A stretch of 64,000 nt of DNA from Aliikangiella marina (GTDB lineage Bacteria; Pseudomonadota; Gammaproteobacteria; Enterobacterales; Kangiellaceae), in assembly GCF_007004765.1 (NCBI RefSeq), contig NZ_VIKR01000002.1, positions 1,116,001-1,180,000 of the forward strand, read 5' to 3'. Shown one piece after another: positions 1 through 64,000 of the stretch. The stretch's first letter is position 1. The number at the start of each line of letters is the position of its first letter. The notes under the pieces are model-generated. The model had not been told where the DNA came from. It made no database searches and was given only the letters and a program-made list of their open reading frames with translations. The translations under genes and the position numbers were made by a program.

Positions 1-436
1 ACTTTGCCGCGAGTGGGGTTTGTAAAATGTTTGTTGTTGTATGAAGGTCACACTGTGAATGCCTGCAGACTAGCGCTTTATCTTTAGTAAAGGTCACATC
101 GCATTCTAAAATGCCAGCCCCCATTCTTGCTGCGGCTTCATAAGATTCTTGAGTATGTTCTGGGAATTGCATTGGTGCGCCACGATGGCCGATTGAAAAG
201 TTAGTTTTTTTAAATCGCTTTTTTTTGCTACACGATAGTAATTGATCTTTCAGTGGACCGACGTCCATATCTTCGACTAAGTAGTAAGGTCTAGCGCCCA
301 GTTGCGAAGCTTTTGGATATTTGAGTTCAATGCTATCGTTATCATGTTTTTTGTTGCCTGCTTGGCTAGAGTAAGCGAAGCATGATAAGAATATTAATAC
401 CGCTGATATTTGAATCAGCTTGATGTTTAAATTCAT
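1..436 (-). CDS. Glycerophosphodiester phosphodiesterase, N-terminal part (cut by window edge)
   Basis: This is the first 145 codons of a gene that runs off the left edge. The translation starts with a signal peptide (a hydrophobic run ending near SCFAYSSQA). At about residue 83 it reads IGHRGAP, then [11 protein letters not shown] and [11 protein letters not shown], and later [12 protein letters not shown]. These are the HRGxxxxxPEN-type, metal-binding ECDV and RHD-like blocks of the GlpQ/UgpQ family. The family hydrolyses glycerophosphodiesters to glycerol-3-phosphate and an alcohol. The signal peptide implies a periplasmic or secreted enzyme. The start ATG at 434-436 has an AAGGGAT ribosome-binding site just upstream. 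The family is well supported; the exact substrate and the C-terminal half cannot be seen. Confidence 0.85.
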
Positions 437-1009
437 TTTGTATCCCTTTTAGTGATAATGACTCGTCAGTAGTAAAAATTAAGTAGTTGCGCAGTTAAAA
501 TTTAAATAACGTATTCTCAATGGCACTCGCCAGCCTTGATACGAATTACGAAATACAAAACTAGGCAACTAATATGACTCAATCACGACAGCTTTATGTC
601 TAAAAAATGAAAGTTAACACTAGTCAGAATTGCTAGGATAAATCGATAACAATATAACCAAAATATTAAATTTAAGAGTAAACTTTTTAGGCGTTTTTAA
701 CAAAGTCTCATTTGGAGATATCTAAAAATATCGGTGCTACGCTAACAATTTATTCGAAATTAATCGAACGAGTCATATTCAAAAAGGGATGGCTTTACGA
801 GCGAATATTAGAACGCTAATGCTGGGTGCCATTTTATTTGGCTGCGGTGTACTCAATAGGGTCAATAAATTATAGAGGCTCACTCTAGGTTAATTGGGTA
901 AAAAAGAGTGTAGTGATACTCCCATAAGAGTTTTGCTTTTACAGTTATCTGGTATTTGACGTATAAAAGTGATAAAAACAAACAATAAAATAAAACGAAG
1001 GAAAATAAT
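437..1009. other. 573-bp non-coding gap between divergent genes
   Basis: The gap lies between the minus-strand phosphodiesterase and the plus-strand tricorn gene, so it should hold both promoters. A TTGACG hexamer sits at 956-961, but no well-spaced -10 follows it before the ribosome-binding site of the tricorn gene. A 28-codon ORF (789-875) with a lipobox-like LFGC is present, but its GGG lies directly against the ATG. I see no RNA gene or repeat here. Confidence 0.5.
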
Positions 1010-4000
1010 ATGACTCGACGGATTCAATGTTTACTTAGGCCGATGCATTTTTCACTGTTAAAAGCTTTATGGATAGTTTGTTTAAGTTTAGTCTTTTATT
1101 CAGGGAGTAGTAACGCGTCGACGCAACTTTTAAGTCAACCTTCAATATCTGAAAAACATTTAGTGTTTGTTTTTGGCGGTGATATATGGGTTGCTCAACG
1201 CGACGGTAACAACCCAAGACGCTTGACCTCTCATCCGGCAACTGAGCTAGCGCCAAAAATATCACCCGACGGGAAAACTGTGGCCTTTACGGCTTATTAT
1301 GATAGGAATCCTGACGTTTACCTAGTGAGTATTGATGGAGGCCAACCGAAGCGATTAACCTTTCATCCAGACGCTGATATGGTGAATGGCTGGACGCCTG
1401 ACGGTCAGTCGGTTGTCTTTACTTCTAGTCGAGAAATTCTAAATAGTCGAAGTCGTCAACTTTACGAAATTTCTATCGCTGGTGGATATCCGCGCAAAAT
1501 TATGGAAGCCATTGCGTATGAGGGCACATGGAATTCAAGTGCAACAGAAGTCGCTTATAGACCTTTCCACACGGCTCACGGCGGTGCAAGTGGTTGGCAT
1601 TTGCATCGAGGTGGAACAACGCCTCCGATCTGGATAATTAACCCTAAAACTGGGAAAACCGAAAAACTCCCCCACAATCGCAGCAATGATACCAATCCAA
1701 TGTGGCGCGATAATATGGTTTACTTCATCTCCGATAGAGACAATGTTGCTGCTAATTTATATGCATACAATAGAAAAACTCAACTCGTCAGCCGACTGAC
1801 CGAAGAAGTTGATTGGAATATCCGCTCGGCGGCAATTTACAACAATACTATTGTTTATGAGGTTGGTGGGATTCTCAAGCGTCTTGATTTAGATTCGGGG
1901 CAATCCACGAATATTGAAGTGAATCTAACGTCAGACTCAGTTCAGTTACGTCCTCAATGGAAAAATACAAGCGGTAATATCGAGCGATTTGAACTTTCAA
2001 AATCTGGCAAACGTGCGGTTATCACTGCGAGAGGAGATATCTATACGGTACCTCTCGAAGATGGCAGTATTCGTAATATCACTGCGACCGATGGAGTGAG
2101 AGAAAGTAATGGGGTTTGGTCGAGTAACGGTAAGAAAATTGCTTTTATTAGTGAAGCTTTTTCGAAGAAAAACATTGTCGAACATCAGTTAATAATTGCA
2201 GATCAAACCGGGTTAGGCACTCGGCAGACGATTGATTTAAAGTCAGAGCATTACTTAACTTTGTTAAGTTGGTCGCCGGATGATTCACACATTATTTTTC
2301 AAGATAACCATCTTCGTTTGTTTGGCGTTAACCTTAAGTCAAAGCGAGTATTTAGAATTGACACCGATCAGCGTCGCGCGGGTTTAGACTTCAGCTTCTC
2401 GAGTGATAGTCGATGGTTAGCTTACACGGTAAGTGGTGAAAATTATTTTAGCCAAATTAAATTGTACGATTTCAAGCGCAACAAAAAATACTTGATTACT
2501 GATCGTATGAGCCATGCGCATTCGCCGGTATTTGCAAAAGATGACTATCTGTATTTTGCCGCTTCTACCAACACCGGACCATCGCAAGTTGGACTTGATA
2601 TGTCGACTCAAGAACGCCCAGTGAGAAGCGCCATCTATGTTGCTGTCCTCGCAAAGGACGGGAAATCACCGTTAATTCCTAAGACGGGTGATGAAGAGAC
2701 AAGCAAGACGGGTGAAGATAAAAAATCTGAGGAAGAGGAGGAGGCACAAGCTATCCAGATCGACCTCACTGGGATCTTAAACCGGGTTGAAGCACTCCCT
2801 CTACCGGAAAGAAACTACGACTCGTTGTCAGTCGCGGACGATGGTGCACTTTTCTTTGTCGAACGAATACAACCAGGGGTGAGCAATGAACTACCGGGCT
2901 CTGAGCGCTTTGCGACAGCCGACTTAAAGCGGTTTGATTTTGAAAAGAAAGAAGCGGCAGTCGTCATGAGCGATGTGGGCACCTATGTCATGAGCGCTGA
3001 CGGCAAAAAATTATTGATCATGACCAAAGGTAATAAGTTAGTTCATGGTGATGCAAAAGATAAACTCGAAACAAAATCATTGGATACAGCTGGAATGCGG
3101 GCTTTTGTTGAACCAAAACAAGAGTGGTTGCAAATATTTAATGAAACTTGGTGGATGCAAAAAGAATATTTTTATGATCCTGGAATGCACGGCTCAGACT
3201 GGATGGCCGTCTATAAAAAATATCGACCACTTCTAGAGCATGTGTCACGTCGCGAAGACTTGAATGAGCTTATGGTTGAAATGATCGGTGAGCTAGAAGT
3301 GGGTCACAATCGAGTTTGGGGAGGGGATGTTCACCGTGAGACGGCCGCATCTATCGGTTTGTTAGGCGCGGACTTTGCGATAAAAAATAATCGTTATCAA
3401 ATCGTGAAGATATATACCGGTGAGCGCTGGAATCCTTTCTTAAAAGCGCCGCTTTCTATCCCGGGAATTGGCGTTAAAGAGGGTGACTATATTCTTGCTA
3501 TAAATGGTCGTACTTTAACCGCGCAAGACAATATTTTTAGTTTTCTAGAAGGAACCAATGGCCAACAAATATCACTAACGGTAAATGCCAAAGCGAGTAG
3601 CAAAGGCGCGAAGACTATTGTTGTCGAGCCAATCGATAATGAGAGAATGCTTCGCCACTGGTATTGGGTGGAAAAGAATCGGCGTTATGTCGAGGAGAAG
3701 ACTGATGGCAAAGTGGCTTATGTCTATTTACCCAATACAGCTGGCGCAGGTTATACCTATTTCAACCGGATGTTTTTTGCGCAAGTAGATAAACGCGCAG
3801 TCATTATCGATGAGAGACGAAATAGTGGTGGACAAGCAGCCAACTACATCACCGACGTTTTGTCACGGCAATATCTAGCGGGATGGAAAGACCGCGATGG
3901 TCTGGTTTTCTCAACACCCGGTGGCGCGATATATGGACCCAAAGTTATGCTTATTGATCAAGATGCAGGTTCCGGTGGGGATTTTTTACCTTATTCTTTT

Positions 4001-4318
4001 AAACGCATGGGACTTGGTAAGCTCATCGGAAAACGAACCTGGGGAGGGCTTATTGGAATTTCTGCTAACCCAAGACTGATCGATGGGGGAGGACTTGTGG
4101 TTCCGTTTTTCCGCTTTTTTACTCCAGATAGTGAGTGGCGAGTTGAAAATGAAGGGGTTGCGCCGGATATCGAGGTAGATCTTGAGCCTAGCCAGGTTAA
4201 CCAAGGTGTTGACACTCAGCTGGATAGGGCGATCAAGGAAGTGCTTGAACAGCTAAAAAGCTATCAACCTGTACGACTAGATGAAGCACCCCCGATGCCC
4301 AAAGAGTTGGGCAAATAG
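1010..4318 (+). CDS. Tricorn-type S41 serine protease, exported
   Basis: An 1102-residue protein with a signal peptide (about residues 15-37). Two beta-propeller regions follow (about 40-340 and 340-680), with WD40/TolB-like blocks such as HPATELAPKISPDGKTVAF. A short Lys/Glu-rich linker sits near 570-580, then the tricorn C1 domain, a PDZ domain (about 785-870) and the S41 core. Candidate catalytic residues by comparison with archaeal tricorn are His766 in GHNRVWGG, Ser988 in DAGSGGD and Glu1048 in NEGVAPD. The length matches the tricorn family (about 1030-1100). The family degrades oligopeptides in large assemblies; the signal peptide here means it acts in the periplasm or outside. AAGGAA lies just upstream of the ATG. 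It appears monocistronic. Confidence 0.9.
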   Translation: MTRRIQCLLRPMHFSLLKALWIVCLSLVFYSGSSNASTQLLSQPSISEKHLVFVFGGDIWVAQRDGNNPRRLTSHPATELAPKISPDGKTVAFTAYYDRNPDVYLVSIDGGQPKRLTFHPDADMVNGWTPDGQSVVFTSSREILNSRSRQLYEISIAGGYPRKIMEAIAYEGTWNSSATEVAYRPFHTAHGGASGWHLHRGGTTPPIWIINPKTGKTEKLPHNRSNDTNPMWRDNMVYFISDRDNVAANLYAYNRKTQLVSRLTEEVDWNIRSAAIYNNTIVYEVGGILKRLDLDSGQSTNIEVNLTSDSVQLRPQWKNTSGNIERFELSKSGKRAVITARGDIYTVPLEDGSIRNITATDGVRESNGVWSSNGKKIAFISEAFSKKNIVEHQLIIADQTGLGTRQTIDLKSEHYLTLLSWSPDDSHIIFQDNHLRLFGVNLKSKRVFRIDTDQRRAGLDFSFSSDSRWLAYTVSGENYFSQIKLYDFKRNKKYLITDRMSHAHSPVFAKDDYLYFAASTNTGPSQVGLDMSTQERPVRSAIYVAVLAKDGKSPLIPKTGDEETSKTGEDKKSEEEEEAQAIQIDLTGILNRVEALPLPERNYDSLSVADDGALFFVERIQPGVSNELPGSERFATADLKRFDFEKKEAAVVMSDVGTYVMSADGKKLLIMTKGNKLVHGDAKDKLETKSLDTAGMRAFVEPKQEWLQIFNETWWMQKEYFYDPGMHGSDWMAVYKKYRPLLEHVSRREDLNELMVEMIGELEVGHNRVWGGDVHRETAASIGLLGADFAIKNNRYQIVKIYTGERWNPFLKAPLSIPGIGVKEGDYILAINGRTLTAQDNIFSFLEGTNGQQISLTVNAKASSKGAKTIVVEPIDNERMLRHWYWVEKNRRYVEEKTDGKVAYVYLPNTAGAGYTYFNRMFFAQVDKRAVIIDERRNSGGQAANYITDVLSRQYLAGWKDRDGLVFSTPGGAIYGPKVMLIDQDAGSGGDFLPYSFKRMGLGKLIGKRTWGGLIGISANPRLIDGGGLVVPFFRFFTPDSEWRVENEGVAPDIEVDLEPSQVNQGVDTQLDRAIKEVLEQLKSYQPVRLDEAPPMPKELGK

Positions 4319-4455
4319 GTTTTCATAACGATAAAGATCTATAGGCGAAAAGGGGCTTATACATCGCTCAAATAACAAAAATGAATCGACTTTTAATAAG
4401 CAATTTTATTTGGTTGAGCATTTACTAAAATTCTTAATAATAAAGGAGAAGTTAA

Positions 4456-4809
4456 ATGAAATATGTCGATGGTTATCTTGTGCCAGTTTCTAATGCAAAT
4501 AAGGAGGCGTATTTTGAGATGGCTAAAATTGCTGCGCCAATTTTTAAGGAAAACGGTGCTATCAGTGTCGTAGAAACTTGGGGAGATGATGTGCCTGATG
4601 GTGAAGTCACTTCGTTTCCGATGTCTGTAAAACTCAATCCTGATGAGACTGTTGTTTTTTCTTGGATTGTGTGGCCTTCAAAAGAAGTACGCGATATCGG
4701 GATGAAAAATGCGATGCAAGATGAACGCTTTAAACCATTTGAAAAAGCGATGCCTTTTGATGGCAAACGAATGATATTTGGTGGCTTCAACATGCTACTA
4801 GAAGAGTAG
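4456..4809 (+). CDS. DUF1428 (YbaA-like) small cytosolic protein
   Basis: A 117-residue protein with the typical start YVDGYLVPV and the block FSWIVWPSKEVRD of the DUF1428 family, which has a ferredoxin-like dimeric alpha/beta fold related to dimeric alpha-beta barrel (EthD-like) proteins. There is no signal peptide or membrane segment. The ribosome-binding site AAAGGAGA lies 7 bases before the ATG. The function of the family is unknown. It is separated from the tricorn gene by 137 bp and from the next gene by 43 bp, so it may be cotranscribed with the channel gene downstream. Confidence 0.85.
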   Translation: MKYVDGYLVPVSNANKEAYFEMAKIAAPIFKENGAISVVETWGDDVPDGEVTSFPMSVKLNPDETVVFSWIVWPSKEVRDIGMKNAMQDERFKPFEKAMPFDGKRMIFGGFNMLLEE

Positions 4810-4852
4810 TCGATTTTTCAATGACAGTTGGTGAGTAGAGCTTTAATAAACG

Positions 4853-5569
4853 ATGAGTATCAAAAAAGACTGGCCTGAGTTTGAGATGCGTGGTGCAGCG
4901 ATGGATCGCTTAGAAACTTTCGTCGCAGCAGCCTTGGCCTTTGCCGTGAGCATGGTAGTGATTTCTGTGGATGGCGTACCTCAGTCTTTTGCAGAATTTT
5001 ATAACGCAGTAAAAACGATTCCTGCGTTTGCTGCGAGCTTTGCGATAATTGCCTGGATTTGGCATTCGCATGCGAACTGGTGTCGTCGTTATGGATTGGA
5101 AGATGGAAAAACCGTATTCTTAAGCTGCTGTTTAGTATTTTTAGTCCTTGTTTATATTTATCCGCTAAAACTTACAATGCAAGGATTTTTTGCGGTTCTT
5201 ACTGACGGTTTTGCGCCCATGAATATGTCATTCGATGCCTATTGGAAAGTGCGTTTCATGTTCGCATTCTACTCTGTTGGCTTTTTGTTGGTGACCCTAA
5301 ATTTTGTTGCTTTGTACTATCATGCATTGAATTCGAAAAACGCATTAAAGCTGTCCATCTATGAATATTTAGATACTAAGTTTGATATCCAAAATTGGTT
5401 AGCCGCTTCAGGTGTCGCTTTATTCTGTTTAGTACTCGCGCTATTGTTGCCTGACGAATTGATCGGTTTTTCAGGATATGCCAATTTCTTACTTTTTCCT
5501 GTGTTATCAGGCATGGGGTTGTATCATTCTAAGAAGCGTAGCGACTTGCTTGAGCAAGACGAAACATAA
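4853..5569 (+). CDS. TMEM175/DUF1211-like membrane protein (possible K+ channel)
   Basis: A 238-residue protein with about six hydrophobic segments. The block RLETFVAAALAFAVSMVVI near residue 20 lies where bacterial TMEM175 channels have RxxxFSDGVFAIAIT. It is followed by SFAIIAWIWHSHANW, which fits the conserved second helix (FxxIxxxWxxHH). Known TMEM175 proteins are potassium-permeable channels lacking a P-loop. The FSD signature of helix 1 is replaced here by FVA, so ion selectivity cannot be assumed. The second ATG (4886) could also serve as the start, as no strong ribosome-binding site marks 4853. It converges with the LysR gene, leaving only 11 bp between the two stops. Confidence 0.65.
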   Translation: MSIKKDWPEFEMRGAAMDRLETFVAAALAFAVSMVVISVDGVPQSFAEFYNAVKTIPAFAASFAIIAWIWHSHANWCRRYGLEDGKTVFLSCCLVFLVLVYIYPLKLTMQGFFAVLTDGFAPMNMSFDAYWKVRFMFAFYSVGFLLVTLNFVALYYHALNSKNALKLSIYEYLDTKFDIQNWLAASGVALFCLVLALLLPDELIGFSGYANFLLFPVLSGMGLYHSKKRSDLLEQDET

Positions 5570-5580
5570 CCTGTCGGGCA

Positions 5581-6450
5581 TTATTCGATTAATGTTAAAA
5601 GTTCTTTCTGCCAACTCACCAGCAATAGATTTTCGACGCAATGATATGGACAGTCGCTTACTTCAATATTGATTAGATCCCATTCTCGTAGCCAGTAGTC
5701 TGGTAAATAAGCGAGTACTAACCCCGCTCTGACCAACTTAGTTAAAATGCTGTAGTCATTAACGACGATTTGTAATTTACGCGGATAAACTTGATTTTGC
5801 CATCCATCACAACCGATTCCCCTGGGTTCACCGCAATAGGGAGAAACGCTGGGAGTGGCAAAAGCATGTGGCAGAAGCTCTTTGAGGGAAACGGTCACCT
5901 TGTTGGTATTCCGATCTTTTATCAGCGAATGTGTGCGAGAAGCGGCAACTTGCATAGTGACCGTACCAAGCGCTATGCGATGAAGGTCGTCCGGAATTTT
6001 TGATGCTATCGCAGTTGTAACTAGCCCAAGTTCTGCGTTGCCATTAACGACTTTATCGAGAGCCTCTTGTTCGAACATTGAATCAAATGCTAGTCTCGCA
6101 TTAGGATAGGTCGCCATTATCCCTTTGCTGATAACAGTCGCCCATTTAAATTGAAGTATGGAAGGTCCAACAATTCGATATTGGCCGGTCGTTGCCAGGC
6201 CCGCAAACTCCGCTTTAGTTTGCTTGGCATGTGCGACCATCTGCGCAGCCTTAATTCGCAACAATTCACCGGCAGGGTTAATTTGAATGTTTTTCCCCAC
6301 TCTGTCAAAAAGTGGGCTATTTAATGAGTTTTCTAATCTTTTTAATGATTTAGATAATGCACTAGGGCTTGAATCGAGTTTGTCTGCAGCCACTTGTAAA
6401 TTCTCTACTTCAGCTATCACTAAAAATTTTTCCAAGTCTTGAATATTCAT
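5581..6450 (-). CDS. LysR-family transcriptional regulator
   Basis: A 289-residue protein starting MNIQDLEKFLVIAEVENLQ. A winged helix-turn-helix covers residues 1-60 (AADKLDSSPSALSKSLKRLE is the recognition region), and a periplasmic-binding-protein-like effector domain covers about 90-289. The length is typical of LysR proteins. It is divergent from the medium-chain reductase at 6696, the classic arrangement in which the regulator controls its neighbour. The 245-bp gap contains two sets of tandem repeats that could be its operator. The effector is unknown. The ATG has no evident Shine-Dalgarno sequence. Confidence 0.9.
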   Translation of the reverse strand: MNIQDLEKFLVIAEVENLQVAADKLDSSPSALSKSLKRLENSLNSPLFDRVGKNIQINPAGELLRIKAAQMVAHAKQTKAEFAGLATTGQYRIVGPSILQFKWATVISKGIMATYPNARLAFDSMFEQEALDKVVNGNAELGLVTTAIASKIPDDLHRIALGTVTMQVAASRTHSLIKDRNTNKVTVSLKELLPHAFATPSVSPYCGEPRGIGCDGWQNQVYPRKLQIVVNDYSILTKLVRAGLVLAYLPDYWLREWDLINIEVSDCPYHCVENLLLVSWQKELLTLIE

Positions 6451-6493
6451 AATCGCGGTTTAATTTGAGGAAACCTTAAATAAAAAGAGTTTT

Positions 6494-6532
6494 GATATCC
6501 TGATTTGATATCTAGGACTGATATCGTGATTT
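6494..6532. repeat. Three 13-bp tandem units, each beginning with GATATC
   Basis: The palindrome GATATC occurs at 6494, 6507 and 6520, exactly 13 bp apart. The units read GATATCCTGATTT, GATATCTAGGACT and GATATCGTGATTT. They lie 45-80 bp upstream of the LysR start codon in the shared regulatory region. Their phase and position suggest a protein-binding array, but this is inferred. Confidence 0.75.
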
Positions 6533-6533
6533 C

Positions 6534-6578
6534 AGAGTCAATGATTTAAGAGTCAATGATATAAGAGTTAATGATACA
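6534..6578. repeat. Three 15-bp tandem units, consensus AGAGTCAATGATNTA
   Basis: Units at 6534-6548, 6549-6563 and 6564-6578 read AGAGTCAATGATTTA, AGAGTCAATGATATA and AGAGTTAATGATACA, with no spacer. They follow the 13-bp array by one base, between the divergent LysR and reductase genes. Either array could be an operator or a slipped-strand duplication. Confidence 0.75.
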
Positions 6579-6695
6579 AGCGCCATCTTTAATCGATTCC
6601 AAATTGGAAATAAATATTAACTTATCGGGTTTGATATGGAAAGTTAAAAAAACGAGTATAAGTACTTTCTCATTAAAAGTTGGCGGAATGTTCAA

Positions 6696-7733
6696 GTGGG
6701 TCAATCATTAATTAATCATAAATGGGTTTACGTAGCCCGCCCTGAATCTGAAGTGGGCTACGAACATTACGAGATGCAGAGAGAGGAAATGACTGATGAC
6801 CTATCTGCCAATCAAGTTTTAATTGCTAATCAGTATCTGAGTGTTGACCCTTACATGCGGATTCAGCAAGCAGCAAGTCACACCTGGGAAGAACCACATC
6901 CACTGAACTCGCTTCAACAGTCTGGCGTTATTGGAAAAATCCTCGCTAGCGCGAGTAGCAAATTTAAACCTGGCGATTGGGTTAATGCTTATACCGGCTG
7001 GGAAAAATTTTCAAAAGTCAGTGCCAATGAATTAGTTAAACTCGATCCAACCGATATTCCGGTAACAACTTCACTTGGCATTTTAGGAATGCCGGGGAGA
7101 ACTGCTTGGTTTGGTCTGATCGAAGCCGGTAAACCAAAGCCGGGAGAGACCCTTGTGGTTTCAGGTGCGTCTGGAGCGGTCGGTTCTTTGGTGGTTCAGT
7201 TTGCTAAAAAAATCGGTTGTAAAGTGATAGCATTTGCGGGCTCTGATGAGAAATGCCGATGGTTAGAAAAATCACTGGGTGCAGACCTGGCGATTAATTA
7301 TAAACATTTTAATTGTTATCGAGAACTTCAATCATTTTTAGAAGAGAAAAGGATTGATGTTGATGTCTATTTTGATAACGTAGGTGGAATGATTTCCGAT
7401 GCCGTCATACCGTTGATTAGTTTACATGCAAGGGTTGTGATCTGCGGTCAAATGAGCCAGTACAATGGTATGTTAGATGAAGTTCAATTAGGCCCTCGTT
7501 TTCTCCATCATATTTTATATAAACGCGCAACTATTCAAGGAATTCTTGCACGCGATTTTAGTCATCGAATGGAAGAAATGGTTGAGATTGTTGGCCCTTG
7601 GGTAAAAGAAGGAAGCATAGTTTATCAGGAAAGCATTGTTCATGGTTTTGAAAAAATGCCCGAACACCTAGCGAGCTTATTTGATCGAGGTAGCTCAGGA
7701 AAGTTATTGGTGAGAATTGGAGATGAATATTGA
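6696..7733 (+). CDS. Zinc-independent medium-chain NADP(H) oxidoreductase (PTGR/CurA-like)
   Basis: A 345-residue protein of the medium-chain dehydrogenase/reductase superfamily, leukotriene B4 12-hydroxydehydrogenase/CurA branch. The N-terminal GroES-like domain includes YLSVDPYMRIQ, and the Rossmann domain has VVSGASGAVGSLVVQFAK (the AxxGxxG NADP motif) near residues 155-172, followed by VDVYFDNVGG. The zinc-binding cysteines of classical alcohol dehydrogenases are absent. Such enzymes reduce alpha,beta-unsaturated carbonyls with NADPH. The start is GTG at 6696 with GGCGGA just upstream; the nearby ATG at 6688 is out of frame. The LysR gene is divergent, and the next ORF overlaps the stop codon. 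Confidence 0.88.
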   Translation: MGQSLINHKWVYVARPESEVGYEHYEMQREEMTDDLSANQVLIANQYLSVDPYMRIQQAASHTWEEPHPLNSLQQSGVIGKILASASSKFKPGDWVNAYTGWEKFSKVSANELVKLDPTDIPVTTSLGILGMPGRTAWFGLIEAGKPKPGETLVVSGASGAVGSLVVQFAKKIGCKVIAFAGSDEKCRWLEKSLGADLAINYKHFNCYRELQSFLEEKRIDVDVYFDNVGGMISDAVIPLISLHARVVICGQMSQYNGMLDEVQLGPRFLHHILYKRATIQGILARDFSHRMEEMVEIVGPWVKEGSIVYQESIVHGFEKMPEHLASLFDRGSSGKLLVRIGDEY

Positions 7734-8413
7734 AAAATAAGTTTTTGCCCTTGTTGTTTCTTATAACACTTGTTGATTTAAAGCAGCTACATGCTGAGAC
7801 AAAAAGCCATGAAGATCATAGTAGTGCGGTTGGCATTCATGGTATGTCATTGCTAGAAGCAAATGGCGATTTGTTCGCGTCCCACATGCCGCTACACAAC
7901 TCAATTCATGCTTACCAAGTTATTTTAAAAGTAAGCTTTCGTGCTGATGAGGAAATAAAGATCATAAAGTTAATCGAAGACAACAAGCTGATCTCACTAA
8001 GGCCTGAATTGTTCGATCTTAATCAACTAATTAATGGAGAACTGATGTCTTTTAACACGGATATATTTATTGGGCATTTCGAACGAAATGGAAAAATTGC
8101 AATTGCCGATGTCAGGCTTAAGGTTGATAGGATGGTTTTATCGAAACCTATTGATAATTTCGAAAATGGTCGTTTCTATAATATCCCGCTAGACGATAAC
8201 TTGAGTTTATTGGTTCATCGGATCGGAAACCTTCCTAGCTTCGACCAAATTCTATTAGCGAATCGCCGAGAAGTAACCCAATCCGATGTAAATACGCTCA
8301 TTAACCCTAAAGTAAGTCTTCCGCTTGATCAAAAGGGTTTAAACGATACTTTTATGCAGCAAGGTTTTTACAACATCATCGAACTCTATCTTGAAACTGA
8401 AGACTTTCACTGA
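7730..8413 (+). CDS. Exported protein of unknown function
   Basis: A 227-residue protein that I do not recognise. It starts with a TTG that overlaps the TGA of the upstream reductase (TTGA) and has GGAGA 6-7 bases before it, so translation is probably coupled. Residues 1-22 form a signal peptide ending QLHA, followed by a short His/Asp/Glu-rich stretch (ETKSHEDHSSAVGIHGM). The rest looks like a mixed alpha/beta soluble domain with no membrane segment and no cysteines, consistent with a periplasmic protein. Its His-rich N-terminus could bind metal, but that is only a suggestion. Confidence 0.7.
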   Translation: MKNKFLPLLFLITLVDLKQLHAETKSHEDHSSAVGIHGMSLLEANGDLFASHMPLHNSIHAYQVILKVSFRADEEIKIIKLIEDNKLISLRPELFDLNQLINGELMSFNTDIFIGHFERNGKIAIADVRLKVDRMVLSKPIDNFENGRFYNIPLDDNLSLLVHRIGNLPSFDQILLANRREVTQSDVNTLINPKVSLPLDQKGLNDTFMQQGFYNIIELYLETEDFH

Positions 8414-8502
8414 GAAATTTAACCCCAAAAAAAATGAAAAGATCTCGATACTAAAATACTCAATAATTAATAAAATATTTATGCGTAGGAGCTAGAACGA
8501 GC

Positions 8503-8778
8503 ATGGACTATTCGCTTTTTGACTTGATCGGTAATGTCGGTGTGGCACTGATTATATGGGGTTATTTTTTATTGCAAATCGAAAAGGTTAGCGCGCACAA
8601 CTTATTATATTTGAACGCGAATTTAGTGGGAGCTGTGCTCATTATAATTTCTTTATCTAACAGTTTTAATTTGTCGGCATTTGTTATCGAAGTATTTTGG
8701 GTGGTGATTAGTTTATATGGAATATTTAAGACTCTTAGAGTAGATAAAAAAGAGTCAACTCAACAAAGCGACACGTAA
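8503..8778 (+). CDS. Small CBU_0592-like inner-membrane protein
   Basis: A 91-residue protein with three hydrophobic segments (about 8-26, 35-53 and 58-76) and a polar C-terminal tail rich in Lys, Gln and Ser. The start LFDLIGNVGVALIIWGYFLL and the spacing of the helices resemble the CBU_0592 family of small bacterial membrane proteins, whose function is unknown. AGGAG lies 11 bases before the ATG. It may end the reductase operon, but a 90-bp gap separates it from the gene before. Confidence 0.65.
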   Translation: MDYSLFDLIGNVGVALIIWGYFLLQIEKVSAHNLLYLNANLVGAVLIIISLSNSFNLSAFVIEVFWVVISLYGIFKTLRVDKKESTQQSDT

Positions 8779-8853
8779 ATTTGGCTATTCAAATTATTGA
8801 AGGATTCTGGAATGTTCTACGGTGAATAAAAAGTCTTTTGTGAAAATTCTACG

Positions 8854-8882
8854 TTGACAGAGTTTTTTAAAGGTGATATAAA
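8854..8882 (+). promoter_or_regulatory. Strong sigma-70 promoter of the TonB receptor locus
   Basis: A perfect TTGACA at 8854-8859 and TATAAA at 8877-8882, separated by exactly 17 bp. It is the clearest promoter in the window. Transcription should start near 8889, giving a leader of about 100 nt before the small ORF at 8991 and about 270 nt before the receptor gene. Confidence 0.75.
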
Positions 8883-8990
8883 ATTTGTGAAATCTCAAAA
8901 ATATATTTGTTTTAATTGAATTATTATCGGTATAGTTTGCAGTTTATCGAAATAACACTGCGCCATTCATCACAATAGAGGAGAAGACAT

Positions 8991-9065
8991 ATGACTAAAA
9001 ATGCATACTGCCTAATGTCTTATCACTATTGTGAATTCTACTTAAGCGAGTGGTTCGACGAATAG
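8991..9065 (+). CDS. 24-codon leader peptide ORF upstream of the TonB receptor
   Basis: ATG at 8991 follows the strong ribosome-binding site GAGGAGA (8977-8983 region) at good spacing, and the frame stays open for 24 codons to TAG at 9063-9065. The peptide starts MTKNAYCLMSYHYC and ends EFYLSEWFDE. It is rich in Tyr (four), Cys (two) and aromatic residues, and has no signal peptide. The stop codon is followed directly by the left arm of a structure that can mask the ribosome-binding site of the receptor gene. This is what is expected of a regulatory leader rather than a stable protein. Its coding nature is inferred from the ribosome-binding site and position only. Confidence 0.6.
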   Translation: MTKNAYCLMSYHYCEFYLSEWFDE

Positions 9066-9153
9066 CCTCGCCTTCCTAGTTAGCTTCGAAACGACTTTCG
9101 AGGTTTTCCTTAAAAATTAAAAACTAACGATTAAAATCCGCTTTCTAGGAAGG
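9066..9153 (+). promoter_or_regulatory. Candidate translational attenuator masking the receptor's ribosome-binding site
   Basis: CCTTCCTAG at 9071-9079 is perfectly complementary to CTAGGAAGG at 9145-9153, and the latter contains the receptor's Shine-Dalgarno sequence. A competing helix pairs CCTCG (9066-9070) with CGAGG (9099-9103), and a small hairpin, CGAAA-CGAC-TTTCG, lies between. A ribosome stopped at the leader's TAG (9063) would cover the left arm and so could free the Shine-Dalgarno. The base pairing is seen; the regulatory role is inferred. Confidence 0.55.
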
Positions 9154-9160
9154 TTTTGTT

Positions 9161-11914
9161 ATGCGTAATCAATTATTTAAGTATTCACTGACGGCGTTCG
9201 CGTGCGCTCAAATTTTTAACTCTGCCATCGTACTGGGCCAAGAAGATAATTCAGGAGAACAATCGGCTTCTGAAAAGAAAGTTGTTATTACTGGTTCAAG
9301 AATCAAGCAAGTTGATACCGAGGGCGTTTCTCCGGTAAAAACCATCGGCCAAGACGATATCCAAGAGTCTTCCGCCAATAATTTATCTGACCTGCTTAAA
9401 GAGTTATCGATCACTCATGGTGGTGAAGGATCTTTCTCGACTCACGCAAGTGGAGCACTGCAGGCTGATGCGCCGGTTGGAGCAGCTGCTGTTTCATTAC
9501 GAGGGTTGGGCGCCTCTTCGACTTTAGTATTGATAAATGGTCGCCGCGTGGCTGGTAGTTCATTTGCTTTTCAGTCACAAAATTTTATTGATATTAATTC
9601 TATTCCACTTGCTGCGGTAGAACGTGTTGAAATTTTACCCTCAGGGGCTTCTGCCATTTATGGTGCGGACGCGGTAGCAGGTGTGGTTAACTTGATTTTA
9701 AAAGACAGTGCCGTTGACAATGAACTACGAATTTCTTATGGAAATTCAGAAGCAAAAAGTGATGATACGGTTAAGAATTTGAGTTTAGTTTGGGGAATGT
9801 CGACTGATTCAACTGATATTAATATGTTTGTCGATTATTACGATGTTAATAGTTTGTATGATCGAGATAGGGACTTAACCGCCAATAGTTTTGACCCTTC
9901 ACAACAGGGGATCTGGCCAAGTTTTAATGGACAGTTTTTTGATGATATCGATTATGTAGAAGCAACTTGTCCTGACAGCTTAAGGTTTGATGACCGTGCG
10001 GGTTTTCCTATCAGTTCATTTGGGGAATACTGTCAATACAATCAAAATGCTTTTTTACCCACCTATCCTGCGCTGGAATCTGCCGCGGCCGGTTTCTTCT
10101 CGACGACCAATATAAATCCAAATTTAAGGTGGTTTAATGAAGTTTATTTTACGACTACGGAAAGCAGTGCTAATTCAACCGGGGCACCATTTAGTAACGT
10201 AGAAGTCCCCTTTGATCATCCTAATATGCCGACAGAACTAGCGACAAGGTTTAACGACCTCTGGAGTGATTTAGGTGTGCCTCCTGAGGATTTCTTATTA
10301 ATGTGGGGAAGGTTTGCTAATCCTCGAACTTTGCAAGTGACGAATGAAAACTTTCGTATTGTTACCGGTTTGGAAGGAAACTGGGAAAATTGGGATTGGA
10401 ACAGTTCATTGAATTACTCACAAAACAAAGCCGAACAGCGGGGCATAGCAGGCATTGTCAATGTCGAAAAATTTGAATCAGCACTTTATGGTGAATTGTG
10501 TGCAGATGGGAGTATTGGTTGTACACCGGGTGTGGATGGCCTCTACTTCAATCCGTTCAATGGCGGCTTAGATAATGATCAAGAAATCTTCGATTTGATC
10601 GAAGAAAATGTTCCGCGAAATGGTGAATCAAAGCTATTGGTGGTTGATTTTAATATTACCGGTGATTTGGCAGAACTTGAGAACGGTTCGTTATCAGCTG
10701 CGTTTGGCGCTGAATTTCGAAATGAAGAGGTTATCGACTCGCCTTCTCCATTAGCGACCGCCGATCCTGTAAGCGGAGAAGTGCCTGTATATGGCTTCGG
10801 TTCGACTGGCGCTCGTGCGGAACGAGATGTTTTTGCTGTCTATTCAGAGTTTTTAATTCCATTAGCCGAAAACTTTGAGCTTCAGCTAGCGGGTCGTTAC
10901 GATGACTATAGTGATTTTGGCGGTGATTTTAATCCCAAAGTCGGTTTCTTGTATCGAGCGACCGATGACTTCTTGATAAGAGGTTCATGGAATACTTCTT
11001 TCAGAGCGCCGTCACTTGCGCAAGTTGGCGCGGACACAACTTTGAGTTCTGGTGCACTTGAATGTGGTCCTGAGTTTTTAAATAACTTTTGTGGTGGATT
11101 TGGTGGGACTGATGGGTATTTATCAGAGATTTATGGTAATCCAGACTTGCAGGCCGAAGAGTCGGAGGCATTTGACATTGGCGTAGCAATTAACTTTTCA
11201 CAAGATGCTTATATGACACTCGATTATTGGGCATTTGAACATGACAATATTGTTGGTATTGATAATGAAGAGTTATTCAGAGCGGCGTTAAGAGGCGATG
11301 TTGCTGTTGTCGCTGAGGGTGATTTGGCGGTTGGAGAAATTGGCATAGAAACTCGCAACGGTGCAATTGGTGACCCGATTGAAGAAATTCATCTTCAATT
11401 AGAAAACCTTGGTATTCAAGAAACGTCTGGTATCGACTTTACCTATACGCAACATTGGAATGCCAATGAAAGTCGTTGGTCTTTGCTACTAGATGGTACC
11501 TACTTGCTCGACTATGACCGACAACGTTCTAAGCAAGCTGAAGTTGAACCACTTGAAGGAACGTTTCGTTATCCAGAGCTTATCTTGAGAGCAAAACTTC
11601 GCTGGCGAAATGATGATTGGTCAACAAGTCTTACAGGTTACTACGTTTCGAGTTACGACGATGATTTAGAGAAGTACACGGATGATGAATTATCGGCATT
11701 TGGCATATCAAGAAACCGCAAAATACCTGCTTGGCTCGAGTGGAGATTATCAGTCGGTTACGAGATTAATCAAGACGCTCACTTGCGGCTAAGCATTGAT
11801 AATTTGCTCGATGAAGATGCACCGCTTGCCTATGGTACTAGTGCCAACGTCGATCATTTTAATCACGATACCATGGGCCGATTTTTTCGTTTAACTTATA
11901 CTCAAAACTTTTAG
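9161..11914 (+). CDS. TonB-dependent outer-membrane receptor
   Basis: A 917-residue receptor with a signal peptide (about 1-26). The plug domain begins VVITGSRIKQ (TonB-box region before it) and includes NLSDLLKELS, SLRGLGASSTLVLINGRR and LPSGASAIYGADAVAGVVNL. The beta-barrel ends in the terminal aromatic residue expected for Bam-dependent insertion (FFRLTYTQNF). Length and motifs are typical of the family. Neighbouring genes for an isoaspartyl dipeptidase and a cyanophycinase suggest that the substrate is cyanophycin fragments or beta-linked Asp-Arg peptides; this is inferred from context. A leader ORF and masking structure precede it, and an intrinsic terminator follows immediately. Confidence 0.93.
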   Translation: MRNQLFKYSLTAFACAQIFNSAIVLGQEDNSGEQSASEKKVVITGSRIKQVDTEGVSPVKTIGQDDIQESSANNLSDLLKELSITHGGEGSFSTHASGALQADAPVGAAAVSLRGLGASSTLVLINGRRVAGSSFAFQSQNFIDINSIPLAAVERVEILPSGASAIYGADAVAGVVNLILKDSAVDNELRISYGNSEAKSDDTVKNLSLVWGMSTDSTDINMFVDYYDVNSLYDRDRDLTANSFDPSQQGIWPSFNGQFFDDIDYVEATCPDSLRFDDRAGFPISSFGEYCQYNQNAFLPTYPALESAAAGFFSTTNINPNLRWFNEVYFTTTESSANSTGAPFSNVEVPFDHPNMPTELATRFNDLWSDLGVPPEDFLLMWGRFANPRTLQVTNENFRIVTGLEGNWENWDWNSSLNYSQNKAEQRGIAGIVNVEKFESALYGELCADGSIGCTPGVDGLYFNPFNGGLDNDQEIFDLIEENVPRNGESKLLVVDFNITGDLAELENGSLSAAFGAEFRNEEVIDSPSPLATADPVSGEVPVYGFGSTGARAERDVFAVYSEFLIPLAENFELQLAGRYDDYSDFGGDFNPKVGFLYRATDDFLIRGSWNTSFRAPSLAQVGADTTLSSGALECGPEFLNNFCGGFGGTDGYLSEIYGNPDLQAEESEAFDIGVAINFSQDAYMTLDYWAFEHDNIVGIDNEELFRAALRGDVAVVAEGDLAVGEIGIETRNGAIGDPIEEIHLQLENLGIQETSGIDFTYTQHWNANESRWSLLLDGTYLLDYDRQRSKQAEVEPLEGTFRYPELILRAKLRWRNDDWSTSLTGYYVSSYDDDLEKYTDDELSAFGISRNRKIPAWLEWRLSVGYEINQDAHLRLSIDNLLDEDAPLAYGTSANVDHFNHDTMGRFFRLTYTQNF

Positions 11915-11921
11915 CTCCCAT

Positions 11922-11944
11922 AGGGCCGAAAGGCCCTCTTTTTT
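11922..11944 (+). terminator. Intrinsic terminator after the TonB receptor
   Basis: A perfect 6-bp GC-rich stem AGGGCC/GGCCCT with a GAAA tetraloop, followed by CTTTTTT. It lies 7 bp after the receptor stop codon, so the transporter and enzymes downstream need their own promoter or read-through. Confidence 0.9.
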
Positions 11945-11985
11945 ACCAAAATCGACTAGTTATTAGATAGGCTATATTTTTGGCG

Positions 11986-11991
11986 TATACT
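11986..11991 (+). promoter_or_regulatory. Candidate -10 element of the transporter-dipeptidase-cyanophycinase operon
   Basis: TATACT (five of six matches to TATAAT) lies 38 bp before the chosen ATG at 12029. No good -35 is visible 16-18 bp upstream, so it would be a weak or activated promoter. Its place favours the ATG at 12029 over the TTG at 11993 as the transporter start. Confidence 0.4.
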
Positions 11992-12028
11992 GTTGAGTAG
12001 TCAAAATTTAATAGCAAAGAATTTCAAA

Positions 12029-13510
12029 ATGATTAAATTTTCACAGATTAAAGTCCCTGATACGCTTGTTATTATATTAGTGCTCATGTCAGTTGCCTGG
12101 ATGGTAACGGGAGTAGTTCCCGTCGGGAGCTTTGAGACTAAGTCAGTGACATACGAATTTAATGATAAGTCAATTACTAAACAAGTGCTTGATGCGGAGT
12201 CCTTTCGCTATCGAGTTGACGAAAGTGGTAACAGCGAAACAAACATGTCCACGCTTTTTAGCGGCGAAGCTAATAGTGGCTTTCTAAACGCTGTCTTCGA
12301 TGGCATTACCCGAGGTGATCGAAATGGTGGTGCTGTCGGAATTATTGCGTTTTTATTGATTATTGGCGGCGCCTTTGGAGTGATCATGGCACCGACTAGT
12401 ATTCATAAATCAATGTTAAGACTGTTAGTTTTAACCAAGGGACATGATCTTCTCACTATTCCTATTTTATGCTTAGTTTTTTCTTTAGGCGGGGCTGTTT
12501 TTGGTATGGGCGAAGAAGCGATTGCGTTTGCAATGTTACTCACGCCAATAATGATCGCACAGGGATACAATGCCATTATCGCGGTCCTTTGTACTTACGT
12601 TGCGACTCAAATAGGTTTCGCGACTTCGTGGATGAATCCTTTTAATGTTGCCGTCGCTCAGGGACTGGCTGAAGTCCCAATGCTATCAGGAGCAGGTTTC
12701 AGGTTTATCATGTGGCTGACTTTTACCGTTGCCTTAATGATATTTGCGACAGCCTACGCGAAAAGTATCAAGTCGACCTCTCTCAACGAGAAAAACCAAC
12801 AATTACAGTACGAGAAAATAAAGCTCGAATCACAAATGAGTCTTGGTGACCGTTTAATCTTAATAAACTTATTTGCTGGCATTGCTTGGGTGATCTGGGG
12901 CGTTTCTATGCGAGGATATTATATTGCAGAAATCGCTTCTCAGTTTTTTACTATCGGTCTGACTTCTGCTTTGATTACCTTAATTTTTAAGCTCGATAAT
13001 TTGAGTGTTGATAATCTCGCCGCTGCCTTTAAGAAAGGTGCAGCCGATTTGGTGCCGGTCGTTTTGATCGTTGGTTTTGCCCAAGGAATACTGATCATTT
13101 TAGGGGGAGCGGATCCTAAGCAAGCATCGGCCCTAAATACGATTCTTTACAGCACGGCTCAAGCAATTGATGGTTTACCTGAAATGCTTTCAGCTTTTTG
13201 CATGTTAGGTTTTCAAGCGGTATTTAACTTTTTTGTTACCAGTGGTTCTGGGCAAGCAGCACTAACGATGCCACTACTTGCGCCAATCGCTGACTTGGTC
13301 GATGTGACTCGGCAAACAGCAGTGCTAACTTTTCAGCTCGGCGATGGGTTAACCAATATTATCGTACCGACCTCTGCACCTTTAATGGGAAGTTTAGGCG
13401 TCGCGGGTATCAATTGGAATGATTGGGCTGGATTCATCTGGAAGTTCTTGCTATTTAATTTATTTTTAGCTTTCGCGTTTGTTGCGATGGCTGTTGTTAT
13501 TGGATTTTGA
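12029..13510 (+). CDS. YfcC-family transporter (basic amino acid / dipeptide carrier)
   Basis: About 493 residues with some 12 hydrophobic segments. Family blocks include GGAVGIIAFLLIIGGAFGVI, VFSLGGAVFGMGEEAIAFAMLL and GDGLTNIIVPTSAPLMG, typical of the YfcC/DcuC-like ion transporter group annotated as putative basic amino acid antiporters. The start at ATG 12029 is preferred over the in-frame TTG at 11993, which lies about 2 bp after a -10-like TATACT. Two bases separate its stop from the dipeptidase start, and the dipeptidase overlaps the cyanophycinase, so the three genes form a coupled operon. In this setting it is likely to import beta-Asp-Arg or exchange arginine (inferred). Confidence 0.83.
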   Translation: MIKFSQIKVPDTLVIILVLMSVAWMVTGVVPVGSFETKSVTYEFNDKSITKQVLDAESFRYRVDESGNSETNMSTLFSGEANSGFLNAVFDGITRGDRNGGAVGIIAFLLIIGGAFGVIMAPTSIHKSMLRLLVLTKGHDLLTIPILCLVFSLGGAVFGMGEEAIAFAMLLTPIMIAQGYNAIIAVLCTYVATQIGFATSWMNPFNVAVAQGLAEVPMLSGAGFRFIMWLTFTVALMIFATAYAKSIKSTSLNEKNQQLQYEKIKLESQMSLGDRLILINLFAGIAWVIWGVSMRGYYIAEIASQFFTIGLTSALITLIFKLDNLSVDNLAAAFKKGAADLVPVVLIVGFAQGILIILGGADPKQASALNTILYSTAQAIDGLPEMLSAFCMLGFQAVFNFFVTSGSGQAALTMPLLAPIADLVDVTRQTAVLTFQLGDGLTNIIVPTSAPLMGSLGVAGINWNDWAGFIWKFLLFNLFLAFAFVAMAVVIGF

Positions 13511-13511
13511 C

Positions 13512-14681
13512 ATGTTAACACTAATCAAAAATGCAGAGGTAGTTGCGCCCGTCAAGCTTGGGAAACAAGATGTTTTAATCTGCGGGGAAAAAATTCTTGC
13601 GATTGAAAGTTTAATTGAAATTAATTCACCGTATGTAGCGCTTGTTGATGCTAGTGACAAAATCATGGTGCCAGGGTTTGTTGATTCTTTGGTTCATATA
13701 ACCGGTGGTGGTGGCGAAGGTGGCTTTACAACAAGAACACCCGAAGTCAATTTAACCGACTTAACAACTGCGGGTATTACTACGCTAGTGGCGGCGTTAG
13801 GGACCGATTCAATTAGTCGCAGTCTAAATGAGCTGTTGGTGAAAGCGAAGGAACTCAATGCTTATGGGTTGAGTTGTTATATTTATAGCGGTTCTTATCA
13901 TTTACCCTTGAAAACGATAACTGGCGATTTGCAAAGTGATATTGTTTTGATCGATGAGTGTATTGGCGTTGGTGAGGTGGCGATTGCCGATCACCGTGGT
14001 TCTCAGCCCCATTTTAGGGAGCTCGCTCGGATTGCTTCAGATGCCAGAGTAGGCGGAATGCTTAGCGGTAAAAGTGGTATTGTGAGTATTCATATGGGAC
14101 CGGGAAACAGTATGTTTAGCCTAATTGATGAGGTCGTTGAGAAGACGGATATTCCCATCAGTCAATTTTACCCAACACATATCAATCGAAATAAAGTCTT
14201 ATTTAACGCTGGCATCGATTTTACTAAGCGTGGCGGGTACATCGATTTAACAACAAGTAGTAATTCGATGGCGTTCGAGCTAGGTGAAATCAAATGCAGC
14301 AAGGGCCTCAAAGAATTCTTGGATAGTGGTGGCGATATACAGCAGATTACCTTTAGCTCAGATGGTCATGCTAGTCTTCCTGAGTTTGATGAAGCTGGTA
14401 ATCTAATCTCTTTGGAAGTTGGTAATGAAGGCTCACTTTTTAGAGAAGTAAGAGACTGTGTTTTACATGAATCTATCCCGCTAGAGGTTGCTATTCAGGC
14501 AATCACATCGACTCCTGCAGATGTATTAAAGCTCAAAAACAAGGGACGTTTGCAAGCAAATAATGATGCTGATTTAGTTCTGCTTGAGAAACAGTCACTT
14601 CACATAGAGTCAGTGATGAGTAAAGGCCAGTGGCTGGTGCGAAATCAGACGCCACTAATCAAAGGAACTTTTGAGTCATGA
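13512..14681 (+). CDS. iadA: Isoaspartyl dipeptidase (IadA-like) with altered metal site
   Basis: With the ATG at 13512 the protein is 390 residues, the same length as E. coli IadA; the longer frame from 13479 would overlap the transporter. No signal peptide is present, so it is cytosolic. Shared blocks are GGGGEGGFTTRTPEV, ALGTDSISR, SGSYHLP, ADHRG, PTHINRN and SSDG, and the C-terminus ends IKGTFES. IadA cleaves beta-aspartyl dipeptides, including beta-Asp-Arg released by cyanophycinase. Metal ligands His62, His194, His223 and Asp284 are kept. The first His of the HxH motif is Leu60, and the carboxylated Lys162 of E. coli aligns with Glu155. That pattern resembles one-metal amidohydrolases such as E. 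coli NagA. Activity is therefore likely but should not be taken for granted. Confidence 0.88.
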   Translation: MLTLIKNAEVVAPVKLGKQDVLICGEKILAIESLIEINSPYVALVDASDKIMVPGFVDSLVHITGGGGEGGFTTRTPEVNLTDLTTAGITTLVAALGTDSISRSLNELLVKAKELNAYGLSCYIYSGSYHLPLKTITGDLQSDIVLIDECIGVGEVAIADHRGSQPHFRELARIASDARVGGMLSGKSGIVSIHMGPGNSMFSLIDEVVEKTDIPISQFYPTHINRNKVLFNAGIDFTKRGGYIDLTTSSNSMAFELGEIKCSKGLKEFLDSGGDIQQITFSSDGHASLPEFDEAGNLISLEVGNEGSLFREVRDCVLHESIPLEVAIQAITSTPADVLKLKNKGRLQANNDADLVLLEKQSLHIESVMSKGQWLVRNQTPLIKGTFES

Positions 14682-16384
14682 GGGTTAAAATCTACAATCT
14701 ATTTATCATAAGTGTATTTATGCTTTTAGGGCCAGCCATACAAGCGACAGAGAAAAAAATGTTGCTAGTCGGTGGAGGTTTAAAAATATGTTCTAGCTAC
14801 TCTCCGAGAAATTGTACCGAATCAGTCAAATTTGACGACACTGCTTATAAGTCGAGTTATTTCTCAGTAAATTCCGATAAGCAAGTAATTATTGCTCAGG
14901 ATGCTTTTAACCTATTTTCTGATAAAAACAAGCTTACTCGTGTCGTCGAACTGTTAGCTAAGTATCAATTACGTTTTGATACGGCGCCTGTCACTCGACG
15001 AGAACTTTTAAAACGACTGGATAATATTAAACTTACCAGTAATCAAATGATGGGGCGTAAGCTCTTAGATGATCTAGACTCGAGACAATGGAATTTTCTT
15101 ATTCATTATTTACAAGTTCCAGTTGTCGATCGCAAAGGAGAAGCGTTAACTGAATATGTCGATTTTGAAAATAGCCACCCAGATTCACAGCGCATTATTA
15201 ATCAGTTTATTTCGATGGTGTCATCGATTAGTGGTGATAACCGGCCGACTGTACTATTTAGCACTGCGTCAGCGAATGATGTTTTTGATGCGGCAAGTTT
15301 TTATCTGCAACTGTTCCGCCATTTTGAAGTTGACGCTGTTTGGTTACCATTAGAAGCAAGCCTTAACCGGGTGATGAATGATCCAAACAAAGAGTGCACC
15401 GATCTAGCGAGAGTAAGAGGGGAGTATTATAGTGTTTTTAACCGTGACAAGGTATACCCACAGTTAGCTCGCTATCAGCAAAGTTTTTGTGAGAATCCTC
15501 ATTATTTTACGACTTTGATTGGACAAGCAAGCGGGATTTTCTTCAATGGTGGTGATCAGTTTTTGGCCCTTTCTTCGTTAGCTGATACGGAGGGCGGAGA
15601 GAAAGCTTTTTCACCTTTTTATCGACAAATGAAAACAAAGTTTGATCGTGGGCAGCTTGTTGTCGCAGGCACCAGCGCGGGCACAGCTGTTCAAAGCGGA
15701 GGATTGTTTGCTGATCGCTTACTACCAATGATTACTAACGGTGAAAGTATCGCGGGCTTTTTTGATGGTGCCTATGCAACAAATTTTCCTCCGTCCGATC
15801 AGTGTGAATTACAAAATAGCTGTGGCGAGGCCATTGGTGCGGATAGTTTGACCTACTTTGGTTCTGGTGGGTTGGAACTGCTACCAATTGGCATTTTAGA
15901 TACCCATTTTTCCGAACGAAATCGAGCGTTTCGATTAATTCGCTTGCTCAATACGACTAAAGTTTCTCATGGAATTGGTATCGACGAAAACACTGGACTG
16001 GTCGTCAAGCAGAAAAACGGCAAGTTAAGTTATGAAACGATAGGTCAAAATGGCGTTTGGTTTTTTCAATTGACCGATGAATCGAATGCTACGATTGTCG
16101 CCAATCGTGTAAATGCTGCGAGTTATTTAAATGACGAGAATAATATAAATGGTTTGAAAGTTAAAATGAGCGCTAAATATGACTCGCGGAAAAAGTCTGC
16201 GATTGCAAGTCGTTTGGGAACCGATCAATTAGCTAAAGTAATAACTAAAGCAATTAACGAGAAGTCGAAGCAAGCTTCAGGCATTCTTATACATCAACAA
16301 AAAACTGCTTCGTATATTGTCAGTATCAAAGACAGTAGCAGCCACTCACTGGAGTTACAACTCAATCTTCAATCGCGCTGGTAA
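14678..16384 (+). CDS. Exported cyanophycinase-like S51 peptidase
   Basis: A 568-residue protein overlapping the dipeptidase stop by four bases (ATGA). Residues 1-23 are a signal peptide ending AIQA. The S51 core shows LLVGGG near the start, GIFFNGGDQ (about 285-294), the nucleophile elbow AGTSAGT with Ser333, and LDTHFSERNRAFRL with His410. The GGDQ, GTSAG and D-x-HF-x-x-R-x-R series is characteristic of cyanophycinases. They release beta-Asp-Arg from cyanophycin. The protein is longer than cyanobacterial CphB (about 270), with an inserted N-terminal region and a C-terminal domain after about 440, as in extracellular CphE-type enzymes. Export implies digestion outside the cytoplasm. Confidence 0.85.
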   Translation: MRVKIYNLFIISVFMLLGPAIQATEKKMLLVGGGLKICSSYSPRNCTESVKFDDTAYKSSYFSVNSDKQVIIAQDAFNLFSDKNKLTRVVELLAKYQLRFDTAPVTRRELLKRLDNIKLTSNQMMGRKLLDDLDSRQWNFLIHYLQVPVVDRKGEALTEYVDFENSHPDSQRIINQFISMVSSISGDNRPTVLFSTASANDVFDAASFYLQLFRHFEVDAVWLPLEASLNRVMNDPNKECTDLARVRGEYYSVFNRDKVYPQLARYQQSFCENPHYFTTLIGQASGIFFNGGDQFLALSSLADTEGGEKAFSPFYRQMKTKFDRGQLVVAGTSAGTAVQSGGLFADRLLPMITNGESIAGFFDGAYATNFPPSDQCELQNSCGEAIGADSLTYFGSGGLELLPIGILDTHFSERNRAFRLIRLLNTTKVSHGIGIDENTGLVVKQKNGKLSYETIGQNGVWFFQLTDESNATIVANRVNAASYLNDENNINGLKVKMSAKYDSRKKSAIASRLGTDQLAKVITKAINEKSKQASGILIHQQKTASYIVSIKDSSSHSLELQLNLQSRW

Positions 16385-16409
16385 CAGCAATTATTGTCTC
16401 AACTGTGCT

Positions 16410-16441
16410 ATCGCTGGTTGATATTTTGGTCAATCAGCGAT
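16410..16441 (+). terminator. Hairpin after cyanophycinase gene, probable terminator
   Basis: ATCGCTGGTTGA pairs with TCAATCAGCGAT (one G-T pair) around an 8-nt loop, 25 bp after the stop codon. The downstream tract is only moderately T-rich (TTTAATAAG...ATTTTT), so efficiency is uncertain. Confidence 0.5.
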
Positions 16442-16488
16442 TTAATAAGCAGTAATTTTTCCCTGTAATAGTAGGTTGCAAGGCTAGG

Positions 16489-17877
16489 ATGTCACAGTTC
16501 TGCAAATACCACCCTAAAAATCACGCTGCATGGTTTTGCCAAAGTTGTGAAACTTTATTTTGTAGTCTTTGTGTTCCCGAGGACAAAGATAACTACTTCC
16601 CCAAATGCACGCTTTGCCGTAGAAGCTTACAAAGCCTGAGTGTCGCGCATCGGATTCCGCCATTTTGGGCAGTGTTACCTGATATACTGACTCGGCCATT
16701 CAATGCGGGAATTCTAGCTTTCGCTGTAATGTTTTCTCTCATTTTTGCCGGCTTACCGAGTAATGTGGTCGGTTTAATTTTGGCCGTTTTCGCGACTTTA
16801 CCCGTGATAGAACTTTTGTTCGAAGTGATGGAAAGAACTGCAAGTGGCGATAAACTTCAAAAAGGTATTCAAAGCTACATCAACTTTCGGGTTCACAGCC
16901 AGTCTTTGAAGCTTTTGTTCGGAACAGGCGTGTTTATGGCGGTTTTAGGGAAGCTATATCTTGCAAACCCTTCTATTGGAGCATTATCGATTTTATTCTT
17001 TGTGTTAGGTATTCCGGCGACTTTGATTATTCTTATGATGGAAAAATCAGTGTTCTCCATGTTTAATCCCATTAAGATAGGTTTTTTAATTAAACTGTTT
17101 GGTTCGGCTTACTTTTTGCTCTATGCGGTAATGCTTGCTGTTGCATTCTTAAGCGTAAAGGTTAGTGGTGTCAATTCAGCGGATTCGGTGCCGTTTTTTG
17201 GCCAATTTTTACTTTACTTTTTTATTCTCTATTTAACGATATCAGTCGCCGTGATGGCTGGATATTTAGTATATCAATATCATCATGAACTTAATTTTAC
17301 TATCGATCGAACGAGCTTACATCAATTAAAAAGCGAACCAGAAGTTGGAAATATGGCGGAGGTCGATATCTTTATTCAAGAAGCAAGATATGAGGATGCC
17401 CAGAAACTACTTTTGACGAGAATAAATGATAATCCGTCAGACTATAAATCGAACGAAAAGCTTATATTATTGTATGCCATCCAAGGCAAGGACGAATGGA
17501 TTAAGAAAGTTGCTGATCAATATTTTGAAACAATGGTTCAAATTAATAATACAAAGCAAGCTGTAGACTTCTTTCAAAAATTGCAGGATCGTGGCGTGGT
17601 CTATTCACCTTCGTCCTTTGAAGTCGTTGCTTCGATAAGCAGAGAGATGCAAAACAAAAACCAATTTAAAACCGCGTTAAGACTAATTGATGATTTTTTA
17701 GCTATTTCGGCAAAACCCAAAGGATGGGAAAGTTTATACTTGATAAAAGCTCAGTTGTTATTTGAGTTTGCGAATCGCTCAACAGATGCGATTGATACAC
17801 TGAATCAGGTAATTAATCGTTCGATCGATCAAGAAATAATGCAACAAGCTGAAGACTATTTAAGACTGATAAAATGA
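16489..17877 (+). CDS. B-box zinc-finger, six-helix membrane protein with TPR-like tail
   Basis: A 462-residue protein. The N-terminus carries a B-box-type zinc finger with Cys5, His8, Cys17, Cys20, Cys25 and Cys28, plus Cys40/Cys43 (CKYHPKNH, FCQSCETLFCSLC). Six hydrophobic segments follow in three pairs (about 65-110, 135-180 and 200-265). The C-terminal 170 residues are helical and repeat-like (VDIFIQEARYEDAQKLLLTRI; FKTALRLIDDFLAIS), resembling TPRs. B-box fingers are best known from animal TRIM proteins but occur in bacteria attached to membrane or TPR domains. Function is unknown; protein-protein assembly at the inner membrane is a reasonable guess. It overlaps the next gene by four bases. 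Confidence 0.72.
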   Translation: MSQFCKYHPKNHAAWFCQSCETLFCSLCVPEDKDNYFPKCTLCRRSLQSLSVAHRIPPFWAVLPDILTRPFNAGILAFAVMFSLIFAGLPSNVVGLILAVFATLPVIELLFEVMERTASGDKLQKGIQSYINFRVHSQSLKLLFGTGVFMAVLGKLYLANPSIGALSILFFVLGIPATLIILMMEKSVFSMFNPIKIGFLIKLFGSAYFLLYAVMLAVAFLSVKVSGVNSADSVPFFGQFLLYFFILYLTISVAVMAGYLVYQYHHELNFTIDRTSLHQLKSEPEVGNMAEVDIFIQEARYEDAQKLLLTRINDNPSDYKSNEKLILLYAIQGKDEWIKKVADQYFETMVQINNTKQAVDFFQKLQDRGVVYSPSSFEVVASISREMQNKNQFKTALRLIDDFLAISAKPKGWESLYLIKAQLLFEFANRSTDAIDTLNQVINRSIDQEIMQQAEDYLRLIK

Positions 17878-18278
17878 ATTATTCAGAAAAACAATTTAAC
17901 GCGTTACTAGCACAAATTTTTGTTCGTACAGATCAAATGCTTTTGGAGTCCGACAATGTGATTCCCTACGGGCTGACGTTAAATCAAGATAACCAGGTAG
18001 AAATTTTAGTTGCGGCAAATGTTAGTGAAAAACTTTCGGACTGTCTGGCTTACATACAAGATGAACTTAGAGAAAAATTGCAGTCAGAAGATTTTGTCGC
18101 GACTGCGGTTGTATTCGCGGACTACGATAATATGGAAATTATCGCGATGCTAGAAAACAACCAAAATTACTGTTTGAAAGTTTTAATACCCGTTATCAAT
18201 GAACAACATTTGAGAATCGACGTCAATCAAATAAAAACAGAAGCAGGGGCTGTCTACATATTTCCTTTTGTAAGTTAG
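17874..18278 (+). CDS. Small acidic cytosolic protein of unknown function
   Basis: 134 residues, start codon overlapping the stop of the B-box protein gene (ATGA), so the two are translated together and may interact. No signal peptide, membrane segment or known motif. The pattern of alternating strands and a central amphipathic helix (DCLAYIQDELREKLQ) suggests a compact alpha/beta fold. I cannot assign a family. Confidence 0.65.
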   Translation: MNYSEKQFNALLAQIFVRTDQMLLESDNVIPYGLTLNQDNQVEILVAANVSEKLSDCLAYIQDELREKLQSEDFVATAVVFADYDNMEIIAMLENNQNYCLKVLIPVINEQHLRIDVNQIKTEAGAVYIFPFVS

Positions 18279-18282
18279 CGAG

Positions 18283-18310
18283 ATGAAGCGAGCTGATTTG
18301 CCCGCTTCAT
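18283..18310. terminator. Hairpin between convergent genes
   Basis: ATGAAGCG (18283-18290) and CGCTTCAT (18303-18310) form a perfect 8-bp stem with a 12-nt loop. It lies between the stops of the plus-strand gene ending 18278 and the minus-strand RND gene ending 18323. It lacks a long T-run, but its place fits a shared terminator. Confidence 0.5.
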
Positions 18311-18322
18311 TGACTGATAGCG

Positions 18323-21300
18323 TTACTCGGTCACTTCCTTATTGATGACTTTGTTTTTCACTTTATTGCCCAACCAAGTCATATCGCGCTTATAGCGTCT
18401 GAAATAGGCGCGAGCATCTTCAAGAATCATATAATTAACCGGGATCAGGAATAGCGTGATGACGGTGGCAAACAAAATACCAAAGCCTAAACTGACAGCC
18501 ATTGGAATAAGGAATTGAGCCTGTGTCGATTTTTCAAAGAGTAACGGCATTAGTCCTGCAAAGGTCGTCAGCGAAGTCAGAATAACTGGACGGAATCTTC
18601 TACCCCCGGCAGCATAAACAGCTTCAAAGAGCTTGATACCTTGTTTACGTTTGCTATTGATAAAGTCAACGAGGACCAAGGAGTCGTTGACGACGACCCC
18701 GGAGAGAGCCAAAATTCCCATCATGCTCAATAGGGTAAGATCCATCCCCATAATCCAGTGGCCCATCACTGCGCCGACCACACCGAAAGGAATAACTGAC
18801 ATGACCACAAGCGGTTGGAAGTAGGATTTAAACGGGATTGCCAGAAGAATATAGATAACCATTAGCAAACCATACATTCCATACTTGAGACCCTCGGAAG
18901 ATTCACGTTGATCGCGAGCTTCGCCGGCCATTTCGAAGTTTGTCCCAGGATAGGCTGAAACCGAGTCGTTCAGGAAGGATTCAAGCTCTTGCTGAACCGC
19001 ACTGAGATTGCCACGTTGTTTGTCAAAATCTGCGGTGACAGTCAGCGTTCGTTGGCGGTCGATTCTTAAAATATTGGTTGGGCTTAAACCAGGCTCAACT
19101 TCAGCAATTTGCCATAGCGGTACTTCTTGTTGCGGGCCGATACGGATCATCATTTGTTCAAGGGTTTCGATCGATTGTCGAGCTTGTAGTGGATAACGAA
19201 CCATCACCCGTACTTCTTCTCGACCACGCTGAATCCTTTGGACCTCAAAACCAAAGACTGCTTGTCGCACCTGGCTGGCAACAGCATTCAAGTTTAATCC
19301 GAGTAGCGTCGCTTCAGGTTTTAGTTTGAGTTGCAATTCTTCTTTACCATCGGACAACGAATCCTCAATATCAAAAACCGCTTCAAATTCTGCGAGTTTT
19401 GTTTTGAGCGATTCACCAAGTAAAGTTAGTTCATCGGTATTTTTACCACGAAGCTCGATATTGATGGGAGACCGATTCCAGCCAATTTGGGCACGATAGT
19501 TGAGTTGTTCCGCACCAGCAACTTGGCCGACCATTTTGCGCCATTCATTTACTAACTGTTGGCTTGTTATATCGAGTTCGCGAGACTCGGGCGGAGTAAT
19601 TTCCATTCTTACCCGACCGACGCTCGAATTGCGGCCACCACTAATCGAATAGATATCTCGAATGACTGACTCACCAGTCTCTTCATCGACGTATTTCGCC
19701 TTGAGCGCTTGCGCTTTGTCATTGATATACCGAACGATGCTATCTGTACTTTCAAACGCAGTGCCGGCCGGCATTGTTAAAGTCGCAGTCGCGATTTCGC
19801 TTTGCACTCTTGGGAACCAAATAAATTTAGTTTGTCCGCTAAAAATCGCGCCAAAAATGACGATTAACATGGCAAACATTAGGGTCCAAGTTGCGTATCG
19901 CCAACGTAAAGCAAATCCCAGCGCTGGTTGATAATAATTGGCAATGAACTTCTCGAGCGAACGAGAAATCGCCATCTGAACTTTAGTGAGCTTGGAATCG
20001 TTTTCTTTGCGCGGTTTAACATGTTTTAAGTGAGCCGGTAAAACGAGTTTTGATTCGATCAAAGAGAACAGCAGCACGGGTATGATGATGTATGGAATGC
20101 TTTGATACCAGCTACCACGACCATCCAAGAATGCTAAGGGTAAGAAAGCTGCAACAGTAGTTAATATTCCAAAGGTCACCGGAACGGCAACTTCTTGGGT
20201 GCCTTCGATCGATGCTTTCAACGGGTCGTCACCTCGTCGCATGTGCGCATAAACATTCTCGCCGGTTACAATCGCATCATCGACCACGATACCGAGCACC
20301 AGAATAAAGGCGAACAAGCTCATTAAATTGAGGGAAATACTAAACACTGGCATCAACAAGAACGCACCCATGAAACACATGGGAATACCAATGCAGACCC
20401 AAAAAGCGACGGCTGGCCGAAGGAACAAGGCCAATAATAAAATGACTAAAAGAGCGCCTTGCCAAGCACTTTGCGTTAATGTCGCTAGGCGCGCCTTGAT
20501 CGCTTTACTGCGGTCGCGCCAGTAAGTCATCTCTAATCCGCTCGGCAAAGAATTTTGTTTTTCCGCAATGTAGTTTTTAACGGCGGTAGTGACATCGATG
20601 ATGCTTTGGTCTCCGGTTCTAAAGACTTCAACTTCAACTGCCGGAACGCCGTTGAAGCGAGTGCGAAGTGGCGTCTCTTCAAATTCATCTTTGAGTTGAG
20701 CGATGTCGCCGAGGCGGATTAATGATCCATCTTGGCTCGTTATGATTGGGATCTGTGCGTAATCAGACGCACGATAGGCTTGACCTAAACTGCGAACAAA
20801 AATTTCGCCACCTTCAGTTTTAAGATTTCCCGCGGATATGTCTCTCGAATTTGCCCTTAAAGCACTGGCAACTTGCTCTAATGTCAGATCGTATTTTCTG
20901 AGCGCCCATTCAGGTACCTCAATACTGATTTCGAATAACAACGTGTTATCAACAACGGCTTGTGTTACCTCCGGAAGGGCTGCAATTTCGTCCCTCACGT
21001 CTTCGGCGAATCGACGCAAAGCTAAAGCATCATAGTCACCATACAGCATGACACCGATCGCTTCGAAGCGTCTTTGCGGTGTTGTTACAAGCGGACGCTC
21101 AGCATCCACTGGCAAATTGTTCACGGCGTCTACGCGGTTTTTTACTTCGTCGAGCATTTCGTTGACATCATATCCATCACTCACCTCGATGGTGACCCGA
21201 GAACTACCCTCACTAGAGTTTGAGCTGATTTCTCGGATACCGTCCAAGTCTTGAATAGCTTCTTCAATTCTGATGGTAATTCCTTCTTCGACTTCCTGTG

Positions 21301-21472
21301 GTGAAGCGCCAGGTAGAACGGTAGCCACCTGAACCGTGTTGATTTCAAACTCGGGAAACATGTCGACCGGAATTTTGTTTTTTAGTGTATACAGCCCGGC
21401 GATGACAATCGTGACCATCAATATATTTGCCGCGACGTCATTTTTGGCGAACCAAGCGATCAGTTTATGCAT
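18323..21472 (-). CDS. RND efflux pump, inner-membrane permease (AcrB/HAE1 family)
   Basis: 1049 residues with the RND layout: one N-terminal helix, a large periplasmic domain, helices 2-6, a second periplasmic domain and helices 8-12. Helix 4 has LGIVVDDAIVTGENVY with the two adjacent aspartates of the proton relay, and PVTFGILTTVAAFLPLAF follows. GILALSGVVVNDSLVLVDFIN is the matching block in the second half. It is the proton-driven transporter of a tripartite pump and should export hydrophobic compounds. It is the second gene of an operon with the adaptor just upstream. No outer-membrane channel gene is present here, so a TolC homologue elsewhere must be used. The substrate is unknown. Confidence 0.94.
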   Translation of the reverse strand: MHKLIAWFAKNDVAANILMVTIVIAGLYTLKNKIPVDMFPEFEINTVQVATVLPGASPQEVEEGITIRIEEAIQDLDGIREISSNSSEGSSRVTIEVSDGYDVNEMLDEVKNRVDAVNNLPVDAERPLVTTPQRRFEAIGVMLYGDYDALALRRFAEDVRDEIAALPEVTQAVVDNTLLFEISIEVPEWALRKYDLTLEQVASALRANSRDISAGNLKTEGGEIFVRSLGQAYRASDYAQIPIITSQDGSLIRLGDIAQLKDEFEETPLRTRFNGVPAVEVEVFRTGDQSIIDVTTAVKNYIAEKQNSLPSGLEMTYWRDRSKAIKARLATLTQSAWQGALLVILLLALFLRPAVAFWVCIGIPMCFMGAFLLMPVFSISLNLMSLFAFILVLGIVVDDAIVTGENVYAHMRRGDDPLKASIEGTQEVAVPVTFGILTTVAAFLPLAFLDGRGSWYQSIPYIIIPVLLFSLIESKLVLPAHLKHVKPRKENDSKLTKVQMAISRSLEKFIANYYQPALGFALRWRYATWTLMFAMLIVIFGAIFSGQTKFIWFPRVQSEIATATLTMPAGTAFESTDSIVRYINDKAQALKAKYVDEETGESVIRDIYSISGGRNSSVGRVRMEITPPESRELDITSQQLVNEWRKMVGQVAGAEQLNYRAQIGWNRSPINIELRGKNTDELTLLGESLKTKLAEFEAVFDIEDSLSDGKEELQLKLKPEATLLGLNLNAVASQVRQAVFGFEVQRIQRGREEVRVMVRYPLQARQSIETLEQMMIRIGPQQEVPLWQIAEVEPGLSPTNILRIDRQRTLTVTADFDKQRGNLSAVQQELESFLNDSVSAYPGTNFEMAGEARDQRESSEGLKYGMYGLLMVIYILLAIPFKSYFQPLVVMSVIPFGVVGAVMGHWIMGMDLTLLSMMGILALSGVVVNDSLVLVDFINSKRKQGIKLFEAVYAAGGRRFRPVILTSLTTFAGLMPLLFEKSTQAQFLIPMAVSLGFGILFATVITLFLIPVNYMILEDARAYFRRYKRDMTWLGNKVKNKVINKEVTE

Positions 21473-21483
21473 CGTGCGTTCTC

Positions 21484-22836
21484 CTAGTTGGCCGAGGGCG
21501 AAGCGGTTGATTGACCTGTCGTCGAGGTACCCTTGGCGGCTTTAGCGTCAGCGGCATTTTTGTTTTCTGCAACCGCTAATCCTTGCTTGGATGGCTGTTC
21601 AGAAAGCGATTTAACTCGAGTGCCATCCACTAAGTTAGCTGTGGGTGTCAGGATTAATGTGTCGTCGCTTGAAATCGTGTTGTCGTCGTTCTTGACGGCG
21701 ACAACGACTGTGTCTGCATCTGTCCATAATGGTTGAATTTTTCGCTTGCGCAACATGCCTTCTTCGGCGATAGCAATAGAATTGTCTTGGCTAACCGCCC
21801 TTCGTGGGATAACAAAGACATCGTTAAGCTGTTTTCCCTCGATTTTCGCACGCAGAAATTGACCGACACGAAGGGCTGGTCGTTCTTGCGTTGCGATGAA
21901 TGGGTCATTAATTCGAGCAACGACATAAAGCATGCGTGTATTGGTATCAAACGCCCCTTCGCTGCGCACTAGCTCACCTTTCCACTGGAAAGTATTTCGT
22001 CCTAACTCAGCCTCTACGATGACTTGCGGTCTATCACCGAGGTAAGTTGGATCATTGATCGATTCAGCCGGCGGAATAGTCAAGTTATCAAGGTCCTGAG
22101 CTTTGACCGGTAACCGAACTTCAATGGTTTCAGTCGCATAGATTTCAGCGATAGCTTGGGAAGGGGAGACCACTTGCCCTAAGTCAACCATTTGGCGTAA
22201 GACTTTACCTGTAAATGGCGCGCGTATTTCGGTCCGTTCTAGATTTAGTTTAGCTCGAGCGAGCCTTGCTTCGGCAGCTTTAAGACCAGCAAGGGCGGCA
22301 GCCACTTGCGGCTCGCGTAGCGCTAAACTGCGCGCCTCAGGGTTGCCTGGGCGAATGTTCCAATCTTTTTCAGCCAGCGCTGCCTGTGCAACTTCTTGCT
22401 TATAATTAAAGTCTGCATCTGCAACCGCTGACTCAGCGACTTTTACCTCGATTTCAAAGTCACGAGGATCGAGTTGGATTAGCACATCACCTTTTTGGAA
22501 GCTCGCGCCGGCTCTTATCTGAGGTGATACGCTAATAACTCTCGCGTTGACGTCAGATACAAGCTGAGTCTGAGTCAGTGGCTCAGCGACGCCATATGAG
22601 TCAACCCAAACCTTATAGTCAGTAGGCTGCATTTTGGTTGTTTCAACACCGACGCTGGGTGGCGGCCGATTGCCAAACTTTCTGGCCTCTGGCTTGCTGG
22701 CAAACATTGCGCCGACGACGCTAAAAGCAATAAACAAAATAATAACAGAAACAATAAGATGCTTTAACCAAGTGACCGGGGTGGTATTAAGCTGCTCTGG
22801 ATTAACTTGGTCCATATCTGAATGAGGTTGTGTCAT
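21484..22836 (-). CDS. RND efflux periplasmic adaptor (HlyD/MFP family)
   Basis: 450 residues: a cytoplasmic tail, one membrane anchor (about 28-50), then a lipoyl half-motif (ISPQIRAGASFQKGDVLIQLDPRDFE), a helical hairpin (about 125-200), the second lipoyl half (IRAPFTGKVLRQMVDLGQVVSP) and beta-barrel and membrane-proximal domains. The C-terminal 40 residues are low-complexity (Ala, Lys, Thr, Ser). It bridges the permease and an outer-membrane channel. It ends 11 bp before the permease start, so the two are cotranscribed, and it is the first gene of the operon. Confidence 0.93.
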   Translation of the reverse strand: MTQPHSDMDQVNPEQLNTTPVTWLKHLIVSVIILFIAFSVVGAMFASKPEARKFGNRPPPSVGVETTKMQPTDYKVWVDSYGVAEPLTQTQLVSDVNARVISVSPQIRAGASFQKGDVLIQLDPRDFEIEVKVAESAVADADFNYKQEVAQAALAEKDWNIRPGNPEARSLALREPQVAAALAGLKAAEARLARAKLNLERTEIRAPFTGKVLRQMVDLGQVVSPSQAIAEIYATETIEVRLPVKAQDLDNLTIPPAESINDPTYLGDRPQVIVEAELGRNTFQWKGELVRSEGAFDTNTRMLYVVARINDPFIATQERPALRVGQFLRAKIEGKQLNDVFVIPRRAVSQDNSIAIAEEGMLRKRKIQPLWTDADTVVVAVKNDDNTISSDDTLILTPTANLVDGTRVKSLSEQPSKQGLAVAENKNAADAKAAKGTSTTGQSTASPSAN

Positions 22837-23150
22837 AAGAGTTCCCAGCTGTTGTTGTAGTCAGTTGTCTGCCCGCTGTGCTTGTGTGATAGCGCAAAGT
22901 TTTAGCACGGCGTCTAACTAATATATATAACTCGAAGGTTTGAAAATGATACGGAGAATAGCGGAAGTTGGAGCAATGGACCGTCAGGAAATGTTAAGAA
23001 ATGTGTCTATATTTATGAGTTAGCAAATTTGATAGTAAATATCTATAAGGCAAATACTCCACTTTCTGCGCTCAGATAACTCAAGGTTATTCTATGGTGG
23101 AATCATACGATAGTTCTCAGAGCGAAAGGCACCATGAGACTGTCACACAA
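22837..23150. other. 314-bp gap upstream of the RND operon
   Basis: It should contain the minus-strand promoter of the efflux operon and the 3' end of the TPR gene's transcript. An AT-rich stretch at 22917-22930 (TAATATATATAA) is a possible -10 region. I find no clear terminator, regulator gene or repeat. Confidence 0.4.
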
Positions 23151-23708
23151 TTATCGCACAATTTGGCTTTCAACCCATGAAAGGCGTGCTATCGCATTTT
23201 GGGCCTCTGGGGTTTCGGTGTAGTAGGTAATCAAATACCTGAACTCATTTTTCGCTTTCAGCATTTGTCCTTTGCTAATCAGAGATTCGCAATAACGAAA
23301 TAGTGCGGAAGGGGTTTTGGGGTTGTTAGCCTGGTGTTTTTTTATCCGAGTCACGAGCGCTTCACAGTCTTGTTCAAACCGTGTTGAAGATAGCTGATAA
23401 AGCAAGTTGTAAGCTTGCTCATCTGAAAACTCCGAGTTGCGACCGAACTGTTCGCTAAAGTCTGTGTACGCTCTGACGAAGTACTCATGGAATTCTTGGG
23501 ATGAGCTATTCACCGAAAATATATGCCGACAGATTCGCTCAAAACCGGGCATGTGCGGGCGTTTGACCTCAAGTTTGTAGATCCGATCAATCAATTCAAG
23601 ATCTCTCGGGTTTTCATCGAGCAACTGGTAAAAAAGCAACAAGGCTTTGTCCAAATCAAGCTGACGCAAGCAGGACAAAGCCTTGTCTAAGGTTTCGGTA
23701 TAATTCAT
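23151..23708 (-). CDS. TPR-like helical protein of unknown function
   Basis: About 185 residues, all helical. The segments ALSCLRQLDLDKALLLFYQLLDENPRD and the C-terminal ISKGQMLKAKNEFRYLITYYTETPEAQNAIARL look like tetratricopeptide repeats at both ends. No signal peptide, so cytosolic. The ATG at 23708 is preferred to the TTG one codon earlier. It starts 30 bp after the DUF1501-like gene and is probably the last gene of that operon; it might help assemble or export the upstream proteins, but that is a guess. Confidence 0.65.
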   Translation of the reverse strand: MNYTETLDKALSCLRQLDLDKALLLFYQLLDENPRDLELIDRIYKLEVKRPHMPGFERICRHIFSVNSSSQEFHEYFVRAYTDFSEQFGRNSEFSDEQAYNLLYQLSSTRFEQDCEALVTRIKKHQANNPKTPSALFRYCESLISKGQMLKAKNEFRYLITYYTETPEAQNAIARLSWVESQIVR

Positions 23709-23737
23709 CAAAGTATTAATGCATAGTCAGCCTTTGC

Positions 23738-25336
23738 TTAGCTACCAATAGTACCATTAACGATTGGTTCAAAGGCAGTCAAACTATCCATCAATACTGA
23801 GTTACCCAGGCCGTGATTAGGGAACAAACTCGCAAAGTTGTTTTGTTCGCCGTGTAAGGCCATGTAATTTAGAATAACAGTTTCGGCTAGCAAGTTAGGA
23901 TTGTTTGCCGCAGGAGACGAGGCTGTCTCAACCGAACCATCCGGCCGCATGTAGCCAATTTGCTGCGATATGGCTTGTTGCTCCGGCGTACCACCGATTA
24001 AGTTAGCGCGGCCATTTGGATTGTAGACCATGAAGAATGAACCCGCGGTATTTGAGTTGTCACTCTGCCACATAAACTTACCACGTCCTTCAACACTGTC
24101 ATCAATTGTTCCGTTTGCACTCACTGAGCCATCACTGAACGCATAAATCATAAGTGGAACACCGACTCTGGCTGCGTACTCAAGACAAGCCCCCATACAA
24201 CGGCCTGCTCGGAAATCACGAACTTCACCGGTAGATCGACCTTGGCCATGATAATCAAATCCGCCCATAGTCACGGTGCCTGCGCCGGCAAACCCGTTGA
24301 TAACCATCTTCATAACAGAAGCGGTTTTACGGAACTCACCATCTGAATCGAATTCAGCTCGAGAGAAAATTCCATTTGGACCAACGATTTCAGGATCGAG
24401 CGACGGATCAAGCGTTGCTGGGTTACCAAATCGATCAGCAAGGTCGGCTGATTTAACATATCCGCAGCGAACCAAATCTTTTATCACCGCATCGGTACTG
24501 ATGTTGGTGTTTACGCGGTCCATTTTATTATCAGAAATTCGATAAATCGATTCCATGACTGATACCGCTTCGTCTTGGCTAAGCAATCCAACTAAATCAC
24601 CAACATCGACTAAGCCCGTGACGTCACTTGGGCGGTCAACTTTGGTTGGTCGAATTGATAAGTCAATCATATTGGCAGGTGCCATTGAGTTACCACCTGA
24701 GTCACTGTTACGAGAACCAATTAGGGTGAGTAACGAGCCATCTGCCCCCGCGCGGTTGATACCATACATAGGGTTATGTGGGTTATTTCCAGAATCATTG
24801 TCTGAACGCGCGGGAATTACCGCACCATTAGTATTAGCAGCTGTAGTTGCTGTCGATTTGTCCATGATACCGCGAAGGAAAGCACTGTCGCTGTGGAAAG
24901 ACAAACCATAATCAGAGTTGATGAAATCTGATAATCCCGTTTGAGGGTTAACCACTGAGGGTACCATATCACCCGGTAAACCTTGACGTGCATAACCTGC
25001 GGAAGAGAGGAAGTCTAACTGACCCCCTCGACCACCGATTAGCACATTAGAACCTGCAAAGTTAGCGCCACCGGCTAAGTCGAAGCAGATAAAAGGAATT
25101 TTACCTGCACCTTGAACGGCGATACCACAAGCGTTTTTCAACGCTTCGATATCCGGAGAAAGCGCCGCGTGAGCTTTGCGTGGATTACCAAATAATCCCA
25201 GGATTGAGGGAGCCATAATGCTCGCCGTGCCTGCCATCATGCCTTGACCGATGAAGTCGCGACGTGTCACAGGCTTCTTGTGACAATTATGCAACAGTGG
25301 TGCATTGAGTAATTGCTCTTTGGTTAATTTCTTCAT
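23738..25336 (-). CDS. Tat-exported DUF1501-like protein
   Basis: 532 residues. The N-terminus holds a twin-arginine signal (TRRDFIGQGMMAGTASIMAPSIL, about 24-46, with RR at 25-26). The mature part has FICFDLAGGANFAGSNVLIGG, VTMGGFDYHGQGRSTGEVRDF and CMGACLEYAARVGVPLMIYAFSDGS. These recall DUF1501 proteins (alkaline-phosphatase-like superfamily) in layout: a Tat signal, LFxGGGNDG-like and GYDTHxxQ-like blocks. Tat export suggests that it folds, perhaps with a cofactor, before export. It lies 15 bp after the LamG/cytochrome gene. DUF1501 proteins are often paired with cytochrome-containing partners, as here. Enzymatic role unknown. Confidence 0.7.
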   Translation of the reverse strand: MKKLTKEQLLNAPLLHNCHKKPVTRRDFIGQGMMAGTASIMAPSILGLFGNPRKAHAALSPDIEALKNACGIAVQGAGKIPFICFDLAGGANFAGSNVLIGGRGGQLDFLSSAGYARQGLPGDMVPSVVNPQTGLSDFINSDYGLSFHSDSAFLRGIMDKSTATTAANTNGAVIPARSDNDSGNNPHNPMYGINRAGADGSLLTLIGSRNSDSGGNSMAPANMIDLSIRPTKVDRPSDVTGLVDVGDLVGLLSQDEAVSVMESIYRISDNKMDRVNTNISTDAVIKDLVRCGYVKSADLADRFGNPATLDPSLDPEIVGPNGIFSRAEFDSDGEFRKTASVMKMVINGFAGAGTVTMGGFDYHGQGRSTGEVRDFRAGRCMGACLEYAARVGVPLMIYAFSDGSVSANGTIDDSVEGRGKFMWQSDNSNTAGSFFMVYNPNGRANLIGGTPEQQAISQQIGYMRPDGSVETASSPAANNPNLLAETVILNYMALHGEQNNFASLFPNHGLGNSVLMDSLTAFEPIVNGTIGS

Positions 25337-25351
25337 TATCTAATGCTCCTA

Positions 25352-27844
25352 CTATTGAACCAACATCGCTGCGCTACCAAGCGCTGCTGCACATGTGGCT
25401 TTTACAACAATTTCAGTTCTATCACTTGCACAACTTCCACCGCAATTAGAGAGGTTGCCAATCAGTGACTCAAGCTCTGGTTTGACATCACCGACTGCAG
25501 GCTGAGTCGATAAGTTGTCACCCATGATATTAGTGAGTAATGGGTCAATAATTTGGTCTCTCTCAGCTGCGGTATCAAAAGCCGTACTTGCCGATGCTGA
25601 GAAATTGAAGCCGTTAAAGTAGCTATTTCTCAAACTAGTATCATCGACCAGCTCACTACAGTAAGCGATTGCTAACTGAGTAACCCCCATTTGATGTGCC
25701 GAGGTGAAGAAATCAATATCGGTTAACGTTGGCAACTGTTGCTTAACAAGCTCGTAAGTTGCTGCAACTTCTGAGTTTGCCATGCTAACGCCCGTCGCTT
25801 TAGACATTGTTGCATGAATTTCGTAGAAGTCACGAACGCCAATCTCTGGACGCGCTGGCAAGTCTGCCGGTTCTGCCGGAGTTGGAGCGGGTGGCTCTAC
25901 GAAGATGTTCTCTGCACCGTTGATTTTTTCGAAGGTCAGGAAGAACTCGTCAGCCGTTGGACCTTTCTCTAGCGCGATAACGGTACCAAGTCGAGAAATT
26001 TGTTGGCCGAGTGCTGGGTCGTAGTCCGCAGCATTAAGCAGCACACGTAAGTTTTTGTATGCTTGACCATTTTTAACTTCTTTACCGTTAACCGCGATGC
26101 GAATTTTTTCGATATCGATGTCACTTGGCAACTCAGAACCATTTAAGTTGATGAATTGCGGTTTGTCGAATAGGTAACCGAAACTGTCCCACTGGCTGAC
26201 TTCATACATGATGTAAGACTCTTCCAAACCGATAAGGTCTGAAATGCCGAACAACATGAAGAACTTCTCGCCAACACCAACATCGAAGTTTTGAATAACT
26301 TGTTCGACAGTCAAAGCGCGATTGTGAATGGCAACCATTCTGAAAGTACCTTGCCATAATCGGTCACTGGAAACTTCGTTACCTAGGACGAATGCATAGG
26401 TATCATCCCAATCGTTCAAGTCGCCATTTTCAACTTGTTCTTCGGCAACCAATTCACCATTAACGTAGATCTTACGACCCTCGGTCGGTGAGAAAGTCGC
26501 AACAACATGTTGCAACGCTGTTTGCACGATTTCATCGGCGTTTGGTGTTGATAGCGAGTCGTCACCGTTTTCGTTAGTGTTACTTGAACGGTTTAAGAAC
26601 TCATAGTTGTACAGAGTTTGACCCAGAGTAAAGTTACGAGCCAAAGTTCCTGCTGAGTAACTGACGATTCCCGCTGGACCTTCTTGAGTAACATTAGCTG
26701 GAGCAACCCAAGCTTCAATTGAGTACTCACCAGTCGACTTAATCAAGTCGTGTAATTTCTTACTGTTAGCCGTTGAACCTTGCGCTTTTCCATCAACGAT
26801 CTGGATACCCCAGCCGCCGACCCAGTTAAAGCTGCCACTGATAGTCAAGTTAATCGCAGGTTCAATACCAGAGGTATCGAAAGCAGTGGTGCCCGAGCCA
26901 GTTTTGAAGTTCCACAAGGCGATGATGTTAGTGTCAAAGCGACCGCCACCGCTAGCAACAATACCATCAGTCAAGTAGAGCGCGTTACTGGTTAGTAATG
27001 CTGGGTCGACTTGAGTCAGTGGTATTTGATCAGTGAAGGCTACAATCGCATTTTCCATCTCTGTTGACGCTGCACCACAGTCGGTCCAGCAGTTGTGGAA
27101 CTCGTTGCGGAGTCTTTCAACAAAACGAGAATTTTCTGGCGTATCTAGATTGATTCTCGCTTTCGCCGCTGCGTATGCCGAGTCAATATCAGCGTTACCG
27201 AAGAAAGGTGCAATCGGATTTGCCGCATTTTCATTATGACAAGCCGCGCAATATTGCGTTAGTAAAGGATAAACTGTCGACTCAAAGAGCGCAGGTGCTT
27301 CAGGGAAAGACTTGCTATCGCCCGGCGTTCTTACTGGTGGCGCTTGAAGTTCGATAGTTGTTCCGCCAGTAGCAGAAGAACCTGCCCAAGCCGTAATATA
27401 TTGCGTGATTGTATCGGCACAAGCCGCGTCACTTGTTAACCAACAGTTATGCCCGCCCGCAACTTTCGTGACCATTCGAGACTCTGAGGGTCTTTGTAGA
27501 TCGACGATAGTATTGGCTTCCGCATAAGCGACGTTGATGTCTGCCAAGTTGACGAATTCAGGTGCTTGACCGTCTCCGTGACACTCTCCACAGCGGTTTG
27601 AAGCTGATAGGTTATCCCAGACATTGAGTTTAAATGATTGCACATCGTCGGTCTCTGGTGGCGGACCACTATAATTAGACGACGGAGGAGGCGGCGCTAC
27701 AGGATTTTCTTCAACTTCAGCACCACCACCAGAACAGGCGGTCATGGTAATGACAATCGCTGCACTCGCCATAACCGGCGTTAACTGATGTTTTAGTTTC
27801 TTTTTGAGTGATTCTAGAGAGAATATTTCTGGATTAAAATTCAT
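25352..27844 (-). CDS. Di-haem c-type lipoprotein with LamG domain
   Basis: 830 residues from the ATG at 27844, which has GGGAG eight bases upstream; the longer TTG start would overlap the gene before. A lipobox (TMTACSGG, Cys37) marks a lipoprotein. Two haem c sites follow: CGECH (about 85-89) and CAACH (about 199-203), each in a 'planctomycete-type' cytochrome segment. A concanavalin-like LamG domain covers about 320-480 (IEAWVAPANVT, VVATFSPTEGRKIYVNGELV). The C-terminal 330 residues have no recognised domain. It probably transfers electrons at the cell envelope for the DUF1501-like partner (inferred). Confidence 0.8.
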   Translation of the reverse strand: MNFNPEIFSLESLKKKLKHQLTPVMASAAIVITMTACSGGGAEVEENPVAPPPPSSNYSGPPPETDDVQSFKLNVWDNLSASNRCGECHGDGQAPEFVNLADINVAYAEANTIVDLQRPSESRMVTKVAGGHNCWLTSDAACADTITQYITAWAGSSATGGTTIELQAPPVRTPGDSKSFPEAPALFESTVYPLLTQYCAACHNENAANPIAPFFGNADIDSAYAAAKARINLDTPENSRFVERLRNEFHNCWTDCGAASTEMENAIVAFTDQIPLTQVDPALLTSNALYLTDGIVASGGGRFDTNIIALWNFKTGSGTTAFDTSGIEPAINLTISGSFNWVGGWGIQIVDGKAQGSTANSKKLHDLIKSTGEYSIEAWVAPANVTQEGPAGIVSYSAGTLARNFTLGQTLYNYEFLNRSSNTNENGDDSLSTPNADEIVQTALQHVVATFSPTEGRKIYVNGELVAEEQVENGDLNDWDDTYAFVLGNEVSSDRLWQGTFRMVAIHNRALTVEQVIQNFDVGVGEKFFMLFGISDLIGLEESYIMYEVSQWDSFGYLFDKPQFINLNGSELPSDIDIEKIRIAVNGKEVKNGQAYKNLRVLLNAADYDPALGQQISRLGTVIALEKGPTADEFFLTFEKINGAENIFVEPPAPTPAEPADLPARPEIGVRDFYEIHATMSKATGVSMANSEVAATYELVKQQLPTLTDIDFFTSAHQMGVTQLAIAYCSELVDDTSLRNSYFNGFNFSASASTAFDTAAERDQIIDPLLTNIMGDNLSTQPAVGDVKPELESLIGNLSNCGGSCASDRTEIVVKATCAAALGSAAMLVQ

Positions 27845-27846
27845 CG

Positions 27847-29076
27847 TTACTCTCCCATACAATAAACTGCTGATTCAGCAAAAGTTCGCTTCAGTTGATA
27901 GCCATTGTTGGCGAGTGAAGTGATCATGCTGTTGATTTGAGCTCTGTCGTTTGCGTCAACAGGAGGACGAAGACAGACATTTTCGAATACTTTTTCGACT
28001 TGGCAACGAGAGAAGCGAGCGCTGTGCGACAGCTCCATCCCCATTGATTTAGCACCGTTGCCAGTGCCTGGTAGCGAGTCATCCCACCCAATTAGCTGGT
28101 TGGGGCCTTTACGCCAGTAGTTTTCCCAGCTGTCATCTTCTGTGATGTATCCGCCAGGGAAATTAAACTTGTTATTGTGGTATTTCGCGACGACGCGGGT
28201 GCCGGTTTCTGGATCGGTGACGCCTTGCGAGTTGTAGACTAACTGACCATTTTCACCATCCGGGTCATTGTCCATATCATAAACATAGTCGTAGTAGGCG
28301 AATGAACCGATGAAGGCGTCCATACCTGCGTGACAACCATAACACGAGTTCATGAAAATTCTGCTGTCGCCACCAGGGCTGCGAGAGACATCTTGGCGGA
28401 TACGGTCTGCCGATCGTTCGATATCTTTCAATGGCTCTAAGTCGCCACAGAAATGATTGAGTAATGCAAAACGGAATTGAGCGCGATTAGTACCATCAAT
28501 TAAGAAAGCCTTGGCTGCTTGTCGTGTAGTTAACACGCCAGCAGTCGCTTCTGCCTCTAAGCCGGTGACACTTGTTTGAGTCGCTTGTTGAAGGACTGTT
28601 CCAAGTGGTAGCCGTTGCAGTTCCATTTGCTCATAGTGATTGTTATTGCTGTTTGAGTAAGCTGGAAGACCTTGACCTGGCGCGGTATAGATAACATTAC
28701 CATAAAGCATCTCGCGAATATCGACATCATCGCGAATCATACCGATAACAGTCGCGGTATAGTCATTCAGTGGGGCAAACACCGTCATTGGCTCATTCGT
28801 CCAAGGCGTGACCCAGTTTTTCAAGGTAACAGAGTAAAATGCATCGTTATCCATCGCGGTATACGCAGCGGCCAACGCATCACCGGAAGCGATATCAGCT
28901 TCCATGTCAGCTAATATTGCTTCTGTCGGAGGAATTCCTGCTAATCTGTCATGAATTCGCTTGGCTTGTTCGCGCGGTCCGGCGGCGGCATTTAGCGAAA
29001 TGAGAGTAATCAACCCTGCTACAATTCCTTTCAGCATTGGCTTGAATGTTACTCCTAATGATATTGCTTTCTTCAT
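27847..29076 (-). CDS. Exported mono-haem c-type protein
   Basis: 409 residues, first gene of a four-gene minus-strand operon. A signal peptide spans about 1-32 (ends NAAAG). One haem c site, CYGCH, lies at 245-249 in a MNSCYGCHAGMD context. The C-terminal 90 residues contain paired cysteines (RCQVEKVFENVCLRPP, YCMGE). No known enzyme domain is seen. It ends 2 bp before the LamG lipoprotein start, so translation is coupled. It is likely an envelope redox partner of the two proteins that follow. Confidence 0.75.
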   Translation of the reverse strand: MKKAISLGVTFKPMLKGIVAGLITLISLNAAAGPREQAKRIHDRLAGIPPTEAILADMEADIASGDALAAAYTAMDNDAFYSVTLKNWVTPWTNEPMTVFAPLNDYTATVIGMIRDDVDIREMLYGNVIYTAPGQGLPAYSNSNNNHYEQMELQRLPLGTVLQQATQTSVTGLEAEATAGVLTTRQAAKAFLIDGTNRAQFRFALLNHFCGDLEPLKDIERSADRIRQDVSRSPGGDSRIFMNSCYGCHAGMDAFIGSFAYYDYVYDMDNDPDGENGQLVYNSQGVTDPETGTRVVAKYHNNKFNFPGGYITEDDSWENYWRKGPNQLIGWDDSLPGTGNGAKSMGMELSHSARFSRCQVEKVFENVCLRPPVDANDRAQINSMITSLANNGYQLKRTFAESAVYCMGE

Positions 29077-29480
29077 AGTCGCAACCTATTAGTTAGTCGG
29101 GCATTAGTAATTTAAGTTTGTATCGGCATTAACAACAAATTCGCCAACTTTTTTGGCTATTTTATTCTTTTTATACCGGTGACCATGGCAAAGTATAGAC
29201 AAATCACCTGAGATATTTCGTGAATGGTCGCACAGAAATACTGAAGATAAAAAGTCATAATACCGTCCAATAGAAAAATAATACCGTTTATGCAACGGCT
29301 TGTTTTTCTTTAAAAAATCTCGTTTCAATATCGAATTTATTGTACTATTTTTTAACCTCGGAACTATACCATTGATGGGTGTAGTAAAAAGCCCAAGTTT
29401 GAGTGAAATGGCGATGTTTTGGGCTGAACGGTCAAAAACGGGTTAAAATGAAGCTAAATGATTGAAATCTGGCGGTATTT
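29077..29480. other. 404-bp divergent regulatory region between two haem-protein operons
   Basis: It separates the minus-strand haem/DUF1501 operon from the HzsA-like gene. An inverted repeat AGCCCAA (29390-29396) / TTGGGCT (29419-29425) lies about 60 bp before the HzsA-like start and is a possible operator. A 74-codon minus-strand ORF (29104-29328) shows no ribosome-binding site or domain and is probably chance. Confidence 0.45.
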
Positions 29481-32174
29481 ATGAGCAAAAACAGCACTAG
29501 ATGTCTTCTGACAACATTGCTTGCCGCACTAGTGGCTGGCTGTACTGGAAGTGAAGGCGTTTCACCGCCCGAGCCACAAGATCCTGACCCGGTTGTGGTC
29601 GACTTCCCGATTGCTTATGTTAAGCGTCCCATTCCCACCGAACTCGATGACGACGATAACCCGGTTCCAGTTAACTTTAGCGTTCGTGAACCGGTCACAT
29701 TTAATCCGGGAGCTGCATTGTTCGTGCGTGATAGAGCAGCGCTAAGCGCATTTGAGGTCAACGTAACTGACGCTGCATTCTGGGTCGATGGCCAGCCCCC
29801 TGCAGAGGGCGATCCCGCGCCAATGTACGACGTAAAGGACGTCGATGTATCGTTTGACGGCAGCAAAATCGTTTTTGCAATGCGCGCACCGGAAATAGAA
29901 GGCGCTGACGAGGAGGATCAACCCACCTGGAATATTTGGGAATATGATTCGACAACTCAGTCACTGCGCAGGGTCATTCAGTCGGATATTACCGCTGAAG
30001 CGGGCCAAGATGTTATGCCATCGTATTTACCTGACGGAAGCATCGTATTTTCGTCGACTCGCCAACGCCAAGCGAAAGCCGTTCTTTTGGATGAAGGAAA
30101 GCCACAATTTACTGCCTTTGATGAGGATGGCAATACCGAAGCACTATCGCTTCATGTGATGAGTGAAGACGGACTAGAAATCAGGCAAATCACCTTTAAT
30201 CAAAGCCATGATATGGAACCAACTGTTATGGCAAGCGGTAAGATTGTGTTCAGCCGCTGGGACAATGCACCTGGAAATGACACGATTAACCTGTATCAAA
30301 TTAATCCCGATGGCACGGGCCTCGAAATCTTGTACGGCCGCCACAGTCATGATACTGGCACAGACGGCGCGACCATTGAGTTTGTCGGCGCGCGACAAGT
30401 GCAAGACGGACGCCTTTTGGTGGGTTTGAAAGAGAATACCAGTACCAAGCTAGGGGGGGAGTTCGCGTTTATTGATACCGAGAATTTCATTGATATTAAT
30501 CAGCCAACGACCACGGGCACAGAAGCAGGCCCCGCGCAGGTGAGCGCGACACCGTTTGATGTTAGAACCGATGATTTACCAGCGCTTGGCGGCAGGTTCT
30601 CAGGTGTTTTTCCTTTGTATGATGGAACCGGAAGAATGCTGATTAGTTGGACGCCTTGCCGTTTAGAAGAGCTCGATGCTAATGACAACCCGATTGCTGT
30701 TGAATGTACCGCAGAAAAGCTTGCCGATCCCGCTGTCGTCGAAGCTCCTCCGCTTTATGGACTGTGGATGTACAACCCATCAGACGGCAGTCAATTACCT
30801 ATTGTCATCGGTGAGGAAAATATTGTCACTCATGAAGTTGTCGCTCTAGCCCCGAGAGATTTAGCGGCGGTGATTCCCGACTCTGCGCCATTGGCTGATC
30901 AAACCCTAGTAGAAGAAAACGTTGGCATCGTACATATTCGCAGTATTTATGATTTCGATGGGCAAGATTTGAGCCCTCTCGGAATTACGGCAATGGCTGA
31001 CCCATTGCAGACGACGGCTGATGATAGACCTGTGCGTTTTTTGAGGGTTGTTAAACCTGTTTCAATGCCGGATGAAGATTTTCTTGATATCGATAACACC
31101 GCTTTTGGACGTAGCCGAGCAAATGGTATGCGTGATATTTTAGGTTATGCGGTGGTACATCCTGATGGTTCAGCAATGTTTAAGGTGCCCGCGGATGTCG
31201 CTTTTCAGATTAACTTCCTTGATGCCAACGGTCGCCGAATTGGTGCTCGCCACCAAAATTGGATGTCGGTAACCGCAGGCGAGGTTAAGCAATGTAATGG
31301 CTGCCATGAACGCACAAGTTTGCTACCTCACGGCCGTTTGGAAGCTCAAGCGCAATCCATCAATCTTGGCGCGCCCGTGACAGGTTCTCCTTTTCCAAAC
31401 ACTAACCCCGCTTTATTTGCCGATGAAGGCGAAACCATGGCAGAGGTGTTTAATCGAATTAATGGGTTCCAAGATTTATCTGTTAACGTGAGATTTGACG
31501 ATGTTTGGACAGATCCAAACACTCGAGCGCTAGACGCACCAATCAATTTTGATATGGGAGAGCTCGCCACCCCTGCACCTACTGCAGTTGGATGTCTCAC
31601 TAATTGGGACGGCCGTTGTCGAATTACCATTAACTATGTCGACCATATTCAACCGATGTGGGAGCTGCCGCGACAAGTGTTTGATATTGACGGCAATTTA
31701 CTTCAAGACAACACTTGTAACACCTGCCACGGTCAAACCGATGATATGGGACAACTACAAGTACCTGCTGCTCAGCTTGAACTTGCTGGAACTCCTTCTG
31801 CTGACGAGCCTGACCAACTGACCTCTTATCGCGAGTTATTTTTTAATGACAATGCGTTAGAGTTGATGAATGGTGCGCTCATCGATCAATTAGTCCCTTT
31901 ATTGGATGCCAACGGAAATCCGGTTTATGTTACCGATGCGGATGGAAACTTAGTGCTTGATCCCAATGGGGATCCTATCCCAGTAATGGTGACAGTTAAC
32001 GTGACGCCCTCAATGAATGTTAATTCGGCTAACGGTAACGTCAGATTCTTCTCAAGGTTTGACGCTGGTGGCTCACACGAGGGGTGGTTAACGGACGCAG
32101 AGAAAAAAGTCTTGGCCGAATGGCTCGATATCGGCGGTCAATATTATAATAATCCCTTTGACGTACCGCAGTAG
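29481..32174 (+). CDS. HzsA-like di-haem lipoprotein with TolB-type propeller
   Basis: 897 residues. Lipobox VAGCTGS (Cys21) makes it a lipoprotein. A beta-propeller with TolB/PD40-like blades covers about 80-400 (VDVSFDGSKIVFAMRAPE, PSYLPDGSIVFSSTRQ, PTVMASGKIVFSRWD). Two haem c motifs follow: CNGCH (about 605) and CNTCH (about 746). This order matches proteins annotated as related to the alpha subunit of hydrazine synthase. The relation is structural; there is no sign of anammox here. An electron-transfer or oxidase role at the cell surface is likely. It is divergent from the DUF1501 operon and precedes the barrel genes. Confidence 0.8.
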   Translation: MSKNSTRCLLTTLLAALVAGCTGSEGVSPPEPQDPDPVVVDFPIAYVKRPIPTELDDDDNPVPVNFSVREPVTFNPGAALFVRDRAALSAFEVNVTDAAFWVDGQPPAEGDPAPMYDVKDVDVSFDGSKIVFAMRAPEIEGADEEDQPTWNIWEYDSTTQSLRRVIQSDITAEAGQDVMPSYLPDGSIVFSSTRQRQAKAVLLDEGKPQFTAFDEDGNTEALSLHVMSEDGLEIRQITFNQSHDMEPTVMASGKIVFSRWDNAPGNDTINLYQINPDGTGLEILYGRHSHDTGTDGATIEFVGARQVQDGRLLVGLKENTSTKLGGEFAFIDTENFIDINQPTTTGTEAGPAQVSATPFDVRTDDLPALGGRFSGVFPLYDGTGRMLISWTPCRLEELDANDNPIAVECTAEKLADPAVVEAPPLYGLWMYNPSDGSQLPIVIGEENIVTHEVVALAPRDLAAVIPDSAPLADQTLVEENVGIVHIRSIYDFDGQDLSPLGITAMADPLQTTADDRPVRFLRVVKPVSMPDEDFLDIDNTAFGRSRANGMRDILGYAVVHPDGSAMFKVPADVAFQINFLDANGRRIGARHQNWMSVTAGEVKQCNGCHERTSLLPHGRLEAQAQSINLGAPVTGSPFPNTNPALFADEGETMAEVFNRINGFQDLSVNVRFDDVWTDPNTRALDAPINFDMGELATPAPTAVGCLTNWDGRCRITINYVDHIQPMWELPRQVFDIDGNLLQDNTCNTCHGQTDDMGQLQVPAAQLELAGTPSADEPDQLTSYRELFFNDNALELMNGALIDQLVPLLDANGNPVYVTDADGNLVLDPNGDPIPVMVTVNVTPSMNVNSANGNVRFFSRFDAGGSHEGWLTDAEKKVLAEWLDIGGQYYNNPFDVPQ

Positions 32175-32234
32175 TTTGTTATTCAATAGGCACTCCGTTG
32201 ATAGGACATTGGGTTTTTTGGGAAATAATAAAAA

Positions 32235-33011
32235 TTGATTGAATTTAAGTCAGGTATCAAAGGACTACTGATACTGATATTGGCATTGATGACCTATGTC
32301 GCCAGCGCCGAAGAAGTCGAAGTGGAAGACGAGGACAATGATTACCAGTCCGTCGTTATCAATGATCCATTTATAGAAATGCATACGGGGCCTGGCAGAG
32401 GCTACCCGGTGTTCCATATTGTTGAAAAAGGCGAAACCGTCCTACTGATTAAAAAGAAAACTCAGTGGTACAAAATAAAGTCGCCAAAAGGAAAGCTTGG
32501 CTGGGTTAATGAAAACCAAATGGCACGTACATTGACCCCGGATGGCGAAAATTACGAGACTAAAACGCCTGATCAGGCAGGCTTTATTGCAAGAGATTTT
32601 GAAGCCGGTTTTATGTCCGGAGATTTTGATGGTGCAACTGTTCTAAGTCTCTATACTGGGTGGAATTGGACTGAAAACATCTCCGCAGAACTTTCGGTTT
32701 CTCAAGCGCTTGGCAATGTCTCCGATATCCAGTTTGCAAACATTAGTTTTATGCATGCGCCTTTTCCTGAATGGCGGGTATCACCATATGTCAAACTGAG
32801 TACCGGTATAATTAAAACCAAGCCAAGGGCAACATTAGTTTTCCCTGAAGACCGAGAAGATGAAATGCTTGGCGTTGGTATCGGAACCCGTGCATATATT
32901 TCAAGACAATTTTTCTTGCGTGCAGAGTATAACTCTTACACTATCTTAACTAGTAGAAACGATAACGACCAAGTAGAAGAATGGAAAATAGGATTCAGCG
33001 TTTATTTTTAA
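32235..33011 (+). CDS. SH3b domain plus outer-membrane barrel protein
   Basis: 258 residues, starting at a TTG (32235); the ribosome-binding site GGGA lies about 12 bases upstream, so the start is less certain. Signal peptide about 1-25 (YVASA). A bacterial SH3 domain spans about 37-95 (IEMHTGPGRGYPVFHIVEKGETV, KSPKGKLGWVNENQM). The C-terminal 150 residues alternate polar and hydrophobic residues and end in KIGFSVYF, with the terminal aromatic of an outer-membrane barrel. It probably binds peptidoglycan while sitting in the outer membrane. Its last 31 bases overlap the next gene. Confidence 0.75.
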   Translation: MIEFKSGIKGLLILILALMTYVASAEEVEVEDEDNDYQSVVINDPFIEMHTGPGRGYPVFHIVEKGETVLLIKKKTQWYKIKSPKGKLGWVNENQMARTLTPDGENYETKTPDQAGFIARDFEAGFMSGDFDGATVLSLYTGWNWTENISAELSVSQALGNVSDIQFANISFMHAPFPEWRVSPYVKLSTGIIKTKPRATLVFPEDREDEMLGVGIGTRAYISRQFFLRAEYNSYTILTSRNDNDQVEEWKIGFSVYF

Positions 33012-33646
33012 GCGCAGCATTAAGTTTGGCCGTGATTGGCCAGGTCTCAGCAGCTGAGCCAGAAGAGCAAGAGGAGGACTCGACAGGGTCACTCTCTAAT
33101 ATTCGAGTATTTGATCCTCAGGTGGAAAGGCGTGAAGTTGATCGCGATTCCATTGATTATGAAAACTGGGAGATTGGTGCTTACATTGGGGTTATCAGTA
33201 TTGAAGATTTCGGCACTAATGAAGTGACAGGTGCGACGCTGTCTTATCACGTGACCGAAGACTTATTTATTACCGCAAACTATAGCGAATCAGAAGCAGA
33301 TCTGACGAGTGCTGAAGTTCTTGCGGGAATCTCGATTCTGCCAGATGAACGAAGCTATACTCACTACGATGTGTCGTTAGGCTTCAATATTTTGCCTGGA
33401 GAAGGTTTCTTAGGGCGAGACATAGCGTTTACTAGCAATTTTTACTTGCTTGCCGGATTGGGGAGTACCGATTTTGCTGGAGATAATCACGCGACCGCAG
33501 TAATTGGCGGTGGTTATCAGGTTTTATTTAATGATTGGTTAGCATTGAATCTAACGCTGAGGGATTATGTTTATAAAATTGAGATCGTTGGCTCAAAAAC
33601 GGCAAGTGATCTCGAATTTTCAACGGGATTCACAATATTTTTCTAG
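32981..33646 (+). CDS. Outer-membrane beta-barrel protein
   Basis: 221 residues with signal peptide (about 1-24, ends VSAA) and an eight-strand-sized barrel pattern (WEIGAYIGVISIEDFG; GATLSYHVTEDLFITANYSE; ending FSTGFTIFF). It fits the OMP_b-brl families found near redox clusters. Starts at an ATG inside the previous gene in another frame (31-nt overlap), so the two barrels are translated as a pair. Between the signal peptide and the barrel is a charged stretch (EPEEQEEDSTG) similar in character to that of its neighbour. Confidence 0.78.
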   Translation: MENRIQRLFLSAALSLAVIGQVSAAEPEEQEEDSTGSLSNIRVFDPQVERREVDRDSIDYENWEIGAYIGVISIEDFGTNEVTGATLSYHVTEDLFITANYSESEADLTSAEVLAGISILPDERSYTHYDVSLGFNILPGEGFLGRDIAFTSNFYLLAGLGSTDFAGDNHATAVIGGGYQVLFNDWLALNLTLRDYVYKIEIVGSKTASDLEFSTGFTIFF

Positions 33647-33702
33647 CACTTGGCTATAATCTGTAGATGTGAAGTTAAAATTGATAAAAAGTAGGTATTT
33701 GA

Positions 33703-34206
33703 ATGAAAAATCAGTGGGTTAACAAAGTCAAAGGTATATTGGTTGCGACTTTAATGGTCTTCTCTGTCAATGCAGTTGCCGAAAATAAAGTCCAAGCACC
33801 CGATTTTACGCTGAAAGCGCGATCCGGTGACAATAAGCGCCTTTCCGATTATCGAGGACAAGTGGTACTGTTAAACTTTTGGGCATCTTGGTGTGTTCCT
33901 TGCCGTGCTGAAATGCCGATACTCGATGATATTCATAAGAAATATGAGGCCCTTGGCTTCACAGTATTGGGTGTCAATGTCGATTTGGACTCAAATAAAG
34001 CCATTAAATACCTCAAAGATACACCGGTTGATTTCCCGGTACTGTATGACCCAAAAGGCGACGTAAGTAAGTTATACAGCGTTTCGGCAATGCCAAGTAC
34101 TGCTATTATTGATCGCGATGGTAATGTACGTTATATCCATCCGGGTTACAAAGACGGCGATGGCGATAAGTATCGCGCGAAAATTAAAGAATTAATGCGA
34201 GAGTAA
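33703..34206 (+). CDS. TlpA-like periplasmic thioredoxin
   Basis: 167 residues: signal peptide (about 1-26, ends NAVA) and a redoxin/TlpA fold with NFWASWCVPCRAEMP, giving the CVPC active site near residues 65-68, and the cis-proline region VSAMPSTAIIDRDG. It should reduce periplasmic disulfides, perhaps of apo-cytochromes or of the Cys-rich lipoprotein encoded next. A TATAAT at 33655-33660 lies 43 bp before the ATG, but no good -35 is seen. Two bases separate it from the DUF4266 gene. Confidence 0.9.
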   Translation: MKNQWVNKVKGILVATLMVFSVNAVAENKVQAPDFTLKARSGDNKRLSDYRGQVVLLNFWASWCVPCRAEMPILDDIHKKYEALGFTVLGVNVDLDSNKAIKYLKDTPVDFPVLYDPKGDVSKLYSVSAMPSTAIIDRDGNVRYIHPGYKDGDGDKYRAKIKELMRE

Positions 34207-34208
34207 TT

Positions 34209-34445
34209 ATGAAGTTACGTAAGATTCTTCGTCGAGGTTTAGTGTTTGCAAGTTGTATCATCGCGACTGGATGTACAACGATTGAACCATGGGTCAAGCC
34301 ATATGAACGCCAAAATCTGGCGGATCCGATTATGGCTTTCAGTAAAGCGCCTGTATCAGATAACTACCTGCATCATGTTCACCAAGCACGCGAAGGTGCG
34401 CGAGGTGCAGAAGGTAGTGCTGGAGGTGGTTGTGGCTGTAACTAG
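34209..34445 (+). CDS. DUF4266 lipoprotein with Gly/Cys tail
   Basis: 78 residues. Lipobox ATGCTTI (Cys22) follows a short hydrophobic run. The block EPWVKPYERQNLADPIM is the DUF4266 signature. It ends in GSAGGGCGCN, with two cysteines in a Gly-rich tail. DUF4266 and DUF3570 genes occur side by side in many Gram-negative bacteria, often with a TlpA-like protein and a flavin transferase; no ApbE-type gene is present in this window. The Cys-rich tail could be modified, could hold metal, or could be the substrate of the adjacent thioredoxin (inferred). Confidence 0.85.
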   Translation: MKLRKILRRGLVFASCIIATGCTTIEPWVKPYERQNLADPIMAFSKAPVSDNYLHHVHQAREGARGAEGSAGGGCGCN

Positions 34446-35592
34446 CCGTTTTAGTCAGAGCTGCAAACTTGCAATCGCCGCTCTCTTTGGCGGCGTTTTT
34501 GTTTGTAATCAAGCCTTTTCTGCAGTCTTACCCGAAGATCGGGCTGACGCGCTTTATCACGCTTACGACGGCGGTGGAGTCACGATTCAAGGACCATCAA
34601 TTTTGGTCAGAAAGTCGGTCGGTAATAATGTTTCATTTTCGGCAAACTACTACGTTGATAACGTACAAAGTGCCTCGATTGATGTAGTCACTCGGGCGAG
34701 TGAATATACTGAACGTCGTGAAGAAAAGGGATTCGGCGTAGATTTCCTCCATAACAAAACAACTATCGGTCTCAACTACACCGAAAGCCAAGAGAACGAT
34801 TTCTTTGCCCGCTCTGGGCATTTGACGGTTAGTCAGGATTTCTTTGGTGATTTAACCACGCTTTCGCTGGGGTATTCACAAGGACAAGACGAAGTCGGTC
34901 GAAGAGGCGATGAAGACTTTAAAGAAAACGCAGAAAGACGCCACTTCAGGTTAGGGCTTTCGCAAATTATCACTAAAAATAGTATCTTAAATTTTTCACT
35001 GGAAACTATCACCGATGAAGGGTATTTAAATAATCCGTACCGGGCAGTAAGGTATCTCGACCCCACCGTTGGGGCTGGATACGCTTATCAAGATGAACGG
35101 TATCCTGAGACACGTACGAGTGATTCAGCGGCTATTCGCGGACTTTATTATTTACCGTATCGAGCGTCAGTCAAATTTGAACTTAAGACATTTGCCGACA
35201 CTTGGGGAATCGAAGCCGACTCGCAAGAGATCGGTTACGTACATCCTATTGGTGACAATTGGCAAGTCGATTTCAAACTCCGAAGCTACAAACAAGGTCA
35301 AGCTGATTTTTATAGCGACCTTTTCCCGAGAATTGATGCACAAAATTTCTTAGCGCGTGACAAAGAGATGAGTGCGTTTAGTTCACAAACTATCGGGGTT
35401 GGTGGTTACTACAAGTACGAATTGAAAAACTGGGACTCATTCGATCGATTCAGCATCAACCTATCACTCGATCGTGTGTTGTATCAATATGACAATTTCA
35501 GAGATTTACGGGTTTCTGCAGAGCCAGGTACTGAGCCGCTTTATGAATATGAAGCGACAGTATATCGGTTCTACTTTTCGTTGTTCTACTAA
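34432..35592 (+). CDS. DUF3570 outer-membrane beta-barrel protein
   Basis: About 386 residues from the GTG at 34432. This start has GGAGG (34422-34426) five bases upstream and is followed by a proper signal peptide (KLAIAALFGGVFVCNQAFSA); the longer frame from 34246 would run inside the DUF4266 gene without a signal. The mature part begins DRADALYHAYDGGG and contains VDVVTRASEYTERREE and GFGVDFLHNKTTIGLNY, diagnostic of DUF3570. It ends in YRFYFSLFY, the barrel-type terminal aromatic. Overlaps the DUF4266 gene by 14 bases. Probably forms an outer-membrane pore or anchor for the lipoprotein. Confidence 0.87.
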   Translation: MAVTSRFSQSCKLAIAALFGGVFVCNQAFSAVLPEDRADALYHAYDGGGVTIQGPSILVRKSVGNNVSFSANYYVDNVQSASIDVVTRASEYTERREEKGFGVDFLHNKTTIGLNYTESQENDFFARSGHLTVSQDFFGDLTTLSLGYSQGQDEVGRRGDEDFKENAERRHFRLGLSQIITKNSILNFSLETITDEGYLNNPYRAVRYLDPTVGAGYAYQDERYPETRTSDSAAIRGLYYLPYRASVKFELKTFADTWGIEADSQEIGYVHPIGDNWQVDFKLRSYKQGQADFYSDLFPRIDAQNFLARDKEMSAFSSQTIGVGGYYKYELKNWDSFDRFSINLSLDRVLYQYDNFRDLRVSAEPGTEPLYEYEATVYRFYFSLFY

Positions 35593-35602
35593 TTCACTGG
35601 GT

Positions 35603-35624
35603 GAGGTTTGTCGTGACAAACCTC
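35603..35624. terminator. Perfect hairpin between convergent operons
   Basis: GAGGTTTGTC (35603-35612) and GACAAACCTC (35615-35624) form a 10-bp stem (eight pairs plus a small loop in practice). It lies 11 bp after the DUF3570 stop and 24 bp from the stop of the convergent peroxidase gene. No long T-run, but the position suits a two-way terminator. Confidence 0.6.
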
Positions 35625-35647
35625 GCCTTCGTCACTCAATCGCATAC

Positions 35648-36994
35648 CTAAAGGTTTTTTAAAGCGATTTGCGCTTTCAAATTATTTTCTTGGTTTAGCC
35701 CCCACCAGTGATCGTCTTGTGGTAATGGAGAAGTCAATGAGCCAAGAAAACTTTCTAAATCAGTCAATTCCTGTTGGTTTAGCTTAAGTGGCAATATATC
35801 AAAGTGTGGCCGACTGGGGTGCTGTTCCATATCGTATACTGGCGGGGTTGGATCATTATAATGAGCTAATACTTGCCGTAAACTTTTAAATTGACCAAAC
35901 TGCATATAAGGGGCCGTGTTAGCAATATTTCTCAAGGTTGGTGTTTTTAAAGCACCGACTAATTCTGGGCCTTTGGTTTTTAAAAAGCGCATTTCTTGGC
36001 ATTGACTTTTATTGGCGTCGCTCCATTCAGATAAACAAGTAAACTCATCTGTCAGTAAAGCCTTCACGCCAGCAAATCGACCTAATTCAACCGGCTTATC
36101 GGCGAGATCGGGAGCGCCGATATTATGGAACTCGTAATTGGTGAACAGTGGACCATTGTGACAGCTCGCGCAATTTGCTTTACCGACAAATAGCCGTAAT
36201 CCTCGAACTTCACTCGCCGACATCAATTGGGCAAGTGGCCGTTTTTCTCCCGCTACTAGCGCTTCAATAAATTGATCAAAGCGAGACTTTGGTAGTTTGA
36301 TTTTTCGCTGATAGGCCATCATTGCTTTTCCAGCATTGCTAAATACATCATTGACTTGTTTTTGCAGTGATTTATTCAGACTATGCCAGTTTTTCTGTGC
36401 TGTTTGGTCGCCTATAGGGGACGCTTTTTCAGGCAATAAATTTAAAAATGAAAAATCCTTTTCGCCAAAAGTTTCTTGGTAAATCTCTCGATAATCAGCA
36501 GCTAGTTTTCTCACATATTCAACTCGACTGGTATCGAGCTCGTTGTGGGCTTCAATCGGCGCTAACGCTTGTGACCATAAACTATCCTTTCGACCATCCC
36601 AATACTGCCATGGGCTATAGGCTGAGCCGATTAAAGTAGGACTATTCCGCGTGGCAATGCCTTCTGCGATTGAAAACTGTAACCCATCAGTGAAAAATTT
36701 ATTGGGTTGATGACAAGTCGCGCAGGAAAACACTCCGCTACGACTAAATTGTTTATCAAAGAAAAGTATCTTTCCAAATTGAGCAGCTTTGTCATTGTTT
36801 GCATATTGATTACTATAAGACTTAGGTGGTTTACCTAATTCATCAAGCGAGAACTTTGACAGAAACCGGATATCTGCGGGAGTGAATTGATAGATGGGGT
36901 CGTTATTGGAGGTGCTATGATTGATTACTGATTCAGTTGAGTTTTCGCTGCAACTTAATAGCGTTAGACTAATTATGACTAATAGACATCGCAT
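35648..36994 (-). CDS. Di-haem cytochrome c peroxidase / MauG-like lipoprotein
   Basis: 448 residues. Lipobox LLSCSEN (Cys15). Two haem c motifs: CATCH (91-95) and CASCH (275-279). The block GKILFFDKQFSRSGVFSCATCHQP is typical of the CcpA/MauG family, and FTNYEFHNIGAPD and GALKTPTLRNIANTAPYMQFGQFKSL fit its second domain. These enzymes reduce peroxide or oxidise partner proteins. Third gene of an operon with a YtkA-like protein and an LVIVD-repeat protein, 2 bp after the former. Confidence 0.88.
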   Translation of the reverse strand: MRCLLVIISLTLLSCSENSTESVINHSTSNNDPIYQFTPADIRFLSKFSLDELGKPPKSYSNQYANNDKAAQFGKILFFDKQFSRSGVFSCATCHQPNKFFTDGLQFSIAEGIATRNSPTLIGSAYSPWQYWDGRKDSLWSQALAPIEAHNELDTSRVEYVRKLAADYREIYQETFGEKDFSFLNLLPEKASPIGDQTAQKNWHSLNKSLQKQVNDVFSNAGKAMMAYQRKIKLPKSRFDQFIEALVAGEKRPLAQLMSASEVRGLRLFVGKANCASCHNGPLFTNYEFHNIGAPDLADKPVELGRFAGVKALLTDEFTCLSEWSDANKSQCQEMRFLKTKGPELVGALKTPTLRNIANTAPYMQFGQFKSLRQVLAHYNDPTPPVYDMEQHPSRPHFDILPLKLNQQELTDLESFLGSLTSPLPQDDHWWGLNQENNLKAQIALKNL

Positions 36995-36996
36995 CT

Positions 36997-37977
36997 TTAT
37001 AATACCAAGTTAAAAGTAAAAAAATCTGACTGAGTTTTGTCAGTTGCGTTAGTCTCGTTATCGGCAATAATAAACTTCATAACCCACCAGCCTTTCATCT
37101 GAAACTTTAGTCCGTCAACGATGTAAATACCGGGCTCAATCTCTTTGATTACCCGAGGTTCTGTCGGTAATCCATGAACGTGACCGGGCATATGACCTTC
37201 GACTAAGAACTGAATATTTTCGACTGGCTTGCCTTGTAAATCAGTCACCAATAATCGCCATTGATGAATGCTATTTAGGGGAACGGCTGTTACGTTGTTT
37301 GACTGTGTCGGTGAGTCAGTTGTTTCAATTTGTGGATCGGTGTGAACTTCAATATGGGCAAATAACCTTTCTTGTCGAGAAAGTTTAAACGCGCCAATAT
37401 CCAGACCTGGTGGTGCATTTTGTCCGATGAGTACCGGGACTTTTAAAGACATGTCGTTGCGATCGGCAGTCACAATTTCATCGCTTAAGGAAACTTTCGG
37501 CATATTATTATGGACACTTCTTACTCGAGAGTTGTGAGCAAAGAAGTTTTCGACATTTGAGTCCATTGTTAACGGGCGAGTGTTAGTGATCCAATTACCC
37601 CACACAGAAATAACACCTTTCGTGAAATTGGTGGTGGCCGCCTTTTTTAATTGTTCACTTTGAGCACGAGTTGTTGCTCCTTGTTGTTGGGCAACTTCAA
37701 GTGCTTTAACGAGCATTGAAATTTCATTTTCAGGATCATCTTCGCCATTTGAGTGTTTGCTTTTATTGGCTCTTAAATTCTTGAGTTGTTTGCGAATTTT
37801 GTTGGCTTTTAAAAAATGTTGGCGAGATTCTTTATCGAGTCTCTGAGCGAGTGTTAGCTGTTCTGCAGCTTCTTGAATTTGAATATTCTGAGGTAGAGCG
37901 TAGGTTGCTTGAGTGACGAAAAGACTGCAAATTAAGAGCAATATCAATGGTTGTATTTTTGTTATCAGATTCATCAT
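36997..37977 (-). CDS. Exported protein with coiled coil and YtkA/FixH-like domain
   Basis: 326 residues. Signal peptide about 1-28 (ends TYA). Residues 35-115 are charged and helical, probably a coiled coil. The C-terminal 130 residues resemble YtkA/FixH-like beta-sandwich domains: IQFLVEGHMPGHVHGLPTEP and GIYIVDGLKFQMKGWWVMKFII. The HMPGHVHG segment could bind copper, as in related domains. AAGGG precedes two adjacent ATGs (37977, 37974). It lies between the peroxidase and the LVIVD protein, a linkage that suggests one envelope redox or metal-handling module. Confidence 0.7.
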   Translation of the reverse strand: MMNLITKIQPLILLLICSLFVTQATYALPQNIQIQEAAEQLTLAQRLDKESRQHFLKANKIRKQLKNLRANKSKHSNGEDDPENEISMLVKALEVAQQQGATTRAQSEQLKKAATTNFTKGVISVWGNWITNTRPLTMDSNVENFFAHNSRVRSVHNNMPKVSLSDEIVTADRNDMSLKVPVLIGQNAPPGLDIGAFKLSRQERLFAHIEVHTDPQIETTDSPTQSNNVTAVPLNSIHQWRLLVTDLQGKPVENIQFLVEGHMPGHVHGLPTEPRVIKEIEPGIYIVDGLKFQMKGWWVMKFIIADNETNATDKTQSDFFTFNLVL

Positions 37978-38000
37978 TTAACCCTTTTTTCAAACACGAG

Positions 38001-38021
38001 AAAGGCGGCATGGCCGCCTTT
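38001..38021 (-). terminator. Strong hairpin between operon genes
   Basis: AAAGGCGGC and GCCGCCTTT form a perfect 9-bp stem with a 3-nt loop, 50-70 bp after the LVIVD protein stop. The tract following on the minus strand is not T-rich, so partial termination or mRNA end protection is as likely as full termination. Confidence 0.55.
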
Positions 38022-38070
38022 AAAACATCTGAGTTGCTGAGTGATTGATTACTCAGAAACTTCATTCTTC

Positions 38071-40350
38071 TTATTGTTGAGCGCAAACTTTTAAGTTATC
38101 GATTCCAGCTTCAATCAAATCCCCACCGCCTGTTGCATCGGCAACTCTGGCTCGAATTTGTATCGTGCCGGCACCAGAAGTAAAGTTTTCTAAAGTCCAT
38201 GCGGCGTTCGACGTTTGATCGCCAATTGATACGAGTGATTGATAACTTCCGCCGTTGACCGACAACTCTAAATTAAATCCGTCATTGGCATCATCACCGG
38301 CATCTCTCTGCCCATGGAAGTAATAGAGAGAAACATCCGAAGTTGTTGCGACATTGTAAGCAGGGGAAGTAACGACACACTCGCCACCATCGACATCATC
38401 TGAACCCGCTCCGCCAGAATTGGGTTGAGTGAACAAAGCAGAATTACCACTTTGTGCGCCACCTACCTGTGTTGTTACGCCGCCATTAACCACTTGATCT
38501 GGTGTTCCGGTGATAAACGTGCCGGTTGAACAAGAACCGCTTGTCGTCCATCCACCCAAGCCTGATTCAAAGTTTTCTTCAACACTACAAGTGGGCGGTG
38601 GAGGAGGCGGATCGCCATCGAAAGTGACAGTGTAATCTTCGACTTCGCCATAATTAAATGAACCGCATGCCGATGGTGCTGCGTTATAACGCATAGCGAC
38701 GCGCATTCTGGTGCTGCCTGCTGCATCACTTGGAATAGTGATGTTGCCATTAACTATGGCGCTGGATGCACCGCCAGAATCAAACACCTCTTCAGAGGCA
38801 TCAAATGTTCCATTTGCATCGAAGTCGATCCAGATTTTCCAATATTCGTTATAGCTGGTTCCGGCGAATTCAGGCGTTAGCGTAATCGCATTATTACCGA
38901 TCGACATAGCGACGCTCATCGCTGTAAAATCGGAGTATTGGCTGCTGCCAGAAGGGTTACTAAAATTGCCCACTTCGACGTTACCAATCCACTCTTCAGA
39001 TGCATTATTACCACTGGCATCACAATAGCTAATCGGCGGTGGAGTATCGTTGTCGATTGCTTGCCAATCCGGTTTTACAATAAACAAGCCCGTGCCGATA
39101 TCACTTAATACAATGTTGCCACTAGCAAAATATGGATAGTTACTCCAGGTGCCAGAAAATTGCGCGGAATTTGAACCCGGAATGGTATCGAAGTAGGCGG
39201 CTTCGGTCATGACGCCATTCTCGATTTCTGTCGTCCTTAGAATTCGCATGCCCGCGCGATAATTGGTTTCAATGACATAGTTGTTGAGCGTATACAAGTT
39301 GTGGTCGACCGCCGGCGTGGGCCCAACATAACGGCCAATTTCATTCGGGTTATCCAGGTCACTTACGTCCCAAATATAAGAAGTTGTGTTAATAGAAGAG
39401 CGTTGTTCATCGAGTTCATCATTCATGATCAATATTGAATGGTTGTCGTTTAAGAACCAACCTTGGTGGGTATAACGAGAACCACTATAGCCACTTCGAG
39501 ATAACTGAACAGGGTTTGACTTATCACTAACATCGACAATTGTAATGGTGTCTTCGTTATAGCCAACGCAAATCTCCCGCCCTTGGTAGATCACATCAGG
39601 ACCATTATAAATGACACATTGTGCATCGTGAGTGTAACCATCTGACGAGAAACAACCCGCATAGCTTGGTGCTTGAGGGGATGAAACGTCAACCATATAT
39701 AAGCCGCCACTGCACTGATTACTGCCTACAATGTAGGCGAAGCCAGTGTCTTCATTAATGGCGATATTGTGAGCCGAACCAAAACCATTAAAGTGTGCGG
39801 TTTCAGTTAAAGTTGAGTTGGGCTGCGTATTGCGGAGTTGACGCATATCGTAAACTTGCAGTCCATGGGTTGATTGTGAATCTGCAACGATAAAAGCATG
39901 GTCATTGTAGACTTTAATATCACGCCAGCTTGAGGTGCCATTATTATGTGACCTTAAAAAGCCAATATGAACGGGGTTTTCAGGATCACTGATGTTGACA
40001 AAGGCTGTGCCATTAGTTCGCCCAACAATCGCAATTTCGTTGCCATTAACAGGATCGGTCCATCCCCAAATATCATTTAAGTTTTGCGAGCCTCCACCCA
40101 TATCGGCCTTCGCCAGAAAAGCTTGTAAGTCGACATTTCGACAAGGGTACCCGTTAGCGCTGCCGTTGACGCATTGGTTTGCAGCGAGTGCTTTGTTACC
40201 TTGGAGGGCAACGATTTGAGCGGCGGTAAGTCCTTCATTGGAGTTATCAAATTTATAATAGTCTTTGAACATCGCCCCGTGACTCGAAGCCAGCATACAC
40301 CACATCCCAGAACAGCTTAGTAACGTTAAAAGCAACTTTTTAGTATTCAT
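38071..40350 (-). CDS. Choice-of-anchor B protein: LVIVD repeats, GEVED and C-terminal jellyroll
   Basis: 759 residues with signal peptide (about 1-25). Residues 60-430 are LVIVD-type propeller repeats (IVGRTNGTAFVNISDPENPV, DIKVYNDHAFIVADSQSTHG), the 'choice-of-anchor B' core. A GEVED domain covers about 445-580 (YWKIWIDFDANGTFDASEEVF; FNYGEVEDYTVTF), then a Pro-rich linker (DPPPPPPTC) and a MAM-like jellyroll (about 590-759; FESGLGGWTTSG). It is a large secreted or surface protein; no catalytic motif is visible. First gene of the operon with the YtkA-like protein and the di-haem peroxidase. Confidence 0.85.
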   Translation of the reverse strand: MNTKKLLLTLLSCSGMWCMLASSHGAMFKDYYKFDNSNEGLTAAQIVALQGNKALAANQCVNGSANGYPCRNVDLQAFLAKADMGGGSQNLNDIWGWTDPVNGNEIAIVGRTNGTAFVNISDPENPVHIGFLRSHNNGTSSWRDIKVYNDHAFIVADSQSTHGLQVYDMRQLRNTQPNSTLTETAHFNGFGSAHNIAINEDTGFAYIVGSNQCSGGLYMVDVSSPQAPSYAGCFSSDGYTHDAQCVIYNGPDVIYQGREICVGYNEDTITIVDVSDKSNPVQLSRSGYSGSRYTHQGWFLNDNHSILIMNDELDEQRSSINTTSYIWDVSDLDNPNEIGRYVGPTPAVDHNLYTLNNYVIETNYRAGMRILRTTEIENGVMTEAAYFDTIPGSNSAQFSGTWSNYPYFASGNIVLSDIGTGLFIVKPDWQAIDNDTPPPISYCDASGNNASEEWIGNVEVGNFSNPSGSSQYSDFTAMSVAMSIGNNAITLTPEFAGTSYNEYWKIWIDFDANGTFDASEEVFDSGGASSAIVNGNITIPSDAAGSTRMRVAMRYNAAPSACGSFNYGEVEDYTVTFDGDPPPPPPTCSVEENFESGLGGWTTSGSCSTGTFITGTPDQVVNGGVTTQVGGAQSGNSALFTQPNSGGAGSDDVDGGECVVTSPAYNVATTSDVSLYYFHGQRDAGDDANDGFNLELSVNGGSYQSLVSIGDQTSNAAWTLENFTSGAGTIQIRARVADATGGGDLIEAGIDNLKVCAQQ

Positions 40351-41070
40351 GATTGGGTCCTATCGATAGATATTATTGTTACTTCGCTGTTAATCAATTG
40401 GTGTTTTAATCCAAACATCATCAGTAATTTTTGACAGACAAAGCGGCGCCCTCCAAGCAGGCTTGGATTTTTAAAACAGCGAATTTAAGTGTTTAAATCA
40501 AGCTCAAAACTAAGACATTTTTGATATTGTGCGTTTTGAGTAATGCAGGTTTTGCAGTTGAAATGCAAAACATTAGGGATACTGTAGATTTATAAGTGAT
40601 TAAATTTCAAACAAATATCTAAGATGAAACCTGTTATTTTGAGATATATCTCTTTTACATTATCAATTATTATTGCGAACGCTGTTCATAAAAGGGAGAT
40701 TGAGTTATTCAAAACGAAGTTTCTCGGCTCAAATTTCTAGCTTGTTTGATTTTGGTCACACTAAACTAACAATAATGAAGCCGGCGAACGACTCATCGTC
40801 GAATACTCTTCATTGGGAAATTTTGAATTGGACTGCTTTTCGCGCTTTTTGAACCGCCCGTCGTGCATTTTCAGTCATTCCGCGCATTTTCAGACTTTCA
40901 AAAGAAAATAACCGTGTTTGTTTAGAATAATTGGTTAGCGTATTCGTAATTGGTTATCGGTTATTAGTCGTGACTATCAGGTAGATAAATTTGCGACGAG
41001 CAATAGTTAACGGCTTTAGCCTGTAAAGCCATTAACTGTCGGTCAGATTCTGTTTAATCCAGAGCGGGAT
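40351..41070. other. 720-bp gap rich in inverted repeats
   Basis: The longest gene-free stretch. It holds TCCAAGC-AG-GCTTGGA (40452-40467) followed by TTTTT, GTTTTGCA/TGCAAAAC (40549-40556/40564-40571), the perfect palindrome GAGATATATCTC (40641-40652), a direct repeat of GCATTTTCAG (40865 and 40884), and a long hairpin at 41005-41037 (AGTTAA, mismatch, GGCTTTA with its complement). The last probably ends the DUF6316 transcript. TTGACA occurs at 40431-40436 on the plus strand without a -10. No ORF is supported. Confidence 0.5.
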
Positions 41071-41346
41071 TTAGTTGAAATTGATTTTTGGAACTGTCCA
41101 AGAGCCTGCTGAATCATCAAAGTCGACGGGAATGCCGCCGAGATCATTACTGGCACTGACAACATCAATAAACTCGTCGTAAGCATAACGACATTCTGTT
41201 TTACTGGAGTAGGGACCGTAGTTTAAGCCTTCGCGTGTCTTGAAAAACCAATTACTGTTAACACAATAGAAGCGACCGCTTCGGGTAAATTGATGGTTCT
41301 CGCTCTCACCACTTCTTGGCTTGTAGACTTGGGGGTTGTTAGCCAT
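41071..41346 (-). CDS. Small DUF6316-like protein
   Basis: 91 residues from the ATG at 41346; three earlier codons from a TTG are possible but would sit too near the GGAG. The block SGRFYCVNSNWFFKTREGLNYGPYSS resembles DUF6316 proteins, small gammaproteobacterial proteins of unknown function. No signal peptide. It is flanked by about 300 and 720 bp of non-coding DNA, so it is probably transcribed alone, and a long hairpin (41005-41037) follows it. Confidence 0.7.
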   Translation of the reverse strand: MANNPQVYKPRSGESENHQFTRSGRFYCVNSNWFFKTREGLNYGPYSSKTECRYAYDEFIDVVSASNDLGGIPVDFDDSAGSWTVPKINFN

Positions 41347-41657
41347 TTCTTTCAAAACTCCGTCTTGTTACTTCTCTTGGCGCGTTTTTAAATGCTTCGT
41401 CAGATTTGTTCGCTCTGAACGCACCAAAAATACATCACTTCCATTCCAATGAAAAATCTGTGAACTGGTCCACATCGTGAAACAATAGCACTAAAATATC
41501 GTTGCTTCAATAAAATCCGACAGTAAGTGTCATTTGGGTGCCAAATGGACATAAAAACCTATTGTTCGCTCAGTAGGTTAGTAAAAAATTGGGCTTAATT
41601 CTTAATCGATATAAGGTGGTATTTAGCTTGATTTTATAGAGTCGGTTGGCGCGTGAG
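41347..41657. other. 311-bp gap with hairpin after corB
   Basis: CATTTGG-GTG-CCAAATG (41531-41547) can extend by TGTC/GACA with one bulged G. It lies about 110 bp after the CorB stop (minus strand) and may act as its terminator. The rest should contain the promoter of the DUF6316 gene, which I cannot place with confidence. Confidence 0.4.
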
Positions 41658-42947
41658 CTAATCGGTCTCTTTGGCTTCCATATACAATCCAGGCCAGACT
41701 CTGACACTTTTTACCATATTAGCTTTAACTTGAAGGATTTCCATGGGGTATCCAGACAAGCGCATTCCGGTACCGGCTTTTGGGATAGCTTCGATGTATT
41801 CTATGATCAGGCCATTAAGCGTTTTCGGTCCATCGGTGGGAAGTTTCCATTGTAAAGTTTTATTGATATCTCGAATAGTGGCGCTGCCATCAATGATAAT
41901 GCTGCCATTTTCTTCTTTTTGAATGTCTTTACTGGATTCGGCGAAGTCTGAAGTGAATTCGCCGACAATTTCTTCAAGAATGTCTTCTATTGTAGCCAAG
42001 CCAAGAATGTCGCCATACTCATCAACCACTAACCCGATACGATGTTTTTTGCGCTGAAAATTAAGCAATTGAGTATTTAAAGGGGTTCCTTCTGGGATAA
42101 AATAGACAGGAGTCATTGCGTCGATAATGGCCTCTTTATTGAGATTTTCCTCATCGTAGGCGAGTAACTTAATCATCTGCCGAGCATGTAAAAAACCTTT
42201 GATATTGTCGATTTCATCCTGATAAACCGGTAGTCGCGTGTGAACGGCATTTTTCATTTGATTGATAATTTCGTCGATATGAGTATCTAGGTTGATCCCT
42301 GTAATTTCGGAGCGAGGTATCATAATATCTTCGACGGTTACTTTCTCTAAGTCGAGGATACTGACGAGCATATTTTTGTGTCGCTTGGGTATCATCGCGC
42401 CTGCTTCGGCGACAACTGTTTTTAGCTCTTCGCTACTTAAATGGTCCTCGAGGCCATCATCAACTCTGACCCCGAAGAGTCTTAAAAGACCGTTAGTGAT
42501 AGCGTTTAACCCTTTGACAAAAGGGATCAGTAAAACCGACAAGGGTTTCAGTATGTACGAAGCAGGAAACGCAATTTTTTCTGGGTGCAAAGCTGCTAGG
42601 GTTTTTGGCGTCACTTCTGAGAAAACTAAGATGATAAAAGTCAGTCCAAAAGTCGCAATGATTGCGCCCATCGCTGGTCCCCAAATCCGTTCACAAATAT
42701 AAGTCGCAATGACGGTGGCAGCGATGTTAACAAAATTGTTGCCGATTAAAATCAAACCAATCAGTCGGTCGGGGCGCTCGAGGAGTTTTTGCGTTTGTAT
42801 CGCGCCGCGGTGCTTATTTTTAGACAGGTGTTTAAGTCGATAGCGGTTCAAAGACATCATCCCTGTCTCTGAGCTAGAGAAAAAGCCTGAAAGAATAATT
42901 AACCCTAATAAGATAAGGGACAGGGTGGTCGTCGAAATAGCTTCCAA
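41658..42947 (-). CDS. corB: CNNM/CorC-family inner-membrane transporter (CorB/YfjD)
   Basis: 429 residues. A DUF21 membrane domain (about 1-180: MEAISTTTLSLILL, SSSETGMMSLNRYRLKHL), a CBS pair (about 200-330: VTVEDIMIPRSEI; LVVDEYGDILGLATIEDILEEIVG) and a CorC/HlyC C-terminal domain (about 345-425). The start is TTG; E. coli YfjD begins with nearly the same residues, which supports it. Proteins of this family take part in magnesium or cobalt efflux and resistance. The order corB-ypjD next to ffh is as in E. coli. Confidence 0.92.
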   Translation of the reverse strand: MEAISTTTLSLILLGLIILSGFFSSSETGMMSLNRYRLKHLSKNKHRGAIQTQKLLERPDRLIGLILIGNNFVNIAATVIATYICERIWGPAMGAIIATFGLTFIILVFSEVTPKTLAALHPEKIAFPASYILKPLSVLLIPFVKGLNAITNGLLRLFGVRVDDGLEDHLSSEELKTVVAEAGAMIPKRHKNMLVSILDLEKVTVEDIMIPRSEITGINLDTHIDEIINQMKNAVHTRLPVYQDEIDNIKGFLHARQMIKLLAYDEENLNKEAIIDAMTPVYFIPEGTPLNTQLLNFQRKKHRIGLVVDEYGDILGLATIEDILEEIVGEFTSDFAESSKDIQKEENGSIIIDGSATIRDINKTLQWKLPTDGPKTLNGLIIEYIEAIPKAGTGMRLSGYPMEILQVKANMVKSVRVWPGLYMEAKETD

Positions 42948-42998
42948 TGAAATGTAGACTCTTTTATTAGTATAAAAACTATCAGTATGTAAATTGGA

Positions 42999-43790
42999 TC
43001 AATTGAGGATAAATTCAAGCACAAGCTTACTACCAAAGTAACCTAAAAGCAGCAAAAATACACCGACTAAGCTCCATTTGGCAGCAAAAACACCCCGCCA
43101 GCCTTTGACATAGCGGCCAAACATCAAAAATGCCAGTACTACCCAAGAGGCGATAGTAAGGACTATTTTATGCAAAGCTTGGCTCGATTTGAGATCGTTG
43201 GGTAGCAGCGTCACTAACACCAAAGAGACTGACATGAGAATAAAACCCATTGTCAATAATTGGGTGAGATATCTTTCCATACCCTGGAGAGAACCCAGCC
43301 AGGGGTGGATGTGTGCAGGTCGTTGCCGAAGACCACGATCTAAGTAGAGCACTAATATGGATTGAAGCGCCGCCAGTAACAAAATGCTCATCGCGGCGAT
43401 ACCGCTTAAAATATGCAGAATATTGAGCGGTTTTCCACTCAGTGATATAACACTTGCCGTCTGAAAAAACGCGGCTTCGGCAATACTTACTGCAGCTATA
43501 GGCAAGGACACCAAAAGCAAAGAGTGAGCTTGATGTTTAATTAAGTTGTAACCGACAAGGCACATTGCTAACCAGGTTGTCATAACAAAGATGTTAAACA
43601 GTCCCAGGTTTTGCTGTTCTCCACCATCAATAAGCTGGTAAGAAAGGTATCCATGACACAAGACTGCTAGAGCATAAGGGATAATTAACCTGTTATCGAG
43701 TGATTTGTTATTGGCTAGACAATGCCAAGTGTAAATAAACAAACCACTATAAAGCAGAAAGCTGATCGTTTGTAAAAGGCCGAGAACCAA
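42999..43790 (-). CDS. ypjD: YpjD-like inner-membrane protein (CcsA-type cytochrome assembly family)
   Basis: 263 residues with eight hydrophobic segments. The block PLNILHILSGIAAMSILLLAALQSILVLYLDRGLR and the C-terminal KIVLTIASWVVLAFLMFGRYVKGWRG fit the CcsA/CcmC-like family as represented by YpjD. The W-rich haem-handling motif of true CcsA proteins is not obvious, so its role in cytochrome biogenesis is unproven. Starts at TTG 43790 with AAAGGA about 10 bases upstream. Divergent from ffh, 51 bp upstream of corB. Confidence 0.85.
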   Translation of the reverse strand: MVLGLLQTISFLLYSGLFIYTWHCLANNKSLDNRLIIPYALAVLCHGYLSYQLIDGGEQQNLGLFNIFVMTTWLAMCLVGYNLIKHQAHSLLLVSLPIAAVSIAEAAFFQTASVISLSGKPLNILHILSGIAAMSILLLAALQSILVLYLDRGLRQRPAHIHPWLGSLQGMERYLTQLLTMGFILMSVSLVLVTLLPNDLKSSQALHKIVLTIASWVVLAFLMFGRYVKGWRGVFAAKWSLVGVFLLLLGYFGSKLVLEFILN

Positions 43791-43944
43791 TTTCGTTTAA
43801 TCCTTTGAAAATCTTACGCTTATTATGGGATACGGTTGAAATGCTGTAAACCTTTTATCGATAGCTGTGTGATATAACCTAAGCGTTATAAATTAGCGGT
43901 TTAATATTGTATTTGGCCGAGGTCATGAAAATCTAAGCTAATAC

Positions 43945-43972
43945 TTGTGGCATGGTTGAATCTAGCTATAAT
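43945..43972 (+). promoter_or_regulatory. Candidate ffh promoter
   Basis: A perfect TATAAT (43967-43972) with TTGTGG (43945-43950) 16 bp upstream, about 100 bp before the ffh start codon. The -35 matches only three of six consensus bases. Confidence 0.55.
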
Positions 43973-44073
43973 AGCCGGTCTTATCGCCAGAGTTTACAGC
44001 ATGGCTTGATCAGTTCTATTTATGTTAATGTAGTTTTATTAACACTAAATATCGTTTGATATCAGGAAATTGA

Positions 44074-45450
44074 ATGTTTGATAGTTTAAGTGACCGCTTA
44101 AATCGGGTCCTCAAAAAAGTTAGTGGCAAAGGTAGAATTACCGAAGACAATATCAAAACCACCCTCCGCGAGGTGCGAATGGCATTGCTCGAAGCCGATG
44201 TCGCGCTTCCAGTTGTCAAAGATTTTATCACCAAAATAAAGTATCGAGCTTTAGGAAAAGAGGTCAAGTCAAGCTTAACGCCTGGTCAAGCTTTTATCAA
44301 AATCGTTAACGACGAAATGGTAAAAGCGATGGGGGCGGCTAATGAAACATTAGAGCTAAAAGCCAAACCGCCTGCAGTTGTTATGATGGCCGGTCTGCAA
44401 GGGGCTGGTAAAACGACTTCTACTGCTAAGCTTGCACGGTATTTAATAGAACGAGAGAAAAAGTCGGTAATGGTGGTCAGTGCCGATGTTTATCGACCCG
44501 CGGCTATCGCACAATTGGAGCGAGTTGCGAGTGAAGTTGGCGCGGAATTTTTCCCCAGTCAAGCTGATCAAAAGCCTGTTGATATTGCGAAATCAGCAAT
44601 TGCGGCGGCTAAAAAAGGATTTGCCGATGTGCTAATTCTCGATACCGCTGGTCGTCTTGCGGTTGATGAGGAAATGATGGACGAGATTAAGGCGCTTCAC
44701 GCAGCGGTCAATCCTGCGGAAACCTTATTTGTTGTCGACAGTATGACTGGGCAAGACGCAGCTAACACAGCACAAGCATTTGACGAAGCGCTTCCTTTAA
44801 CCGGGGTTATCTTAACCAAAGCCGACGGTGATGCTAGAGGTGGTGCGGCGCTATCGATTCGGCATATCACCGGAAAACCGATTAAATTCATCGGTATGGG
44901 AGAAAAACTCGACGCGCTCGAACCTTTCCATCCCGACCGAATTGCTTCAAGGATCCTTGGAATGGGAGACATGTTGTCTCTGATTGAGGAAGTTGAGCGA
45001 AAAGTCGACAAAGATAAGGCCGAAAAACTTGCGAAAAAGGTCATTAAAGGTAAAGGCTTTGATTTAGAGGACTTCAGGGAACAACTGGTTCAAATGAAAA
45101 ATATGGGTGGCTTAACCAGCATGATGGATAAATTGCCTGGTATGGGCAATATTCCGCAAGCCGCAAAGGATCAAATGAATGACAAGGCCACGGTTCATAT
45201 GGAGGCAATCATTAACTCGATGACTCCAAAAGAGCGCGCTTTTCCTGATATGATCAAAGGATCTCGTAAGAAACGGATAGCCGACGGCTCAGGTACCGAT
45301 ATTCAAGCTGTAAATCGTTTACTCAAGCAATTTAAGCAAATGCAAAAAATGATGAAAAAAATGCGAGGTAAAGGTGGCATGATGAAAATGATGCGTGGTC
45401 TGCAAGGAATGATGCCGCCAGGTGGTGGTTTACCGCCGATGGGGCGATAA
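44074..45450 (+). CDS. ffh: Signal recognition particle protein Ffh
   Basis: 458 residues. N domain (1-85, MFDSLSDRLNRVLKKVSGKG), G domain with GLQGAGKTTSTAKLA (P-loop, about 107-121), DVYRPAAIAQL, DTAGRL and TKADGDARGGA, then the Met-rich M domain (about 300-458) ending in Met/Gly/Pro repeats (MMKMMRGLQGMMPPGGG). It binds 4.5S RNA and signal sequences and delivers nascent membrane proteins to FtsY. AGGAA precedes the ATG. It is followed by the rpsP operon, as usual in gammaproteobacteria. Confidence 0.98.
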   Translation: MFDSLSDRLNRVLKKVSGKGRITEDNIKTTLREVRMALLEADVALPVVKDFITKIKYRALGKEVKSSLTPGQAFIKIVNDEMVKAMGAANETLELKAKPPAVVMMAGLQGAGKTTSTAKLARYLIEREKKSVMVVSADVYRPAAIAQLERVASEVGAEFFPSQADQKPVDIAKSAIAAAKKGFADVLILDTAGRLAVDEEMMDEIKALHAAVNPAETLFVVDSMTGQDAANTAQAFDEALPLTGVILTKADGDARGGAALSIRHITGKPIKFIGMGEKLDALEPFHPDRIASRILGMGDMLSLIEEVERKVDKDKAEKLAKKVIKGKGFDLEDFREQLVQMKNMGGLTSMMDKLPGMGNIPQAAKDQMNDKATVHMEAIINSMTPKERAFPDMIKGSRKKRIADGSGTDIQAVNRLLKQFKQMQKMMKKMRGKGGMMKMMRGLQGMMPPGGGLPPMGR

Positions 45451-45515
45451 CTCGCATTCTCCCCATTTTCCGCTGGATTAAAGCCGTATTCAGCGATGTA
45501 AAAATCACTCACAAA

Positions 45516-45540
45516 TGCCCGAAATTCGCTTATTCGGGCA
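45516..45540 (+). terminator. Hairpin after ffh
   Basis: TGCCCGAA (45516-45523) pairs with TTCGGGCA (45533-45540), an 8-bp GC-rich stem with a 9-nt loop, 65 bp after the ffh stop. There is no T-run, so termination may be partial and allow read-through into rpsP. Confidence 0.5.
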
Positions 45541-45610
45541 ATTACTCCAGCCGCTCATTTACATTTTTCAATAAAACCGTCATAAATCGCCAAATTAACC
45601 TTAAAAAGGG

Positions 45611-45639
45611 TTCCCAAATGACACTTTTAAGGATAAAAT
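45611..45639 (+). promoter_or_regulatory. Candidate promoter of the rpsP-rimM-trmD-rplS operon
   Basis: TTCCCA (45611-45616) and TAAAAT (45634-45639) with a 17-bp spacer, followed by a GCGCGTC stretch near the expected start site. That GC-rich discriminator fits a growth-rate-controlled ribosomal promoter. It lies 90 bp before rpsP. Confidence 0.5.
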
Positions 45640-45729
45640 GCGCGTCCTTTGTGAACTGGGGTCAATCCAGACGGTAAGTTGTGGTTGATTTCCTGGTAAA
45701 TAGTTAAGTTTTTAGAGGAATTTTAACGC

Positions 45730-45975
45730 ATGGTAACCATACGTTTAGCACGTGGCGGATCTAAAAAACGCCCATTTTACCACATGGTTGTAACCGACAA
45801 GCGTAATGCCCGTGACGGTCGTTTCATCGAGCGTGTAGGTTTCTTCAACCCAATTGCAACTGGGCAAGAAGAACGTATTCGTGTCGATAACGAGCGTGTT
45901 GATCACTGGGTTGCGCAAGGTGCTCAAATGAGCGACCGTGTTAAAAAATTAATCAAAGACAGCAAAGCTGCTTAA
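45730..45975 (+). CDS. rpsP: 30S ribosomal protein S16
   Basis: 81 residues, the usual length. [41 protein letters not shown] is conserved through bacteria. Part of the 30S body and needed for its assembly. Ribosome-binding site GAGGAA. First gene of the conserved rpsP-rimM-trmD-rplS operon; 18 bp to rimM. Confidence 0.98.
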
Positions 45976-45993
45976 TTAGTTTTTTAAACCCAA

Positions 45994-46527
45994 ATGAAAG
46001 ATTCTCCAGTTGTTATCGGTGAAATAACTGGTGTATATGGCGTTAAAGGCTGGGTAAAAGTATTTTCACATACTGAACCGCGTATCAATATCGTCAAATA
46101 CAATCCTTGGTTTTTAAAGCAAGGAAATGAATGGAAGTCCGTCAAATTAATTAACGGGCGATCGCAAGGCAAAACTATCGTTGCTCAAATTGATGGAGTA
46201 AACGACAGGAATGATGCTCACGCGATGATTGGGACTCAGATTGCTATCGAGAGCTCTCAATTACAAAAATTAGGCGCCAAAGATTTTTACTGGCGTGACC
46301 TTGAAGGTTTAGAGGTGGTTGATTTAAACGGAGACGTGTTAGGTCGCATTTCACATCTCATTGAAACTGGTGCTAATGACGTTATGGTGGTTAAACTACC
46401 GGCGGAAAAAGCCCAAGGTCAAAAGATTAAGGAATTGATGATTCCTTACTTAATGGACTCAGTGATTAAGAGTGTCGACCTTGATGCCAACCAGATGACG
46501 GTTGATTGGGACGATGATTACATCTAA
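45994..46527 (+). CDS. rimM: Ribosome maturation factor RimM
   Basis: 177 residues. N-terminal beta-barrel ([24 protein letters not shown]) and PRC-barrel C-terminal half ([23 protein letters not shown] ... [25 protein letters not shown]). It binds S19 and helps mature the 30S head. Overlaps trmD by 14 bases. Confidence 0.97.
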
Positions 46528-47290
46528 AGCAACACTCAAATTTACAGCTATTAGTCTGTTTCCTGAGATGTTTGCTGCGGTTACTGAGCACGGTGTCGTT
46601 GGCCGAGCCATTAAGAATGGTGAAGTGGATGTCGACTTGGTTAACCCAAGGGATTTCACATCTGATCGCCATAGAACAGTTGATGACAGGCCATACGGTG
46701 GTGGACCTGGAATGCTGATGAAAGTTGAGCCGCTTGAAAAAGCGATTGAGTCAGTAAAGCATCAATGCCCTGGTAAGGTGATTTATTTAAGCCCGCAGGG
46801 AAAACAGTTGAATCACAAATTAGTGAAGCAACTGAGCACAGAACAGCATTTGATATTAATCGCTGGTCGCTACGAAGGAATCGATGAACGCTTGTTAAAC
46901 AAGCATGTCGATTTAGAGGTTTCTTTGGGAGACTTCGTACTAAGTGGTGGCGAGTTGGGTGCAATGGCAATAATTGATTCGGTGACGCGTCTATTGCCTG
47001 GTGTATTAGGTCATAGTGATTCCGCAGAAGAAGATTCTTTTTCTGATGGGCTTTTAGACCATCCGCACTATACCCGACCAGAGGTTTATGAGGGTGCTCA
47101 GGTGCCAAAAGCATTATTAAGTGGTAATCACCAGTTGATAGCAGATTGGCGGTTACAACAGCGACTGGGTCGGACATGGTTAAGGCGACCAGAGCTACTC
47201 GCTGAAAAAAGTTTAACCCAAAAAGAGCAACAATTGCTCGAAGAATTTCAGCGGAATTATTCGCTGAAAAAAACAGATTTATTAGATTAA
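46514..47290 (+). CDS. trmD: tRNA (guanine-37-N1)-methyltransferase TrmD
   Basis: 258 residues from the ATG at 46514; the frame opens 12 bases earlier at a TTG that is less likely. Trefoil-knot (SPOUT) motifs: [23 protein letters not shown] and [30 protein letters not shown]. It adds the m1G37 mark next to the anticodon and prevents frameshifting. It uses a start inside the end of rimM, so the two are translationally coupled. Confidence 0.97.
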
Positions 47291-47308
47291 GTAACCCAGG
47301 AGTGGACA

Positions 47309-47665
47309 ATGAGTAAGATAATTGATCAACTGGAACAGGAACAAATGACTAAAGACATCCCTGAATTTGCACCAGGTGACACTGTCGTTGTTCAGGTAAA
47401 GGTTAAAGAGGGCGACCGTGAGCGTCTACAGGCTTTCGAGGGCGTTGTTATCGGCGTTAAAAACCGCGGATTAAACTCTGCTTTTACAGTAAGAAAAATC
47501 TCTTATGGTGAAGGTGTTGAGCGTGTATTCCAAACATACAGCCCACTAGTTGACAGCATCACGGTTAAAAGACGTGGTGATGTTCGTCAAGCTAAACTTT
47601 ACTACTTACGTGAGTTAAGCGGTAAAGCGGCTCGTATCAAAGAAAAGCTTGATACTAAAAAGTAA
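47309..47665 (+). CDS. rplS: 50S ribosomal protein L19
   Basis: 118 residues. [47 protein letters not shown] and [27 protein letters not shown] are the conserved L19 blocks. Located at the 30S-50S interface. Last gene of the operon, with AGGAG before the ATG and a strong terminator after the stop. Confidence 0.98.
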
Positions 47666-47680
47666 TCGATTCGATTATGA

Positions 47681-47707
47681 AAAAAGGCGCTCTCAGCGCC
47701 TTTTTTT
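47681..47707 (+). terminator. Intrinsic terminator of the rpsP-rplS operon
   Basis: A-run, then GGCGCT-CTC-AGCGCC, then seven T residues: a textbook intrinsic terminator 16 bp after the rplS stop. The A-run on the other side would let it work in both directions. Confidence 0.95.
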
Positions 47708-47946
47708 ATGTCTATAACTAAACGTCTTATTTGAGCTAATTGAATGGTTGTTGGCATTATCGATTTTGGTTGCAGTTGTAGGCTTAATTCATTCTTTTCG
47801 CTGATTTTAGCGACATTTTGTAGCTATCTTTGCTTAATTGTTTAGATCTGACAGGTATTATCCTGTGATATTTCTAAGCGACTACGCTCCCTTTTTAAAC
47901 TCATAGTTTTATCAACGACTGAGGCAGTTTTTAACCAATTCTAAAA

Positions 47947-48201
47947 TTACGCCGCGGGTTTCATTTCAAATTCATTAGTGCGCCGTTTAATCCTCCTTGC
48001 AATGCGCACTGTTTGGCTTTTCGGTTTAGCGAGGCTGCATTCATACAAGTATCCATATAGCCCCAAAGTCTCAAGAATCAGTATTGGCATTAATACTAAT
48101 TGATTAAAAACTGGCATGGTTGAGCTAAAACTAATATACAGTAAAATCAATAGCTTAGTTGCGACGATCGCGACCAAGGTTAGTTTACCTTTGGTATTCA
48201 T
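47947..48201 (-). CDS. Small two-helix membrane protein
   Basis: 84 residues from the ATG at 48201, which has a very good AAAGGAG seven bases upstream; the longer frame from 48231 is less likely. Two hydrophobic segments (about 6-25 and 33-52: LTLVAIVATKLLILLYISF; LVLMPILILETLGLYGYLY), then a basic C-terminal tail (RIARRIKRR) probably on the cytoplasmic side. I know no family for it. It lies between the rplS terminator and the GlxA-type regulator and is probably expressed alone. Confidence 0.6.
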   Translation of the reverse strand: MNTKGKLTLVAIVATKLLILLYISFSSTMPVFNQLVLMPILILETLGLYGYLYECSLAKPKSQTVRIARRIKRRTNEFEMKPAA

Positions 48202-48380
48202 ACAGCGCTCCTTTTGTCTGTTTGTACGCATATGATTATTTTATGAACAAATCAGGCTTGACAGAAGTGGCAATAATGACTTTAATGGTGTTAAAAGTGA
48301 CATCCAATAAAAGCCAACGATAATGCGAGCTTTTAGTGTCAAATTGGAAAATGACAATAGCCTGTGAGAGTTTGATTAAA

Positions 48381-49373
48381 ATGAGAGAAATAGCGATCTT
48401 AATGACCGACAATTGTTTAGCGAGCAGTGTCACCGGACCGCATGATCTATTTAATATGGCTAACCGTGTGTGGCAGCACGTGGAAGGAGAAGCTGCTGAG
48501 CCTTTGTTTAGGGTTAAGCTAGTATCAGAGGATGGAAAACCCGTGACAACCTCAAGCGGTATCGTTATTCATGCCGATGAAAAGCTTGCTGAGCTAAGCG
48601 ACTGTGATTTCTTGATGATTGCGGCCTACCTTTACGGTGCGAAGAACTCGCTTCTTGAGTTTATTCAGAGTAAAAATACGGTTTATGCTGAGCTTCGCCG
48701 TCTGCATCATGAAAAGACGATGATTGGTGCGTATTGTTCGGCAACGTTTGTTTTAGCCGCCAGTGGGTTACTTAAAGAAAGAAAGGCAACCACCAGTTGG
48801 TGGCTTGCTAATAGTTTCCGAAGGTCCTTTCCCGAAATTCACTTAACTTTAAATGAGTTAGTTGTCGAAGAGCAGGGGATTTATACCGCTGGCGCGACGA
48901 CTTCGTATATCCATTTGTGTCTAAAAATCATTGAAAAGCTAGTCGGCGCACAAATCGCTAATCAAGTTTCAAAAGTGTTGTTAGTCGACAATAATCGACT
49001 ATCTCAGTTACCTTACATGCAGTTTATTCCAACGCTCCATCACAAGGATTCAGTCATATCAAAGTGTCAAGATTGGATTCAAAACAATCTATCTCGATCC
49101 ATCAGTTTAGAAGATATGGCTGCGGTAGCCTCGATGAGCAAGCGAAATTTTATCAGACGGTTTAAAAAAGCAGTGGGTGAAACACCATTGTCATACCTTC
49201 AAAGGCTGCGTATTGAGGCCGCTAAAAGATATTTAGAAACCACTGATATGCACATGGAACAAATAATTGAAAAAGTAGGCTATGAGGATTCAAGTGCTTT
49301 TCGACGAGTCTTTCAAAAGATAACCTCTCTCACGCCAAGTGCGTATCGAAGTAAGTTTATCATGTCTGCTTAA
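48381..49373 (+). CDS. GlxA-type AraC-family regulator (DJ-1/PfpI plus HTH)
   Basis: 330 residues from the ATG at 48381 (MREIAILMTDNCLASSVTG); two upstream in-frame starts (48336, 48351) would add an N-terminal tail not seen in the family. A DJ-1/PfpI-like domain spans 1-190 with the nucleophile-elbow block MIGAYCSATFVLAASGLL, and the C-terminal AraC domain spans about 225-330 (ISLEDMAAVASMSKRNFIRRFKKA; MEQIIEKVGYEDSSAFRRVFQK). Such regulators control amine, choline or amino-acid degradation genes, but no target is obvious nearby. A strong terminator overlaps its stop codon. Confidence 0.92.
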   Translation: MREIAILMTDNCLASSVTGPHDLFNMANRVWQHVEGEAAEPLFRVKLVSEDGKPVTTSSGIVIHADEKLAELSDCDFLMIAAYLYGAKNSLLEFIQSKNTVYAELRRLHHEKTMIGAYCSATFVLAASGLLKERKATTSWWLANSFRRSFPEIHLTLNELVVEEQGIYTAGATTSYIHLCLKIIEKLVGAQIANQVSKVLLVDNNRLSQLPYMQFIPTLHHKDSVISKCQDWIQNNLSRSISLEDMAAVASMSKRNFIRRFKKAVGETPLSYLQRLRIEAAKRYLETTDMHMEQIIEKVGYEDSSAFRRVFQKITSLTPSAYRSKFIMSA

Positions 49374-49406
49374 ACCAAAAGCGCCTGAATAAGGCGCTTT
49401 TGGTTT
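49372..49406. terminator. Bidirectional intrinsic terminator, 15-bp perfect stem
   Basis: AAACCAAAAGCGCCT (49372-49386) pairs without mismatch with AGGCGCTTTTGGTTT (49392-49406), with loop GAATA. It begins in the stop codon of the GlxA-type regulator and faces the convergent kinase-like gene; U-tracts form on both strands. Confidence 0.9.
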
Positions 49407-49482
49407 CAAAGAGTCGGTCACTGAATCGGTCAAAGTAGTATTCACAGGGACCAATGACTTGTCGCTGTGAATAGTCAGTTTG

Positions 49483-51228
49483 CTAATCGATTTCACAAGT
49501 GAACCAGAATTGACTTCCTTGGCCCTGCTCACTAATTACACCGATTTCTCCGCCCATCAAGTCAGTTAAGTGTCTTGAAACGATTAATCTGAGCCGACCA
49601 GCAAAACTGCTATTAGTGAGTTTAGTTGTTTGTTCAAGCGAGTCAAATAAGCCTTTCTGAGCTTCGATCGCCATCCCGACGCCGGTATCTTTAACGGTAA
49701 AACGCAGCATTTTTTGGTCATCTTGCTCGATGGTATCGGCATATAGTGATACTTCACCCTCTTTGGTGAAACGAATGGCATTACCCAGCAAGTTTCTTAA
49801 AATTTGTCGGATTCTGAAGGGATCCGCTTGGACTTCGTTGGGAACCTCAGGGTCAGTACTGGCTTGCAAGGATAGCCCTTTATCATTAGCAAAATGCGAG
49901 AGCTCGGAAGAGAGATCATCGACGAGTTCTCTGACACTAAAAGTCTTCTTTTTCAGTTGCAGCATGCCTGCGTCAAGTTTTGAAAAGTCTAAAATATTAT
50001 TCAGGTTGTCCACTAACGTTCTGGTGGAACGCTTAGCAATATTTAGGAGTTGTTTCGGTTCCGGCTCAAATTGGTATTCTGAAAGTAATTTGAGCATACT
50101 CACGACCGATTTCATCGGGGTGGTGATTTCATCACCCATTCGGGATAAGAATTCGGACTTCAACTTGGGTTCATTAGCGACTGAGTCGCGCTCTTTGGTA
50201 ATTAAAGTGACATCTTTTTTGAGTTCTTTCTCGGCATCCTGCAATTTTCTGACTTCAATACTCAAACTTTTCTTTTGCTGAACCAGCTGTTCCAGGCGCT
50301 GACGGATAGACTGGATGGTATCTGCCATATTTTGGTCGTTAGTCAGGTTTTGCAGTGTTGTCAGCCGGTTCATTTGTTCGACGATTGGAAGTTGAATATC
50401 GATCGTGTCGTTAAGTATCTCTATTGACTTACGTGTTGAGTTGATTTGTTTGATCACGATAAATAATAAAACTAGAGTCAGCAAACCACCGATTATCCCA
50501 TACACTAAAGTCATGGATACTGCTGCACTTGGTTCGACCAACAAGACAAGCTTCCATAACGAAGACTTCACCGAGTCTGGCCAGCTAACTTCGACTAATT
50601 GGTAATCGGAAAGCGCCGGTGAAGTTTCTATACTTATACTTTGAACGGAATCATTGTTGACAACGGCAACCGGAACTTTTGCGTCGATATGAATGGTTTT
50701 TAGAAATTCATTGTCCAAATTTTTAATGCCGATTAAAGAACCTAAAATTTCACCTTCAAGTGACTTGATTGGCGTCAGCATTATGATCGCAGGCTGATTC
50801 TTGTAAACTTGCAATAAACTGACAGTGGCTCCTGTTTCATAAAGTCTTTTAAGCGGTTGCCCTAATTCCCCGTAACGACCGGGCAGGGAAGGTTTTTCAA
50901 AATAAATAACATCTGTTTTATTCGAATGAACGCCGAGAGTCGATAGTCCAGCGGCTTGATATAAAGCGCGCTGAGCATCGATCGAGAATGACCATTCTTC
51001 TGCTTGAGTCGATTGCCATATTGGGCTGAATGAAAACGACTCTAGCGCCGTCTTAATCGACGTAAACTCATTGTTGATATTTGTCGATATCGTTTGTGCA
51101 TTGCTTCGCGCGGTGCTCAAATCTCTGGAGGGAGATTCTTGTTGACTGGACTGACTATTGATTAAAAGCAACGTCAGAAGTCCACCAATTAAGAGAATAC
51201 TGATAGTCGATATTCTAGTTGGGTTCAT
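49483..51228 (-). CDS. Histidine-kinase-like protein with degenerate H and G2 boxes
   Basis: 581 residues. Membrane helix 1 (about 8-24), a periplasmic sensor region (about 30-235), helix 2 (about 238-260), a coiled coil (about 265-350), a DHp-like region and an HATPase_c domain. The H-box reads SRMGDEITTPMK where active kinases have SHEIRTP, so Asp366 replaces the phospho-acceptor His. The N-box (LRNLLGNAIRFT, about 478-488) and G1 box (DTGVG, 514-518) are intact. The G2 box GxGLGL is AGRLRL (543-548). It resembles hybrid-kinase family sensors but probably cannot autophosphorylate normally; it may be a signalling scaffold or allosteric partner. No receiver domain is fused or adjacent. Confidence 0.85.
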   Translation of the reverse strand: MNPTRISTISILLIGGLLTLLLINSQSSQQESPSRDLSTARSNAQTISTNINNEFTSIKTALESFSFSPIWQSTQAEEWSFSIDAQRALYQAAGLSTLGVHSNKTDVIYFEKPSLPGRYGELGQPLKRLYETGATVSLLQVYKNQPAIIMLTPIKSLEGEILGSLIGIKNLDNEFLKTIHIDAKVPVAVVNNDSVQSISIETSPALSDYQLVEVSWPDSVKSSLWKLVLLVEPSAAVSMTLVYGIIGGLLTLVLLFIVIKQINSTRKSIEILNDTIDIQLPIVEQMNRLTTLQNLTNDQNMADTIQSIRQRLEQLVQQKKSLSIEVRKLQDAEKELKKDVTLITKERDSVANEPKLKSEFLSRMGDEITTPMKSVVSMLKLLSEYQFEPEPKQLLNIAKRSTRTLVDNLNNILDFSKLDAGMLQLKKKTFSVRELVDDLSSELSHFANDKGLSLQASTDPEVPNEVQADPFRIRQILRNLLGNAIRFTKEGEVSLYADTIEQDDQKMLRFTVKDTGVGMAIEAQKGLFDSLEQTTKLTNSSFAGRLRLIVSRHLTDLMGGEIGVISEQGQGSQFWFTCEID

Positions 51229-51335
51229 GGGGGTTTTAGCTCTTTATGTTGGTACTGTTATCGTTGTTATTTACTTAAGAATATCAGAAGAACCGCGGTT
51301 TCACCGGATTTCTCATAATAAATGTGATCTAGGTT

Positions 51336-52238
51336 TTAGTTTGAATCTAAGGCTTTGATTTGTTTCACAATTTCAGAATGTTCTTTGAGCGCAATAGATT
51401 CTTTTGTGGCGAGCTCAATTAAATACCCATTGATAAAGTCGATTTCAGTGGTTTTCTTTTTGTGTAAATCTTGGCGCATTGAAGAAGAGTTACCAGCAGT
51501 ATTTTCAGCCACCTGTATTATTCGTTGCGTGATTTCATCTTGACTGAATTGAGGTAGAATTATTCTCAGAAGCGGAGAAAGCTCATTGAGTAGCCGAGCG
51601 GCGAGGGGAATCAATTTATGTTGTTCAACCACTAAGCCATTCTTGATATCCAAAAGTGCGGTTACGGGATTAATTATTGCGTTAATAACCACCTTGAGCA
51701 GCATATTGGTCTTGTGGTCGTCACTCCACTCCGCGGTGGGGAGAACATAATCGAGAAGTTCAATGGTTTGCTCAAATTCTTCCCCAGCGTAATCACTGTG
51801 CAGGTTACCAAGAATTGTTTTTCCGTTGCCCGTATGAACTAACTGGTCATTACTGATGAAAGCACCATGTACAATGGACGCGTGAAGAATCGGGTTTTGG
51901 TATTTAAAACCTTGCATGATTTCGACCAGGCCAAGCCCATTCATCATGAGGACAATTGGACAAGAATTCATCACTTTTGAACGCAGTTTTTGACCGAGTT
52001 CGCTGAGACAATGAGCCTTAACACAAATTAAAATCAGATCGCAGTCTCTCCAATCATCGAGTTGGTCGTAGTCTAGGCTAGTTTCAAAATCGCCTAAGGG
52101 AGAGACAACGCTGAGTTGTGTCGATGGACGAGGCGTTCGTACATAAAGCCTGACGTCTTGGTTTTTTTGCTTAAAAAAGCTAGCCCACAAATGACCAATG
52201 GCGCCAGCGCCGATTATGTTGATTTTTAGTGGTTCCAT
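51336..52238 (-). CDS. Ketopantoate reductase family protein
   Basis: 300 residues from the ATG at 52238; a GTG six codons earlier is possible. The N-terminal Rossmann block INIIGAGAIGHLWASFF (GxGxxG) and the C-terminal ApbA block (KVVINAIINPVTALLDIKNG; DFINGYLIELA) match ketopantoate reductases, with the conserved Lys in LLKVVINAIINP. The family reduces 2-dehydropantoate to pantoate for coenzyme A synthesis with NADPH. Many paralogues act on other 2-keto acids, so the symbol panE is not assigned. 107 bp from the kinase-like gene, possibly cotranscribed. Confidence 0.83.
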   Translation of the reverse strand: MEPLKINIIGAGAIGHLWASFFKQKNQDVRLYVRTPRPSTQLSVVSPLGDFETSLDYDQLDDWRDCDLILICVKAHCLSELGQKLRSKVMNSCPIVLMMNGLGLVEIMQGFKYQNPILHASIVHGAFISNDQLVHTGNGKTILGNLHSDYAGEEFEQTIELLDYVLPTAEWSDDHKTNMLLKVVINAIINPVTALLDIKNGLVVEQHKLIPLAARLLNELSPLLRIILPQFSQDEITQRIIQVAENTAGNSSSMRQDLHKKKTTEIDFINGYLIELATKESIALKEHSEIVKQIKALDSN

Positions 52239-52349
52239 CGAAACAGTAATTGTCACGCACGCGTTTAAACAGTTAGTATATCTTGAATAAGATTAATTTG
52301 AAAAAATACAAGGTTATATGCCGCGAGAGTGGTGTTTTTGGGAAACTTA

Positions 52350-53936
52350 ATGCTTAAAGATGCAGCAGTTGAAAAGAATTGGAAGACGACCGCTCAATTA
52401 TTGATCAAACCACAAGTGTTGACGATGTTGTTTCTCGGGTTTTCTGCAGGAATTCCTTTTTCATTGATTTTTAGTTCTTTATCGCTCTGGTTAAACGAGG
52501 CGGGCATTACTAAGTCAATGGTTACGTATTTTAGTTGGGCGGGGCTCGCTTTCTCGTTTAAGTTTCTCTGGGCACCATTAGTTGATCGAATTCCGGTTCC
52601 CTTTTTGACTCAGTGGCTTGGTCGAAGGCGAGGATGGCTATTAACCGCTCAGTTTATGGTTATTGGCTCAATTATTTTTATGGGAAGTATCAATCCCCTC
52701 TCAAGTGAACAAGCGCTTGTCATAATGGCGCTTGCGGCGGTCGCGTTGGGTTTTTCTGCCGCGACTCAAGATATTGTCATCGATGCTTATCGCATCGAAG
52801 TTGCAGATGTTTCAATCCAGGGCGTTTTATCGTCCACTTATTTTACCGGTTATCGTGTCGCAATGATCGTTTCGGGAGCAGGGGCACTTTATTTAGCCGG
52901 GTATCTCGGCTCAAGTAAGGAGAGCTATGACTACGATGCCTGGCAAACTACCTATTATGTTATGGCTGCCGTTATGCTTATTGGCATTGTAACGACGTTA
53001 GTTATTCGCGAACCGGAAAATCTTCAGCCGCTCAAAACACAATACACTAATGCTCAATATGTTCGCTTCTTGCTCTTTTTTGCGGCTTGTGTTGTTGTCT
53101 TGATTTATTCTTATTTAGCTACCGCTGAAATGATTGCTAATTGGAAATTAGCCATGTCAAATTTCTTCGGTAACAAGCCTCTCGCGAATTTTATAGGGGA
53201 AACCTCTCAGTTAATTTTTGCTGCAATTGGCGTGATTGTATTTGGTTTTATAATTAATAAAGTCGGCTTGATGGAACGTCAGTTGGTGAGAGAAAACTAT
53301 TGGCTGCCCGTTAAGGATTTTTTCAGTCGTTATGGCTTAAAACTTTCAATATTGCTGCTTGTTTTTGTCGGTTTTTATCGTATTTCCGATATTGTTTTGG
53401 GCGTTATCGCGTTGGTGTTTTATCAAGATTTGGGATTCACTAAAGCAGAGATCGCAACTGTCTCCAAAACCTTCGGTGTTGTCATGATGATCATTGGTAG
53501 TTTTATTGGCGGAATATTTTCGATTCGCTTCGGGGTCATTCGTGTTCTAATGGCTGGAAGTATTCTAATCATCCTGACCAATTTGTTGTTCATGGTATTG
53601 GCACATGTCGGTGATGACATAGCAATGCTTTACCTGGTAATCTCTGCAGACAATTTAGCCGCAGGTATTGCGACTGCCGCTTTTTTGGCATTTTTAGCGA
53701 GTATCACTAACGTATCGTTTACTGCAGTTCAATACGCTATTTTCAGTTCCTTGATGACTTTAATTCCGAAAATAATCGGCGGTTATTCTGGGAGTATGGT
53801 TGACAATATTGGCTATTCCAATTTCTTTCTCGTTGCAAGTTTAATGGGCGTGCCAGTATTATATTTAATTGTCCTGTTAAACAAACACCTAACACTAAAA
53901 GAGAATGGTGAAGTAGCGAAGCAGTCGAGTAAATAG
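52350..53936 (+). CDS. ampG: AmpG-like muropeptide permease (MFS)
   Basis: 528 residues from the ATG at 52350 (GGGAAA eight bases upstream; a GTG at 52329 is in frame). About 14 hydrophobic segments. GFSAGIPFSLIFSSLSLWLNEAGI, GLAFSFKFLWAPLVDR, LGRRRGWLL and GFSAATQDIVIDAYRIE are AmpG signatures. It imports anhydro-muropeptides from the periplasm for cell-wall recycling. Compared with E. coli AmpG (491 residues), it has a longer central loop. Divergent from the ketopantoate reductase gene and convergent with the ABC permease gene. Confidence 0.9.
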   Translation: MLKDAAVEKNWKTTAQLLIKPQVLTMLFLGFSAGIPFSLIFSSLSLWLNEAGITKSMVTYFSWAGLAFSFKFLWAPLVDRIPVPFLTQWLGRRRGWLLTAQFMVIGSIIFMGSINPLSSEQALVIMALAAVALGFSAATQDIVIDAYRIEVADVSIQGVLSSTYFTGYRVAMIVSGAGALYLAGYLGSSKESYDYDAWQTTYYVMAAVMLIGIVTTLVIREPENLQPLKTQYTNAQYVRFLLFFAACVVVLIYSYLATAEMIANWKLAMSNFFGNKPLANFIGETSQLIFAAIGVIVFGFIINKVGLMERQLVRENYWLPVKDFFSRYGLKLSILLLVFVGFYRISDIVLGVIALVFYQDLGFTKAEIATVSKTFGVVMMIIGSFIGGIFSIRFGVIRVLMAGSILIILTNLLFMVLAHVGDDIAMLYLVISADNLAAGIATAAFLAFLASITNVSFTAVQYAIFSSLMTLIPKIIGGYSGSMVDNIGYSNFFLVASLMGVPVLYLIVLLNKHLTLKENGEVAKQSSK

Positions 53937-53985
53937 GCTTGGTCTGGGCTAGCAAATTAGCGATTCACTGAAAGCGAAAATTCGA

Positions 53986-55002
53986 TTAAGTTCGATTATT
54001 GCCCCAGCTAAACATCCAGCTACTGGCAGCGAGGAAAACTATCGTCATTATTGCAAGAACAATTAAATGACCGGATACCGCCGCTAAGCCAACTCCGTCT
54101 GTCATAATGGCCCTTGCAGCATCGAGCATATGTGTCAAAGGAAATATCTGAGCAATCGATTTGACCACTTCAGGAGCCCCTTCTAAAGAAAACCAAACGC
54201 CAGACAAGAGCATCATTGGCCAAGAAAGAAAGTTGAGTAACCCGCCGGCAAACTCTTCACTCGCAGATTTTGAGGCGATTAATAAACTCATCGCGATCAT
54301 ACTAGAAGCGCCCAGCATGCCGACAATTAGAAGATTAAAGAGTGAACCTAATATATAAAAGTCTAAAAGTAAGTGGCTGCCAAAAAATACGATTGAGGTG
54401 ACAAGCATCACAATGATTAATCGAGAGACGATTTGTGCAGATAAGAATTCAAAAGCAGTTAAAGGCGTGGCTTGAAAACGTTTTAGTACGCCATTCTTGC
54501 GATAACGGACGATAACGTAACCAACGCCAAACAAACAACTGAACATCATATTCATCCCCAGAATACCAGGCATAACCCAGTCAACATAACGAATCGCTCT
54601 CCCTGAAGTTTGCGAACGGTCGAAATTTGGGAAGTAGTTAGTTAATAACGTTTCGACAATATAACCTCGGGCAGAGGTTTCATTTACCCAGTACCGTTTA
54701 TTGTTAAAATCGACAAGAAGATCGATCTTATGTTGATCAACTTTTAAAACGGCCTCAGATTCGTCGTTATAACTGACAAACTGGAAATGTTTGAGTTGCA
54801 AAAATGGATTATCGATAGATTCGATATTGGTTAGCGAAGTGTGCAGAACGCCAACTTTATGTAAGCTTCTCGCATCATCATTAAACATAAAAGAGAAGCC
54901 AAAAATCAGTAGTACGGGAAAAACAAAATTCCATGCAAGAGCAGCGCGATCACGAAGAAACTCTTTATTTCGAGCATTGAGGATGGCAAAAAATTTATTC
55001 AT
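53986..55002 (-). CDS. ABC-2 type exporter permease
   Basis: 338 residues. One N-terminal membrane helix (about 22-42), a soluble domain to about 165, then five helices. The block GVGYVIVRYRKNGVLKRFQATPLTAFEFLSAQIVSRL is the ABC-2 family signature. It forms the channel for the ATPase encoded two bases upstream. Good ribosome-binding site GAGAGG. Substrate unknown: polysaccharide, lipid, drug or peptide export are all possible. Confidence 0.9.
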   Translation of the reverse strand: MNKFFAILNARNKEFLRDRAALAWNFVFPVLLIFGFSFMFNDDARSLHKVGVLHTSLTNIESIDNPFLQLKHFQFVSYNDESEAVLKVDQHKIDLLVDFNNKRYWVNETSARGYIVETLLTNYFPNFDRSQTSGRAIRYVDWVMPGILGMNMMFSCLFGVGYVIVRYRKNGVLKRFQATPLTAFEFLSAQIVSRLIIVMLVTSIVFFGSHLLLDFYILGSLFNLLIVGMLGASSMIAMSLLIASKSASEEFAGGLLNFLSWPMMLLSGVWFSLEGAPEVVKSIAQIFPLTHMLDAARAIMTDGVGLAAVSGHLIVLAIMTIVFLAASSWMFSWGNNRT

Positions 55003-55004
55003 AA

Positions 55005-55886
55005 TTAACCTCTCAGCTGATGCCCGGTTAGTTTAATAAACAAGTCTTCTAGGTTGGGCGAGCGGACCTGCATGCCTTCCAGCGGAACTTCATTTTCGAG
55101 TAAAGTTCTAATGGTTTGATCGACGTTTGCGGACATTATTTCAACGACTTGGTTATTACGTAAATAGTCTAATTGCATGCTTTTTAACTTTGGTTCGATG
55201 CTAATCGGTAGCGTCACTAAAACACCATCAAAATGGTCTTTTAATAACGTATTTGGCGTACCTCGTTGAATAATTTTTCCAGTGTCCATTATCACGATTT
55301 CATCACAAAGGGATTCGGCTTCATCCATGTAGTGAGTCGTTAATAAAACCGTTTTGTTTTGGCGCTTGATATTATCTATTAGTTGCCAAAAGTTGCGTCG
55401 TGATTGCGGGTCTAGACCGGTGGTTGGTTCATCTAAGAAGATAATTTTAGGATCATTAAGCATCGCTAAAGCGAGCAATAGTCTTTGGCGCTGGCCACCT
55501 GAGAGCTTTCTTGTATCGCGGTCAACGATTTCCTGCAAAGCACACATTTCAATCAACTGAGCGCTTGATAAAGACTGCTTATAGAAGTTAGCAAACATCG
55601 ATAGGGTTTCTTTTACTGTCAAGAAATCTTGAATGGCAGTATGTTGAAACTGAATACCGACTCTCTGATAATAATTTTTATCGATGGGTTTACCTTCGAA
55701 TAAAATTTCACCTGAAGAGGGCGGCAGAATACCTTCCATCATTTCGATTGTTGTTGTCTTTCCTGCACCGTTAGGACCCAACAAGCCAAAGCATTGTCCT
55801 TGTTTAACATTGAAGCTAATATCATCAACTGCGACTGTTTTAGCGTAACGTTTGGAAAGATTTTTTATTTGCAATATATCAGCCAT
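55005..55886 (-). CDS. ABC exporter ATP-binding protein
   Basis: 293 residues. Walker A GPNGAGKTTT (about 36-45), Q-loop region QHTAIQDFLTVKETL, signature LSGGQRQRLLLALAM, Walker B IIFLDEPTTGLDP and H-loop TTHYMDEAE. The 80-residue C-terminal domain is typical of drug/Nod-factor-type (ABC-2) exporters. Pairs with the permease immediately downstream. First gene of a two-gene operon. Confidence 0.94.
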   Translation of the reverse strand: MADILQIKNLSKRYAKTVAVDDISFNVKQGQCFGLLGPNGAGKTTTIEMMEGILPPSSGEILFEGKPIDKNYYQRVGIQFQHTAIQDFLTVKETLSMFANFYKQSLSSAQLIEMCALQEIVDRDTRKLSGGQRQRLLLALAMLNDPKIIFLDEPTTGLDPQSRRNFWQLIDNIKRQNKTVLLTTHYMDEAESLCDEIVIMDTGKIIQRGTPNTLLKDHFDGVLVTLPISIEPKLKSMQLDYLRNNQVVEIMSANVDQTIRTLLENEVPLEGMQVRSPNLEDLFIKLTGHQLRG

Positions 55887-55935
55887 GAGGCAATTCTAAT
55901 CGCGGAAATTGGAAAAAGAAAGAGGCGTTTATTTT

Positions 55936-55969
55936 ATCACCAGAACCAAGTATGTTTAGCTCTGGTGAT
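55936..55969. terminator. Hairpin after the TIGR04219 barrel gene
   Basis: ATCACCAGA (55936-55944) and TCTGGTGAT (55961-55969), a perfect 9-bp stem with A/T-rich flanks (TTTT before, TTTAT after), 28 bp after the minus-strand stop at 55998. It may end transcription before the ABC exporter operon. Confidence 0.5.
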
Positions 55970-55997
55970 TTATTCTAGGTATTGCGAAACGTTTACC

Positions 55998-56765
55998 TTA
56001 GAAGTGGAAGAAAAGATTGAAATAAGTACCGTCGAATTTCAAATCCACATCAAGATCGTCTTCTTGGGCTTCTAAATCAAAAGAGCGGTAACCGAGACTT
56101 GCACCAAAACCGATTTCACTTTCATAACCTAAAGCAATCATGGTGTCGCTCACCGAGTCGTCATCATAACTAATGATGTTAATCTGACCATCAATAAAAA
56201 ATCCGGTAAATGGTAAATCAAATCGTGCTTTGGTATAAAAGAGTGGGATAGTAAAATCAAGCAATTCAGACTCGTTGAGATTACTGCCGTTCGCAGGTGT
56301 CGATAATCCAACTTCTCCATCATACTGGCGAATGGTTGCACCAATATCCCAATTAATCCAGTTGTCTAAGATTTCATAATAAAGTGTGTACTCCATATTT
56401 GAAGTATCCATAACGGTAGTGACATTTTCGCTGACGGAAAATGTTTCACCACCGAACACTAAGTCTCGGGTAATAACGCCGGAGGAAGAGTTCTCAAAAT
56501 CTGATGATGTAATCTTTAGATTAGGTAATACAGGAATAGGGTGTTCGAGCGAGAAGTATATGACATTGTGCGACTCGTCGGTAAATCCCAAGTCGTTTTG
56601 AAGGTCGATGGTTGAACCTGCCACGGTAGATGTACTAGACAAAATTGTTCCACTGTAATCAGGTGTCCACTGGTAGCCACCCACTTCAAATCCAGCCACA
56701 TCTGCTTGGACAACTGAAGATACTGACAAGCTCGCGATAGTGACTGCGCCTAGTAGTTTTTTCAT
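55998..56765 (-). CDS. TIGR04219-type outer-membrane beta-barrel protein
   Basis: 255 residues. Signal peptide 1-21 (ends VQA), then FEVGGYQWTPDYSG and repeated amphipathic strands ending GTYFNLFFHF, with a terminal Phe. The pattern, including LGYESEIGFGASLGYRSF near the C-terminus, fits the TIGR04219 family of outer-membrane proteins, whose function is unknown. Probably expressed alone: 205 bp follow the YajG gene and a hairpin lies downstream. Confidence 0.8.
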   Translation of the reverse strand: MKKLLGAVTIASLSVSSVVQADVAGFEVGGYQWTPDYSGTILSSTSTVAGSTIDLQNDLGFTDESHNVIYFSLEHPIPVLPNLKITSSDFENSSSGVITRDLVFGGETFSVSENVTTVMDTSNMEYTLYYEILDNWINWDIGATIRQYDGEVGLSTPANGSNLNESELLDFTIPLFYTKARFDLPFTGFFIDGQINIISYDDDSVSDTMIALGYESEIGFGASLGYRSFDLEAQEDDLDVDLKFDGTYFNLFFHF

Positions 56766-56970
56766 AGTTTTCTCTCTGTGTTAACAATACGAGTTAATTA
56801 TGGACCATGATCAATTAAAAAGTGAGAAATTTTTCACAGTTTGGTCAGGTATTTAAGGCGCTTATCGCAAGTGATTTCTCAGGTTGCGATAAACGGTCAT
56901 ATATGAAGATATTCGGTCTTTTTGTTAAACGGGTGGGTGTTCCTTAGTCAATAAATCGGCGAGCAATGAC

Positions 56971-57543
56971 TCAGCCGTTTGTGAGTGCGAGCAGTCGTGG
57001 ATCGGTAAATATAGCGGTCATTTGTTGCGTCAACATTTGGTTAACGACGCCTGTGACATCGATTTCATTGGCAGGATTAGCGACCTCTTGTTTGCGAGTA
57101 TTTCGATAAACTTTTTCAAAAGTCTTGCCTTGTTTTTTTGCCTGAACTCGAATATGACTAACGGCATTTATTTCTGATTTAAACATACCTGTATCAACGG
57201 TGGCATATAGCGTTTCGATAGTGAAGCTCAGAGAAAGATCTGCGAGTAAAGGATTACTGATAATCCTGAATTGATTAGCTTTCAATTGATCGAGAATCTT
57301 ATTTCTTAATACGCCTGCAGGATCGTCAGGACCATTCGCGATGATTAAGTCTTTCTTGATACCTTCAATATTGTCCGGAAGCTGCTCGTTAACGCTAACA
57401 GAAATCTGTTGTACGCCTCGGGATAATTGTTGCACGCTGCTGATTTCAGGATCGATGCCAAAGTTGAGTTTTTCCGTCGTACATCCCGCTAGGAATGAAA
57501 TTAAACCGATGACAAGTAACAATTTAGGGTTAATTAAACGCAT
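56971..57543 (-). CDS. yajG: YajG-family lipoprotein
   Basis: 190 residues from the ATG at 57543; the longer frame from 57579 lacks a good start. Signal and lipobox read LVIGLISFLAGCTT (Cys20). The mature part has the YajG pattern (LRNKILDQLKANQFRIISNPLLADLSLSFTIETLYATVDTG). YajG is an outer-membrane lipoprotein gene that sits next to ampG in E. coli; here the two lie 3 kb apart with an exporter and a barrel gene between. Function unknown. Confidence 0.8.
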   Translation of the reverse strand: MRLINPKLLLVIGLISFLAGCTTEKLNFGIDPEISSVQQLSRGVQQISVSVNEQLPDNIEGIKKDLIIANGPDDPAGVLRNKILDQLKANQFRIISNPLLADLSLSFTIETLYATVDTGMFKSEINAVSHIRVQAKKQGKTFEKVYRNTRKQEVANPANEIDVTGVVNQMLTQQMTAIFTDPRLLALTNG

Positions 57544-57632
57544 TTGGGAACCTGAAAAATTAGCTAACTGACTGAGCAACCAATGTCGCTAAATTAGTGT
57601 CAATGGTCAAGTTTAAATTGAAAATATTTTTG

Positions 57633-58823
57633 TCATTTTTTGGGTTCTCTCGCTAACCAAACAATAAATCGCTTGTCGTCCGAAATTATTGTTACCTTCT
57701 TAAAATAGCGACGCAAAATGGGGCCATACTTCAAGTGCCTATTAGCGACAACTCTGAGTTCTCCGGAACTCTTTAAGCGTTCAGCTGATTGTAAAAACAT
57801 TTTTGTTGCAATGGACAGAGTCTGGGTGTTTTGTTGATGAAAAGGTGGGTTACATAAAATGTAATCGAAATTAGACTGCGGAACTGCATCGAAAACATCA
57901 GAATGATAACACAAACCATTGGTTAGACGATTTGCAGCAAAGGTTAATCGCGCCGAGTGGATCGCTAACGCTGATTCATCACAAAGTATTATTTGCGATT
58001 GTGGTTGTTTTTTAGCCATTAACGCACCGAGAACGCCATTACCACAGCCGACATCAGCAACCAGCGTATTCGAAGCGATATCAGGAAGGTACTCAATTAG
58101 AACTCGCGCACCTAAGTCAAGTTTTTCACGAGAAAACACACCGGGTAAGCCGATAGCTTGCAGCCCTTGATCGGCGATTGTATAGCTGGCGATATCAAGT
58201 TGTGTGACGTGTTTGGGCACATTTTGGCTGATAATTAGCCGAGATTTCTTTTCTGCGAGGGTTGTTCTTGTCGGCCCAATGATGTTTTCAAAAATTCGAG
58301 TAGTGCTGTTATGAATTTCCTTTGTCATACCTCCGGCAACGACTAATGTATCGTTTCCAAGTAAGGGCTTTATCGCTTGTAGTTGGAGTTGTAATAAACT
58401 GTTATGTTTTGGTACGCGCATCACCACTAGATCAAATTGATCGGTTAATAAATCACCATTCTCATGGGCCAAGAATACGCTCTTATCAGTCTCTTCCAGT
58501 TGAAGCGATACGCTTTGTTGGTCGACAAATGTTTCTAGATCAACTGATTCGATGTTTTCTTTGAGGTTCTGTGTAATTGCCTGTAGCGAAAGGTAAGAAT
58601 CTGTCCAAATTAAGGGTTGTAGGGATCGCAAGGCCAGAGTGAGTGCCCCGAATTGATCATTAATAATAATTGCTTTTAGTGACTTGCTATTGGCGTTGGG
58701 TGCTAGCGCTTGGCTTAGATATTTAACAAGATATTCATCTGCCGCATTCCATGCTCGCAACGAAGGATCGTTGGTTTTGGGGTATCGTTGGAGATTAAAC
58801 TGAGCGATAGTGGACAAATTCAT
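57633..58823 (-). CDS. rlmG: 23S rRNA (guanine-1835-N2)-methyltransferase RlmG
   Basis: 396 residues. The start FNLQRYPKTNDPSLRAWNAADEYLV is the RlmG signature. Two methyltransferase-like halves: a degenerate N-terminal one (about 1-190) and an active C-terminal Rossmann domain with VADVGCGNGVLGALMA and the catalytic NPPFH. It methylates G1835 of 23S rRNA using S-adenosylmethionine. The related RsmC is shorter, and the start block separates the two. 53 bp upstream of the yajG-like gene's longer frame. Confidence 0.9.
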   Translation of the reverse strand: MNLSTIAQFNLQRYPKTNDPSLRAWNAADEYLVKYLSQALAPNANSKSLKAIIINDQFGALTLALRSLQPLIWTDSYLSLQAITQNLKENIESVDLETFVDQQSVSLQLEETDKSVFLAHENGDLLTDQFDLVVMRVPKHNSLLQLQLQAIKPLLGNDTLVVAGGMTKEIHNSTTRIFENIIGPTRTTLAEKKSRLIISQNVPKHVTQLDIASYTIADQGLQAIGLPGVFSREKLDLGARVLIEYLPDIASNTLVADVGCGNGVLGALMAKKQPQSQIILCDESALAIHSARLTFAANRLTNGLCYHSDVFDAVPQSNFDYILCNPPFHQQNTQTLSIATKMFLQSAERLKSSGELRVVANRHLKYGPILRRYFKKVTIISDDKRFIVWLAREPKK

Positions 58824-59074
58824 AGGGCTATTTTAACTGAATCAAAAATTATAGGCGTAGCCAGTTATACCGATAAGCCCAGATTATAAGTTAATCCAAA
58901 CTATTTCGCCGCGATTTAATGCGAAACATTGCTATTTGGGCTATTCTTAAATCTAGATATGCAAGGATAACGAATAACAATTAAGCACTGATAAGAATGT
59001 ATCATGAATGAAGGGAACTCAAGTGGTCATGATCGTCTTGGTTGTTGCTAAATATTTCATGGCAGAACGATTGT

Positions 59075-59437
59075 ATGCTTGTTTTAGTAGCTGATGATAA
59101 TGATATAAATGTTAAAGTGGCGAGTGCCTTCTTAAAATCCCTGGGTGTTCCAAAAGAGTCGGTCGTAACCGCCCAAAATGGTGAAGAAGCGATTGAGAAA
59201 TGTCAGAAGCACAAGATTGACTTGATATTCATGGATATTCAAATGCCTGTTCTAGATGGTTTGCAAGCGACTCGAGAGATTCTTAAAGGCGAGGGGCATA
59301 AACCCGTAATCGTCGCACTGACTGCCAATGCCACGGACGGCGTTGAGAAAAAGTATTTAGAAATGGGAATGAAAATGGTTATTCCTAAACCCGTGACTAA
59401 GCCCGCATTTCAAAAAGCCTTAGAGTTAATTAATTAG
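59075..59437 (+). CDS. Stand-alone response-regulator receiver (CheY-like)
   Basis: 120 residues from the ATG at 59075; an in-frame TTG at 59042 would add an 11-residue tail. Receiver motifs: VLVADDNDINVKVA (acid pocket), phospho-acceptor Asp in IFMDIQMPVLDG (about residue 54), ALTAN, and Lys in MVIPKPVTK. DNDINVKVA and DIQMPVLDGLQATREI resemble receivers of hybrid kinases. No output domain and no kinase gene beside it. It may take phosphate from a distant kinase or from the phosphotransfer system of a hybrid sensor. Confidence 0.9.
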   Translation: MLVLVADDNDINVKVASAFLKSLGVPKESVVTAQNGEEAIEKCQKHKIDLIFMDIQMPVLDGLQATREILKGEGHKPVIVALTANATDGVEKKYLEMGMKMVIPKPVTKPAFQKALELIN

Positions 59438-59542
59438 CCGATTGTGTCACTGTCGTTTGCCAGCTATGTCAGTTTAGTTTTCTTAACGCTTTATGACGAT
59501 TTTTTATGGTGGTATCGCTTCGTTGATTAACCTTACGACAAG

Positions 59543-59785
59543 TTAACTTTTAGGTTGTTCAGTTTCAGCAGGGGGCGTATCATCAAGACTAGCTGAGTTT
59601 GGTGTAACTTCTGAATTATTCTTAGAATTAGAACGCGCAGGCCAGTCATCTTCATCGTCAAACCCAACCTTCGATCGATCATAATTTTTAGGGAATTTGT
59701 ATTTATTCGCAGTTCGCAAAAGCGTTATCATTCCGCCGATGATAAAAGCAAAAACGAAAATGATTGCCCAGACTGCTGTGCTCAT
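59543..59785 (-). CDS. Small single-helix membrane protein (DUF2897-like)
   Basis: 80 residues. One N-terminal membrane helix (VWAIIFVFAFIIGGMITLL, 5-23), then a basic-aromatic stretch (TANKYKFPKNYDRSKVG), an acidic motif (FDDEDDWP) and a disordered Ser/Asn/Pro-rich tail. The helix-LLRTANKYKFP arrangement and position next to the M15 peptidase and dapE recall DUF2897 proteins. Function unknown. GGAG lies upstream of the ATG. Confidence 0.6.
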   Translation of the reverse strand: MSTAVWAIIFVFAFIIGGMITLLRTANKYKFPKNYDRSKVGFDDEDDWPARSNSKNNSEVTPNSASLDDTPPAETEQPKS

Positions 59786-59852
59786 ACTTTTTGTCTCCGC
59801 CCAAAAGCCTAATTAATATTCAGATTAATGGGTCTAGTCATGAATACTTTTT

Positions 59853-60542
59853 CTAGCAAGTGCTAATATTCTCGAAATAATTTTTACGATAGTGATTAAG
59901 CTGACTCGTTATAAACTTTGCGGCTTGTATTTCACTCGCGCTTATATAATTGGCACAAGCTTTAAAATCAAAAGATTGGCTTATTTTACTCGACACTGAT
60001 TGGTGTGAAATATGCCAAGGTTCTTGTGAAACGCCGCCCAAATATTCACTATAAGGCCTGAAGAAGCCCAATGATTGTAATCGCTGGCTTAGCCATTCAG
60101 CGAGTTTTTCACAAGGGCCATTTTTTGCGAACTCTGCAAGCGTAAGTTCTACTTGGTAGCCCTGTTTTATTGGTTCTGCGAGAAATATATCTAGATCGGT
60201 TCCCCAGTGGTGGCGACTCATACCAGGTAGTGCCGACCACAGAGCAATCGCTTTATATTTTTCGATTTCTGACATGTTGGTAATATTGAGAGGGCGGCCA
60301 TGTCTTGAATAAACCGGTCGGTACCCTTGCCATTTATCGTTCCAGATTGATAGTTGCCTTTCAAAGCTCCTAAAACCACTGACGATAGCGATTGTTAGGC
60401 CTGCCGCTCGCGTCGCATCTATGAGCTTTTGTAAGTCATCAACGATTGCTGAATGAACTAAAACCTGTCCGCCAAGGCCATCATTAAACTCACTCAAGTG
60501 AGTCTCTTCAAGTCCGATTGCTTGCTGCCAAGAAAGCTGCAT
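59853..60542 (-). CDS. M15-family metallopeptidase (VanY-like)
   Basis: 229 residues. The zinc-site motifs SRHHWGTDLDIF (HxxxxxxD) and EPWHISH (ExxH) are present, with SGFRSFERQLSIW before them. The family includes D,D- and L,D-carboxypeptidases acting on peptidoglycan peptides. No signal peptide is seen, so the protein may act on recycled muropeptides in the cytoplasm or be exported by another route. It lies 50 bp after dapE in the order found in related bacteria. CGGAG precedes the ATG. Confidence 0.88.
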   Translation of the reverse strand: MQLSWQQAIGLEETHLSEFNDGLGGQVLVHSAIVDDLQKLIDATRAAGLTIAIVSGFRSFERQLSIWNDKWQGYRPVYSRHGRPLNITNMSEIEKYKAIALWSALPGMSRHHWGTDLDIFLAEPIKQGYQVELTLAEFAKNGPCEKLAEWLSQRLQSLGFFRPYSEYLGGVSQEPWHISHQSVSSKISQSFDFKACANYISASEIQAAKFITSQLNHYRKNYFENISTC

Positions 60543-60591
60543 TTAATCTCCGTAAGGATACAGTTTTTAAGGGGTAACTCTCATTAAGTCA

Positions 60592-61755
60592 CTATAGTAA
60601 CACGCGTTTTAGTGTTTCGTAGTAAATCTCGCTTAAAGTCTCTAAATCCTCAACTGCCACACACTCATTGACTTGATGAATCGTCTTATTAATTGGACCC
60701 AGTTCGACGATTTGAGCGCCGGTTTTCGCGATGAACCGACCATCAGAAGTGCCGCCACTGGTTTGTGCACTTGTTTCGATTTGACAAACTTGTTGAATCG
60801 AACTGGAAACTGCGTCAATTAAGTCATGGGATTGAGTTAAAAAAGGCTCTCCATTGAGTTTCCACTGTATGTTGAAATCTGGTGCGTGTTTTTTTACGAG
60901 AGATTCAACGGTCGATTGGATTTGTTGATGAGTTTGTTCCGTCGAATAACGCAAGTTGAACTCTATCGCCGCTTCTCCAGGAACAATGTTAACTGCCTCG
61001 CCGGCTTTAAAATTAGTCACTTGTAAACTGGTCGGCGGAAAATGCTCATTGCCGTGATCCCACTCAATCTTAACAAGCTCATCAATAAAATGAGCCGCTC
61101 GGTGAATCGCATTATCGGCAAGGTGAGGGTAAGCAACATGGCCTTGTACGCCTTTCGCTGTTAGCCAACAAGTCAGAGAGCCACGTCGACCGATTTTGAT
61201 CACATCACCAACTTTCGCTGTTGATGAAGGCTCACCAACTATACAATAGTCGATTGGTTGGCCACGTTTCATGAGTTCTTCAATAACGCGGACGGTACCA
61301 TTGATAAATGGTCCTTCCTCATCGCTGGTAATCAAAAAGGCTATCGTACCTTTATGATCCGGAAACGCTTGGACAAACTTTCTGGTTGCAGTGAGCATTG
61401 CGGCTAGCGAGCCTTTCATGTCAGCAGCACCGCGACCGTGAAGCATTCCGTCTTTTACAACAGGTTCAAAAGGCGGTGTCACCCACTGTTCTAAATTACC
61501 AGGCGGTACCACATCGGTATGACCGGCGAACACAAAACACGGATTATTCGCATTCGCTTTAATTGTCTTTTGGCCGCGAGTTGACCAGATATTTTCTGTA
61601 TCTTCAAAGTCCATATGCTCGGTTTCAAAACCAAGTGGCCTTAAAAAGTCGGCCATGAATGCCTGACAGCCCGCGTCAACAGGCGTCACGGACTGGCGAG
61701 CAATCAAGTTTTTTGCAATGTCTAAAGTAGTAGCATTTAGGTCGACTTTACTCAT
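60592..61755 (-). CDS. dapE: Succinyl-diaminopimelate desuccinylase
   Basis: 387 residues. M20-family metal-site motifs: FAGHTDVVPPG, GRGAADMKGSLAAML, ITSDEEGPFINGT, and ELGPINKTIHQVNECV near the C-terminus. The lid domain lies at about 180-290. It hydrolyses N-succinyl-LL-2,6-diaminopimelate to LL-DAP for lysine and peptidoglycan synthesis, with two zinc ions. Grouped with dapD and the ArsC-like gene on the same strand, all transcribed together or from nearby promoters. Confidence 0.96.
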   Translation of the reverse strand: MSKVDLNATTLDIAKNLIARQSVTPVDAGCQAFMADFLRPLGFETEHMDFEDTENIWSTRGQKTIKANANNPCFVFAGHTDVVPPGNLEQWVTPPFEPVVKDGMLHGRGAADMKGSLAAMLTATRKFVQAFPDHKGTIAFLITSDEEGPFINGTVRVIEELMKRGQPIDYCIVGEPSSTAKVGDVIKIGRRGSLTCWLTAKGVQGHVAYPHLADNAIHRAAHFIDELVKIEWDHGNEHFPPTSLQVTNFKAGEAVNIVPGEAAIEFNLRYSTEQTHQQIQSTVESLVKKHAPDFNIQWKLNGEPFLTQSHDLIDAVSSSIQQVCQIETSAQTSGGTSDGRFIAKTGAQIVELGPINKTIHQVNECVAVEDLETLSEIYYETLKRVLL

Positions 61756-61789
61756 GGGATGTAAGCCTATTTATTCTTAAAAAATAAAA

Positions 61790-62131
61790 CTAAAGGAACT
61801 GGTTTTGCCAATCTTCGGCTTTAAAGCCGACCGACCATTGACCATTGTTCTCAACGACAGGGCGTTTAACCAGTGTCGGTTTTTCAATCACCAATTGCTT
61901 AAGCGCTTGAGTATTGGATAAATCTTTCTGTGATTCATCAAGCTGTCGCCAAGTCGTTCCTCGTTTATTTATGAGTTTTTCTAAATCGACTTGAGTAAAC
62001 CATTGATCAACGAGCGCTTGGCTCAATGGCTCCTTTTTAAAATCGTGAAACTCATAAGAAAGTGAGTTTGAGTCAAGCCACTTGAGCGCTTTTTTGACTG
62101 TATCACAGTTTTTAATTCCATAGATTTTCAT
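61790..62131 (-). CDS. yffB: ArsC/Spx-family reductase-like protein (YffB)
   Basis: 113 residues from the ATG at 62131 (GAGGA seven bases upstream); a TTG one codon earlier is less likely. MKIYGIKNCDTVKKALKWLDSNSLSYEFHDFKKEP has one redox cysteine (Cys9) of the ArsC/Spx thioredoxin-like fold; the block KRPVVENNGQWSVGF follows. YffB lies next to dapE in E. coli and many relatives. Proposed to act as a glutathione-dependent thiol reductase; true arsenate reduction is unlikely. Confidence 0.9.
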   Translation of the reverse strand: MKIYGIKNCDTVKKALKWLDSNSLSYEFHDFKKEPLSQALVDQWFTQVDLEKLINKRGTTWRQLDESQKDLSNTQALKQLVIEKPTLVKRPVVENNGQWSVGFKAEDWQNQFL

Positions 62132-62160
62132 CAATTAATCCTCGTGCTGTTTTATCAGAG

Positions 62161-62985
62161 TTACTCGACGAGTCTTAGAAGTTCGTTAACTGAAGTTTTT
62201 GAACGAGTTTTATCGTCGACTTGTTTGACAATAACCGCACAGTTTAAGCTATAAGAACCGTCTTCTGAAGGCAAGCTTCCTGGAACAACGACGCTACCTG
62301 CTGGCACTCGACCATAAGTAATTTCGCCGGTTTCGCGGTTATAAATTCGAGTACTTTGGCCGATAAATACGCCCATTGAAATGACACTACCACGTTCTAC
62401 GATTACCCCTTCTACGATTTCACTTCTTGCACCGATAAAACAGTCGTCTTCAATAATGGTTGGGCTGGCTTGCAGTGGCTCTAAGACACCACCGATACCA
62501 ACGCCACCAGATAAGTGAACATTCTTACCAATTTGTGCACACGAGCCAACGGTGGCCCATGTATCGACCATGGTACCTTCATCAATGTATGCACCAATGT
62601 TAGTGTAACTTGGCATGAGTACGACGTTAGGTGCGACGTAACAACCTTGTCGAACTACCGCTTGTGGAACGACGCGTACGCCCATTTGCTCAAAATCTTC
62701 TTGCTGGGTGTTCGCATATTTTAAGGGGACTTTGTCAAAGAATTTTGTGTGGCCCGCATCGACAACTTGATTTTCTGAGATTCTAAACGAGAGTAATACC
62801 GCCTTTTTCGCCCACTCATTAACTTGCCAACCTTCTTCAATCGGCTCGGCGACTCTTAGTTCACCATTATCTAACATATTGAGCGTTTCTCTTACTGCAT
62901 TGGCTACTTCCGGAGTGACATTTTCCGGCGTGATTCTAAGACGGTTGTCGAATGCTTTTTCGATGGTTTGTATCAAAGGATTCAT
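62161..62985 (-). CDS. dapD: Tetrahydrodipicolinate N-succinyltransferase
   Basis: 274 residues, the usual length. Left-handed beta-helix repeats in the middle ([55 protein letters not shown]) with the catalytic acid Asp/Glu region [10 protein letters not shown]. It converts tetrahydrodipicolinate to N-succinyl-2-amino-6-ketopimelate using succinyl-CoA, the step before DapC and DapE. AAGGAA upstream of the ATG. 22 bp from glnD. Confidence 0.97.
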
Positions 62986-63007
62986 GGTTAGTTCCTTAGT
63001 GCTAAAT

Positions 63008-64000
63008 TTAATTTTTTAATTGTTCAGTAATTTCTTTACGAATTTGGTCACGTTTTGTTTCATCTGTAATCGGGGTATTATCTCGATGACTGATGATAAA
63101 GGTGTCTTCGACTTTTTCGCCGAAAGTGGATATTCTAGCGTCATGTAATCGAACTTGAGTGTTTACGAAAGCCCGGCCTACGGTGGCCAGTAAGCCCGGT
63201 TGATCTCTAGCCACTAGTTCCATACGTGTATAGCCGGTAAATTCATCATCGGTGAATTGTACGTCTGTTGGAATGGAGAAGTATTTAAACTGCCGCGGCA
63301 TCATCCGTTGAACACTGACTTTCATAGCCTTGTCTTTACTGACATTAGCCACAATTGCACTTTTAATTTGGCTCTTAATTGATTCATTTCTGAGTGCTTT
63401 TCCTTCTTCATCTAGAACAAAAAAACTATCGTAACAAAAGCCATTTTTAGCCGTATAAATATTTGCCGCTTGAATGCTCAGGCCATGTTGGGCGAGTGTT
63501 GCGGTTAAAGCTGCAAACAAGTTTTCTTTGTCAGGACTATACACAAAGACTTCACTACCACTTCTTTGTGGTGTCGATTTGATGCCAACAATAATATCTT
63601 TTTCGTTTTGTTGAGATAAAATTTTACCCGTTTGCCAGGCGATAGTTTTGACTTTTCGGCGAGTAAAATACTGCGGATCTAAGTGTTGCCACAAATCCTC
63701 AATTTCTGCCTCTTGGAATCCTTTTTCAAGCAAAATGGTCATAGCTTGTTCACGACTCTCAAGCCAGGTCTCAGCTGAAGGTTTAGTTTGCTCATTTAAA
63801 TACGCATAGGTATTGAGATAAAGGTTTAGTAACAGCGAGTCTTTCCAAGAATTCCATAAGCTGTGACTCGTTGCTCGAATATCAGCAACCGTAAGAATAT
63901 AAAGCAATTCAAGTCGCCACACATTGCCGACAATACTGGCAAAATTCTCGATGACTTTGGGGTCGGAAATATCTCTTTTTTGAGCGATCATCGACATATT
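63008..64000 (-). CDS. glnD: [Protein-PII] uridylyltransferase GlnD, C-terminal part (cut by window edge)
   Basis: The last 330 codons of the gene; the N-terminal nucleotidyltransferase and most of the HD domain lie beyond the right edge. Visible are [20 protein letters not shown] (end of HD region), [20 protein letters not shown], and two ACT domains (about 150-215: [26 protein letters not shown]; about 255-325: [32 protein letters not shown]). The ACT pair senses glutamine. GlnD uridylylates and deuridylylates PII. The ATG at 63997 is internal, not the true start. Confidence 0.96.

Follow-up and report, generated by a model that had tools for sequence, protein, structure and literature searches.

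According to the passages cited here, gene clusters for cyanophycin utilization that combine a cyanophycinase, iadA and a transporter have been described earlier (Ben Hania et al. 2017, cited in PMC10206079). In Citromicrobium sp. JLT1363, a TonB transporter encoded beside a cyanophycinase gene was assigned to cyanophycin by gene context (PMC3400609), a precedent that overtakes the sequence-only reading of the DNA studied here, which knew of no TonB receptor assigned to the polymer. CphE is the extracellular cyanophycinase of P. anguilliseptica and P. alcaligenes (PMC3235067), and scavenging of foreign cyanophycin has been proposed for Pseudoalteromonas tunicata (PMC2536512) and Thalassotalea sp. 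PS06 (PMC7564069), for which secreted cyanophycinases are predicted. Scavenging loci and a TonB transporter adjoining a cyanophycinase are previously published. As regards regulation by short peptides, Arg makes the fungal arginine attenuator peptide stall at its own stop codon (PMC7969011), and TnaC stalls with free Trp (PMC8429421).

The window (the whole stretch of DNA that was analysed, 64,000 nucleotides of Aliikangiella marina (Kangiellaceae) contig NZ_VIKR01000002.1) contains a four-gene locus at positions 9161-16384, whose products are a TonB receptor, a YfcC/DcuC carrier, an IadA-type dipeptidase and a putatively exported S51 protein. Like the locus attributed to Ben Hania et al. in the cited passage, it groups iadA and a transporter gene with a cyanophycinase-like gene in a genome that lacks cyanophycin synthetase; it differs from that locus as described there by a TonB receptor clade of its own, a carrier of the YfcC type, an IadA subfamily in which the first HxH His is missing, and a conserved leader peptide. 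It has the components of a cyanophycin utilization locus, the cyanophycinase being recognized by residues and fold, not by family cut-off. The published account of Citromicrobium sp. JLT1363 concerns a single case, whereas the receptor clade here extends through many gammaproteobacterial genera, a comparison made by description only. The locus also occurs in the genera of Pseudoalteromonas tunicata and Thalassotalea sp. PS06; in the passages cited for these two, the enzyme is not connected, as it is here, with any receptor, carrier, dipeptidase or leader peptide.

Gene products of the locus

The open reading frames and spacing given in the sequence-only reading were borne out, with a gap of 1 nt between the carrier gene and iadA and an overlap of 4 nt between iadA and the S51 gene. 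So were its S51 motifs, which lie at residues 291-294 (GGDQ), 331-335 (GTSAG) and 408-416 (DTHFSERNR). The ATG start of the carrier was read by eye, while the ORF list begins this frame at TTG 11993. The probable promoter is absent from a consensus scan because the scan requires a T at the end of the second hexamer. Since a terminator-like hairpin stands between the receptor and carrier genes, the receptor may be transcribed separately from the three-gene unit; for the region as a whole, terminator-like sites show no excess (6 versus a mean of 7.7 in shuffles). This hairpin and the leader ORF are two details absent from the sequence-only reading.

Table 1. Features of the locus, in positions of the window.
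Feature	Position	Strand	Evidence or detail
Probable sigma-70 promoter of the leader/receptor transcript	8854..8882	+	TTGACA, 17 nt, TATAAA; read by eye
24-codon leader ORF MTKNAYCLMSYHYCEFYLSEWFDE-stop, upstream of the receptor	8991..9065	+	AGAGGAG ribosome-binding site at about 8977-8983, by eye
Candidate RNA switch	9071..9153	+	CCTTCCTAG (9071-9079) pairs with CTAGGAAGG (9145-9153), holding the receptor's ribosome-binding site
TonB-dependent receptor, 917 aa	9161..11914	+	PF00593 and PF07715 above cut-off; model pLDDT 79.7
Intrinsic-terminator-like hairpin directly 3' of the receptor gene	11922..11947	+	AGGGCC-GAAA-GGCCCT (11922-11937) and CTTTTTTACC (T-run)
DcuC-family carrier, YfcC type	12029..13510	+	NF008611 639.3 bits vs cut-off 500; PF03606 351.1 vs 23.1
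IadA-type isoaspartyl dipeptidase, Leu for the first His of HxH	13512..14681	+	TIGR01975 503.5 bits vs 331.25
Putatively exported S51 cyanophycinase-like protein, 568 aa	14678..16384	+	Residues, fold; model pLDDT 87.3

The S51 protein has a signal-like segment at its N-terminus and a beta region at its C-terminus, along with a helical insertion. Its catalytic triad, S333, H410 and E437, matches S171, H224 and E251 of CphE, and its binding residues Q294, D408, T409, R414, R416 and R419 match CphE Q136, D222, T223, R228, R230 and R233. All nine catalytic and binding residues of CphE are therefore kept, including the Thr that replaces Gln173 of CphB, and they are invariant across 40 aligned S51 sequences. 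A profile search of the PDB (E up to 0.001) returned three sequences, every one named cyanophycinase, and the top nine PDB chains found by Foldseek with the structural model were six of cyanophycinase and three of pseudo-CphB; heading the list was 7uqw, a structure with a bound cyanophycin dimer. The protein scores below both curated cut-offs (TIGR02069, 82 versus 126.6 bits; PF03575, 23.1 versus 23.9), so its assignment stands on residues, fold and context, and because the TIGR02069 cut-off is missed we class it as cyanophycinase-like and not as a TIGR02069 equivalog. It resembles CphE as described in the cited passage in being an S51 enzyme, here putatively exported, with the same catalytic and binding residues, and differs from it in length (568 versus about 420 aa), in its inserted helical and extra C-terminal regions and in falling below the TIGR02069 cut-off.

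The dipeptidase is an IadA by family score, with an active site that appears unusual from its sequence: it carries LVH where the solved enzymes 7cdh, 7cf6, 5xgw, 5xgx and 8dqn have HVH or HAH. Leu at this position is common to 93 of 94 IadA sequences from such loci, in two overlapping sets that were pooled. Since the protein lacks the first HxH His of the solved enzymes, which we take to be a metal ligand, its activity is not certain. As for the carrier, YfcC is tied to basic amino acids through a name in databases and not through an assay.

The model of the receptor has a generic TonB receptor fold, with plug (PF07715) and beta-barrel (PF00593) domains. Reading a substrate from its matches was rejected, as these, in sequence and in structure alike, are generic receptors for siderophores, colicins and B12. 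In a tree, the window receptor groups with S51-linked receptors, which account for 23 of the 25 members of one clade (support 100/100).

Linkage of the genes across genomes

The sequence-only reading had suggested a search for receptor homologues that co-occur with S51 and IadA genes, and it withstood this test, in which a lack of linkage would have told against it. Of the 30 best receptor matches in 394 genomes (at least 414 bits, compared by hand with S51 matches), 29 have an S51 match within 10 kb, in a search that scored the two best candidates per genome and thus under-sampled weaker paralogues; four weak partial S51 matches from these genomes (G119, G279, G288 and G296:C35) were left out. 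A second set comprises 80 named S51 loci, the best 80 of at least 451 relatives from a pattern scan, and overlaps with the 394-genome set. These 80 loci contain the receptor in 67 cases, YfcC in 68, IadA in 67 and all three in 60 (tblastn, >100 bits), and some of the 13 loci without the receptor are cut by contig ends. Partner genes were recounted by tblastn because ORF-based calls had missed genes in GC-rich loci (L149, L177); the ORF-based counts were lower.

The linkage repeats in many genera across the gammaproteobacteria and is patchy within the genus of the source organism, where none of six other genomes has the S51 gene. No cyanophycin synthetase scored above cut-off in the source genome (best 85 bits versus 850), so that the cyanophycin would not be the bacterium's own store, and a reading of the locus as serving its own storage was rejected.

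A conserved leader ORF and the RNA that follows it

All 67 receptor-bearing loci among the 80 named (the best of at least 451) have, upstream of the receptor, a leader ending in FYLSEWF(D/N)E-stop, which is also kept in 6 of the 13 named loci that lack the receptor. A strict leader pattern gave 38 matches in the 394 genomes, compared to 5 for the reversed control pattern. Twenty-seven of the strict matches are at receptor/S51 loci and 2 head other S51 genes. A further 8 lie ahead of the gene for a Lys/Arg/Orn-type binding protein, and iadA is the next gene in 7/7 of these with enough sequence. The source genome has three copies, one of which heads a receptor of 1130 aa; among the genes shown within 5 kb of that copy, there was no S51 or iadA match.

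The leader ORF is under peptide-level selection: pN/pS is 0.185 over the last nine codons and 0.67 over the earlier part, in related sequences that, as for the hairpin statistics below, are not phylogenetically independent. The invariant core is LSEW, with constant residues and freely varying L and S codons; it sits at the very C-terminus, and 65 of 71 distinct copies have their ATG exactly 24 codons 5' of the stop. Tyr, Phe, Trp and His are abundant in the peptide. Shine-Dalgarno-like matches were found at the leader start in 9 of 65 distinct ATG copies (13 of 31 for iadA starts), the copy in the window being good, and a looser motif occurs in 15/65 versus 14/71 in a shifted window. Three copies gave no match in Pfam or NCBIfam, in scans that are weak for 24 residues. 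Rfam gave nothing at the gathering threshold across the window and, on 8850-9250 with E up to 1, one chance snoRNA match only; a literature search with the leader motif strings found no paper. The 24-residue leader appears to be undescribed so far.

In the window, CCTTCCTAG sits just 3' of the leader stop. The predicted fold of 9063-9165 has an energy of -27 kcal/mol (z -2.89), and the CCTTCCTAG/CTAGGAAGG duplex one of -22.6 kcal/mol. Sequestration of the receptor's ribosome-binding site was rejected as a common mechanism: it is strong in the window, but across 66 loci own pairs (mean -11.7) do only slightly better than cross-paired controls (-11.0). A strong stem starting no more than 20 nt from the leader stop is found in 30 of 71 distinct, related leaders, versus 4-7 of 71 at control positions, and by the score used the other 41 have none. 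The RNA after the leader stop folds better than controls on average, with no one structure common to all. Intrinsic termination was likewise rejected as a common mechanism, since a U-rich tail follows only 6 of the 30 strong stems.

Proposed function and alternatives

The locus very probably serves cyanophycin scavenging. This agrees with the sequence-only reading, which is supported by the linkage of receptor and S51 genes, the retention of the CphE residues and a structural model that best matches cyanophycinase. In the pathway that we infer, soluble cyanophycin or larger fragments would be carried across the outer membrane by the TonB receptor, the YfcC-type carrier might pass the dipeptide or amino acids across the inner membrane, and the dipeptide would be split by IadA in the cytoplasm.

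A different division of labor is conceivable, in which the S51 protein leaves the cell altogether and digests cyanophycin outside, dipeptides enter through porins, for which beta-Asp-Arg is small enough, and the receptor carries something else or only longer fragments. Activity of recombinant CphE in culture supernatants (PMC3235067) is in keeping with it, but the receptor accompanies the locus from family to family and falls in a clade of its own, and we regard this arrangement as unlikely. It is distinctly unlikely that the locus handles beta-linked (isoaspartyl) peptides generally, such as fragments of aged proteins, with an S51 enzyme that has drifted to another peptide bond. The S51 score below the cyanophycinase cut-off would fit such a drift, as would a solved S51 relative titled pseudo-CphB and, in the cited passage, the promiscuity of two tested IadA/IaaA enzymes from cyanophycin clusters (PMC10206079). 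Yet each residue of the CphE pocket is kept and invariant in the 40 aligned sequences, and beta-Asp-X peptides alone would need no exported cyanophycinase-like enzyme.

That a cyanophycin locus is combined with some regulatory role of the leader is likely, and for the leader itself we lean slightly towards a regulatory arrest or attenuation peptide. Its abundance of Tyr, Phe, Trp and His could instead point to a classical attenuator that counts codons upon starvation for aromatic amino acids and senses no ligand through the nascent peptide. This is quite improbable given that the invariant core is LSEW and not a run of a single amino acid, that the L and S residues are fixed while their codons vary, and that the genes deal with Asp and Arg instead of aromatic amino acids. 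The strong peptide-level selection would also suit a stable small protein that has an independent function and lies upstream by chance, a very improbable explanation in light of the fixed 24-codon distance from ATG to stop, the C-terminal position of the core and the placement of the examined copies just 5' of transport, S51 or IadA genes.

Under the arrest reading, the 24-residue leader would probably act as a gate on receptor expression. With digestion products (Arg or a beta-Asp-Arg-type dipeptide) in good supply, the ribosome might stall at the FYLSEWF(D/N)E end and cover the RNA just past the stop, thereby blocking a hairpin or terminator that would otherwise shut off the downstream gene. 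Like TnaC and the fungal peptide in the passages cited above, the leader is a short conserved ORF 5' of metabolic genes with its core at the C-terminus, and its stalling is our proposal. The fungal peptide differs from the window leader in being eukaryotic and in repressing a gene of Arg biosynthesis. The YLSEW of the leader resembles what we take to be the YLSD..W core of the fungal peptide. Tentatively, and at somewhat below an even chance, these leaders could constitute a new family of bacterial nascent-peptide sensors that arrest the ribosome at the stop with Arg or beta-Asp-Arg and switch on, in many gammaproteobacteria, a cyanophycin/beta-Asp-dipeptide regulon of receptor, carrier, dipeptidase, exported S51 enzymes and Lys/Arg/Orn-type uptake; such sensors might be a bacterial counterpart of the fungal peptide.

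Cyanobacteria and other bacteria store nitrogen as cyanophycin, and little is known of its uptake by scavengers. Since the receptor clade is tied to cyanophycin across many genera, receptor function becomes directly testable. The leader provides a sequence marker for more genes of the same regulon and is itself a candidate small-molecule sensor of 24 residues.

A recurrent gene set around the S51 protein

The sequence-only reading had joined a TonB receptor, a YfcC-type carrier, an IadA-like dipeptidase and an S51 protein into one cyanophycin-scavenging locus. The ORFs of the window bear out the placement of all four genes, the IadA start 1 nt past the carrier stop, the 4-nt overlap of iadA with the S51 gene, and the S51 motifs GGDQ, GTSAG and DTHFSERNR. 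Cyanophycin utilisation loci (PMC10206079), a TonB transporter adjoining a cyanophycinase (PMC3400609) and cyanophycinases of related genera that are secreted or act outside the cell (PMC2536512, PMC7564069) have already been described, and the present locus is thus a variant of a known locus type. Inspection by eye showed a small ORF (about 90 aa) between a 227-aa gene and the promoter; its product looks like a membrane protein.

Features of the window and related features elsewhere in A. marina (G000, its genome; C, contig; L, fetched locus)
Feature	Position	Strand	Remarks
Small ORF	about 8503-8778		
Leader ORF	8991-9065		MTKNAYCLMSYHYCEFYLSEWFDE-stop; upstream of receptor
TonB receptor	9161-11914	+	plug and barrel domains above cut-off
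YfcC carrier			639 bits against YfcC cut-off of 500
IadA dipeptidase	13512-14681		
Second leader	G000:C1:297067-297090 (L271, about 7540-9068)		heads S51 protein with signal-like N-terminus
Third leader	G000:C6:292502-292525 (L272, 5831-9503)		MIKKIYKFESNSYKEFYLSEWFDE; heads 1130-aa TonB receptor
S51 gene pair	G000:C6 373034-373645 and 392620-393231		209.9 bits each

Homologues of the S51 protein occur in 9 of 61 genomes (A. marina and 60 relatives) and in 41 of 394 genomes of the order, A. marina counted. The 41 regions fetched from these searches, four weak partial matches being omitted, hold receptor, YfcC and IadA together in 27 cases. All four genes are co-directional, with S51 last, in three regions of the window's family, and receptor-YfcC-IadA is divergent from S51 in most of the remainder. 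A separate genome scan gave a second, overlapping set, the best 80 of at least 451 relatives, which includes Kangiella, Pseudoalteromonas, Shewanella, Alteromonas, Idiomarina, Rheinheimera, Wenzhouxiangella, Arenimonas, others and one Bdellovibrionota bin. Among these best 80, tblastn matches above 100 bits were obtained for the receptor in 67, YfcC in 68, IadA in 67 and all three in 60; several of the 20 incomplete loci are truncated by contig boundaries. The set is absent from the Idiomarina S51 loci L151 (a contig end lies close by), L164 and L168, and from L192. Two loci, L104 and L109, carry S51-YfcC-IadA with a different large protein at the receptor position, that of L104 being receptor-like with a carboxypeptidase-regulatory-like domain. 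It is possible that the receptor was replaced by another protein at these loci, and the leader described below was found at neither.

Linkage of receptor to S51, the lack of which would have counted against the earlier reading, held: in the 394 genomes of the order, 29 of 30 receptor matches of at least 414 bits lie within 10 kb of an S51 match, the sole exception being G328:C3. Of the next 32 (376 bits or less), 31 lie away from S51 and one, in genome G375, is 8.7 kb off. Two top candidates per genome were scored, and receptor and S51 positions were compared by hand. In a tree of 35 receptors, a 100/100 clade unites 23 linked receptors, the G328 orphan and one tandem copy; other A. marina paralogues, some with long branches, fall outside it.

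The S51 protein and the locus dipeptidase

Since the window S51 protein scores below both curated cut-offs, its identity was examined through residues, fold and context. The extracellular cyanophycinase CphE has catalytic residues S171, H224 and E251 and binding residues Q136, D222, T223, R228, R230 and R233, with Thr in place of Gln173 of the cyanophycinase CphB (PMC3235067). Their counterparts here, S333, H410 and E437, and Q294, D408, T409, R414, R416 and R419, are invariant across all 40 sequences of our S51 alignment. A predicted model built from this alignment (mean pLDDT 87.3) had as its top nine PDB chains in Foldseek six of cyanophycinase (3en0, and 7uqw with a bound cyanophycin dimer) and three of pseudo-CphB (7uqv), with E from 2.6e-13 to 7.8e-10; another peptidase and dipeptidase-E chains followed. 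About half of the protein, a helical insertion and a C-terminal region, lies beyond the matched part (query TM 0.32). Six cysteines (C38, C46, C240, C271, C376 and C382) are invariant in the alignment, which is consistent with export, and the N-terminus is signal-like; the protein may be periplasmic or secreted. Elsewhere in A. marina, two S51 genes of contig 6 have the same score and lie some 20 kb from each other; they probably stem from a recent duplication.

Leu stands at the first position of the HxH motif in 93 of 94 locus IadAs (two overlapping sets pooled), that of the window included and that of locus L059 excepted. Solved enzymes aligned with the window IadA (7cdh, 7cf6, 5xgw, 5xgx, 8dqn) have HVH or HAH. 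By this sequence signature, a distinct IadA subfamily belongs to the locus. We take the first His to be a metal ligand, and a one-metal enzyme variant is possible.

A conserved leader upstream of the receptor

A 24-codon ORF with the core FYLSEWF(D/N)E-stop precedes the receptor; family-profile scans gave no family match, and a literature search for its motif strings matched no publication. Among the best 80 of at least 451 relatives, the core peptide lies upstream of the receptor in all 66 loci with an ORF-called receptor, and in 67 of 67 when L149, where ORF calling failed to pick up the receptor, is counted. In the genome-search set it is present in 25 of 27 loci, the other two having variants ending FDN and FNN. 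Six of 13 receptor-less loci of the best 80 also carry it, heading YfcC-IadA (L124, L132, L160, L179), IadA (L136) or a further S51-type protein that shares 49% identity with the one on A. marina contig 1 (L156). The leader-less loci of that set (L121, L151, L162, L164, L168, L172, L192) all lack the receptor.

The 71 distinct sequences among 79 leaders all have L at -7 and W at -4, and 67 have Y at -8; the search expression itself fixes S, E and the final E and permits W or Y at -4. An ATG lies exactly 24 codons upstream of the stop in 65. The low pN/pS of the last nine codons, 0.185 against 0.67 in the earlier part (pS 0.69, near saturation), indicates selection at the peptide level. The 55 nt past the stop fold better (mean z -1.93 relative to shuffles) than windows further downstream, which are partly coding (z -0.31; Wilcoxon p 6e-10). 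Of the 71, 30 have a strong stem whose start is no more than 20 nt from the stop; control positions gave 4-7 of 71. A U-rich tail is present in 6 of the 30. In two aligned leader groups, judged by eye, many stems hold position and their sequences differ. In the window, RNA directly 3' of the stop pairs with the receptor's ribosome-binding site, a pairing not general in relatives.

In the mechanism proposed here, a ribosome held at the leader end would mask the 5' side of the structure that follows the stop, and the downstream gene would then stay on. The scarcity of SD-like matches at leader starts (9/65, against 13/31 at iadA starts) counts against a simple reading; a looser motif gave 15/65, against 14/71 in a shifted window. 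The leader core may resemble a YLSD..W core of the fungal arginine attenuator peptide, a likeness to which we give little weight. The fungal peptide is described as stalling at its own stop codon upon Arg (PMC7969011).

Genes headed by the leader and its candidate signal

A strict DNA pattern of the leader has 38 matches in 35 of the 394 genomes of the order (reversed pattern, 5). Beyond the order it matched none of 356 genomes of the class, both matches of the class-wide scan (2/360, A. marina and G067; reversed pattern, 1) belonging to the order. At S51/receptor loci lie 27 of the 38. Two head S51 proteins whose N-termini are signal-like, both with PF03575 above cut-off, and a PPC domain exceeds its cut-off only in that of L270. 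The S51 protein of L271, 461 aa from its ATG, has PF03575 above cut-off and TIGR02069 below (93.9 bits). Another of the 38 is the third A. marina leader, and the genes displayed up to 5 kb around it include no S51 or iadA match.

Eight more, from a single genus (L263-L269, L239), precede a binding protein; the one copy scored, in L265, reached 282.8 against the Lys/Arg/Orn family cut-off of 256.35. A close homologue follows the leader in all eight, iadA comes next in 7 of the 7 with enough sequence, and this IadA has Leu at the first-His position in L264 and L265. The L265 locus also has a HisP-like ATPase (below cut-off) and a second binding protein nearby.

Going by the genes that the leader heads, the candidate signals are Arg, Lys or beta-Asp dipeptides. 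In the 394-genome search, the eight genomes of the binding-protein genus had no match to the window S51 query, so what the leader-headed genes have in common would be Arg/Lys or a beta-Asp dipeptide and not the polymer itself.
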